In this document: piece after piece, positions 1-39,306 of the stretch
How positions within the stretch are numbered: position 1 is the stretch's first letter
Layout of the letters: the number at the start of each line of letters is the position of its first letter
DNA from: a bacterium CG_4_9_14_3_um_filter_65_15
GTDB lineage: Bacteria; Krumholzibacteriota; Krumholzibacteriia; LZORAL124-64-63
Assembly: GCA_002790835.1 (NCBI GenBank)
Contig: PFVX01000047.1
Location: 1 to 39,306, forward strand
Reading direction: 5' to 3'
Length of the DNA: 39,306 bases
The notes under the pieces: generated by a model
Seen by the model: the letters and a program-made list of their open reading frames with translations, nothing else
Databases searched by the model: none
What the model was told of the DNA's origin: nothing
Made by a program: the position numbers and the translations under genes

Positions 1-30
1 CAAATCCCGTATCTGTCAAACTTTACGGGT

Positions 31-57
31 CCCCCGGCAGAGCCGGGGGGTTTCATA
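31..57 (+). terminator. Rho-independent terminator of a gene left of the window
   Basis: An 8-bp stem CCCCCGGC/GCCGGGGG (31-38 and 42-49) with an AGA loop is followed by GTTTCATATTT. A weaker 6-bp hairpin (CCCGTA 6-11, TACGGG 24-29) sits just before it. The T-rich side is on the plus strand, so it would end a transcript coming from outside the window. The rest of 58-212 shows no gene; it has a 10-bp palindrome AACCATGGTT at 113-122. Confidence 0.6.
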
Positions 58-212
58 TTTGGACTAAATTCGATTTTCAAAATGAGACTATCACCTGTAA
101 CTGCTGTATGTCAACCATGGTTAGCGCAATGGAGCGATGTGTCACCTGGGAGATGGGTTGCGCCCGAACCAGGGATAATCCGCAACTATCTGCCGCATAA
201 TCGGCTACCGAT

Positions 213-1193
213 TCAGAGCCGATCCGCCGGGCTCCGCACCCCCAGGGGTCCCTGGTTGAGAACATGCGTGTAGATCATCGTGGTGCGGATGTCGCGGTGC
301 CCGAGCAGCTTCTGGATCGTTCGGATGTCGTAGCCGTCCTCCAGCAGGTGGGTGGCGAAACTGTGCCGCAGAACGTGGCAGCTGACCCGCTTGGGGATCC
401 CGGCGCCGATCGCCGCGATCTTGACGGCCCTTTGCAGAACGCTCTCGTGCAGATGGTGCCGCCAGCGGCGGCCTGTTTCCCGCTCGATATGCACGCGTGT
501 GCCGGGAAATATCCATTGCCAGGCCAATTCGCGTCCGGCGGTCGGATACTTCCGCTGCAGAGCTTCGGGCAACAATACCCAGCCCGCGCCCTTGGCCAGA
601 TCGATTTCGTGCTTCTGTTTCACGGCACGAAGTTGGGCCTCCAGCCCCGTTTTCGCCGTCGCCGGCAGGAGGGTGACACGATCCCGATCTCCTTTGCCCC
701 GGCGCACAACGATCTGATTCCGCTCGATCTCGACGTCCATCACCCGCAGACGAACGCACTCCAGAAGTCGCAACCCCGAGCCGTAAAGCAGGGTGGTCAT
801 CAGATGCTCACGGCCGGTCATCCTGGCCAGCAGAAGGGCAACCTCCTCACGAGACAGCACCACCGGCAAACGACGCCTGGGCTTGGCCCGCACCAGGTCA
901 TCCAGCCAGGGCAGGTCCACCCCCAGGACGTCCTTGTACAGGAACAGCAACCCTGACAGGGCCTGGTTCTGGGTCGAAGCGCTGACACCACGCCCGGACG
1001 CCAGGTAGCTCAGGAACTCCGTCACCTGCCGTGCGCCCATTTCCCTGGGGTGGCGCATCTGATGGAACCGGACATAGCGCACGATCCAGCTCACATAAGC
1101 CTTTTCCGTGCGCCGGCTGTAGTGCCTCACTCTGATGGCTTCACGGACGCGGTCCAGCAGCCGAGGTCGATCCGGGATTTCCTGGGAATGCAT
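213..1193 (-). CDS. intI: Integron integrase (IntI-type tyrosine recombinase)
   Basis: This 326-residue protein is a tyrosine recombinase that would recombine attI and attC sites. All catalytic residues are visible: R142 in the GSGLRLLE box, H273 and R276 in HVLRHSFATHLL, H299 in LLGHR, and the nucleophile Y308 in MIYTHV. The IntI-specific patch that separates integron integrases from XerC/D is present at about 200-230 (GAGWVLLPEALQRKYP followed by WQWIFP). The ATG at 1193 gives the usual IntI length; an open frame runs further upstream but shows no IntI-like sequence. The stop lies 212 nt from the window edge. No attI, attC or cassette array is evident on either side, and the gene is 61 nt downstream of, and co-directional with, the rhodanese-methyltransferase gene. 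Identification as IntI is firm; activity and the location of its array are unknown. Confidence 0.93.
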   Translation of the reverse strand: MHSQEIPDRPRLLDRVREAIRVRHYSRRTEKAYVSWIVRYVRFHQMRHPREMGARQVTEFLSYLASGRGVSASTQNQALSGLLFLYKDVLGVDLPWLDDLVRAKPRRRLPVVLSREEVALLLARMTGREHLMTTLLYGSGLRLLECVRLRVMDVEIERNQIVVRRGKGDRDRVTLLPATAKTGLEAQLRAVKQKHEIDLAKGAGWVLLPEALQRKYPTAGRELAWQWIFPGTRVHIERETGRRWRHHLHESVLQRAVKIAAIGAGIPKRVSCHVLRHSFATHLLEDGYDIRTIQKLLGHRDIRTTMIYTHVLNQGPLGVRSPADRL

Positions 1194-1254
1194 GATGGAG
1201 CGAATCCGCTTCCGGGAGGTCGCCGAGTCTGGGAATTCAGGAAGAGTCCAACCG

Positions 1255-2190
1255 CTATGGTGCAGATTCGATGCCGGCGGGCCCCCGGGCCGCCCGCCGC
1301 CGCACCACGATCCCCGCCGCCGGGCGTCCGTCCGGATCGGCGCTTTCCTCGTAGGCCAGCACCGTGAATTCGGGGCCCGCGAAGAATCCGGGCAATTCCC
1401 CGCAGCGCAGGCGGTGGCGCCGGGCCGGCCCATCGTTCCCGCCGGGCCGGTCCAGGAAGGTGCGCAGCAGCAGCACACCGCCGGGGACCAGCAGGCCGCC
1501 CGCGCGGGTCAGCAGATCGCGCTGGAGATAGCGGAATATCGTCATCACCGCCCAGGGGCCCGCGGGGGCCGCGTCGGGTTGGCGCAGGTCGGCGGCGGTG
1601 AAGGCACAGGCCACCCCGTGGTGATCCGCCAGGCGGCGGCCCAGTGCCAGGGCATCGGGCAGGATGTCCACTCCGGTGACCGCATATCCGCGCAAGGCCA
1701 GCCACACCGCGCTGCGCCCGCTGCCGCAGGCCAGGTCCAGGGCCGGCCCCAGGGTCGCGGGGGGCAACAGATCCCGGTAACGCTCCAGCCAGGGGTCGGG
1801 CCGCCACAAGGTCTCGGCACCCTTTCCGGTCCGGCACAGATCTTCACCCATGCCGGCAGGCCATCCGAGCGGCAGGACAAGGCCCGCAACCGCCGGGCGC
1901 TGCCGCCCGCGCAGAACCTCCAGGATCCTTGCCAACCGCGCCGGATCATCGTCCACCACCCACAGGGGCGCATGGCGGGGAGGCAGCAGAAACGAGGGCA
2001 ACAACCGCTCGGCGGCTTCGGCATCCAGGTTCGGCGGCAAGGGGATGTTCACGCTGCCGGGCACATGGCCGGCCCGAAAAGCCCCCGCAGGGCGCGGATC
2101 CAGGATTCCGCCCGTATTCCGCGCCAGCACGGCGCGCAAGGCTTGAGGACTTGCGGGCGGCAGACCGGAAGCCTTGCCATGTGAGGCCAA
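1255..2190 (-). CDS. Rhodanese-like domain fused to SAM-dependent methyltransferase
   Basis: The protein has 311 residues. The N-terminal half resembles a rhodanese domain (DPRPAGAFRAGHVPGSVNIP at 31-50). The catalytic cysteine expected after the central beta strand is absent: the strand reads LWVVDDDPARL, with Asp 80-82 there. The C-terminal half is a class I methyltransferase of the tellurite-resistance/Tam type, with motif I DLACGSGRS at 152-160 and the acidic strand-2 end VTGVDILP. The rhodanese part is probably a binding or pseudo-enzyme module; the methyl acceptor cannot be read from sequence. The start is TTG at 2190, preceded by GGAAAGG about 9 nt away; no ATG occurs before residue 114, so a TTG or internal GTG start is required. 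It is divergent from glgP. Confidence 0.8.
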   Translation of the reverse strand: MASHGKASGLPPASPQALRAVLARNTGGILDPRPAGAFRAGHVPGSVNIPLPPNLDAEAAERLLPSFLLPPRHAPLWVVDDDPARLARILEVLRGRQRPAVAGLVLPLGWPAGMGEDLCRTGKGAETLWRPDPWLERYRDLLPPATLGPALDLACGSGRSAVWLALRGYAVTGVDILPDALALGRRLADHHGVACAFTAADLRQPDAAPAGPWAVMTIFRYLQRDLLTRAGGLLVPGGVLLLRTFLDRPGGNDGPARRHRLRCGELPGFFAGPEFTVLAYEESADPDGRPAAGIVVRRRAARGPAGIESAP

Positions 2191-2307
2191 TTTGGTCTAC
2201 CTTTCCGACGGTTCGAATCGCCGTCTTCAGGGGCCTCGGTTTCGGACGATACAACACGCAACCAGGGTATTCATGAGCCATCCCCGCTCAAACTAGCAGG
2301 AGAGTCC

Positions 2308-4935
2308 ATGCCTTCCATCCAGAAATTCGTGGTCACCCCCAACCTTCCCGGTCCTCTCGAACCCCTGCTGCGCATCGCCCGCAACGTCTGGTGGACCTGG
2401 AACATCGAGGCCATCAACCTGCTGCGCAGGGTCGATCCCGACCTGTGGGACAAGTTCCACGGCAACCCCGTGGCCGTGCTGGGGGCCCTTTCGGCCGAGC
2501 GGGTGGCGGAGCTGTTGAAGAACGAGGCCTTCCTGGCCCACCTGGAACGAATCACCCAGGATCTCGATCGCTACCAGACCATGACCACCTGGTTTACCCA
2601 GGAGAACGGCACCGGCCACACCGGCCTGGTGGGCTACTTCTCCCTGGAGTTCGGGCTGCACGAATCCCTGCCGCTGTACTCGGGCGGCCTGGGTATCCTG
2701 GCCGGCGACCACCTCAAGTCCGCATCCGACCTGGGCATCCCCCTGGTCGGCATGGGCCTGGCCTATCAGCACGGCTACTTCCGGCAGTACCTGAACCACG
2801 ACGGCTGGCAGATGGAAGAATACGCCGCCAATGACTTCTACAACATGCCCATGTCCCTGGAAACCGACCGGGACGGGACCCCCGTGACCATCGAGGTCCA
2901 CTATCCCGGCCGCACGGTGACCGCGCGCATCTGGCGGGTGCAGGTGGGCCGTGTGCCCCTTTTCCTGCTCGACACGAACCTGCCGGAAAACCTGCCCGAG
3001 GATCGCGAGCTGACCGGGAAACTGTACGGCGGCGACAACGACATGCGCATCCGGCAGGAGATCCTGCTGGGCATCGGCGGCCTGCGGGCCTTGATCAAGC
3101 TGGGCCACGAGCCCACGGTCTGCCATCTGAACGAGGGACACTCGGCCTTCCTGGCCCTGGAGCGCATCAACCTGCTGATGAAGGAAAAGGGCCTGGACTA
3201 CGACACGGCCTTCGAGATCGTGCGCGCCGGCAACGTCTTCACCACCCACACCCCCGTGCCCGCGGGCAACGACCACTTCCAACCCGACATGGTCCGCAGG
3301 TATCTGACGGCCAAGGCCGACGAGATGGGGATCGGCATCGAAAAGCTGCTGGCCCTGGGAAGGCAGAACCCTGACGACGTCACCGAGACCTTTTGCATGA
3401 CGGTGCTGGCCCTGCGTCTGTGCCGGTTCGGCAACGGGGTGAGCGAACTGCACGGGCACGTTTCCCGGCGCATGTGGCAGAATGTCTATCCCGAAGTGCC
3501 CGAAGACGAGATCCCCATTTCCCACGTGACCAACGGCATCCACACCCGCAGCTGGTTGTGCAACGAGATCTCCCGGCTCTATGACCGCTACATCGGTCCG
3601 CGCTGGTACGAGGATCCCACCAACCGCAGCCTGTGGGATCGGGTCGAGCGCATCCCCGACGCCGAACTGTGGCGCTCCCACGAGCGGATGCGCGAACGGC
3701 TGGTGGGCTTCGTGCGCAGCCGCCTGAAGCTCCAGCTCGCCAAGCGCGGGATCAAGGGCCAGTGGATCAGCCGTGCGGGCGAGGTGCTGGACCCCGAGGC
3801 GCTGACCATCGGGTTCGCGCGAAGGTTCGCCACCTACAAGCGCGCCGCCCTGATCATGCGCGACCCGGCCCGCTTGAGCGCCATCCTGAACAACCCCGAG
3901 CGACCGGTGCAGTTGATCTTCGCCGGCAAGGCCCATCCCATGGACCATCCGGGCAAGGAGCTGATCCGCCAGCTGATCCACATGTCGCAGACCGACGAGT
4001 TCCGCAAGCGCATCGTCTTTTTGGACGACTACAACATCGAAGTGGCGCGCTACCTGGTGCAGGGCGTCGACGTGTGGCTGAACACCCCGCGCCGACCGCT
4101 GGAAGCCAGCGGCACCAGCGGCATGAAGGTCCCGCCCAACGGCGGCATCAACCTTTCGATCCTCGACGGCTGGTGGTGCGAGGGCTATCACCAGGACAAC
4201 GGCTGGGCCATCGGCGCGGGCGAGGACTACGACGACCAGGACTACCAGGATCTGGTGGAGAGCACCGCTCTGTATGATCTGCTGGAGAATGAGATCGTGC
4301 CCGCGTTCTACGACCGCAGCAGCGACGACGTGCCGCGCGACTGGACACGCCTAATGAAGAACTCCATGCGCACCGTCTCGGCAGAATTCAACACCAACCG
4401 CATGGTCGAGGACTACACCCAGCGGTTCTACATTCCCTGCCTGGACAACTCGCGGCGCCTGAGTCGCGACGGGTTCGCCCCGGCGCGGGAACTGGCCGTC
4501 TGGCGCTACGCCATGCGGAATAATTGGGGGAAGGTGCGCGTGCAGGACGTCACCACTCCGCCCCAGGCGGCCCAGCTCATGGGGGCCAACCTTCCGGTCC
4601 AGGCCCGGATCTCTCTGGGCTCCATCGCCCCGGAAGACTTGCTGGTCGAGGCCTACCACGGCCTGCTGGATACCGAGGGAAAGATCACCGATGGCGAGGC
4701 CGTCACCCTCTTCCCCGACGGCGAAGTCCGCAACGGCGTGATGACCTTCAAGGGGGACATCGCCTGCCGTCGCGCGGGTCTGCGGGGATTCACCGTGCGC
4801 GTCACCCCGCGCAAACAGGGGTATCCGTTGGACCGGTTCGAAACCGGTCTGGTGACCTGGTGGGACCAGTGGGGTGGGACCGGGACTTCCGGTTTCGACA
4901 ACCCAATTCCCGTCAACGAGCAGGTTAAAGGGTAG
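2308..4935 (+). CDS. glgP: Alpha-glucan (glycogen/maltodextrin) phosphorylase, GT35
   Basis: This 875-residue cytosolic enzyme would release glucose-1-phosphate from alpha-1,4-glucans using phosphate and PLP. The N-terminus is the DUF3417 module typical of short bacterial/archaeal phosphorylases (PNLPGPLEPLLRIARNVWWT, about residues 11-30), followed by the GT35 core beginning near residue 105 (GYFSLEFGLHESLPLYSGG). The PLP lysine is K607 in EASGTSGMK, followed by the NGGINLSILDGWW block. The C-terminus ends with FETGLVTWW. Length matches the Thermotoga/Thermus-type family rather than the longer muscle type. The ATG follows AGGAGAG at 6 nt. It is monocistronic, convergent with the MFS gene, and ends in a shared hairpin. 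Neighbouring GH31 and GT2 genes give a loose carbohydrate context. Confidence 0.93.
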   Translation: MPSIQKFVVTPNLPGPLEPLLRIARNVWWTWNIEAINLLRRVDPDLWDKFHGNPVAVLGALSAERVAELLKNEAFLAHLERITQDLDRYQTMTTWFTQENGTGHTGLVGYFSLEFGLHESLPLYSGGLGILAGDHLKSASDLGIPLVGMGLAYQHGYFRQYLNHDGWQMEEYAANDFYNMPMSLETDRDGTPVTIEVHYPGRTVTARIWRVQVGRVPLFLLDTNLPENLPEDRELTGKLYGGDNDMRIRQEILLGIGGLRALIKLGHEPTVCHLNEGHSAFLALERINLLMKEKGLDYDTAFEIVRAGNVFTTHTPVPAGNDHFQPDMVRRYLTAKADEMGIGIEKLLALGRQNPDDVTETFCMTVLALRLCRFGNGVSELHGHVSRRMWQNVYPEVPEDEIPISHVTNGIHTRSWLCNEISRLYDRYIGPRWYEDPTNRSLWDRVERIPDAELWRSHERMRERLVGFVRSRLKLQLAKRGIKGQWISRAGEVLDPEALTIGFARRFATYKRAALIMRDPARLSAILNNPERPVQLIFAGKAHPMDHPGKELIRQLIHMSQTDEFRKRIVFLDDYNIEVARYLVQGVDVWLNTPRRPLEASGTSGMKVPPNGGINLSILDGWWCEGYHQDNGWAIGAGEDYDDQDYQDLVESTALYDLLENEIVPAFYDRSSDDVPRDWTRLMKNSMRTVSAEFNTNRMVEDYTQRFYIPCLDNSRRLSRDGFAPARELAVWRYAMRNNWGKVRVQDVTTPPQAAQLMGANLPVQARISLGSIAPEDLLVEAYHGLLDTEGKITDGEAVTLFPDGEVRNGVMTFKGDIACRRAGLRGFTVRVTPRKQGYPLDRFETGLVTWWDQWGGTGTSGFDNPIPVNEQVKG

Positions 4936-4962
4936 TCGGGCTTCTCTTCGTCCTCTTGATCA

Positions 4963-5004
4963 GACCGGAGTCGGGTCTTTCGACTCGGCTCCGGTCATGT
5001 TTTC
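4963..5004. terminator. Shared terminator between convergent glgP and MFS gene
   Basis: GACCGGAG (4963-4970) pairs with CTCCGGTC (4989-4996), and the inner arms (GTCG/CGAC) can extend the hairpin. ATGTTTTCT follows on the plus strand. The right arm overlaps the stop codon of the minus-strand MFS gene (4995-4997). It should end glgP transcription; a role for the minus-strand transcript is possible but lacks a clear T-tract. Confidence 0.6.
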
Positions 5005-6296
5005 TCCCCACCCAGTTTCCTGCCCAGGGCCCGACTGCTGAGGGACGCCGCCAGGAACACGACCGCCGCCGTGAGGAAGACCTCGCGGTAGCCGGCCCAG
5101 CGCAGGAGCAGGAAGCCGATCACCGGGCCCAGCGCTCCGCGAACCCCGACCATCGCCACGTGGATGCCCTGGTAGTAGCCCCCCCGACCCGGCGGGGCGA
5201 AGCTGATCGAGCCCACGTTCCAGGTCACGTTGATGCCGGCCATGCCCAGGGCGTAGAACCCGAACGCCAGATATGCGGTCCACGCGGGATCGAGCCCTCC
5301 CATCCAGCGCGCCCCAACGTAAAGGGCGCCGGGATACAGCGAGACGATGGCGAACGAAATGGTGCACAGCCGCACGGGATGGTAACGATCCATGAGACGG
5401 CCCATCAGCGGACCGAACAGGGCCACCCCCACCGAGGCGATCAGGACCCGGGCCGAGGAGATCTCCTGGTAGCTGAGGTGCAGTTCGTGGATGAAGAAGA
5501 GCGGCAGCACGGGGATCAGCATCATGTAGGCCACCCCGTAGATCATGAAGTTGGCTTCGTACCAGCGGAAGTGGGGGTCGACGCGGAAGGTCTCGATCGC
5601 TTCGAGGAAGGGAGTGACCAGGGCGCGGCCCAGCCGCCGCCGGGCCACCGGCCCCAGGGGCAGGCGCGGCACGGTGAAGATCCCTCCGGGATCCGGAGTG
5701 ACGTCGTGGTCGGGCCGGGGCAGGCGGGCCAGGATCAGCGGGTACAGGAATCCCACCGCCCCCACCACCGGATACACCAGGCGAAATCGTTCGGGATCCC
5801 CATCCAGCAGGCGGCCGAGCAACAGGCTGGTCGCCGCTGCCGTCAGATGCTGGACCAGCGCCCCGCGCCCGAACACCGATCCGCGGCGCGTGGGTCCGAT
5901 GTTGGCCTGCAGGATCCCGTTCTGGGCCGGATAGAACATGGCCGCGAAGAAGTAAACCACCGCCAGCAGAGCCAGGAATCCGTAGGCCGAACTCACCTCC
6001 AGCGCCGACACCAGCACCAGGCGTCCACCAAGCCCGCCGCGCAGCAGCCAGCGCCGGCGACCGCCCCGGTCCATCAATTGCCCCCAGTACAGGGCCAGGA
6101 GCATGCCGCTGGTCTCCATGACCGCCGAAAGGGTGACTACCCAGTCGGGGGCGGCGAGGGATTTGGCGAGAACGAAGGGGAACAGCAGATATCCCGACCA
6201 CCACACCCCCTGGGCAACCATGGCCAGCAGGTAGCGGCGGACAGTCAGGCGTTCGAGGGCGTCGGGCGGCGCGGCGTACGCCGGCGAGGTGGTCAT
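4995..6296 (-). CDS. MFS family membrane transporter
   Basis: The protein has 433 residues with about 12 hydrophobic segments split by a central hydrophilic loop (about 200-240), the two-bundle layout of the major facilitator superfamily. MFS-type loop motifs are visible: GQLMDRGGRRR after TM2 and the related GRLMDRYHPVR after TM8. Substrate cannot be inferred; relatives are usually annotated as drug or sugar efflux permeases. The ATG at 6296 has GAGG 6 nt upstream. It stands alone on the minus strand, convergent with glgP, with the lipoprotein gene 104 nt upstream on the same strand. Confidence 0.85.
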   Translation of the reverse strand: MTTSPAYAAPPDALERLTVRRYLLAMVAQGVWWSGYLLFPFVLAKSLAAPDWVVTLSAVMETSGMLLALYWGQLMDRGGRRRWLLRGGLGGRLVLVSALEVSSAYGFLALLAVVYFFAAMFYPAQNGILQANIGPTRRGSVFGRGALVQHLTAAATSLLLGRLLDGDPERFRLVYPVVGAVGFLYPLILARLPRPDHDVTPDPGGIFTVPRLPLGPVARRRLGRALVTPFLEAIETFRVDPHFRWYEANFMIYGVAYMMLIPVLPLFFIHELHLSYQEISSARVLIASVGVALFGPLMGRLMDRYHPVRLCTISFAIVSLYPGALYVGARWMGGLDPAWTAYLAFGFYALGMAGINVTWNVGSISFAPPGRGGYYQGIHVAMVGVRGALGPVIGFLLLRWAGYREVFLTAAVVFLAASLSSRALGRKLGGEKT

Positions 6297-6400
6297 GCTG
6301 CCTCAGGCGCTCCTTGGCGTGGACCGATAGGGACGGGGGCCGGCACCAAGATAAGCGCCCCGGACAGGATGCGGAAATACCTAAACGGCGACGGCAATCT

Positions 6401-7216
6401 TCAATTGGTCAAAATGGGCACCAAGGCGACCAGACCCAGATCCGTCTCCATACCGGCCTCAACGCCCACCCCGGTGATCACCGAATCACCATAGGCGTTC
6501 AGCAGGGGCATGATGGTCACCGTATAGGTTCCGACCGGCAACATGGCCAGACGATAGGCTCCGCTCTCGGGATCCGGTTCGGCCCGAACGGTGTCGGCCC
6601 CGACCATGGTCATGACCACGGAGGCGGACGGCATCACCACACCGACGATGGCCCCCCGCTCGGCCGTGTCACCGGAAGAAGCGACCACCCGGATCACCGG
6701 CTTCAACATGTATTGCCCCTTGCCGGTCCGATGAACCGATTGAGTGGCATCGAAGTCGAGAGTGGCCTCGAAAACCCCATCGGGACCCAGAGTGAAATCA
6801 TGGCCGATCTTCACGCCGGTCTGCATTCCGCTGGGTACGAACAAGGGAAAGGTCTCCCCGTCCACGACCACATTGCTGCCCTCGCCAAGGAGCAGGCGGA
6901 ACTGGGTGTAATGTCCGACCGGCAGGGTGGAATCAGCCAAGGCGAAGATGTTGCCGTCGACGTATTGCAGCAGGTCGATGGTATCGGTGTCCGCCGCCAC
7001 GGTATACCAGCCGGACAGCGAATCAGCGCCCGCGAAATGAGCCTCGACACCCGTCACCACGATGTTGACGGCTTGATAATCTCCCGGTGCATCAACCAGG
7101 TAAAGGCGGAGAGTCCCGAAATCCTGGGCATTCGGGGCGGTGGAATCGGAGCATCCGGTCAGGCCCGCAAGAATCGAAGCTGCCAGGAATGCACATGTGA
7201 AAAGTATATTTCTCAT
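6401..7216 (-). CDS. DUF4382 domain lipoprotein
   Basis: The 271-residue precursor has a lipoprotein signal peptide ending in the lipobox LTGC, with Cys22 as the likely lipidated residue. The mature protein starts with a DUF4382-like module (LRLYLVDAPGDYQAVNIVVTGV, quoted here as LRLYLVDAPGDY and VNIVVTGVEAH, about 36-60). A C-terminal segment of about 70 residues (GAIVGVVMP, then GAYRLAMLPVGTYTVTI) looks like a carboxypeptidase-regulatory or SdrD B-like beta sandwich. Function of the family is unknown; an envelope or surface role is inferred. The ATG follows GGGTAAGAAAA. It is divergent from the GT2 operon with 183 nt between them. Confidence 0.82.
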   Translation of the reverse strand: MRNILFTCAFLAASILAGLTGCSDSTAPNAQDFGTLRLYLVDAPGDYQAVNIVVTGVEAHFAGADSLSGWYTVAADTDTIDLLQYVDGNIFALADSTLPVGHYTQFRLLLGEGSNVVVDGETFPLFVPSGMQTGVKIGHDFTLGPDGVFEATLDFDATQSVHRTGKGQYMLKPVIRVVASSGDTAERGAIVGVVMPSASVVMTMVGADTVRAEPDPESGAYRLAMLPVGTYTVTIMPLLNAYGDSVITGVGVEAGMETDLGLVALVPILTN

Positions 7217-7341
7217 TTTTCTTACCCTTCTATCCCCTGGTTACCACATTTCCGTCCCGCCAAGATAACAAATTTCATGCCCCACGCCCGTGATGCCCCA
7301 GGGTTACCCGTCGATGCCTATCCGGCGTCATTCTCCCCCAG

Positions 7342-7370
7342 GTGACAAATCAACCTGCCTGCAATATAAT
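7342..7370 (+). promoter_or_regulatory. Sigma-70-type promoter of the GT2-GH31 operon
   Basis: GTGACA (7342-7347) and a perfect TATAAT (7365-7370) are separated by 17 nt. Transcription would start near 7377, leaving a leader of about 23 nt that contains the ribosome binding site GGAG (7389-7392) 7 nt before the TTG start at 7400. This is one of the clearest promoter matches in the window. Confidence 0.7.
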
Positions 7371-7399
7371 GCAGTTTGGTTCTTACCCGGAGATGACTA

Positions 7400-8575
7400 T
7401 TGGCTCTCATTACCCTGGCATTCTGGACTTTTTGGAGTTCGGTGGCGTTCATCGCGTACACCTATTTCGGCTTTCCCCTGCTGTTGGCCCTGAGAGCCGC
7501 GATCTATCGGCACCCCGAGCCCGTTGCCGGGCACCTGCCGCCGTTGACCGTCATCATCGCCGCCCACAATGAAGCTCCGGTCATCGAGGGCAAGCTCGCC
7601 AACACCCTGGCCATGGACTACCCGGCCGATCGGCTACAGATCGTGGTGGCTTCGGACGGTTCCAACGATGGGACCGACGATCTGGTGCGCGGGTTTGGGT
7701 CACCAGCCGTCACCCTTCTTTCCCTGCCGCGCGGCGGCAAGAACGCGGCGCTGAACGCCGCGGTGGCCACCGTGACCGATCCCGAGCGCATTCTGCTGTT
7801 CACCGACGCGGACACGACGCTGGAGCCCGCTGCCGCGCAAAACCTCGCCGCGCATTTCGTCGACCCGCAGGTGGGCGGCGTCGGCGGCAACTTCCTGTAC
7901 AAGGGAGGCAAGGGAGACGGGGAGCGCGCCTACTGGAGCTTCGACCGCTGGCTCAAGACCCGGCAGAGCCGAGGGGGCAGCTTGACCAGCGCCACCGGCC
8001 AGATCTACGCCCTGCGCCGCCGTCTGTTCGACACGTGTCCCCAGGGCGTCGCCGACGATTTCTACATCTCCACCGGGGTCCTGGCCCACGGCAAGCGCCT
8101 GGCCTTCGAACCGGCCGCCCGCGGGTTCGGGCCGGTGGCCGCCGCCCAGAGGGAATTCGGCCGCAAGGTCCGGGTCGCTTCGGCCGGTCTGCGCGGGGTG
8201 CGCCTGCGCCGCGAACTGCTCAACCCCTTCCGGTTCGGTTTCTACGCCTTGCAGCTTCTGACCCACAAGGTCCTGCGCCGGGTCGTGCTGATCCCCCTGC
8301 TGCTCATCCTGGCCGCGTCACCGGTGCTCTGGATCGACGGCACCGGCTGGTGGAAATGGTTCTACGGGCTGGCGACATTGGCCCAGGCTGGCGCCCACCT
8401 GGCCGCCCTGGCCGCCTACATCCTGCGCGATACTTCGCTCTCCCGGCTCAAGCCGTTGAGCCTGCCTTTCTACTTCGACATGGTCAACATCGCCGTCCTG
8501 ATCGGCCTGATGAACATGATTCGCGGGGCCACAACCTTTGACCGCTGGGACACCCAGCGCAGCTCCGGGTCGTGA
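7400..8575 (+). CDS. Membrane-anchored family 2 glycosyltransferase
   Basis: The 391-residue protein starts with one hydrophobic helix (about 3-32), then a GT-A domain: AAHNE at 54-58, SDGSNDGT at 85-92, the DxD-type metal site TDADTT at 135-140 and an ADD motif at 218-220. Three further hydrophobic segments lie at about 290-310, 318-342 and 355-375. This layout fits processive or polyisoprenoid-linked GT2 enzymes; acceptor and donor sugars are unknown. The start is TTG at 7400, supported by GGAG 7 nt upstream and by the promoter just before it; the nearby ATG at 7393 is in another frame. Its stop overlaps the GTG start of the GH31 gene (GTGA), so the two are translationally coupled. Confidence 0.85.
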   Translation: MALITLAFWTFWSSVAFIAYTYFGFPLLLALRAAIYRHPEPVAGHLPPLTVIIAAHNEAPVIEGKLANTLAMDYPADRLQIVVASDGSNDGTDDLVRGFGSPAVTLLSLPRGGKNAALNAAVATVTDPERILLFTDADTTLEPAAAQNLAAHFVDPQVGGVGGNFLYKGGKGDGERAYWSFDRWLKTRQSRGGSLTSATGQIYALRRRLFDTCPQGVADDFYISTGVLAHGKRLAFEPAARGFGPVAAAQREFGRKVRVASAGLRGVRLRRELLNPFRFGFYALQLLTHKVLRRVVLIPLLLILAASPVLWIDGTGWWKWFYGLATLAQAGAHLAALAAYILRDTSLSRLKPLSLPFYFDMVNIAVLIGLMNMIRGATTFDRWDTQRSSGS

Positions 8576-10689
8576 AGATGAACGGACCGGCCGGCCTCCG
8601 AATTCGCTTGATCCTGATCTTCTGGGTGGCGGCAGCAGGCGCCCTCGCCCAGACCCCTTCTGCGGTCGGCGAGCGCATCACCCCCCACAGCGTGCGGTTC
8701 TTTTCCTCCCAGGAAGCCCGCGCCCATGCCCGTCCCAGCCTCTGCCTGAAAGAGCCGTTGCCGGCGACGGGTCCGGTCCCCGGCGACTGGGCCGTGGTCC
8801 CGGGATTCGGCCGGGTGCAGGGCCGTCCCACCGCCGCGGTCTCCATCGCCGAGGGCACCGACCTCTACGGCACCGGCGAAGTGCCCGGGCCTTTACGGCG
8901 CAACGGCACGCGCACCGTCGCCTGGAACACCGACGCCTACGCCTGGAACGCCGGCAGCATGAGCCTCTACCAGTCACACCCCTGGGTGCTGGCGGTGCGC
9001 GCGGACGGCACGGCCTTCGGGGTCCTGGCCGACACCCCCCAACGCTGCCTCATCGACCTGCGCGCCGGCATCCGCTTCGAGGCCTCGGGTCCGGATTTTC
9101 CCGTCATCGTCTGCGAGGGCGATTCCCCCCAGGACGTCGTGCGCGAACTGGCCCGCCTGACCGGCACCATGAGCCTGCCGCCGCGCTGGGCCCTGGGCTA
9201 TCACCAATGCCGCTACTCCTACACCCCGGACAGCCGGGTGCGGGAAGTGGCCAGCCAGTTCCGCAAGCGGCACATCCCCTGCGACGTGATCTGGCTGGAC
9301 ATCGACTACATGGAGGGCTTCCGCTGCTTCACGGTGAACACCTGGGATTTTCCCGACCTGCGCGACCTGAACGACGATCTCCGCGCCGATGGCTTCCGCA
9401 CCGTGACCATCATCGACCCGGGGATCAAACGGGAGCCCGGCTATCACGTCTTCGATTCCGGAGAGCGGATCGACGCGTGGGTGCGCGCCGCCGGGGGCGC
9501 GCCCTACGTGGGCTCGGTGTGGCCGGGCCAATGCGTGTTTCCCGACTTCACCCGCACCGATGTCCGTGACTGGTGGGGGGGGCTGTACGGGCGCTTCCTC
9601 GCCCTGGGCGTCGACGGGATCTGGAACGACATGAACGAACCCGCGGTGTTCAACGTGCCGGGCAAGACCATGCCCCTGACGAACATCCATCGCGCCGACG
9701 CCGCGCTGGGCGGCACCGACACCCACGCCCGCTATCACAACGTGTATGGCATGCTCATGGCCCGGGCGACCTTTGCCGGCTGCCGCACCGCGCGGCCCGA
9801 GCGGCGCCCCTTCGTGCTGACCCGCGCCAACCATCTGGGCGGCCAGCGCTGGGCCGCGACCTGGACCGGCGACAACGTGGCCACCTGGCAGCACATGGAC
9901 ATGAGCATCAGCGGCGTCCTGAACCTCGGCCTGTCGGGCCAGCCCCTGGCCGGACCGGATATCGGCGGTTTCACTGGCGCCGGCTCGGGACGGCTTTTCG
10001 CGCGCTGGATGGGCATCGGTTCGCTGCTGCCGTTCGCCCGCGGCCACACCGGCAAGGGGAACATCGACAAGGAACCGTGGGCCTTCGGTCCCGAGGTCGA
10101 AGCGACTTGCCGCCTGGCCCTGCAACGCCGTTACCGGCTGTTGCCCTACCTCTACACCCTGGCCCGCGAAGCGTCGGTCACGGGGCTGCCCATGGTGCGG
10201 CCGTTGTTCTTCGCCGACCCCGCCGATGCGCGCCTGCGCGACCAGGACGATTCCTTCCTGCTGGGCGACGATCTACTCGTGGTGTGCCGGACCTCTCCGG
10301 ACGGCGACCCGCCGCAGACCATGCCCAGGGGGAATTGGGCCCGCGTCAGCATCGTACCCGGGGATCTGGACGACCCCGAGCTCCCCTCCCTCTATCTGCG
10401 CGAGGGCGCGGCTCTGCCCCTGGGACCTCTCGTGGAATTCTCCGACGAGAAGCCCCTGGATGAAGTGGAGCTCCTGGTCAACCTCGACGCGCAGGGCGTC
10501 GCGGCAGGAAGGCTCTACGAGGATGCCGGTGACGGGTATGGTTACCGGAGCGGGGAATACCGGATCATGCGCTGGAAGGTCGACCGGATGACCCGCGACC
10601 CCCGGATCGTCGGGGATGTCGAGGAAGGCAACTATTCGCAGCCCCTGCCCGCAACCACCGTTCGCCTTGTCGAATCGGCAACCCGCTGA
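8572..10689 (+). CDS. Secreted GH31 alpha-glycosidase
   Basis: The 705-residue precursor has a signal peptide (hydrophobic core about 11-25, LILIFWVAAAGALAQ). The catalytic barrel carries the GH31 nucleophile D353 in WNDMNEP and the acid/base D434 in TWTGDN, followed by the GQPLAGPDIGGF block. A DUF4968-like beta sandwich precedes it and a beta-sandwich tail follows. GH31 enzymes cleave alpha-glucosides or alpha-xylosides; the exact substrate is not readable. The export signal puts it outside the cytoplasm. The start is GTG at 8572, overlapping the GT2 stop by 4 nt, or ATG at 8578. The DUF2461 gene follows after 13 nt. Confidence 0.9.
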   Translation: MKMNGPAGLRIRLILIFWVAAAGALAQTPSAVGERITPHSVRFFSSQEARAHARPSLCLKEPLPATGPVPGDWAVVPGFGRVQGRPTAAVSIAEGTDLYGTGEVPGPLRRNGTRTVAWNTDAYAWNAGSMSLYQSHPWVLAVRADGTAFGVLADTPQRCLIDLRAGIRFEASGPDFPVIVCEGDSPQDVVRELARLTGTMSLPPRWALGYHQCRYSYTPDSRVREVASQFRKRHIPCDVIWLDIDYMEGFRCFTVNTWDFPDLRDLNDDLRADGFRTVTIIDPGIKREPGYHVFDSGERIDAWVRAAGGAPYVGSVWPGQCVFPDFTRTDVRDWWGGLYGRFLALGVDGIWNDMNEPAVFNVPGKTMPLTNIHRADAALGGTDTHARYHNVYGMLMARATFAGCRTARPERRPFVLTRANHLGGQRWAATWTGDNVATWQHMDMSISGVLNLGLSGQPLAGPDIGGFTGAGSGRLFARWMGIGSLLPFARGHTGKGNIDKEPWAFGPEVEATCRLALQRRYRLLPYLYTLAREASVTGLPMVRPLFFADPADARLRDQDDSFLLGDDLLVVCRTSPDGDPPQTMPRGNWARVSIVPGDLDDPELPSLYLREGAALPLGPLVEFSDEKPLDEVELLVNLDAQGVAAGRLYEDAGDGYGYRSGEYRIMRWKVDRMTRDPRIVGDVEEGNYSQPLPATTVRLVESATR

Positions 10690-10702
10690 AAGAAGTCCCG
10701 AC

Positions 10703-11389
10703 ATGCCGCGAAACCACTTCAGCCCGGCCCTGTTCCGCTTCTTGCGCGACCTGAAGGCCAACAACGAACGCGATTGGTTCCAGGACAACAAGGATCGCTA
10801 TCTGGCCGATGTGCGCGACCCCGCCCTGTCCTTCGTCGTGGATTTCGGGGCGCACCTGGCCCGGATCAGCCCCCACTTCCTGGCCGACCCCCGGCCCAGC
10901 GGCGGCAGCCTGTTCCGCATCTACCGGGACATCCGCTTCAGCAAGGACAAGAGCCCCTACAAGACCGCCATCGGGCTGCATTTTCGCCACGAACTGGGCA
11001 AGTCCGCCCACACCCCGGGCTTCTATCTGCACCTGGAACCGCGCAATTGTTTCGTGGGTGTGGGGATCTGGCGACCGGACACTCCCACCCTGGAGAAACT
11101 GCGCCGAGCGGTGGCCGATGATCCCGCAGGTTGGCGGAAAATGACGGAGGCCCGGAAATTCGCCCAGTCGTTCACCATTTCCGGGGAAAAATTGAAGCGG
11201 CCGCCGCGCGGTTATCCCGCCGACCACCACCTGGTCGAGGTTCTCAGGCTCAAGGATTTCACGGCGCTGGCGCCCCTGGCCCAGGGGCAGGTCACCGGGC
11301 CCGGCTTCCTCGAGTATTTTGCGGAGCTTTGCCGCGAAGGCATGGCGTTGAACCGGTTCATTTGCCGGGCATTGTCCTTACCGGCCTGA
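10703..11389 (+). CDS. DUF2461 family protein
   Basis: The 228-residue protein matches the DUF2461 (TIGR02453) family: start FSPALFRFLRDLKANNERDW, the central FRIYRDIRFSKDKSPYKT block (about 69-86), and GFYLHLEP. The family is widespread and has no established function. The ATG at 10703 is chosen because family similarity begins there; longer in-frame starts lie inside the GH31 gene. A weak AAAGAAG precedes it. Its TGA stop forms the first unit of a 14-bp tandem repeat. It is probably the last gene of the GT2-GH31 transcript. Confidence 0.85.
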   Translation: MPRNHFSPALFRFLRDLKANNERDWFQDNKDRYLADVRDPALSFVVDFGAHLARISPHFLADPRPSGGSLFRIYRDIRFSKDKSPYKTAIGLHFRHELGKSAHTPGFYLHLEPRNCFVGVGIWRPDTPTLEKLRRAVADDPAGWRKMTEARKFAQSFTISGEKLKRPPRGYPADHHLVEVLRLKDFTALAPLAQGQVTGPGFLEYFAELCREGMALNRFICRALSLPA

Positions 11390-11428
11390 TCACGGCAACT
11401 TGATCACGGCAACTTGATCACCCCAACT
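11387..11428. repeat. Three 14-bp tandem repeats spanning two convergent stop codons
   Basis: TGATCACGGCAACT occurs at 11387-11400 and 11401-11414, and the variant TGATCACCCCAACT at 11415-11428. Each unit starts with the palindrome TGATCA. The first unit supplies the TGA stop of the DUF2461 gene, and the third supplies the stop (TCA, read on the minus strand) of the Yip1-like gene. Confidence 0.85.
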
Positions 11429-12113
11429 TGGCCAGAAGTGCAATCAGGGTAAACAGGGCAACCAGGGGCGCCAGGATCACCAGGGCGGACATCACCACGT
11501 TGCCCAGCCCCTTCCAGGCCGACGAGAAACCCTGCACCTCCGCCACCGTCTTGGCCAGGATCACCACGGACCAGATGCTCAGGGCCCCCTCCACGAGGGC
11601 GAAAAGGAAAATGAGGATACCGAGGCCGGGACTGGCGTCCAGGCGGGGTGTCACCGACCGGAACAGCTCATCCCCGAAGATGACGATCTCCAACATGGTC
11701 AGCCCCAGAACGGCCACCGCAGGCACCGCAGACCACGCGACGGCGGTGCGCAGGTGATCCCGGGTTGCCACCCCGTCCATCCAGCGGCCGGTGAACAGGA
11801 GCAGGTGGGAGGAGGCCCAGACGCTGATCAACCCGCTCAGGGGTCCACCGATCAGGGCCAGCAAAATGATGAGGAACAGGCTCATCTCATCGCCCGAATC
11901 ACGGCTGGAAGCTCGGCCCAAGGCTTCGGCGATTCCGGCCAGCATGACGAGGGGGATGACCATGTAGCCGGGATCATAATCCACCAGGCGGCGGATCGTG
12001 GCACGCGGCGCCAACCAGATGTCCTGCAGGGGCCGGAAAGGACCCGCATCGGGTTCCGGTGGCGGGGACTCGAAGGGGTGAAAACCGTCGTCGGGCAATT
12101 GCGTGTCGGACAT
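11418..12113 (-). CDS. Yip1-type integral membrane protein
   Basis: The 231-residue protein has an acidic, proline-rich N-terminus (about 1-35), a PLQDIWLAPRATIRRLVD segment typical of Yip1/YIPF-like bacterial proteins, and about five hydrophobic segments. Function is unknown; a membrane-embedded role is clear. The start at 12113 is chosen because AGGAGGG lies 4 nt upstream; longer frames starting at 12140, 12173 or 12176 lack such a site and run into the regulator gene. It follows the winged-helix regulator by 46 nt on the same strand, which suggests co-transcription. Confidence 0.75.
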   Translation of the reverse strand: MSDTQLPDDGFHPFESPPPEPDAGPFRPLQDIWLAPRATIRRLVDYDPGYMVIPLVMLAGIAEALGRASSRDSGDEMSLFLIILLALIGGPLSGLISVWASSHLLLFTGRWMDGVATRDHLRTAVAWSAVPAVAVLGLTMLEIVIFGDELFRSVTPRLDASPGLGILIFLFALVEGALSIWSVVILAKTVAEVQGFSSAWKGLGNVVMSALVILAPLVALFTLIALLAKLG

Positions 12114-12159
12114 GAAACCCTCCTGATATCCTTTTTCCATTACCCCGACCCTACCAAGA

Positions 12160-12615
12160 TCATTCGATGGCATCAACCGGCAGGATGTCCCGCAGATCCT
12201 CCAGATAGCGGGCGTACTCCCGCTTGCCCCGTGCCGTCATCCGGACCAGGGTCACCGGGCGCTTGCCCTCGAATGTCTTGGTGATGGAGATCAGCCCCCC
12301 CTCCTCCAGCTTGGAGAGGTTCACCGACAAGGTGCCGTCGGTCAGGCCGAGGGATTTGCGGATCGTGGGAAAGCTCTGGGAACGACCGCCACGCAACAGG
12401 AAGGACAGGATCAGCAATCTGACCCTGCCGTGAATCAAGGGGGATAACGGCGCGCGGCCCCCGGGGCCGGTCGCCGTTTTGGCCTGTCGCGCCACGCCCT
12501 CGGCCTCCCTGCCGGGCGTTTCCGCCGCTACCCCGTCTTCCGGTGACATCCATGTGCGTGCAGACGGGTCGCGCTGATCGGGGACCGATGAACCCGGGCC
12601 GGCGCCCATCGCCAT
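12160..12615 (-). CDS. Winged-helix transcriptional regulator (HTH_34/MarR-like)
   Basis: The protein has 151 residues. The C-terminal 95 residues form a winged helix: PLIHGRVRLLILSFLL, recognition segment LGLTDGTLSVNLSKLEEGG and wing ISITKTFEGKRPVT. This resembles the PF13601 family, which often sits beside membrane-protein genes. The first 55 residues are low-complexity and may not all be translated: the first ATG (12615) has GGGGA close upstream, and an alternative ATG at 12549 would leave 129 residues. It likely controls itself and the Yip1-like gene 46 nt downstream. Confidence 0.78.
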   Translation of the reverse strand: MAMGAGPGSSVPDQRDPSARTWMSPEDGVAAETPGREAEGVARQAKTATGPGGRAPLSPLIHGRVRLLILSFLLRGGRSQSFPTIRKSLGLTDGTLSVNLSKLEEGGLISITKTFEGKRPVTLVRMTARGKREYARYLEDLRDILPVDAIE

Positions 12616-13378
12616 CGGTCCCCATTTTTTCAGGAACGGCCACCATGCCTTTTCCTGAAGCGGGCCCTGCGAGTGCCGGCGCCGAGGCGCTCACCACCAT
12701 CCCCGGTCGCGTCCTTGCGTCCGGATCGTGAGGTGAGGGGGCGGCTGGCACCCAGGACCAGTGGTCCGCCCCCCGTCGCCGTCCGGAGATCCTTCTCCAG
12801 CCCTCTCGGGATCCAATGCGCTCCGTCAGGATCCGGCTTCACCATCGCGTTGGGCCTGATCCGCCGTTACGGCTGCGGATCTCTCCGGCGGCGACCACCT
12901 GTGAGGACATCCTTGTCCCGCACAGGCCTCCCGGTCGACCGCATTACTTTAATATTCCAAGTCCTTTGCTTTTTCAAGTAAAAAACCCCGCCGGCTTAAA
13001 GTTTTTTCTCAGGCCCAAAGCGGTGGCGTCTGCCACCCGGCCCCTGGACTCGTAACTTCAATTTTTACAGGGAATTCACATGATTTTCGCTCTGGCGGGC
13101 TTGACGATGCCATCCCCTCCCCTCATCTGGCTTTCCTCTCCGGCAAGGTTTGTTGTTGGGGGGGTGATGTCCAGTCGGATAGGCGTGTCCCGGGTCCGGG
13201 TTCCGGTAATCCGCAGGACCGCCCCCCCCGCTCCCTTTCCTGCTCCGAAAGTCCGGCCCGAGGACATCCGGAACCCGGACCCGGGACACGCCTATCCGAC
13301 TGGACATCACCCCCCCAACAGCTATCTTGGCGGCAGGTTAAACGCCCATCTGCTCCCTGGTCCAAGGAGGCCACTTTC
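12616..13378. other. Non-coding stretch with hairpins before rocD
   Basis: No convincing gene is seen in this 763-bp stretch. Short open frames here have proline/arginine/serine-rich translations and no ribosome binding site. It holds an imperfect hairpin at 12900-12925 (TGTGAGGACA against TGTCCCGCACA), an AT-rich block at 12945-13010, a GGTGGC-GTCT-GCCACC hairpin at 13022-13037 and the 53-bp inverted repeat described separately. The strong ribosome binding site AAGGAGG of rocD is at 13364-13370. Confidence 0.6.
13154..13320. repeat. Perfect 53-bp inverted repeat with 61-nt spacer
   Basis: Bases 13154-13206 are the exact reverse complement of 13268-13320, including a run of seven G/C residues. 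Each arm contains the blocks TGATGTCCAGTCGGATAGGC and TGTCCCGGGTCCGGGTTCCGG, quoted here in two pieces; the spacer 13207-13267 is unrelated. The right arm ends 58 nt before the rocD start, so the hairpin would lie in its leader or promoter region. Origin is unknown: a MITE-like element, a regulatory cruciform or an assembly artefact are all possible. Confidence 0.9.
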
Positions 13379-14581
13379 ATGAAAAAGACCCAGAAGCTCA
13401 TCGCCATGGAAGACAAGTTCGGCGCCCACAATTACCACCCCCTCGACATCGTCATCAAGAAGGCCGAAGGCGTGTGGGTGGAGGACGTGGAAGGCAAACG
13501 TTTCATGGATTTTCTGGCCGCCTACAGCGCCGTCAACCAGGGCCACTGCCACCCCCGCCTGCTGAAGGTCCTGCGGCGCCAGGCCGCCAAGGTTTGCCTA
13601 ACCAGCCGCGCCTTCCGCAACGACCAGCTGCCGCTGTTCTGCAAGGAAGTCTGCGAGCTGACGGGCTTCGACAAGGTGCTGCCGATGAACTCGGGCGCCG
13701 AGGCCGTCGAGACCGCCATCAAGGCCGCGCGCAAGTGGGGCGAGAAGGTCAAGGGCATCAAGAAAGACAAGGCCGAGATCATCGTCTGCGAGGACAACTT
13801 CCACGGTCGCACCACGACCATCGTGGGCTTCTCCACCGAGGACCAGTACAAGGACGGCTTCGGCCCCTTCACCCCGGGCTTCAAGATCATTCCCTTCGGC
13901 GACGCCAAGGCCCTGGAAGCGGCCATCACCAAGAATACCGCCGCCTTCCTCGTCGAACCCATCCAAGGGGAAGCGGGCATCAACGTGCCGCCCAAGGGCT
14001 TCCTCAAGCAGGCCGCGGCTTTGTGCAAGCGGAACAACGTGCTGCTGATCGCCGATGAGATCCAATCGGGCCTCGGGCGCACCGGAAAGCTGTTCGCCTT
14101 CGAGCACGATGGGATCCGCCCCGACGGCGTGATCATCGGCAAGGCCCTCAGCGGCGGATTCTACCCGGTCTCCGCGTTCCTGACCAGCGAAGAGGTCATG
14201 GGGGTGTTCAACCCCGGCGACCACGGTTCGACCTTCGGCGGCAATCCGCTGGGCATGGCCGTGGCGCGCGAGGCCCTGCAGATCCTGGTCGACGAGAAAC
14301 TGGTCGAGAACAGCAACAAGCTGGGTCCCTGGTTCATGGAGGAGCTCGGCAAGATCAAGAGCAAGAGCATCAAACAGATCCGCGGCAAGGGCCTGTGGGT
14401 GGGCGTCGTCCTGAACCGCCCCGCCCGCCCCTACTGCGAAGCGCTCATGCGCGAAGGCATGCTCTGCAAGGAGACCCACGAGAACGTGATCCGTTTCGCT
14501 CCCCCGCTCGTGATCACCAGGAAGGAACTGAGCCTGGCCCTCAAGAGCGTGAAGAAGGTGTTCAAGGAGCTCGACGGCTGA
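13379..14581 (+). CDS. rocD: Ornithine aminotransferase
   Basis: This 400-residue class III PLP aminotransferase would convert ornithine and 2-oxoglutarate to glutamate semialdehyde and glutamate in the cytosol. Visible motifs are the start YHPLDIVIKKAEGVWVEDVEG, the NSGAEAVETAIK block, FHGRT, ADEIQSGLGRTG and the PLP lysine K255 in IIGKALSGGFYP. The YHPL start and GFYPVSA block favour ornithine over acetylornithine or GABA substrates. Length fits the family. The ATG has AAGGAGG 8 nt upstream, a strong site. Glutamate dehydrogenase and a RocR-like sigma-54 activator lie 6-9 kb away, which supports a role in arginine/ornithine catabolism. It is separated from the next gene by a GC-rich hairpin. 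Confidence 0.92.
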   Translation: MKKTQKLIAMEDKFGAHNYHPLDIVIKKAEGVWVEDVEGKRFMDFLAAYSAVNQGHCHPRLLKVLRRQAAKVCLTSRAFRNDQLPLFCKEVCELTGFDKVLPMNSGAEAVETAIKAARKWGEKVKGIKKDKAEIIVCEDNFHGRTTTIVGFSTEDQYKDGFGPFTPGFKIIPFGDAKALEAAITKNTAAFLVEPIQGEAGINVPPKGFLKQAAALCKRNNVLLIADEIQSGLGRTGKLFAFEHDGIRPDGVIIGKALSGGFYPVSAFLTSEEVMGVFNPGDHGSTFGGNPLGMAVAREALQILVDEKLVENSNKLGPWFMEELGKIKSKSIKQIRGKGLWVGVVLNRPARPYCEALMREGMLCKETHENVIRFAPPLVITRKELSLALKSVKKVFKELDG

Positions 14582-14603
14582 TCCGGCCAAGGCCGGCGCA
14601 ATC

Positions 14604-14632
14604 GGCCCGGGCATCGCCCGGGCCCTGCTTTC
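14604..14632 (+). terminator. Hairpin between rocD and metallophosphoesterase
   Basis: GGCCCGGGC (14604-14612) and GCCCGGGCC (14616-14624) form a perfect 9-bp stem with an ATC loop, followed by CTGCTTTCC. The T-tract is poor, so it may be a partial terminator or attenuator. The downstream gene has its own AGGAG 6 nt before its ATG. Confidence 0.45.
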
Positions 14633-14644
14633 CAGGAGCGACCA

Positions 14645-15489
14645 ATGCCAACGGCCTTCTTCTGTACTGACCTGCACGGGCACAAGGACCGTTACCGCAA
14701 GCTATGGGCGGCGGCCGCCGCCGAGCGGCCGGCGGCCGTATTTCTCGGAGGGGATCTCTTTCCCCACCCCATGTTGAGCGGTCCCGACGTCTTTTCCAGC
14801 GACGATTTCACCTCGGGCTGGCAAATCCTGCGCGACGATCTGGGTGAGGATTACCCGGAGGTTTTCGTGATCCTCGGCAACGATGATCCGGCCGTCTGCG
14901 TGGATGATCTTCTCCAGGGCCAACAGCTGGGATTGTGGCGGTACGCTCACGGCCGGCACCTGTCCTGGGGGAACTATCGGGTTCTCGGATACAACTGCGT
15001 CCCTCCCACACCGTTCCAGCTGAAGGATTGGGAGAGATACGACGTGTCCCGGTTCGTGGACCCGGGCTGTGTGTCTCCCGAGGAGGCCAACGCACGGACG
15101 GGATGGAGACACGCACCATCCGCCATGCGACCATCAAGAATGAACTCGCCGCAGCGGTCGGCGATGCCGAAATGCAGCAAACGATCTGCCTGTTCCACTC
15201 CCCGCCATACGATTGCGCCCTGGACCGGGCAGCCCTCGACGGCAAGTTCTTCGAACACGCCCCCCTGGCCGTCCACGTCGGGAGCATTGCCATCAGGGAT
15301 TTCCTCACCTCAAGGCAGCCCCTGCTGAGCCTCCACGGGCACGTCCACGAGAGCACCCGCCTGACCGGACATTGGCGAAAGACGATCGGGACCACCTGGG
15401 CCATCAACGGAGCCCACGACGGCCAGGAACTTTCCCTCATCCGGTTCGACCCCGACTGTCCCGCAGCATCCGACCGCACCCTCGTCTGA
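14645..15489 (+). pseudogene. Calcineurin-like metallophosphoesterase, frameshifted
   Basis: Two overlapping frames make up one metallophosphoesterase. The first frame (from ATG 14645) holds DLHGH (D9, H11), GGD (to D37) and GND. After SPEEAN near 15090 it degenerates. The frame one base over then continues with TDGMETRTIRHATIKN, HSPPYD, GHVHES and the C-terminus, ending at 15489. Adding one G in the GAGGAGG run at 15081-15086 would restore a single protein of 281 residues with all five metal-binding motifs. The clean motif set on both sides suggests a sequencing error or a very recent mutation. It follows rocD and is convergent with the PPDK_N-nucleotidyltransferase gene, 8 nt away. Substrate is unknown. 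Confidence 0.85.
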
Positions 15490-15497
15490 ACCTGCCG

Positions 15498-18400
15498 TCA
15501 GCCCTCATCCGGCCGCGGCAGCTCCTGGGCTGCGTCGGTGACCGCGCCGATCTTCACCGCGAAGCTGGAACGGTTTTCGATGTCCTTATCCGTGACCAGG
15601 TGCACATCCAGCAGGCCGTCGGTCCGGTATCCGGTGCGCTGATAGTTGAACTCCGCCAGGCACCGGCTCCAGCCGTCCAGCCAATCCAGAAGCTCCTTTT
15701 CCTTGCTCTTGTCGCCGGTGACGTGGACCAACAGGTCGATATCACTGGCGGGCCCCGCACTTGCGTTCTTCACGCTCCCGAAGAGATAGAAGGCCTTGAC
15801 CCCCATTTTCTCGCGATCCAGTTCCGCCGCGATGCGATCGACCATCTGGCGCCGCCAGCGCCAGAACTGGTCCATCGGCTTGTGGACTTCCCCCGCGGCC
15901 GGCTGAAGACTCACCAGCTCCCCACCCGGATCGGCAAGGTAGGCCACGGCCTCGTCCAGGTCGGCGTTGAACAGGATCCGCAGGATTCTCCCCTCGGTCA
16001 CTTCGGGCACATCGATGACCTTGACCACATCGGCGAGGTCGGCGAAATCCGGAAGCAGTTCCGGGAGCAGATTCTCCGACCGGTTCAGGAACAGTTGGTT
16101 GAACTGGATACCTTCGTCATCGGGATAGAGGGGCAGGTAGCCGATGCCCGCCTCCACCAGGTCCTGGAAGAAATGCGTGCCAAAGGAGACATCCGGCACA
16201 TAGTTGCTTTTCCGCCGGGCGACCTCGATCAGGAGGGAGGTGCTGTTGATGTCGGCATAAGTGACGCTGACACCGAGTTTGATGTCCCCCCGGCTGCCCC
16301 AGCGGCCCGGCCCCATCAGGATGAACTGTTTCTTCGGCAGCAGCTTGTTGAGTTCGCCAACGGCCCGTCCCACCCGTTTCATGAGGGCTGCGGTGCTCAG
16401 CTCCCCGTACCGGTCGGGATCCACGTAGACCACGTACTTGGCCTCCGGAATCCGGCAGTTGGAAACATAGCGGTCGGCGCTGAAGACGATGTCGCCAGCG
16501 GGAATGTCCCGGGGAATGGGCGATGGGGCCACCAGGTCGGCTTGGCTCTGGGGCCGGCATTGCAGCAGGTAGAGATGTTCTCCATCGTGAGCGAATTCCA
16601 CATCCACGGGGCAACGGAGATCCTCCTCCAGGATGCGCAAGGTCTCACGCATCTGCAGGACAAACTCGGATCGTCCGCGCAGTCCCTCGAAGCAGGCGAC
16701 GAGAGCGTGCCCGGTCGGATCGAAGAGATTGCTGATCAGGCGGGACAGGTGATCGCCCTCGCGGACACAGAAGATCTGGGTCAGCATCGGATACTCTTCG
16801 CCCACTTCATTCAGAAGGTCCTGCAATTCCAAGGTCTCGAAGCAGTTCATTTCGAGGTTGACCACGTCGAGGCGACGGGGCGAATAACGGATGATCTCAT
16901 CGATCGCCAAATTCACCCTCAGGTCCGGCTTTCCCGGCACGAGCAGGCACGGGTAGTCGTCGTCGGTGCGGTCTACCGCCCGCGTGCCCAGGCCGGGGAC
17001 CATGCGCACCAGTCCGTCTTCGCGCGAAATTCGCGGGGACCAGCGGAACTCGTTCCGGGAAAAAGCCACCCCCGCGAAAGCCGGGAAGAAGTACCTGCCC
17101 ACCCGCTTGCCGACGACATCCTGGATCAGGACGCCCATCTGTTCGTCGTACTCCAGAACCCCGCGCTCACGCCGGTACTGGATGGGGTCGGGCCCGAACA
17201 TGGAGGCATACACCTCCGCCACCGCATCCAACAGCGCCTCCAGGCACTCCTGCTTGGTCCCCTGGTTGGGCAGGAACAGACTCTTGTACTTGCCGGAGAA
17301 GGCCGACCCGACCCGGTCCTCAAGCAGGCTGGAGCTGCGGATGATCAGGGGAACACCCTGAAACTCGTCCAGTACCGCGCCCATCCCCTTGACCAGCTCG
17401 GGAGGGAAGGTCGAGTTCTTGAACAGGCGGATGATGTTCGGGTAGTCGCGCCGAACTTCGTCGATGCTCTTGTACTTCTGGTGCAGCAGATCCTCGAGGT
17501 CGTTGTAGGCGATGAAATCCAGGACCGCGTCCGAGGCGATATACCAGGTGCGAGGCAACCGGACCGACGCCAAAACCTTGCTGTCCCGGGCCTTCTCGGC
17601 GGAACCGACTTCTTCCTCCGATTCCGAGGCCTTGGTTCCGTAGTTCTGGAGGATCTGGTGGGCCAGGAGCATGCCGGCCGCCTTGCCGCCAAGTTTGCCG
17701 TGGCTATCGTCGGCCATGACGATGCGATCCATGATCTGTCGAAAGAATTCCACCGACACATGGTCCTTGGCCGTCTGCACGAAATCCAGCTGCTCGGTCA
17801 ACACCCTCTGACTGAGAGCCACGCGCACGCTCTTGAGAGTGGAGATCGGCAGACCGACCCCGTTGGGCGCGATCTTATGGAACCGACGCAGGGCCTCGCG
17901 CAGCTCGATCAGGGTCGATCGCGGACCGTCGAGAACCTTAAGGAAAATCCCCGCCTTGTCCTCCTGCACCCAGCGCTGCACCCGCAAAATGATTTCTTCG
18001 GGGCTCAGGTTCCTGGCCGCCACATCGAAGGGTCGGCCGGAAACCAGCAGGGGATGGTCGGAGGCGATGTGGCGCTCGGGGACATTGCATTCCCCGGTCC
18101 CGGCATTGACCGGGTCATGGTCCGCGTCGATTCCGCACAGCATGCTCTGCGCCTCCGCCAGGCCGATGCTGCACAGGTGGTTGAGCATCTTGCGTGAGAT
18201 GCGGACATACAAGGCCTCATCCGTCTCCCTGAGCAGGTCGACCAGGATCTGCCAACTCGGCGTGGTGTCCCTCGCTTCGGCCGAACCGATTTCCCGCCAC
18301 TTTTGCCCTATGCTCTCGAGTTTGCGATACAGAACCCAGTGGCCCAGCCGATCGGCCAGGCTCTGGATGAGCCGGATTTCCTCCTTGAGGAACGGGCCTT

Positions 18401-18719
18401 CGTCCTCATGGGGCCGCGCTTCCGTATAGCAGACAGCCAAGGCGCCCACGACCTCCCCCTGGACGGTGATCGGAATGCTCAGCGTCCAGGGAGTTTTGTG
18501 GAATCCCGGCGTCGCCCACTCCTCCCCGTCCAGCAACAACCGCGCCTCGCAGATCTCGGGGTATTGCCAACCGGGGCCGATGGCGTCCAACACCTCGTCG
18601 ATGATGGAACCCGGGCTCCCGCTGACCACCGCCAGCGCCTTTTCCACCCGGTAGAGGCAGTTCAATTCCTTTGCGCGTTCGCGCAGGGCACCGAGCAGAT
18701 CCTGGACCTCGTCCATCAT
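15498..18719 (-). CDS. GAF-PPDK_N (PEP/pyruvate-binding)-nucleotidyltransferase fusion
   Basis: This 1073-residue protein is intact. Domains in order: a GAF-like domain (about 10-130); a helical linker; a PPDK_N ATP-grasp domain (about 335-725) with GGKAAG at 344-349, RSSSLLED at 461-468 and the closing CRPQS at 721-725; a domain without a name (about 730-945) marked by GPGRWGS at 803-809 and FGTHFF at 846-851; and a C-terminal MNT/pol-beta nucleotidyltransferase (about 955-1070) with GS at 981-982, SDIDLLV at 992-998 and a third acidic residue at D1039. It lacks the phosphohistidine and PEP-utilising domains of PEP synthase or PPDK, so it is not a classical dikinase. Its start overlaps the preceding gene's stop (ATGA). 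The second ATG, at 18716, has better spacing (6 nt) from AAGGAG. Reaction unknown. Confidence 0.82.
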   Translation of the reverse strand: MMDEVQDLLGALRERAKELNCLYRVEKALAVVSGSPGSIIDEVLDAIGPGWQYPEICEARLLLDGEEWATPGFHKTPWTLSIPITVQGEVVGALAVCYTEARPHEDEGPFLKEEIRLIQSLADRLGHWVLYRKLESIGQKWREIGSAEARDTTPSWQILVDLLRETDEALYVRISRKMLNHLCSIGLAEAQSMLCGIDADHDPVNAGTGECNVPERHIASDHPLLVSGRPFDVAARNLSPEEIILRVQRWVQEDKAGIFLKVLDGPRSTLIELREALRRFHKIAPNGVGLPISTLKSVRVALSQRVLTEQLDFVQTAKDHVSVEFFRQIMDRIVMADDSHGKLGGKAAGMLLAHQILQNYGTKASESEEEVGSAEKARDSKVLASVRLPRTWYIASDAVLDFIAYNDLEDLLHQKYKSIDEVRRDYPNIIRLFKNSTFPPELVKGMGAVLDEFQGVPLIIRSSSLLEDRVGSAFSGKYKSLFLPNQGTKQECLEALLDAVAEVYASMFGPDPIQYRRERGVLEYDEQMGVLIQDVVGKRVGRYFFPAFAGVAFSRNEFRWSPRISREDGLVRMVPGLGTRAVDRTDDDYPCLLVPGKPDLRVNLAIDEIIRYSPRRLDVVNLEMNCFETLELQDLLNEVGEEYPMLTQIFCVREGDHLSRLISNLFDPTGHALVACFEGLRGRSEFVLQMRETLRILEEDLRCPVDVEFAHDGEHLYLLQCRPQSQADLVAPSPIPRDIPAGDIVFSADRYVSNCRIPEAKYVVYVDPDRYGELSTAALMKRVGRAVGELNKLLPKKQFILMGPGRWGSRGDIKLGVSVTYADINSTSLLIEVARRKSNYVPDVSFGTHFFQDLVEAGIGYLPLYPDDEGIQFNQLFLNRSENLLPELLPDFADLADVVKVIDVPEVTEGRILRILFNADLDEAVAYLADPGGELVSLQPAAGEVHKPMDQFWRWRRQMVDRIAAELDREKMGVKAFYLFGSVKNASAGPASDIDLLVHVTGDKSKEKELLDWLDGWSRCLAEFNYQRTGYRTDGLLDVHLVTDKDIENRSSFAVKIGAVTDAAQELPRPDEG

Positions 18720-20463
18720 GAACTCCTTCGCAGGAGGCCCAGGCCGGCGAGCCCGTCGACCTTGGCTTCCAGGGGTTTGGACAGGCGCACGTGGCGCACA
18801 TGACCTGTCTCGCCGGCGACCGGTTGGGCGTCCAGCCAGCTCCAGTCGATGCGGCTGTTCTCGTCGCCCCGGGCGGTCAGATAGTAGACCCCCAGCCCGA
18901 TGATGTTGTGGAAGAAATGGGCTCCCTGGCTGGCTTCAGGCGTCATGCCCCGGGTGGTCGTCTCAACGATGACCTTGGCCCCGGTGATCTGTCCCCAGGT
19001 CACCGGCACGCCCAGCCAGGGATCGGAACTGCCCCAGCGCCCGAACCCGATCAGCACGTAGGGCCGGCCTTCGGCCACCAACGTGCAGTTGAAGCCGGCG
19101 ACCTCCTCCGCGATGGCCCGGGTCCGGGACGGGTCGAAGGCGGCAGGCTTGAGGTAGACCACGTCGCGAATGTCCTCACGCGCGCCGTGTCCCAGGGCCC
19201 GGTCGGCGGCGACCACGACCCTGCTGTCGCCCAGCTCCGCCGGCACCAGGCGGGAATCCCCCTCCGGCACCATCATGGGCCGCATCTGGAGCAGACAGAG
19301 CCGGTAGCCGCCCCACTGGTCGCTATCCTTGTCCAGGGCAAATTCGATTTCCACCGGGCACCCTGCGGTGCGTTCGGCCAAGGGAAAGAGCCTGCGCAAC
19401 AGACCGTTGAGGGCGATGGTCTCCCCAACCAGGATCGGGGCGAAATCGAGCACCACCGGGCCGTCGGACCGGTTGCCCATCCGCAGCCGATCGTTGCTGG
19501 GATCATAGGTCGACACCAGGTGATCCAGAACGCCGTCCTCCGCCCCCTCGATCAGGCCGGCGGAGACCAAATATTCCGTTTCCCCCATGGGGTCGGGCAC
19601 CGGGGTCGGCCCCATGTTCACGGCCCAGAACTCGTTCTGGGTGCTGCGCATGCGATCGGTGATGCTGTTGAACGGAGGCGGGGCGGCCGGGTAGGCAGGG
19701 CTGTAGGACCAGGTCAATCCCCCGTCGACGATTTGTCGGCCGAGCCCAAGCGCCAGGTTGACGACCCCGTCAGTGGGCTGGGCGGCTCCCGAGGGAAGTA
19801 GTTGAAGGACCGGGCCACGCCGGACATCAGCGGGTAGAACCGGTCACCGTGGCGATTGCCGACCACCTCCTGCAGGACCAGAGCCATCTTTTCGCTTTCG
19901 TGGTCCAGGCCGGTAGCCTTGAAGTACTCCCGCGCATCGCTCATGAAGGTCGATGCGTAGACGAACCTGATGGCGTTGGTCAGGGCCTGGAACCTGCTGT
20001 CGGAGTCGAGCTGGTTGTTGGGGATCATCTTGGTTGCGAACACCCCGGCGAAGGGGTGCCCCAGGGCGTCCTCCAACAGGCTCGACGAGCGCACGGCCAG
20101 GGGGGAGTTGACCTGAGCGATGAAGTCGCGCAGGTCCCCCAGGATTTCGGGCGGCAGGGTGGCCCCGGCGAAGGCCTGGGCGACGGAAGCATCGCTCACG
20201 TCGCCGGCCACTTCCTCGCGCAGCCCGTTGAGGTCCATGAAGGAATCGAAAACTTCGGTGCCCAGGATCACCATACGCGGCACGGTGACCTGGATGTCCG
20301 GGAATTCCAGCGAGTCGAGCTTGTCGAGCAGTTCGGTCTGGATCCGCCACAGACCCGAGGCCTTCCCGCCGACCTCACCCGCCCCGATGCGGGTGATGAC
20401 CTCGCCGGATTCCCAGGTACCCCGCGAGAAGCGGGGAATGAGCGCCTCGCCCTTCTCATTCAC
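18716..20463 (-). pseudogene. PEP/pyruvate-binding (PPDK_N) protein, frameshifted
   Basis: Two frames form one protein of about 582 residues. The first (ATG 20463) has GGKASGLWRI (about 33-42), VRSSSLLED and FAGVF, up to SFNYFP. It then runs into unrelated sequence and stops at 19714. The neighbouring frame already shows family sequence DGVVNLALGLGRQIVDGG upstream of the next possible start, so the break lies at about 19780-19795 and one base is missing. The second part continues with LCLLQMRP, then the unnamed domain shared with the next gene (GFGRWGS, LGVPVT, GAHFF). There is no GAF or nucleotidyltransferase domain. The start is 33 nt after glutamate dehydrogenase, and the stop overlaps the next gene by 4 nt, so these genes form an operon. 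Confidence 0.82.
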
Positions 20464-20496
20464 GATGGGCCTCCAGTCTGCCGGGATCGGCCCGGG

Positions 20497-21786
20497 TCAA
20501 ATCCAGCCGCGGTCGCGACAGGCCGATGCCACCCTGCCGATGGCCACCATGTAGGCCGCATCGCGCATGGGCACCTTCTGCCGGCGGGCCACCTTGCTGA
20601 CGTCGTGGTAGGCCGATGTCATCTTGACATCGAGCTTGCCCAGGACATCGCCCAGTTCCCAGTAGTAGTTCAGGTTGCTCTGCACCTGTTCGAAGTAGCT
20701 GCAGGTCACCCCGCCGGCATTGGCCAGAAAATCCGGGATGACGAAGACCCCATGGTCCTTGAGCACCTTGTCGGCCTCGGGGGTGGTGGGGCCGTTGGCG
20801 CCCTCGGCGATCACCCGTACCCGCTTGTGGATTTCGGTCACGTTGTCGCCAGTGATCTGGTTTTCGATGGCGCTCGGCATCAGGATGTCCACCTCCTGGG
20901 CCAGCCATTCCCCACCCTTGAGGACCTCGTAGCCCAGATCGGATGCACGTTTGCGGTCGATGCCCCCGAAGCCGTCGGTCACCGAGCGCAGCTCCTTCAG
21001 ATCCACCCCGTCCTTCTTGCGGTACGAGTAGCTGATCTGTTCGTTCTCGTCCCAGCAGGACACGCAGACGGTCGTGCCCCCAAGGCGGTGATAAAGTTCG
21101 ATGGCGTACTGGGCCACGTTGCCGAAGCCCTGGACGCTGGCCGTCGTGTTGTCCGGTTCGAGAGAGAGCTCCTTGAGGGCCTCGCGCAGGGTGTAGACGA
21201 CCCCGTATCCCGTGGCCTGGGTGCGACCGAGGGAGCCGCCCATGCCCACGGGTTTGCCGGTGATGAATCCGGGATAGTGGCCGCCGTGAATGACATCGTA
21301 CTCGTCGAGCATCCACAGCATGTGCTGGGCCGAGGTCATGATGTCCGGAGCGGGCACATCACGGTTGGGCCCTATGTCGCGACACACCTGGCGGATCCAG
21401 CCGCGACAGATCTGCTCCTGCTCCCGCGGGCTCAGATGGTGGGGATCACAGACCACACCGCCCTTGCCGCCGCCCAGGGGGATGTCCGCCACGGCGCACT
21501 TCCAGGTCATCCACATGGCCAGGGCCCGCACCGTGTCGATGGTCTCCTGGGGATGGAAGCGGATGCCTCCCTTGCAGGGGCCGCAGGCGTCGTTGTGCTG
21601 GACGCGGAAACCGCGGAATACCTGGGTCGTCCCGTCGTCCAGCCGTACCGGAATGCTGAACTGATACTCGCGCATGGGATTGCGCAGCAGTTCGACCGCG
21701 CCCGAGTCCAGACCGATGCCCTTGGCAACCCGGTCGAACTCGGCCTGAGCCATGGCGAAAGGGTTGTAGCCATTGTTGTCGCTCAT
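20497..21786 (-). CDS. gdhA: Glutamate dehydrogenase
   Basis: This 429-residue Glu/Leu/Phe/Val-family enzyme would interconvert glutamate and 2-oxoglutarate plus ammonia with NAD(P). The substrate lysines are visible: K72 in PCKGGIRFHP, K96 in TWKCAVADIP and the catalytic K108 in GGGKGGVVCDP, with D148 in PAPDIM. The Rossmann motif is VQGFGNVAQYA. Length fits the hexameric NAD-type (RocG/GudB-like) group, although cofactor choice is not certain. The ATG has GGAGG 8 nt upstream. A PAS/sigma-54 activator lies immediately upstream on the same strand and ornithine aminotransferase is nearby; in Bacillus, RocR, rocD and rocG form such a regulon. It is the first gene after a 208-bp regulatory gap. 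Confidence 0.93.
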   Translation of the reverse strand: MSDNNGYNPFAMAQAEFDRVAKGIGLDSGAVELLRNPMREYQFSIPVRLDDGTTQVFRGFRVQHNDACGPCKGGIRFHPQETIDTVRALAMWMTWKCAVADIPLGGGKGGVVCDPHHLSPREQEQICRGWIRQVCRDIGPNRDVPAPDIMTSAQHMLWMLDEYDVIHGGHYPGFITGKPVGMGGSLGRTQATGYGVVYTLREALKELSLEPDNTTASVQGFGNVAQYAIELYHRLGGTTVCVSCWDENEQISYSYRKKDGVDLKELRSVTDGFGGIDRKRASDLGYEVLKGGEWLAQEVDILMPSAIENQITGDNVTEIHKRVRVIAEGANGPTTPEADKVLKDHGVFVIPDFLANAGGVTCSYFEQVQSNLNYYWELGDVLGKLDVKMTSAYHDVSKVARRQKVPMRDAAYMVAIGRVASACRDRGWI

Positions 21787-21850
21787 CCGTCACACCTCCA
21801 GTTGAGTCGTTGGATCGCCCTTGCGAACCGTGTCATCACACCCCACCAAG

Positions 21851-21865
21851 GCAAGTTTCACACCC
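21851..21865 (-). promoter_or_regulatory. Candidate sigma-54 promoter of glutamate dehydrogenase operon
   Basis: On the minus strand GGGTGTGAAACTTGC has the GG-N10-GC spacing of sigma-54 promoters, with the TTGC -12 element intact and a weaker -24 element (GGGTGTG against TGGCACG). It lies about 65-80 nt upstream of the gdh start, in an AT-rich gap (21787-21994) directly downstream of a sigma-54 activator gene. The match is moderate, so this is a candidate only. Confidence 0.35.
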
Positions 21866-21994
21866 AAACAAAGGATAATCAAAGTTAAGTTATTTTATTA
21901 TTTTTCAACAAGTTATAGGAATCAACCCCCAGGGCGACAAATCATAATGCCGCACAATTGCGACGGTGTCGGTTCGGGCTGACGCAACCCTGCC

Positions 21995-23436
21995 TCAATC
22001 GTCTTTCGGCGGCCTCTTCGAACCGCGGAGATTGCGACCGTCCATCGCCGGAGGTTCCAGGCCCAGTTTGCGTATTTTGCGATTGAGGGTGGATCGGTGC
22101 ATTCCCAACTCCCGGGCGGTGAGGCCGCGGTGGCCGTCGTGCCGCTCCAGGGCTTCCCGGATGTACTCCGCCTGGATCCGGTCGAGGGGATCGGGGTCGG
22201 CCTGGTCCGGTACCGTGAATTTCCGGGGCTTCAGGCGCAGTTTCTCGGGCAGGTGTTCCACCTCGATGATGTCCTCCGGGCACATCACCCCGGCATGTTC
22301 GAGGATGTTTTCGAGTTCCCGGATGTTCCCGGGATAGTCATAGTTGTTGAGGATCTCGAGTACCCTCGACGACACCCCGACCACCCGCTTGCCTCGACCC
22401 TGGAACAACCGGGCCAGTGACCGTCTGACAAGGAGGGGAATATCCCCCTTCCGGTCCCGCAGAGGAGGAAGCTCGACCTTCAAGACATTGACGCGAAAGT
22501 ACAGATCCCTGCGGAAGGCCCCGCTGTTTACCAAGGCCTCGAGATCCTGGTGCGTGGCCGTGATGAACCGCACGTCGCAGGGCACCGGACGGACTTCTCC
22601 CAGGGGCTCGTATACGCGTTCCTGAAGCACGCGCAGCAACTTGACCTGGACGGCCAGGGGCGCATCACCGATCTCGTCCACGAGGAGGGTGCCGCCGTTT
22701 GCCGCGGCCAGCCTGCCCGGTCGGTCCCTGGTCACACCGGTATAAGCTCCCGCCCGGGCGCCGAACAACTCGGACTCCAGCAGGGTTTCGGGCAGGGCGG
22801 CGCAGTTGACCGCAACGAAGGGACCACGGCGACGGCCGCTGAGCTCATCGCCTTGGCCAGCAGGCTCTTGCCGGTACCCGTCTCGCCCAGGATCAACACG
22901 CTGCTGTTGCTGCGGGCGATGGTGGGCAGGATCTGGAACAACTTGCGCATGTGGGGGTCGCCGGTGACGATCCCGGCGAGGGCGTCTCCTGCATCGTCAG
23001 TCTCCCCATCAAGGTTCTCATCCTGGAGCACGGTCGAGGCCGGTCGCAGGGTGATCACGGCCCCCAGGGTTTTTCCCTCGGAACTGTGCAGGGGTAAGAC
23101 GGAGCACCAAAGAGGGACCGGACGGCCCATCCCGTCCACGATCACAACCTCTCGGCCCGGGACGGCCCGGTTTCGACGCAGGACCCTCTGCAACAGAGCG
23201 AATACACTCCCTTGCTCGCTGCGCAAGGCTTCCTCGACCGGCCGGCCGACAATCTGGGAGGGATACGGGTTCAACAAGGAAAGGGCGGCGGCGTTCAAGG
23301 TCAGGACCCGTTCGTCGAGATCGACGGCCAGGACTGCATAATCGACACTGTTGAAGATGTTCAACAGCAGCTTGTCGGGAACGTTGTGCAGGGCCCGCGG
23401 ACCCGCAGCATCACCATAATCCGCAGAGCGGTCCAT
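21995..23436 (-). pseudogene. PAS-AAA+ sigma-54-dependent activator (NtrC/RocR-like), frameshifted
   Basis: The gene encodes a PAS sensor (about 25-130), an AAA+ domain with Walker A GETGTGK at 184-190, the sigma-54 contact loop GAYTGV (canonical GAFTGA), Walker B LLVDEIGD, and a Fis-type helix-turn-helix at the C-terminus ([19 protein letters not shown]). The frame breaks after AKAM: the neighbouring frame carries [20 protein letters not shown] and ELFGARAG, so one base modulo 3 is missing at about 22842-22851. Restored length would be about 480 residues. The start at 23436 has GGGAGG 4 nt upstream; ATG 23460 is an alternative. It lacks a receiver domain, so it should sense a ligand through PAS, as RocR does. 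It sits directly upstream of gdh. Confidence 0.85.
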
Positions 23437-23489
23437 GGGGCCTCCCGTCAGGGGTCTCATCCCGTCCTTAGTAAGGAAGTCGCTCGCGG

Positions 23490-23533
23490 AACCGGAGTCA
23501 ACCCGAATCGAGCCTGCTCGGCTCCGGTTTTCC
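23490..23533 (+). terminator. Branched hairpin with T-tract between activator and M28 gene
   Basis: AACCGGAG (23490-23497) pairs with CTCCGGTT (23522-23529). Inside it, CGAGC (23509-23513) pairs with GCTCG (23516-23520). TTTTCC follows on the plus strand. No plus-strand gene ends upstream, so it may block antisense read-through or act in a leader. Confidence 0.4.
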
Positions 23534-23562
23534 TTGTCGGGCCGCAGTTTCTCCGCTAGGAT
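23534..23562 (+). promoter_or_regulatory. Possible sigma-70-type promoter of the peptidase operon
   Basis: TTGTCG (23534-23539) and TAGGAT (23557-23562) are 17 nt apart, each matching consensus at four of six positions. The M28 peptidase ATG is about 42 nt downstream of the predicted start. Confidence 0.4.
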
Positions 23563-23610
23563 GCCGGCGTTGTATTTCCCTCCCCTTTTCACCATCTGGA
23601 GCCCACCGCC

Positions 23611-25005
23611 ATGCGCCGAATGCTTCCCTTGTTGCTGCTGCCTGCCCTTTTGTGGTCCGGCTGCGGCGAACCCGTTCCCGGAGACAGCGCCACGAACCAA
23701 TCCGGCTTGAATCAACTGGTCCGGGCCGGCCTCGACGACACCTACGCCTACGATCTGTTGGGTGACCTTTGCACCACCGTCGGTCCGCGGCTCGCGGGCT
23801 CTCCGGGCTACGAACGCGCCGTCGTTTGGGCTCAGGAGGCCATGCGCCGGGCAGGCTGCGACAGCGTGTGGGTTGAGCCCGTCACCGTGCCCCACTGGAC
23901 CCGTGGCCGGGAATGGGGCCGCGTGTTGGGCCCGGTGCCATTCGACCTGGACCTGTGCGCCCTGGGCCTGAGCGACGGCACCGGCGACGGCGAGGTGGAG
24001 GCCGAGATCCTGGCCGTGCGCGATTTCGACGAACTGGAACGGCGGGCAGACGAAGCCGCCGGGAAAATCGTTCTCTTCAACCCACCCTGGGAAGGCTACG
24101 GCAAGACCGTCCGCTACCGCGTGGGCGGAGCCAGCGCCGCGGCCCGCCACGGGGCGGTGGCGTGCCTGATCTGCTCGGTCACCGACCGCAGCCTGGGCGC
24201 GCCCCACACCGGCATGATGCGCTACGCCGACGACGCCCCCCGCATCCCCATCGCCGCGGTCACCGTGGAGAACGCCGACCGCCTGTTCCGCATGGCCGGC
24301 AGGGGCATGAACCCCCGCGTGCGGTTGCACCTGGAGGCGGCCAACCACGAAGACGTCACCAACTTCAACGTCATCGGCGAAATTCGCGGCAGCGAGGCGC
24401 CCGAAGAGATCATCCTGGTCGCCGGCCACCTTGATTCCTGGGACGTGGGAACCGGCGCCAGCGACGACGGCACGGGCGTGACCCTGGCCTTGGCCGCGGC
24501 CCGTCTCCAGTTGCAACAAGACCGGCGCCCGCGCCGTACCATCCGGGTTGTGTTCTACGCCTGCGAGGAAATGGGCGGATTTGGCGGCCGCGCCTATCTC
24601 GAAGCCCATCGGCAGGAATTGGACCGGCACGTTCTCGTGATGGAGAGCGACGGGGGCGGTTTTGCGCCTCGGGGATTCAGCGTCCAGGCCGACAGCACCG
24701 TCGTCGCCCGGGTGGCCGAATTGGCCGCGCCCCTGGCCCGGATCGCGCCGGACCACTGGTCGGTCGGACCGGGCGGATCCGGGGTCGATGTTGGCCCCCT
24801 CGCCGCCGCAGGCGTCCCCGGAATCGGCCACCACGTGGACGGGTCCGGTTATTTCGCCCTTCATCACAGCCGAGCCGACACCTATGACAAGGTCGACCCC
24901 GACGAGATGGCACGGAATACCGCGGCCATCGCCGGTCTGATCTACTCCGTCGACCATCTTCCCGAACGCTTGCTGCCGCCCAGGGCAGCCGGAGGAAACC
25001 CATGA
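23611..25005 (+). CDS. M28 family aminopeptidase-like lipoprotein
   Basis: The 464-residue precursor has a signal peptide ending in the lipobox WSGC (Cys18), so it should be anchored in an envelope membrane. The M28 zinc ligands are present: H273 in GHLDSWD, D285 or D286 in GASDDGTG, E319/E320 in ACEEMGG, D347 in MESDGGG and H418/H419 in LHHSRADTYDKV. A PA-like insert (about 130-240) is typical of glutamate carboxypeptidase-like M28 enzymes. It probably removes amino acids from extracellular or periplasmic peptides. Its stop overlaps the ATG of the tricorn-like gene (ATGA), so the two are coupled. The opposite strand also carries a long frame, rejected because every M28 motif is on this strand. 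Confidence 0.9.
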   Translation: MRRMLPLLLLPALLWSGCGEPVPGDSATNQSGLNQLVRAGLDDTYAYDLLGDLCTTVGPRLAGSPGYERAVVWAQEAMRRAGCDSVWVEPVTVPHWTRGREWGRVLGPVPFDLDLCALGLSDGTGDGEVEAEILAVRDFDELERRADEAAGKIVLFNPPWEGYGKTVRYRVGGASAAARHGAVACLICSVTDRSLGAPHTGMMRYADDAPRIPIAAVTVENADRLFRMAGRGMNPRVRLHLEAANHEDVTNFNVIGEIRGSEAPEEIILVAGHLDSWDVGTGASDDGTGVTLALAAARLQLQQDRRPRRTIRVVFYACEEMGGFGGRAYLEAHRQELDRHVLVMESDGGGFAPRGFSVQADSTVVARVAELAAPLARIAPDHWSVGPGGSGVDVGPLAAAGVPGIGHHVDGSGYFALHHSRADTYDKVDPDEMARNTAAIAGLIYSVDHLPERLLPPRAAGGNP

Positions 25006-28000
25006 AAATGCGTCTGCTGATCCTGACCCTCGGCCTCTGCGCGATGGCCGCACCCCTGGCGACCCTTGCCGCCGATCCCGTCCTCGAGGCCCCCGACCAC
25101 ATGGACATGCGTCTGTTGCGCAACCCGGACATCCACGGGGCCAGGATCGTCTTCACCTACGCCGGCAATCTGTGGACCGTCAGCAGCACCGGCGGCAGGG
25201 CAACGCGACTGACCAGCAGCGAAGGTTTCCAGAGCCAGCCGAAGTTCAGCCCGGACGGCAAATCCATCGCCTTTTCCGGCAATTACGACGGCAACAACGA
25301 CGTCTACCTCATTCCCACCGAGGGCGGCGCCCCCCGGCGCCTGACCTACCACCCCGGCTGGGACCGGGTCATCGACTGGCAGCCCGACGGCAAGAGCATC
25401 CGCTTCCAGTCTCCGCGCCAGAGCAACACGGGGCGGGATCTGCAGCTATTCACCGTCGAGGTCGGTGGCGGCTTGCCGCGATTTCTTCCGTTGCCCACCG
25501 CCGGCCTGTCCAGCTACAACGCCGACGGCACCCGCATCGCCTACAACCGCATCACCCGCGAAAACCGTACCTGGAAGCGTTACAAGGGCGGCATGGCCCA
25601 GGACATCTGGCTCTTCGACTTCAAGCAGGGCAAATCCACCCGCCTGACCGACTGGGAAGGCAGCGACCACTTCCCCATGTGGCAGGGCGACACGGTGTAC
25701 TTCACCAGCGACCGCGGCGGCAACCTGCAGATCTGGGCCCACGACATGAAGACCGGCCAGGATCGCCAGATCACCCATCACGACGAATACGACGTGAAGT
25801 ACCCGAGCCAGGGCCCCGGCGCCATCGTCTACGAGAACGGCGGTTGGTTGTGGGTACTTGACCTCAAGACCGAGAAGAGCACGCGGCTGAAGATCGCCCT
25901 GTCCAGCGACAACACCGCTTCCCGCCCGCAGCTCAAGTCGGTCGGCGAGCTCATTGAGAGCGCAGGCATCGGGCCGGACGCCAAGCGGGCCGTCTTCACG
26001 GCCCGCGGCGAGCTGTTCACCGTGCCCGCGGAAAAGGGCCCGGTGCGCAACCTCACCCAGACCCCCGGCGTCCGGGAACGCGCCGCCGAGTGGTCGCCCG
26101 ACGGCAAATGGATCGCCTATCTGAGCGACGCGCAGCGGGCGAAGAATCCCCAATCCGGCTACGAGGTCGCCATCCGGCCCGCCGACGGTCTGGGCGAGGA
26201 TAAAATGCTGACCCACAAGGACTTCGCCTGGCCCCAGGGGTTGGCGTGGTCCCCCGACAGCAAGCACCTGTTGTTGAGCGATGCGGCCATGAACCTGTGG
26301 CTGATCGACGCCGAAGACGGCAAGATCAAGAAGATCGATCAGAGCGTCGCGAACGAAATCAACGATTTCGCCTGGAGCCCCGGTTCGGACTGGGTCGTCT
26401 ATGCCGGCACCGAAGCCAACAACTTCGGATCGATCTTCCTGTACAGCCTGGACACCGGAAAGGTCACCCGCGTGACCTCCGATTTCACCAACGATTCCCA
26501 GCCTTGTTTCGACGACAAGGGGGACTTCCTGTTCTTCGCTTCTTCCCGCAACTTCAACCCCACCCTGGGTGGGTTCGACCTCAAGCCCATCTGGGACAAT
26601 ATGGACGGAATTTACGTCGTGCCTCTGCGGAACGATGTGGACCACCCCTTCCCTCCCGAGAGTGACGAAGTGGCCGTGAAGGGCGACGATGACAAGGACG
26701 AGGACGCCGACGCCGACAAGAAGGACGACAAGAAGGACGACGAGAAGAAGGAAGAGGAGGACAAGACGATCGTCATCGACCTCGACGGTCTGGCCTCCCG
26801 CACCATCGCCCTGGATGTTCCGCCCAGCAACTACCGGAGCTTGAGCTTCGCGGGCGACAATCTCTTCTTCCTCGACCGGCCCTTCACCCCCGGCGGGGGC
26901 CGCGGCAACCAGTTGGCCACCACCAGCCTCAAGCTCTTCGACATGAAGGAGCGCGAGGTCAAGACGGTGCTGGACAAGTGCGACGGCTACGACCTCGCCG
27001 ACGGCGGCAAGAAGATCTTTTACCGGTCGGGTAAGCAGTACGGCATCATCGACGCCAAGGCCGACCAGAAACCGTCGGACGAGCCCCTGCGCACGGCGGA
27101 GATGAAGACCCTGGTCGATCCGCGCGCCGAATGGCAGGAGATGTTCCGCGACGCCTGGCGCCAGGAGAAGGACTTCTTCTACGATCCCGGCATGCACGGC
27201 GTGGACTGGGACCACATGTACGAGCGCTATGGCCAGCTCGTGCCCTACGTCGGCCACGGCGCCGATTTCTCCTACCTGCTGGGCGAGCTGATCGGCGAAC
27301 TCTGCAGCTCCCACAGCTACGTAAGGGGCGGCGACATGCCGCACCCCGAGCGCATCGGCACCGGCCTGCTGGGCTGCGATTTCACCCTGGACCGGGAGAA
27401 CGGACTCTACCGTTTCGCCCGCGTCTTCACCGACCGGGACTGGAACGGCGGCACCGATCTGCCGTTGAACCAGCCGGGCAGCCGGGCCGAACCCGACGAG
27501 TACCTGCTCGCCGTGGACGGAATCGAACTCAAGGCCCCCGTCAACCCGTACAGCCTGCTGGTGGACAAGGTGGGACGCGAGGTCGTGCTGAAGGTCGGCC
27601 CCAATCCCGACGGCAAGGACAGCCGGGAGATCAAGGTCCTGCCCGTCTCCAACGAGTACAACATCCGCTACGAGGCCTGGGTGCAGCAGAACCGGCGCCG
27701 CGTGGACGAACTGTCCGGGGGCGGAATCGGCTACTTGCACATGCCCAACACCGCGGTGGGCGGGCAGCAGGGCTTCGCCAAGGGCTACTATCCCAACCTG
27801 CGCAAGGACGGCCTGATCATCGATGAACGCTTCAACGGGGGCGGGTTCATTCCCGACTTCTTCATGAACATCCTGCGCCAGAAGCTGGCCAACCTGTGGA
27901 AGCCCCGCTACGGCCAGGATTGGCGCACCCCCGGCACGGCCTTCGTCGGGCACATGGCCATGATCAGCAACGGGTACGCCGGCAGCGGCGGCGACGCCCT

Positions 28001-28325
28001 GCCCTACTACTTCAAGTACTACGACCTGGGCCCGGTGATCGGCAAGCGCACCTGGGGCGGATTGGTGGGCATCTCCCGCGGCCTGCTCCTGATGGACGGC
28101 GGCGGGGTGACCTTCCCCGAGTTCGGCATATTCAACACCCAGGGCAAGTGGGACGTCGAGAACCACGGCGTGGATCCGGACATCGATCTGGACAACCTGC
28201 CCGAAGACCTGATGGCCGGCCGGGATCCCCAGCTGGAAAAGGCGGTCTCGGTCCTGCTGGAGAAGATCAAGTCGGACCCCGTGAGCGTTCCGACCATCAA
28301 ATCCTTCCCCCGCGACAAGGACTGA
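25002..28325 (+). CDS. Secreted tricorn-like S41 protease
   Basis: The 1107-residue precursor has a signal peptide (about 1-24). The N-terminal two-thirds are WD40/TolB-like beta-propeller repeats (SPDGKSIAFSGNYDG, QPDGKSIRF, SPDGKWIAYLSD and others). At about 562-588 there is a Lys/Asp/Glu-only linker of the DDDKDEDADADKK type. The C-terminus has the tricorn core, a PDZ-like part and the S41 fold: H771 in SSHSY and the nucleophile S995 in NGYAGSGGD, followed by GKRTWGG. Tricorn homologues degrade peptides to short products, which the coupled M28 peptidase could trim. Export implies a periplasmic or surface role, unlike archaeal cytosolic tricorn. The gene ends 19 nt before a disrupted terminator. 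Confidence 0.92.
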   Translation: MKMRLLILTLGLCAMAAPLATLAADPVLEAPDHMDMRLLRNPDIHGARIVFTYAGNLWTVSSTGGRATRLTSSEGFQSQPKFSPDGKSIAFSGNYDGNNDVYLIPTEGGAPRRLTYHPGWDRVIDWQPDGKSIRFQSPRQSNTGRDLQLFTVEVGGGLPRFLPLPTAGLSSYNADGTRIAYNRITRENRTWKRYKGGMAQDIWLFDFKQGKSTRLTDWEGSDHFPMWQGDTVYFTSDRGGNLQIWAHDMKTGQDRQITHHDEYDVKYPSQGPGAIVYENGGWLWVLDLKTEKSTRLKIALSSDNTASRPQLKSVGELIESAGIGPDAKRAVFTARGELFTVPAEKGPVRNLTQTPGVRERAAEWSPDGKWIAYLSDAQRAKNPQSGYEVAIRPADGLGEDKMLTHKDFAWPQGLAWSPDSKHLLLSDAAMNLWLIDAEDGKIKKIDQSVANEINDFAWSPGSDWVVYAGTEANNFGSIFLYSLDTGKVTRVTSDFTNDSQPCFDDKGDFLFFASSRNFNPTLGGFDLKPIWDNMDGIYVVPLRNDVDHPFPPESDEVAVKGDDDKDEDADADKKDDKKDDEKKEEEDKTIVIDLDGLASRTIALDVPPSNYRSLSFAGDNLFFLDRPFTPGGGRGNQLATTSLKLFDMKEREVKTVLDKCDGYDLADGGKKIFYRSGKQYGIIDAKADQKPSDEPLRTAEMKTLVDPRAEWQEMFRDAWRQEKDFFYDPGMHGVDWDHMYERYGQLVPYVGHGADFSYLLGELIGELCSSHSYVRGGDMPHPERIGTGLLGCDFTLDRENGLYRFARVFTDRDWNGGTDLPLNQPGSRAEPDEYLLAVDGIELKAPVNPYSLLVDKVGREVVLKVGPNPDGKDSREIKVLPVSNEYNIRYEAWVQQNRRRVDELSGGGIGYLHMPNTAVGGQQGFAKGYYPNLRKDGLIIDERFNGGGFIPDFFMNILRQKLANLWKPRYGQDWRTPGTAFVGHMAMISNGYAGSGGDALPYYFKYYDLGPVIGKRTWGGLVGISRGLLLMDGGGVTFPEFGIFNTQGKWDVENHGVDPDIDLDNLPEDLMAGRDPQLEKAVSVLLEKIKSDPVSVPTIKSFPRDKD

Positions 28326-28344
28326 GATCCGGTCCGCTGACCTG

Positions 28345-28556
28345 CGGCGCCGTCCTTAGCCCGGATTATTCATGAAGGAACGTAGCGAGGATGAGGGAAA
28401 AGACTGTCAGACCAAGGGCTCGCAAGGAGTTGCGAGGAAGGCGTACCCTGTGCGGTACGTTGACCGAGCAAATCCGAGAACGCTTGGTCTGACAGGCTTT
28501 TCACCATCCGCAGTAGGTCATTCATGAATAATCCGGGTTAGGGGCGGCGCCGTTTT
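28345..28556 (+). terminator. Tricorn-gene terminator split by an inserted element
   Basis: CGGCGCCGTCC (28345-28355) and GGGCGGCGCCG (28542-28552) form an 11-bp stem with one G-U pair, and TTTTC follows at 28553. The arms are now 186 nt apart. Removing the element and one TTAG copy leaves a compact terminator with a TTAG tetraloop, so the insertion went into the loop. Confidence 0.7.
28360..28537. mobile_element. 178-bp MITE-like element with 17-bp terminal inverted repeats
   Basis: Perfect 17-bp terminal inverted repeats (CCCGGATTATTCATGAA at 28360-28376; its reverse complement at 28521-28537) are flanked by a 4-bp direct repeat TTAG (28356-28359 and 28538-28541), the expected target duplication. 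Inside, 28398-28416 and 28483-28501 form a second 19-bp inverted pair with one mismatch, and two hairpins lie between them (CTCGCAA-GGAG-TTGCGAG at 28419-28436; CGTACC-CTGTGC-GGTACG at 28442-28459). No gene fits inside, so it would be non-autonomous. The mobilising transposase is not in view; a family producing TTAN duplications is one to test. Confidence 0.8.
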
Positions 28557-28568
28557 CATGGAGGCGTC

Positions 28569-29090
28569 ATGCCCAGCAACGTTGAGATCAAGGCCCGCCT
28601 GACCGATACCGAAGCCGTCGCCGCTCGGGCCCGCGAGCTGGCGACCGAACCCGAAACCGTCATCATCCAGCGCGACACGTTTTTCGTTTGCCCCGCAGGC
28701 CGGCTCAAGCTGCGGGAATTCGGCGACGGCACCGGCGAGTTGATCCACTACCACCGGCCCGACCAGGCCGGGCCCAAAGTCTCCCGCTACCATCTTGCCC
28801 CCGTGGCCCAGGCCGCACCCCTGCTGGCGACCCTGCAGGCCGCCCTGCCGGTCCTGGGAGTGGTCGCCAAGACCCGTCGCCTGCTGATGTGCGGACGCAC
28901 GCGCATCCACCTGGACGAGGTCGAAGGCCTGGGATCTTTCCTGGAACTGGAAGTGGTTCTCGCAGAGGGAGAATCGGTGGCCGACGGAGAACGGGAAGCC
29001 CACCGAATGCTGGCCGAGCTGGGGATCCCAGCCGAAGACCTGGTCGAAGGCGCCTACCTGGATCTGATCGTGGGCCGCGCACAACCCTGA
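28569..29090 (+). CDS. CYTH domain protein (CyaB/thiamine-triphosphatase-like)
   Basis: The 173-residue protein is a single CYTH domain: the N-terminal NVEIKAR (E6, K8) is a reduced form of the ExExK signature, followed by QRDTFF, LKLREF, HYHRPD, VVAKTRRLL and FLELEVVL. CYTH proteins form an eight-stranded tunnel that binds triphosphates; members include class IV adenylate cyclases, thiamine triphosphatases and inorganic triphosphatases. Which activity applies here is not readable. The ATG follows GGAGG at 4 nt. It lies just downstream of the MITE, so its transcription may depend on read-through or on sequences in the element. It is convergent with the TPR gene, 12 nt away. Confidence 0.85.
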   Translation: MPSNVEIKARLTDTEAVAARARELATEPETVIIQRDTFFVCPAGRLKLREFGDGTGELIHYHRPDQAGPKVSRYHLAPVAQAAPLLATLQAALPVLGVVAKTRRLLMCGRTRIHLDEVEGLGSFLELEVVLAEGESVADGEREAHRMLAELGIPAEDLVEGAYLDLIVGRAQP

Positions 29091-29102
29091 CGGCGGACGA
29101 GG

Positions 29103-30671
29103 TCAGCGGTCCGACCGGGCCCCTTGGAGTTTCTCCAGCAACCGCGCGATGTCCGAGTTGTCCGGGGCCAGGCGCGCGGCCTCCGTCAGGTCGGCTTCCG
29201 CGCGTTCCCGATCACCCTGGTGCATGGCCATCAGCCCGCGATTGAACCAGGCGACAGCCAGAGTGGGATCGAGTTCGATGGCGCGGGACAGCGCCCGATC
29301 GGCGGCTTCCTGGTCGCCCAGGGTCACCTGGACCAGCCCCAGATCGCTCCAGGTCCTGGCCTGCGCTGGATCCAGGGCCACGGCATCCTGCAGATGGCTG
29401 AGCGCCGCAGGGAAATCTTCCGCCAGGATGAGCTGATGGCCGAGGGCCGCCTCGACTTCGGCGTCCGGGCGGCCCAGCTCCCGGGATTCCTGCGCCGCTC
29501 TTCTCAGGTCCGAGAGCGCCAGGTTTCGGTTGTCGGTGGCGGCGAACACCAGCCCCCGGGCCTTGCGCGCCCCGAGCTCATCCAGCCCCAGTCGCAGACA
29601 GATTCCCGCCGCGTTGACGGTCTCGCCCGCCCACTTGTCGCGATCCGGACCCGAGGCCGCGGCCCGGAACCGCTCCCGAGCCATAGCCGTGTACGACGAC
29701 AACGAACCCGTCACATAGGCGCCCTGCAGTCCCAGCCAGACCGGCATGGCCGAGGACCGTGGCCCCGGCCCCAGACGCGCGTGATCGATCTGCCCGAGTG
29801 ACTCGGGGTCGTTCAGCGGCAGGCTGGCCCGCGCTTCCCGGTACCAGCGCTCGGCAAAGGACCACTCGCCCAGGCGTTCGGCGATGAGCGCCATGTCGTT
29901 CCAGCACTCCGTCTGGAATTCCCCCCGCGGGCGCAGACCGAGCACGAAACTGAGGGCCGCCCGATCCAGGCCGCGCGCGGTCTCCACACAGGCGTTGATC
30001 CAGTCGGGTTCGGTGGCGAAGCTGTCGGTCCGGCGGATATCGTTGGCGATGGCCCACGCCTTCCCGGCATTGCCCAGTCGCGCCTCGAGCAGACCGGTGA
30101 TCACGCGGGCGGCATCGTCACCGGGCTCCTGGTCATAGAAGGTTTTGGCCCAGCGGTACCCCAGGCGCCATTCCCCGCGATCGTAATGGTACCAGGCCCG
30201 CAACAACGACAGCCGGCGGTTCAAGGCCTGGAGCTTGTCGATGCCGACTGGGCCGTTGGGTGAGGCGATGGCTTCGGCCGCCCGGACCAAGGCGATGTCG
30301 GTGCGTGCATCCTCCCCCACCCATCGCAGAAGGCTCGCCAGATCCAGCCAGGCGCCTGCCAGTCCCGGATCCTCCACCACCGCCGTCCCCAGCAGTTCCA
30401 GACGGGCCCGGGTCCTGGAGGCCCCGCGGGACTGGGCCAGCAAATCGGCTCCGCGGGCGCGGCGTCGGGCCTGTTCGGGGTCGGGAAGGGAGGCGAAGGA
30501 CTGAAGGCTCAGGAGGTGGGGATCCGACCAGAAGGTCACCGGAAAGGTCTGGATGCTCCCGGTGGCCACGGGGCCGCCGCAGCCGGCCATGTGGATCATT
30601 CCCGCCACGAGGAGAAACCCCGCCAGAAAGAACGGCCTTGCGCCGTGTGGGGCCCGGAAACGGATCCTCAT
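29103..30671 (-). CDS. TPR-repeat lipoprotein
   Basis: The 522-residue precursor has a signal peptide ending in the lipobox MAGC (Cys31). The C-terminal part has consecutive tetratricopeptide repeats (ALSHLQDAVALDPAQARTWS, AADRALSRAIELDPTLAVAW, RAEADLTEAARLAPDNSDIA; about 405-510). The middle is alpha-helical with looser repeats. It is likely an envelope scaffold or assembly protein. It starts 33 nt after the D,D-carboxypeptidase gene on the same strand, so the two are probably co-transcribed, and a cell-wall-linked role is possible by association. Confidence 0.83.
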   Translation of the reverse strand: MRIRFRAPHGARPFFLAGFLLVAGMIHMAGCGGPVATGSIQTFPVTFWSDPHLLSLQSFASLPDPEQARRRARGADLLAQSRGASRTRARLELLGTAVVEDPGLAGAWLDLASLLRWVGEDARTDIALVRAAEAIASPNGPVGIDKLQALNRRLSLLRAWYHYDRGEWRLGYRWAKTFYDQEPGDDAARVITGLLEARLGNAGKAWAIANDIRRTDSFATEPDWINACVETARGLDRAALSFVLGLRPRGEFQTECWNDMALIAERLGEWSFAERWYREARASLPLNDPESLGQIDHARLGPGPRSSAMPVWLGLQGAYVTGSLSSYTAMARERFRAAASGPDRDKWAGETVNAAGICLRLGLDELGARKARGLVFAATDNRNLALSDLRRAAQESRELGRPDAEVEAALGHQLILAEDFPAALSHLQDAVALDPAQARTWSDLGLVQVTLGDQEAADRALSRAIELDPTLAVAWFNRGLMAMHQGDRERAEADLTEAARLAPDNSDIARLLEKLQGARSDR

Positions 30672-30704
30672 GATCTTGATCCTCCCGGCGTGACGGGGTG
30701 CGGC

Positions 30705-31913
30705 CTAGCGGTGGAACAGGCGGTCCAGCCAGCTGCCCTTGACGATCTCTTCGCCCGTGACCACCGGCACCGAACCCAGGACCCTGCCGTCCAGAACCGC
30801 TTCAGCCCGGCCCACCACGGCGCCTGCGGGCTGGGGGGCCTCGATCTTCTCGGGCAGGGCATACCGCAGGGTAACCTGATCCTTGAGATCCCTCAGAACG
30901 CTGACCTTGAGGGACGATGCGTATGCCAACGGAACCTCCGTACGTTTGCCGCCCTTGACGGGTTTCAAGGCAGGCAATGCCGTCCCGCCCTCTTCCACCA
31001 GGATCACCTGGACGTAGGCGTTGAATCCGTAGCTGAGCAGGCGCGTGCTCTCGGTGGCCCGGGCCTTGTCCGTGGGACAGCCCATGACAACCGAAATGAG
31101 ACGTTTGCCCTTCTGCACCGCGGTGGCGGTCACGCAGAATCCCGCCGGCCCGGTGTAGCCGGTCTTCAAGCCGTCCAGCCCGCGGTAGTGTCCCACCAGC
31201 TTGTTCGGATTGGTCAGAATGAACTTCCCGTCGCGGAAGGGAGCATGGGCCATGGACGCCCACTCCAGGGCTTCCGGATGCTTGATCAGTTCCCGCGCCA
31301 ACAGGGCCAGGTCTCGGGCCGTGGTCAGGTCGGGTTCCTGGCGCCAGCCGGGCGGCAGGCCGTGGACCGAATGGAATTCGCTGTCGGCCATGCCCATGCG
31401 TTCGGCCCGGCTGTTCATCAGGTCGATGAAGGCCTCGACGGACCCGGCCAGATGCTCGGCCAGGGCGACGGCGGCGTCGTTGGCCGAATGAATGGCCAGG
31501 GCCATGAGCAGTTCGCGCACGGTGAAGGTCTCGCCCTGCTTCAGGTAGACCTGCGATCCCCCCATCTTGCTGGCCTTGGCCGAGACCGTGACGGGATCCT
31601 CGAAGCGCAGATCCCCTTCGGCGATGCGCTCGAGCACCAGCAGTTCGGTCATCATCTTCAGCATGGATGCCGGCTGGCGACGGTCCCTCTCGTGGTAGGC
31701 CACCAGGGGCCAACCGGCGTCGGCATCGACGACGTAGGCCGATTTGAACTCGCCCGTCAGGGTGGCCGCAGGCGGCGGACCCGCGTCAACGGAGGTGTCC
31801 GTGATCACCACGGCGGATCCCTCCTCCGGCGGAGTCGCCAGGGCGGTGGCCGCCAGGCACAAGAGGGAAATCATTGCGATGCGAATCAATCGGGAGTTGA
31901 ACATCCTGTCCAT
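30705..31913 (-). CDS. dacA: D-alanyl-D-alanine carboxypeptidase (PBP5/6-like, S11)
   Basis: The protein trims the terminal D-Ala from peptidoglycan stem peptides in the periplasm. All three penicillin-binding motifs are present: S83-M-L-K86 (nucleophile Ser83), S143-A-N145 and K250-T-G252. A signal peptide occupies about 1-26 (ending ATALA), and the C-terminal PBP5-like beta domain follows after about residue 300. The last residues (KGSWLDRLFHR) could form an amphipathic membrane anchor, as in PBP5. The start at 31913 is chosen because GGAG lies 6 nt upstream; ATG 31925 itself overlaps that GGAG, and 31904 is also possible. The TPR lipoprotein gene follows 33 nt downstream. Confidence 0.93.
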   Translation of the reverse strand: MDRMFNSRLIRIAMISLLCLAATALATPPEEGSAVVITDTSVDAGPPPAATLTGEFKSAYVVDADAGWPLVAYHERDRRQPASMLKMMTELLVLERIAEGDLRFEDPVTVSAKASKMGGSQVYLKQGETFTVRELLMALAIHSANDAAVALAEHLAGSVEAFIDLMNSRAERMGMADSEFHSVHGLPPGWRQEPDLTTARDLALLARELIKHPEALEWASMAHAPFRDGKFILTNPNKLVGHYRGLDGLKTGYTGPAGFCVTATAVQKGKRLISVVMGCPTDKARATESTRLLSYGFNAYVQVILVEEGGTALPALKPVKGGKRTEVPLAYASSLKVSVLRDLKDQVTLRYALPEKIEAPQPAGAVVGRAEAVLDGRVLGSVPVVTGEEIVKGSWLDRLFHR

Positions 31914-31998
31914 GGGAAGCTCCATCCGGGGTCGGGATTCCTCTCGGGGTCACCATCCATAATGCATGCTGCCGGCCGTGATGGCCAGAGCGCCTCGC

Positions 31999-32718
31999 CT
32001 ATCCTCTGCGCCAGACGTACACGCTTCCCCGGGATTCGTCGGGGTCGAAGGGTGTCTCGGCGAAGTCGCCGAAATGGCCCAGAAGCTCGAATCCGGCCGC
32101 CTGGTGTCCCAGCATGTACTCCAGGCTCATGTGCGGCACGAGCGGAGCCTCACCCTGGAAGATGACCTCTCCGGACGAAACCAGCTGGGTGTGGAAAGCC
32201 AGCCCGGTCTCGGTGATGTCCTCGTACCAGCGGTGGAATTCCAGGTTCTCGCCCTCGAGCCGCAGGACCGGAAAACGGTGGTCCTGTTGGCCGGATTTCA
32301 GTAGGGGGTCGAAATTCACGGTCTGGAAAATCCAGATCCCGCCGGGGGCCAGCAGCTTCTTGACCGCCAACACGAAGCCGGCCAGGCTCGAACCCCGCAA
32401 ATGGGGCAAAACGTTTCCAATGCAGAAGATCCCCGCAAACCCGCCGGTATCGAGGAAGCCGATCTCGTCCATGCCGAGGATGCGAAAATCGGTCTCCGTG
32501 TAGACCTCTTCCGCCAGCCGGATCATGCCGGGATCCAGGTCGATGCCCAGGCAGCGCCGCCCACCCGTATTCAGGGCGGCGCAGTAGTGTCCCGGCCCAC
32601 AGCCCACATCCAGGATCCGCCCCTGCAACGGCAGGCGGCGATCCAGGAAATCGCGCGTCGGGGGGCGAAAGGGGAAAACCTTCTCGTAGTGCCCGGCAAA
32701 ATCGGTGTAGAACGCCAT
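31999..32718 (-). CDS. Class I SAM-dependent methyltransferase
   Basis: The 239-residue protein begins with the FYTDFAGHYEKVFP start common to small-molecule methyltransferases. It has SAM motif I ILDVGCGPGHY (about 35-45), the acidic strand-2 end CLGIDLDPGMI and motif III-like LLAPGGIWIFQTVNFDP. Substrate is unknown. It follows the membrane-protein gene by 21 nt on the same strand and is probably the third gene of a cupin-membrane protein-methyltransferase unit. Confidence 0.87.
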   Translation of the reverse strand: MAFYTDFAGHYEKVFPFRPPTRDFLDRRLPLQGRILDVGCGPGHYCAALNTGGRRCLGIDLDPGMIRLAEEVYTETDFRILGMDEIGFLDTGGFAGIFCIGNVLPHLRGSSLAGFVLAVKKLLAPGGIWIFQTVNFDPLLKSGQQDHRFPVLRLEGENLEFHRWYEDITETGLAFHTQLVSSGEVIFQGEAPLVPHMSLEYMLGHQAAGFELLGHFGDFAETPFDPDESRGSVYVWRRG

Positions 32719-32739
32719 GGGCCCGCAGGGCCTTTCCTG

Positions 32740-34506
32740 TCAGCGGTTCAAAGCATCGGTTGTGGGCATACGATAACGCTCATGACCGGGAATGTCGCCC
32801 CCCGATATCGGAGTCGCCCCGTGCCTCTGCAGGACCGCGCGCCAGAATCCCGCGGCGGTGTCCCCGGGGGTCAGGGCGATCTCCACCTCGGCGATTCCCG
32901 CCCGGGCCGCCTGGCGCAAGAAGCGGACCGCCAGGCTGTCGCTGCCGACGCAAGCGAAGGTCGCGGTCCGGAAGGCGACGATCTCAGGCGGCACCCAGCC
33001 CGTCGCGCCGCCGGTCACCGGCTTTGCGAGTTCCTGCGCCCTGGTCATCCACAGGGCTTCGCTGCGGTCCTCGGCGTACTCGTCGACCACCCCCGGCAGG
33101 GTGAGGACCGGGCCGGCCGCCTGCAGGGCCGCCGGCAGAGGGCGTCCGGTCATGGGGACGGCCTGGGCAGGCACGCCCATGGGCAGGGACATCAAGGCCA
33201 TGAGCGCCACCGCCGGAAGGGCCAGAAGGCGCCAGCGGCCGCTCTCGCCCGTCAGCGCCGCGGCCCCCGCCGCCGCCCACCAGGCCACCGCGATGGTCAG
33301 CAGCCAGGAGAATCGCCAGGCCCCCCGGAAAGCCCGAAACGGCGGCACGAGGAACCGCATCCATTCCAGGGGCAGGGGCAGGCGGAAATCCGTCCCCGGC
33401 ACCCCCACCGAATCCCCGAAGGCCAGCACCAGGCCGACCGCGCCCATGACCAGCAGGGCGTGGCCTGCCGCCCTCTGCCGGCAGCCCAGCCCCACGCGCC
33501 TGCGCCAGCCGTAAACGGCCAGGGCCAGGGAAACCCAGCCCGGGTGGAGGGTCTGGCGGACCCAGTCCCGGTGCCGCGCCGGATCCTGGACCCCGTGACC
33601 GGTCCAGTCGCTCCAGCGGCCGCGATAGGCACCGCGATTGAGCAGGTGCTGAATGTCCGCGCTGCCGAGCCGCACCTCCACCTCGGAGCGGGTGAATTGT
33701 GGATAGTCTCGTCTGAGCCGCAACTGCGGCTGGGCCAGAACGAGCACCAGCAGGACGGTCACCGTCGCCGGCAACCAGGCCGCGCGCAAGGGTCCCATCA
33801 CACAGGTCGCGAGGCCATCGCCCGCGCGCACGCGTCCGATCAGCCAGCAGATCTTCAGCACCGCCGTGCCCACCACGGCGTAGGCGAATCCGTACCAGCC
33901 CCAGGCCGCCTGCAGGACCAGGCCCACACCGACCAGCCACCACCAGGGGCCGGATCCGCAACCTTCCTGCCGGCGCTTCAGGGCCATGACCACCGCGGCC
34001 AGCACGAACAGGACCCCCGGCGGAGGCAGCTGATTCAGGTGGCCCAGCTGGGCGGTCGTGTAGGGCGCCCCCACCAGGGCCAGGGCCGCCACGCCGGAGC
34101 CGCGCCAGGTGCCGTCTGCGGCGCGCCACAGCGCGGCCATGCCCGCGGCCGCCAGCGCCAGGCTGCCCAGGAAGGCGAAGTTGTACTGCGCTGAGACGGT
34201 GGGGTGAAACAGGATGTGCAGCGGCCAGATGAGCCAGGCCTGGCCCAGCAGGGGATCCATGCAGCCCAGCATGCCGTGCAGGGGGTAGAAGATGGGCAGG
34301 TCCAGCCACACCTGCGGCTGCCACCAGTGGGCCGTCGACCACTGCAGCAGGCCCAGCTGCAGCATGGCGTCGATGCCGCCGAAAGGTCCGAGGACCGAGC
34401 CGGACCAGCCTCCCAGCACCGGCCGCATGGTCCAGGCCAGAAAGAGGGCGACGCCGGCCCAGGCCAGCTTGTCCGGGGCTGACTTGTCCCGGGCCGTGCG
34501 CATCAT
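32740..34506 (-). CDS. Polytopic membrane protein, possible GT-C glycosyltransferase
   Basis: The 588-residue protein has about ten to twelve hydrophobic segments. A first extracytoplasmic loop holds GGIDAMLQ and tryptophan-rich sequence, and a soluble C-terminal tail of about 150 residues follows. The layout resembles GT-C/PMT-like or YfhO-like lipid-sugar-dependent transferases, but no diagnostic motif is certain. The start at 34506 is an ATGA overlap with the cupin stop; the long frame upstream is the cupin region read in another frame (arginine/glycine-rich, not membrane-like). A methyltransferase gene follows 21 nt later. Confidence 0.72.
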   Translation of the reverse strand: MMRTARDKSAPDKLAWAGVALFLAWTMRPVLGGWSGSVLGPFGGIDAMLQLGLLQWSTAHWWQPQVWLDLPIFYPLHGMLGCMDPLLGQAWLIWPLHILFHPTVSAQYNFAFLGSLALAAAGMAALWRAADGTWRGSGVAALALVGAPYTTAQLGHLNQLPPPGVLFVLAAVVMALKRRQEGCGSGPWWWLVGVGLVLQAAWGWYGFAYAVVGTAVLKICWLIGRVRAGDGLATCVMGPLRAAWLPATVTVLLVLVLAQPQLRLRRDYPQFTRSEVEVRLGSADIQHLLNRGAYRGRWSDWTGHGVQDPARHRDWVRQTLHPGWVSLALAVYGWRRRVGLGCRQRAAGHALLVMGAVGLVLAFGDSVGVPGTDFRLPLPLEWMRFLVPPFRAFRGAWRFSWLLTIAVAWWAAAGAAALTGESGRWRLLALPAVALMALMSLPMGVPAQAVPMTGRPLPAALQAAGPVLTLPGVVDEYAEDRSEALWMTRAQELAKPVTGGATGWVPPEIVAFRTATFACVGSDSLAVRFLRQAARAGIAEVEIALTPGDTAAGFWRAVLQRHGATPISGGDIPGHERYRMPTTDALNR

Positions 34507-34868
34507 GCCGGGTCGTCGTCCCGGTTCACGGTGTCGGGTGAAAAGGCCGGCAGGCAGATCGCCACGTACTCGGCGCCGTCCTCGTCGGGGCAGCTGTAGC
34601 GGACCCACTCTCCCGGATCGACCACGATCGCCTGACCGGCGCTCACATTCCGTTCGCCGTCCTCCGACTCCACCCGCAGCCGCCCCCGCAGGACCAGGGT
34701 CACCTCGCGGAAATCCGGCCGCTGGCCGGGCTCCTGCCATCCTCCCGGGGCCACCATGCGGGCCACGCTCACGCTGGTGTCGCCCGAGCGGATGCCCCCG
34801 ACGAATTCCTCGATGCGCTTGCCCCCCTCGGCGGGAATCAGCGCGGGTTCTCTGATGATCCTGGGCAT
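34503..34868 (-). CDS. Small cupin protein
   Basis: The 121-residue protein is a single cupin beta barrel (VSVARMVAPGGWQEP, REVTLVLRGRLRVE, VSAGQAIVVDPGEWVRYS). The usual first-motif histidines are largely absent (GGWQEPG instead of GxxxxxHxH), so metal binding is doubtful. The start at 34868 has AGGAGG 5 nt upstream; a longer frame to 34940 lacks one. Its stop overlaps the start of the membrane-protein gene. Function unknown. Confidence 0.82.
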   Translation of the reverse strand: MPRIIREPALIPAEGGKRIEEFVGGIRSGDTSVSVARMVAPGGWQEPGQRPDFREVTLVLRGRLRVESEDGERNVSAGQAIVVDPGEWVRYSCPDEDGAEYVAICLPAFSPDTVNRDDDPA

Positions 34869-34978
34869 GTCATCCTCCTGAAGGGGTCGATTCCGGTCAT
34901 TGAACACCAACGGCCGTCGATCGACAACGGGCATCACCACCGAAGTTCAGGATGGACGGGCGCAGAAAATCGCCCGAG

Positions 34979-36403
34979 CTAAGCGGAGGCGCGGTTCCGG
35001 CTGTCCAGGAGGGAGACCGCAATGTAGGACACCAAAGATGCCAGGATCCCCGCCAGGCTGGCCTGAATGCCGCCGGGCAGGGTCCAGCCCCCGGCGATGA
35101 GCGTCAGAGCGGTGCCGCCGCCGGCGATCATGGAGATCACCGCCGCCCGGCCGGTGCCCCACTTGAAGTGGAAGACCCCCAGGGTGGGGATGAACAGGCC
35201 CGCCACCATGAAGGTGTAGGCGTGCAGGATGAGTTCCAGGACCGTCTGCAGGCTGGCCGCCAGCAGCACGGCCACCACGCCGATCAGACCCGTCACGAGC
35301 ATGGAGACGTGCATCTGGCGGCGATGGTCGGCGTCACGCAGCAGACCCAGGCGCAGCAGCACGTCGTTGACCACGTTGCCGGAGGCGGCCATCATGCAGC
35401 TGTCGGCGGTGGACATGATGGCCGAGAAGTAGGCCGCGGCCACGAGGCCGGCCGCGCCCACGGGCAGCACTTCGGCGATGAGGCGGGGCAGCCCCGTCTC
35501 GGGCTCCACATCCGGGAACATGACCCGCGAGCACATCCCCATCAACACGCCCATGAAGGACATCAGCGGCCATTCCAGCAGGCCCGCCATGTACCACGCG
35601 CGGCGGACGTCCTTGACCTCCCGCACGGCGTAGATGCGCTGGTACAGGGTCATGCCCACGAACCAGATGGGCACGATGGTGGTCAGCCAGTTGATGAACG
35701 TGGCCGGACTGAGGTGGAAGAGGTCGAAATGCGACGCCGGCAGCGCGGCCTTCAGGCCCGACCAGCCGCCCACGTCGTACAGGGCCATGGGCAGGGCGAC
35801 CAGGGTCAGGCCGCCCAGCAGCACCAGCCACTGCACGGTGTCGGTGTAGATGACCGCCTTGAGGCCGCCGAACATGGTGTAGATGACGGTGACCCCCGCG
35901 ATGACCACCAGGGAGAAGAACATGGGATCCATCCCCCAAAACCCCTGCCGGAAAACGGTGACCGAAGCCAGCTTGGCTCCGGCCAGCACCTGCCCTCCCG
36001 TGAATCCCAGGTAGCCGATGGCGGAAATCGCCGCGGCGATGGCGGCCGCCACGGTGCCGTAGCGCCAGCGCAACAGGTCCGGGTAGGTGAGCAGGCCATC
36101 GCGTACATCGAGCCGCTTGACGTGGGGAATGAGCAGCACCGTGGCCAACCAGGCGCCCAGCAGCCCGGTGAAAAGCAGCCAGCTGCCCGACAGACCCATG
36201 GTGTAGCCCAGACCGCCCAGGCCGATGGAGAAGCCGCCGCCCACATCGGTGGCCACCACGGACATGCCCACATGGCGCCAGTCCATGTTGCGACCGCCCA
36301 CGTAGTAGTCCTCCATCCCCTTGTTGCGCCGGTAGTGGTAGAGGCCGACGGCCAGGATTACGAGCATGTAGACGGCGAAGATGAGATCGTCGAACAGATT
36401 CAT
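34979..36403 (-). CDS. Sodium:solute symporter (SSS family)
   Basis: The 474-residue protein has about 12-13 transmembrane segments and SSS family signatures: the first helix FAVYMLVILAVGLY, the DYYVGGRNM loop, ATDVGGGFSIG and the late sodium-site motif SAIMSTADSCMM. It would import a small solute such as proline, a sugar or another organic compound with sodium; substrate is not readable. The start at 36403 has GAGG about 7 nt upstream; a longer frame to 36481 overlaps the MarR gene. It begins 7 nt after the MarR stop, which implies a two-gene operon under MarR control. Confidence 0.9.
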   Translation of the reverse strand: MNLFDDLIFAVYMLVILAVGLYHYRRNKGMEDYYVGGRNMDWRHVGMSVVATDVGGGFSIGLGGLGYTMGLSGSWLLFTGLLGAWLATVLLIPHVKRLDVRDGLLTYPDLLRWRYGTVAAAIAAAISAIGYLGFTGGQVLAGAKLASVTVFRQGFWGMDPMFFSLVVIAGVTVIYTMFGGLKAVIYTDTVQWLVLLGGLTLVALPMALYDVGGWSGLKAALPASHFDLFHLSPATFINWLTTIVPIWFVGMTLYQRIYAVREVKDVRRAWYMAGLLEWPLMSFMGVLMGMCSRVMFPDVEPETGLPRLIAEVLPVGAAGLVAAAYFSAIMSTADSCMMAASGNVVNDVLLRLGLLRDADHRRQMHVSMLVTGLIGVVAVLLAASLQTVLELILHAYTFMVAGLFIPTLGVFHFKWGTGRAAVISMIAGGGTALTLIAGGWTLPGGIQASLAGILASLVSYIAVSLLDSRNRASA

Positions 36404-36410
36404 ATCGTCC

Positions 36411-36917
36411 TCAGATGGTGGAGGCGGAGATGTCGGCTTCTTCGATGGGACCGGCTTCCAGCAGTGGCGCAACCTCGCCATCCCCGACCTCGAGCAGGCT
36501 CACGATGCGCTCCAGGGATTGGGCGATGACGATGAGTTCGCGCTCCTCGAGACGCGACAGCCCCGCCGCCAGCCGGTTCTGCAGCAGCGAGGGCACCGTG
36601 TCGACGAGTTCGCGCCCGGAATCGGTGATGTGGCCCAGGACGATGCGCCGGTCCTGGGTGCTGCGCTCCCGTACCACCAGGCCCTTGAGCTCCAACCGGT
36701 CCAGGATGCCCACCACCGTGCTCGGGCTGAGTTGGACGAGCTTGGCCAGGGCCGACATGGTCAACGGCCCGTCGTCGTAAAGGGTCTGCAGGCAAAGCAG
36801 TTGTGGGCTGGTGATCTTGTATTCGGCGGAGAGCTTGTGGGAGTAGACATCCACCGCCCGCATGATGCGCCTCAAGGATCGGAAAATCCACAGGGCGAAA
36901 CCGGGCTGCGTGCTCAT
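36411..36917 (-). CDS. MarR family transcriptional regulator
   Basis: The 168-residue protein has the MarR winged helix: ITSPQLLCLQTL, the recognition region LAKLVQLSPSTVVGILDRLE (about 59-78) and the wing RERSTQDRRIVLGHIT with the conserved DRR. The C-terminal helices form the dimer interface. It likely represses its own operon, including the downstream symporter, and responds to a small ligand. The ATG has GGGGAG 6 nt upstream, and a strong promoter lies 46-73 nt before it. Confidence 0.9.
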   Translation of the reverse strand: MSTQPGFALWIFRSLRRIMRAVDVYSHKLSAEYKITSPQLLCLQTLYDDGPLTMSALAKLVQLSPSTVVGILDRLELKGLVVRERSTQDRRIVLGHITDSGRELVDTVPSLLQNRLAAGLSRLEERELIVIAQSLERIVSLLEVGDGEVAPLLEAGPIEEADISASTI

Positions 36918-36962
36918 CGTCTACTCCCCGAACGGGTTGGGCAATTACTTAGAATAAGAAAT

Positions 36963-36990
36963 ATTTTAATGCGATTATTTTGTGTGTCAA
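36963..36990 (-). promoter_or_regulatory. Sigma-70 promoter of the marR-symporter operon
   Basis: On the minus strand a perfect TTGACA (36985-36990) and TAAAAT (36963-36968) are 16 nt apart. The downstream AT-rich stretch includes CTTA-GAA-TAAG (an inverted repeat near 36944-36959) and could hold the MarR operator. The surrounding block is notably AT-rich for this window. Confidence 0.7.
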
Positions 36991-37063
36991 GGATTGGGGC
37001 AAGTGCGGCCGACGAAGGGCCAGATGGCCGGCATCTTCATCGCTACCCTGGCCGGACCCTCGG

Positions 37064-38041
37064 TCAACCGGACTCCGGCTCCTCGCCTTCGGGGGTGTGC
37101 AACTCCTCGACCAGACCAGGTCGCGGTTCCCGACGGACACTCAGTTCGAAGATGTCCGGGCGCGAATAATGGCCCGCGGTATCCAGCTGCCAGCGGGGAC
37201 CGATCAACTGGTCCGGGTGAACCTCCGCGTAGAGGATCCCCTCTTCTCCATCCAGCGGGCCGGCTACGATCTTGCCGTCGGGATCGACGATGAGACTGAG
37301 TCCCGGGTTGAGCCATCCCTCGACATCCGCCAGGTACTTCGATTTGAATTCCAGGTCATCCGGGATGTCGTCCTTGTGGAAGGCCTGACAGGCTCCCACC
37401 ACGAAGCAGCGCCCTTCCTTCGCGACGTGCCGCATGGAAGAGATCCAGGGCTCGCCCCGGTCCCAGGTCGGGGCGACGTGGATCTGTTCACCCCGCATGG
37501 CCAGGGCATGGCGGGCCAGCGGCATGTAGTTCTCCCAGCACAGGAGTCCGCTCACGCGACCGAAGGGAAGGTCAAAGACTTCGAGGTCGCTGCCGGAGGC
37601 CTGCCCCCAGACCAGTCGCTCGCCCCCCGTGGGAATCAGCTTGCGGTGCTTCCCGAGCACCTTCCCGTCCGGACCGAAGTAGAGGAGCGTGTTGAACAGG
37701 GTGGAATCGCTGCTCTCGGAGTTTCGCTCGTTCACCCCGATCGCCACGGTCACCCCGTAGTCGCCCGCCACCTCGGCGAGGAGATTCGCCTCCGGCCCGG
37801 GGATCGCGACGGAGCTGTCGTGCAGCAGGGTATAGAGCTTGCGCAACGGATGGGTTTGACCCGGCGGAATGAACCACACCCAGACGGGATACCCCGACAC
37901 GAAGGCCTCGGGGAACACCACGAGCGAGGCCCCGCCCTTGCCCGCCTTCTCGATGAGCCGGCACGCCTTGGCGATGGTCGCATCCTTGTCGAGGAATACG
38001 GAAGCGGCCTGGACTGCCGCGATCGTGAAGGGCTGTTTCAC
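37064..38041 (-). CDS. Nitrilase (carbon-nitrogen hydrolase)
   Basis: The 325-residue protein has the Glu-Lys-Cys triad of the nitrilase superfamily: E45 in VVFPEAFVSGYP, K134 in KHRKLIPT and C168 in LLCWENYMP. The CWEN sequence at the nucleophile and the length fit true nitrilases (aliphatic or aromatic nitriles to acids) better than amidases or beta-ureidopropionases. The enzyme is cytosolic with no signal peptide. The start is GTG at 38041, with AAAGG about 9 nt upstream. It is 80 nt after the VIT gene and upstream of the MarR promoter, all on the minus strand. Confidence 0.92.
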   Translation of the reverse strand: MKQPFTIAAVQAASVFLDKDATIAKACRLIEKAGKGGASLVVFPEAFVSGYPVWVWFIPPGQTHPLRKLYTLLHDSSVAIPGPEANLLAEVAGDYGVTVAIGVNERNSESSDSTLFNTLLYFGPDGKVLGKHRKLIPTGGERLVWGQASGSDLEVFDLPFGRVSGLLCWENYMPLARHALAMRGEQIHVAPTWDRGEPWISSMRHVAKEGRCFVVGACQAFHKDDIPDDLEFKSKYLADVEGWLNPGLSLIVDPDGKIVAGPLDGEEGILYAEVHPDQLIGPRWQLDTAGHYSRPDIFELSVRREPRPGLVEELHTPEGEEPESG

Positions 38042-38121
38042 CGGTCCGGACCTTTCGTGAGTGAAGGTGATCCTTTGTCGAAAAAAAGGGCCAGCGAACC
38101 GACCTCCGCCAGAGGCAGGGG

Positions 38122-38814
38122 TCAGACCACGGTTCCGAATAGCATTCCGACGCCGGCGGTGGCAGCCATGGCAACCGCGCCCCAGAATGTGACTCGGCCG
38201 ATACCGACGCCGATCGGCGCCCCTCCAGCCCGCGCGGCCATGCCGCCCAGCAGGGCCAGGAACAGCAGGGAACCGCCGGCCACCAGCGGAGCCAACAAAT
38301 TCGCCGGGCCGAACAGGGCCAGGGCCAGCGGGAGAGCCGCGCCTACGGCGAAGGTGCTGGCGGAGGCCAGCGAAGCCTGGAGCGGCCGGGCGCTGTGCAT
38401 TTCCGACATGCCGAGCTCGTCGCGGGCGTGGGCCCCGAGGGCGTCGTGGGTCATGAGCTGATCGGCCACCTCCTGCGCGAGCGCCGGTTGGAGCCCCCTG
38501 TGCACGTAGATTTCGGCCAGCTCCTGCCGTTCGTGTTCCGTGTCGTGTTCCAGCTCATGGCGCTCGCGGGCCAGGTCGGCCTTTTCGGTGTCCGCCTGGG
38601 AACTCACCGAGACGTATTCGCCCGCGGCCATGGACATGGCTCCGGCCACCAGGCCGGCAATCCCGGCGATGAGCACGTCGCCTCGCGGCGCCTGCGCGGC
38701 GGCCACCCCGACCACGAGACTGGCCGTGGAAACGATGCCGTCGTTGGCGCCGAGGACGGCGGCGCGCAGCCAGCCGATCCGCTCGGCATAGTGGCGTTCG
38801 TGGTGCTTGCTCAT
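38122..38814 (-). CDS. VIT1/CCC1 family iron/manganese transporter
   Basis: The 230-residue protein has five predicted transmembrane helices. TM1-TM2 carry the family signature LGANDGIVSTASLVVGV and GLVAGAMSMAAGEYVSVSSQ. The hydrophilic charged loop (about 75-140, rich in Glu/His) is where family members bind metal before transport. It probably exports or sequesters Fe2+ or Mn2+. The ATG at 38814 has AAAGGG 5 nt upstream. It is divergent from the rod-like gene with 170 nt between them. Confidence 0.9.
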   Translation of the reverse strand: MSKHHERHYAERIGWLRAAVLGANDGIVSTASLVVGVAAAQAPRGDVLIAGIAGLVAGAMSMAAGEYVSVSSQADTEKADLARERHELEHDTEHERQELAEIYVHRGLQPALAQEVADQLMTHDALGAHARDELGMSEMHSARPLQASLASASTFAVGAALPLALALFGPANLLAPLVAGGSLLFLALLGGMAARAGGAPIGVGIGRVTFWGAVAMAATAGVGMLFGTVV

Positions 38815-38984
38815 TCGTGCCCTTTCGGCGGCTGGGATTCCTGCCCCGTGACCTCGTACTCGATCTCCTGCATCATATCCCTCTCGGGCAGCGGTGGCGA
38901 CCCTGGAACGTTGGCCGGTCCGGATTGCTGTTTTTTCTCAAGTTTCGCCCCGGCCCGCCGATACAACTGGTGGGGAGGTGGGTC

Positions 38985-39215
38985 ATGATGGTATCCGGTC
39001 TGAATGCAGCGATCCAGGGCTTCGAATGGAATCGAGGCCAATTCGCCGCCCAGGCCGAAAAGATCAGCCGTGCCGGCCTCGATGACTCACCCCCCGCCAA
39101 CCTGCCGAAGACCTCCGTGGACCTGAAGGAAGCCCAGTGCGGGCTGGAAGCGAATTTCGCCGTTCTGCGCGCCGCCGACGAGATGGTCGGAACCCTCATC
39201 GACATCCTCGCCTAG
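38985..39215 (+). CDS. Small flagellar rod/hook C-terminal-like protein
   Basis: The 76-residue protein starts MMVSGLNAAIQGF and ends with a segment resembling the C-terminal helix of flagellar rod and hook proteins (VDLKEAQCGLEANFAVLRAADEMVGTLIDIL; key features are VDL, the LEANF block and ADEM-GTLIDIL). It is far shorter than FlgB, FlgC or FlgG and lacks their central domain. Stand-alone short relatives occur in deltaproteobacteria and related phyla; their role is not established. GGAGG lies 6 nt before the first ATG. The IS1182-type sequence begins right after its stop. No other flagellar gene is in the window. Confidence 0.65.
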   Translation: MMVSGLNAAIQGFEWNRGQFAAQAEKISRAGLDDSPPANLPKTSVDLKEAQCGLEANFAVLRAADEMVGTLIDILA

Positions 39216-39306
39216 GAGCCTGCGCCGTAGAACTCCAGGAAGAGTTGTTGTAAAGTACGGGGATGAGCACTTCATTCCGTCCGTACCAGCCCGACCAGCC
39301 GTTCCT
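39216..39306 (+). mobile_element. Left end of an IS1182-type insertion sequence (cut by window edge)
   Basis: The bases after the rod-like stop (39216-39262) form a short leader to a transposase start. The terminal inverted repeat cannot be fixed because the other end is outside the window; it probably starts within a few bases of the TAG stop. Confidence 0.5.
39263..39306 (+). CDS. IS1182 family transposase, N-terminal fragment at window edge
   Basis: The 14 visible residues MSTSFRPYQPDQPF match the characteristic FRPY-PDQ start of IS1182 family (DDE, IS5-related) transposases, where LLPPSLxDWLPE usually follows. GGGG precedes the ATG. The rest of the gene is beyond the window, so intactness is unknown. 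Confidence 0.6.
   Translation, partial: MSTSFRPYQPDQPF

Follow-up and report, generated by a model that had tools for sequence, protein, structure and literature searches.

We found that a putative intrinsic terminator between a tricorn-type protease gene and a CYTH-domain gene, identified by sequence and homology, carries a 178-bp MITE in its loop. The genes lie in a window of 39,306 nucleotides, which is the whole stretch of DNA analysed here; judging from named relatives, its genome belongs with Candidatus Krumholzibacteriia. According to our reading, which we consider correct with a probability of about 0.87, a non-autonomous MITE was moved in trans by an IS1380-family transposase and landed at a YTAR target (C/T-T-A-A/G) in the terminator loop, and the insertion was likely near-neutral. 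The pattern in the window exceeds chance, as full-length copies exist in relatives, the copies carry YTAR duplications, and two empty sites were found.

A preliminary description of this DNA had reported a 178-bp element with perfect 17-bp terminal repeats, bordered on both sides by TTAG, and its coordinates proved to be exact (Table 1). As it also stated, once the element is removed together with one TTAG, what remains is a stem of 11 bp with a TTAG loop, followed by TTTT. The two terminator arms (28345-28355 and 28542-28552) form 11 pairs including one G-U, with a possible outer G-U pair, and TTTT at 28553-28556 lies directly 3' of the right arm.

Table 1. Features of the element and of the interrupted terminator in the window
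Feature	Position	Strand	Basis
Tricorn-type protease gene, upstream of the terminator	25002..28325	+	Pfam Tricorn_C1, PDZ_Tricorn, Peptidase_S41
Interrupted putative terminator, left arm CGGCGCCGTCC	28345..28355	+	Sequence; homology of the arm to those of L080 and L097
Left target-site duplication TTAG, loop of the terminator before the insertion	28356..28359	+	Sequence; YTAR duplications at other copies
IS1380-type MITE, 178 bp, without a transposase gene, one long hairpin	28360..28537	+	Copies in relatives, fold, covariation, model match
Left terminal inverted repeat CCCGGATTATTCATGAA	28360..28376	+	Sequence; matches the IS1380-family element end at L098 and ISSp1
Right terminal inverted repeat	28521..28537	-	Exact reverse complement of the left repeat, 17 bp
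Inner inverted repeat, left arm, fast-changing yet covarying	28397..28421	+	Sequence, covariation
Conserved core: tandem G-A internal loops and CGTACC...GGTACG tip hairpin	28422..28477	+	Alignment of copies
Inner inverted repeat, right arm	28478..28502	+	Sequence, covariation
Right target-site duplication TTAG	28538..28541	+	Sequence
Terminator right arm GGGCGGCGCCG and TTTT tract	28542..28556	+	Sequence; homology with L080 and L097
CYTH-domain gene, downstream, same strand as the tricorn gene	28569..29090	+	Pfam CYTH

The element in the window scored 182.8 bits against a covariance model of the MITE family. No Rfam match (E up to 1) was obtained between 28200 and 28700, and no sigma-70-type promoter match was found in the element. 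Two other repeats were observed in the window: a short tandem repeat of the GACGACGACAAGAAG type at 26709-26752, within the tricorn gene, and three tandem copies of the 14-bp TGATCACGGCAACT at 11387-11430.

The interrupted structure has the traits of an intrinsic terminator, namely a GC-rich stem, a short loop, and a T tract located 3' of a gene, and its stem and position are conserved in two congeners. A consensus terminator scanner made no call at the window site, because the T run is short (four T), nor at the empty site in L080; the same scanner called the homologous empty site in L097. In both of these species, which belong to the same genus, the tricorn/CYTH junction is uninterrupted, and a compact terminator is present without the element. 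The empty terminator reads CGGCGCCGCTCC-CTTG-GGGGCGGCGCCGTTCTCG in L080 (JANTFX010000035.1; at the location of L043 in G002) and CGGCGCCGTTCC-TCCG-GGGGCGGCGCCGTTTTTC in L097 (JALUJS010000477.1; matching G003). When the three terminators are aligned, TTAG of the window falls at the loop position. The empty orthologous sites indicate that the terminator is older and that the element was inserted later, in the lineage of the window. The preliminary description had proposed an insertion into a pre-existing terminator loop and had named as support an empty site with a compact terminator in a relative; such a site is present in both congeners. The terminator-loop insertion itself was seen in one genome only.

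The element belongs to a family with dozens of copies in related Krumholzibacteriia genomes, and the length of complete copies is almost always 175-180 bp. According to sequence searches, from which all whole-genome copy counts were taken, copies are present in 11 genomes among 58 relatives, and the covariance model (41 copies) matched in 12 of 80 genomes of the class. Many copies of about 178 bp were found in G002, G003, G024, and G030, and single or few copies in the others. Some copies are 98-100% identical within one genome, which points to recent movement there. A single copy in the genome had been held to speak against the original interpretation; the window's own genome (G000) contains a second full-length copy, which is diverged (C59), as well as an 82-bp internal-deletion derivative (L137; C12:107042-107123) that keeps both ends and is flanked by CTAG and TTAG. 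The family is thus a MITE family by its features: it is short, non-coding, and multicopy, with terminal inverted repeats, target duplications, and an empty site.

Contigs ending inside or at a copy were observed in G024 (C10, C11, C37, C73, C166, and C393), G003 (C175 and C400), and G002 (C33). As many contigs end at copies, the element probably breaks short-read assemblies, and the true copy numbers are probably higher. In two cases the flank beyond YTAR resembles the end of a second copy (CATGAAAAATCCGGG followed by TTAG in the left flank of L106, and CCCGAATTATTCATC preceded by TTAA in the right flank of L113); judging from these flanks, it looks as if copies may insert side by side at a shared target.

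We assigned the MITE to the IS1380 family because its ends and its target rule match those of an IS1380 element end and of ISSp1. Contig C451 of G003, a genome of the same genus, carries an IS1380-family transposase gene (NCBIfam NF033539, 227.8 bits, cut-off 180; PF13701) adjoining the end TTCATGAATAATGCGGG, which is followed by TTAA; this copy is cut by the contig end. The same end is found on MITE copies of G003, for example L104. The IS1380-family element end at L098 matches the MITE terminal repeat at 16 of 17 positions, and TTAA follows it. In the window's own genome, C91 contains a degraded relative of the G003 insertion sequence, which begins with CACGGATCATTCAAGAA right after TTAG. 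We also read directly the ends of ISSp1, a named IS1380 element from a Sphingobium plasmid, which begins with CCCGCCTTATTCAC after CTAG and ends with GTGAATAAGAGAGG before CTAG.

No complete autonomous IS1380 copy with both matching ends was found, as the copy in G003 is cut and that in the window's own genome is degraded, and the similarity between the MITE and the G003 insertion sequence is visible in the terminal repeat only. The element has the terminal repeat type and the YTAR duplication of the family and lacks a PF13701/NF033539 gene of its own; it is filed here as a MITE dependent on the IS1380 family and not as an IS1380 insertion sequence. The first guess for its partner was the IS5 family, which also uses YTAR targets; the matching ends were instead found on IS1380 transposase genes. 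The IS1380 copies C65 and C67 (L158 and L159) of the window's own genome were set aside as partners, having the different end CCCACCTTATTCACGGT. The transposase genes of C65 and C67, with this end, possibly represent a second IS1380 subgroup.

The target rule was examined at 35 copies with readable flanks, each retained on the condition that YTAR was present in one or both flanks, and exact 4-bp duplications were found in 28 of them (CTAG 12, TTAA 8, TTAG 5, and CTAA 3). All 28 are YTAR, and this agrees with the unfiltered copy list, in which few copies deviated (for example L016, with TTCA). YTAR is scarce in this GC-rich DNA, with 21 occurrences in the whole window.

The further claim of the preliminary description, that the insertion targeted a hairpin loop, did not hold, because loop placement is at background level over the 35 sites and the common rule is YTAR. 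Active targeting of hairpin loops or terminators by the family, as in some IS200/IS605 and IS110 elements and group IIC introns, would fit the window copy, whose position is precisely the loop closed by an 11-12 bp stem; none of 577 control YTAR sites has a flush stem that long. However, among the reconstructed empty sites (n = 35), the number of pairs flush with the duplication is 12 for the window copy, 4 for the next best, and none for 23 sites. A flush stem of at least 6 is thus confined to the window copy (1 of 35, and 0 of the 34 other sites); among the controls, a flush stem of at least 7 occurs in three, one of them being a MITE edge. Furthermore, 7 of 35 sites lie in predicted MFE hairpin loops versus 74 of 310 GC-matched control YTAR sites (Fisher p = 0.68), and the duplications and ends are of the DDE cut-and-paste type. 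Loop or terminator targeting was rejected by these two measures on 35 sites from several genomes, and we consider it highly improbable. The YTAR rule alone suffices for the insertion sites, and the window copy, itself inserted at YTAR, lies in a loop by coincidence. TAR stop codons of open frames of at least 80 codons on one strand are the site of 19 of 32 copies, versus 213 of 602 control YTAR sites (35%; p = 0.008), a rough comparison in which the controls are partly redundant and the open frames are not proven genes. Copies at stop-codon sites include L024, L029, L033, L034, L038, and L040. The insertion duplicates the stop codon, and therefore the end of the frame stays intact. Surviving insertions sit where little harm is done, and the terminator loop is another harmless place.

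Folding of 28335-28570 by a thermodynamic, not co-transcriptional, model gave -141.5 kcal/mol (z = -13.6), and in the predicted structure the terminator arms close a hairpin that runs on through the TTAG/TTAG segment into the element. The nested arms had been supposed to remain able to meet, in agreement with the predicted probabilities of the eleven terminator pairs, which are 0.994-1.0 when the element is present and no lower than 0.988 when it is removed. The hairpin form of the element should leave the terminator arms able to pair. Since the predicted stem still forms, read-through into the CYTH gene, whose alteration the preliminary description had thought possible, need not change, and the fold speaks for little difference. 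The simplest prediction is that termination is retained, with a long double-stranded stem 5' of the transcript 3' end. The insertion might instead be regulatory, by making termination weaker or stronger or by introducing an RNase III-type cut site between the tricorn and CYTH genes, and have been kept for that. The predicted transcript, one very long hairpin of the above stability, would suit such a role, and according to published reports other bacterial MITEs (NEMIS and ERIC) influence how mRNA is processed or how stable it is (PMC2229807). On the other hand, the stem and the T tract are unaltered by the insertion, and its presence in one genome only gives no sign of long-term retention. We regard a regulatory role as unlikely.

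The hairpin of the element is conserved in the family. In the alignment of 41 copies, 97.4% of the cells are paired. Changes on both sides were found in 44 of 68 pairs versus 22.3 expected from shuffles, and the covariation score of 0.356 compares with 0.122 in shuffles (0 of 500 reach it) and at most 0.075 in slid structures; the shuffles are uncontrolled for relatedness, whereas the slid control accounts for it. The mid-stem (alignment columns 38-62) shares hardly any sequence between lineages, yet its arms stay complementary. Single positions show many pair types (for example, GC, CG, UA, and AU at 45-139), which indicates that double changes occurred independently several times. Three internal loops are preserved in 37-39 of 41 copies: two symmetrical ones of the GA/GA type (columns 75-76/107-108 and 79-80/103-104) and one of the GA/GCA type (columns 28-29/154-156). 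We also observed that the fifth base of the terminal repeats changes in step at both ends (CCCGG, CCCGC, and CCCGA). The covarying pairs together with the conserved tandem G-A loops indicate that the hairpin is strongly maintained.

Such covariation might have arisen because one arm of the palindrome was copied from the other (quasi-palindrome correction), rather than by selection on the folded form. The mid-stem arms, which change completely between lineages and stay near-perfect Watson-Crick complements, are consistent with copying, as are the distinct G-U and A-C mismatch events (33 versus 20), which show no significant excess of G-U of the kind that would point to RNA-strand-specific selection (p = 0.10). 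However, arm-to-arm copying should erase the fixed, non-complementary internal loops. These loops are kept, and at least part of the structure therefore appears, from the alignment, to be under selection. Copying as the source of the covariation is a real possibility that we nevertheless find doubtful. We tentatively suggest, at somewhat less than even odds, that the family represents mobile nucleic acid whose folded structure is under selection, either in RNA form or as extruded DNA, and which might serve, for instance, as a substrate of a host or transposition protein; the stem sequence would then be free to change while paired, with the tandem G-A loops fixed and the tip conserved.

Our preferred reading, a MITE moved by an IS1380-family transposase into a YTAR target, implies the following course of events. 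The IS1380-family DDE transposase would recognise the CCCGGATTATTCATGAA ends and act in trans on the MITE, with insertion at YTAR and duplication of the four bases. In the lineage of the window, the tricorn/CYTH terminator loop would have read TTAG and thus been a legal target, and the MITE would have landed in this loop, the exact centre of the terminator palindrome. As a near-complete hairpin was inserted at the palindrome centre, the transcript could form a single uninterrupted hairpin that runs up to the original U tract, and termination at this site probably persists. The insertion would then likely be close to neutral, which would help to explain its persistence.

The terminal repeat type CCCGSMTTATTCAY and the 4-bp YTAR duplication are common to the MITE and to IS1380 insertion sequences such as ISSp1; the two differ in that the MITE is 178 bp long without a transposase gene, whereas ISSp1 is about 1.65 kb. 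Eukaryotic piggyBac, a distant relative of IS1380, uses TTAA targets. Terminators or palindromes are sought by group IIC introns, by IS elements in REP/BIME palindromes, and by Tn7 downstream of glmS. Similarly, the insertion in the window lies inside a terminator hairpin, but loop placement is not a property of its MITE family; we take the insertion in the terminator loop to be a tidy one-off event and no new mechanism. With its empty orthologous site, it illustrates clearly how a palindromic transposon can come to lie in the middle of a terminator palindrome whose arms are still able to pair, and such a landing is possible without any hairpin targeting. In open-licence papers, we found no direct precedent for IS1380-derived MITEs or for MITEs in terminators. 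Bacterial MITEs are typically 100-200 bp long and give long stem-loop transcripts (PMC2229807), and the best-known ones have a link to IS630, Correia and RUP being tied to IS630-type transposases (PMC2817692). The family in the window resembles Correia/NEMIS, RUP, and ERIC in its size (about 100-200 bp), terminal repeats, target duplication, and predicted one-stem-loop transcript (PMC2229807). The covariation and the conserved tandem G-A loops make it testable why bacterial MITEs are long hairpins. Unlike Correia and RUP, which have an IS630-type link (PMC2817692), the MITE in the window is linked to IS1380 and YTAR. The family thus adds an IS1380-linked member to the bacterial MITEs, in a bacterial group with little described mobile DNA.
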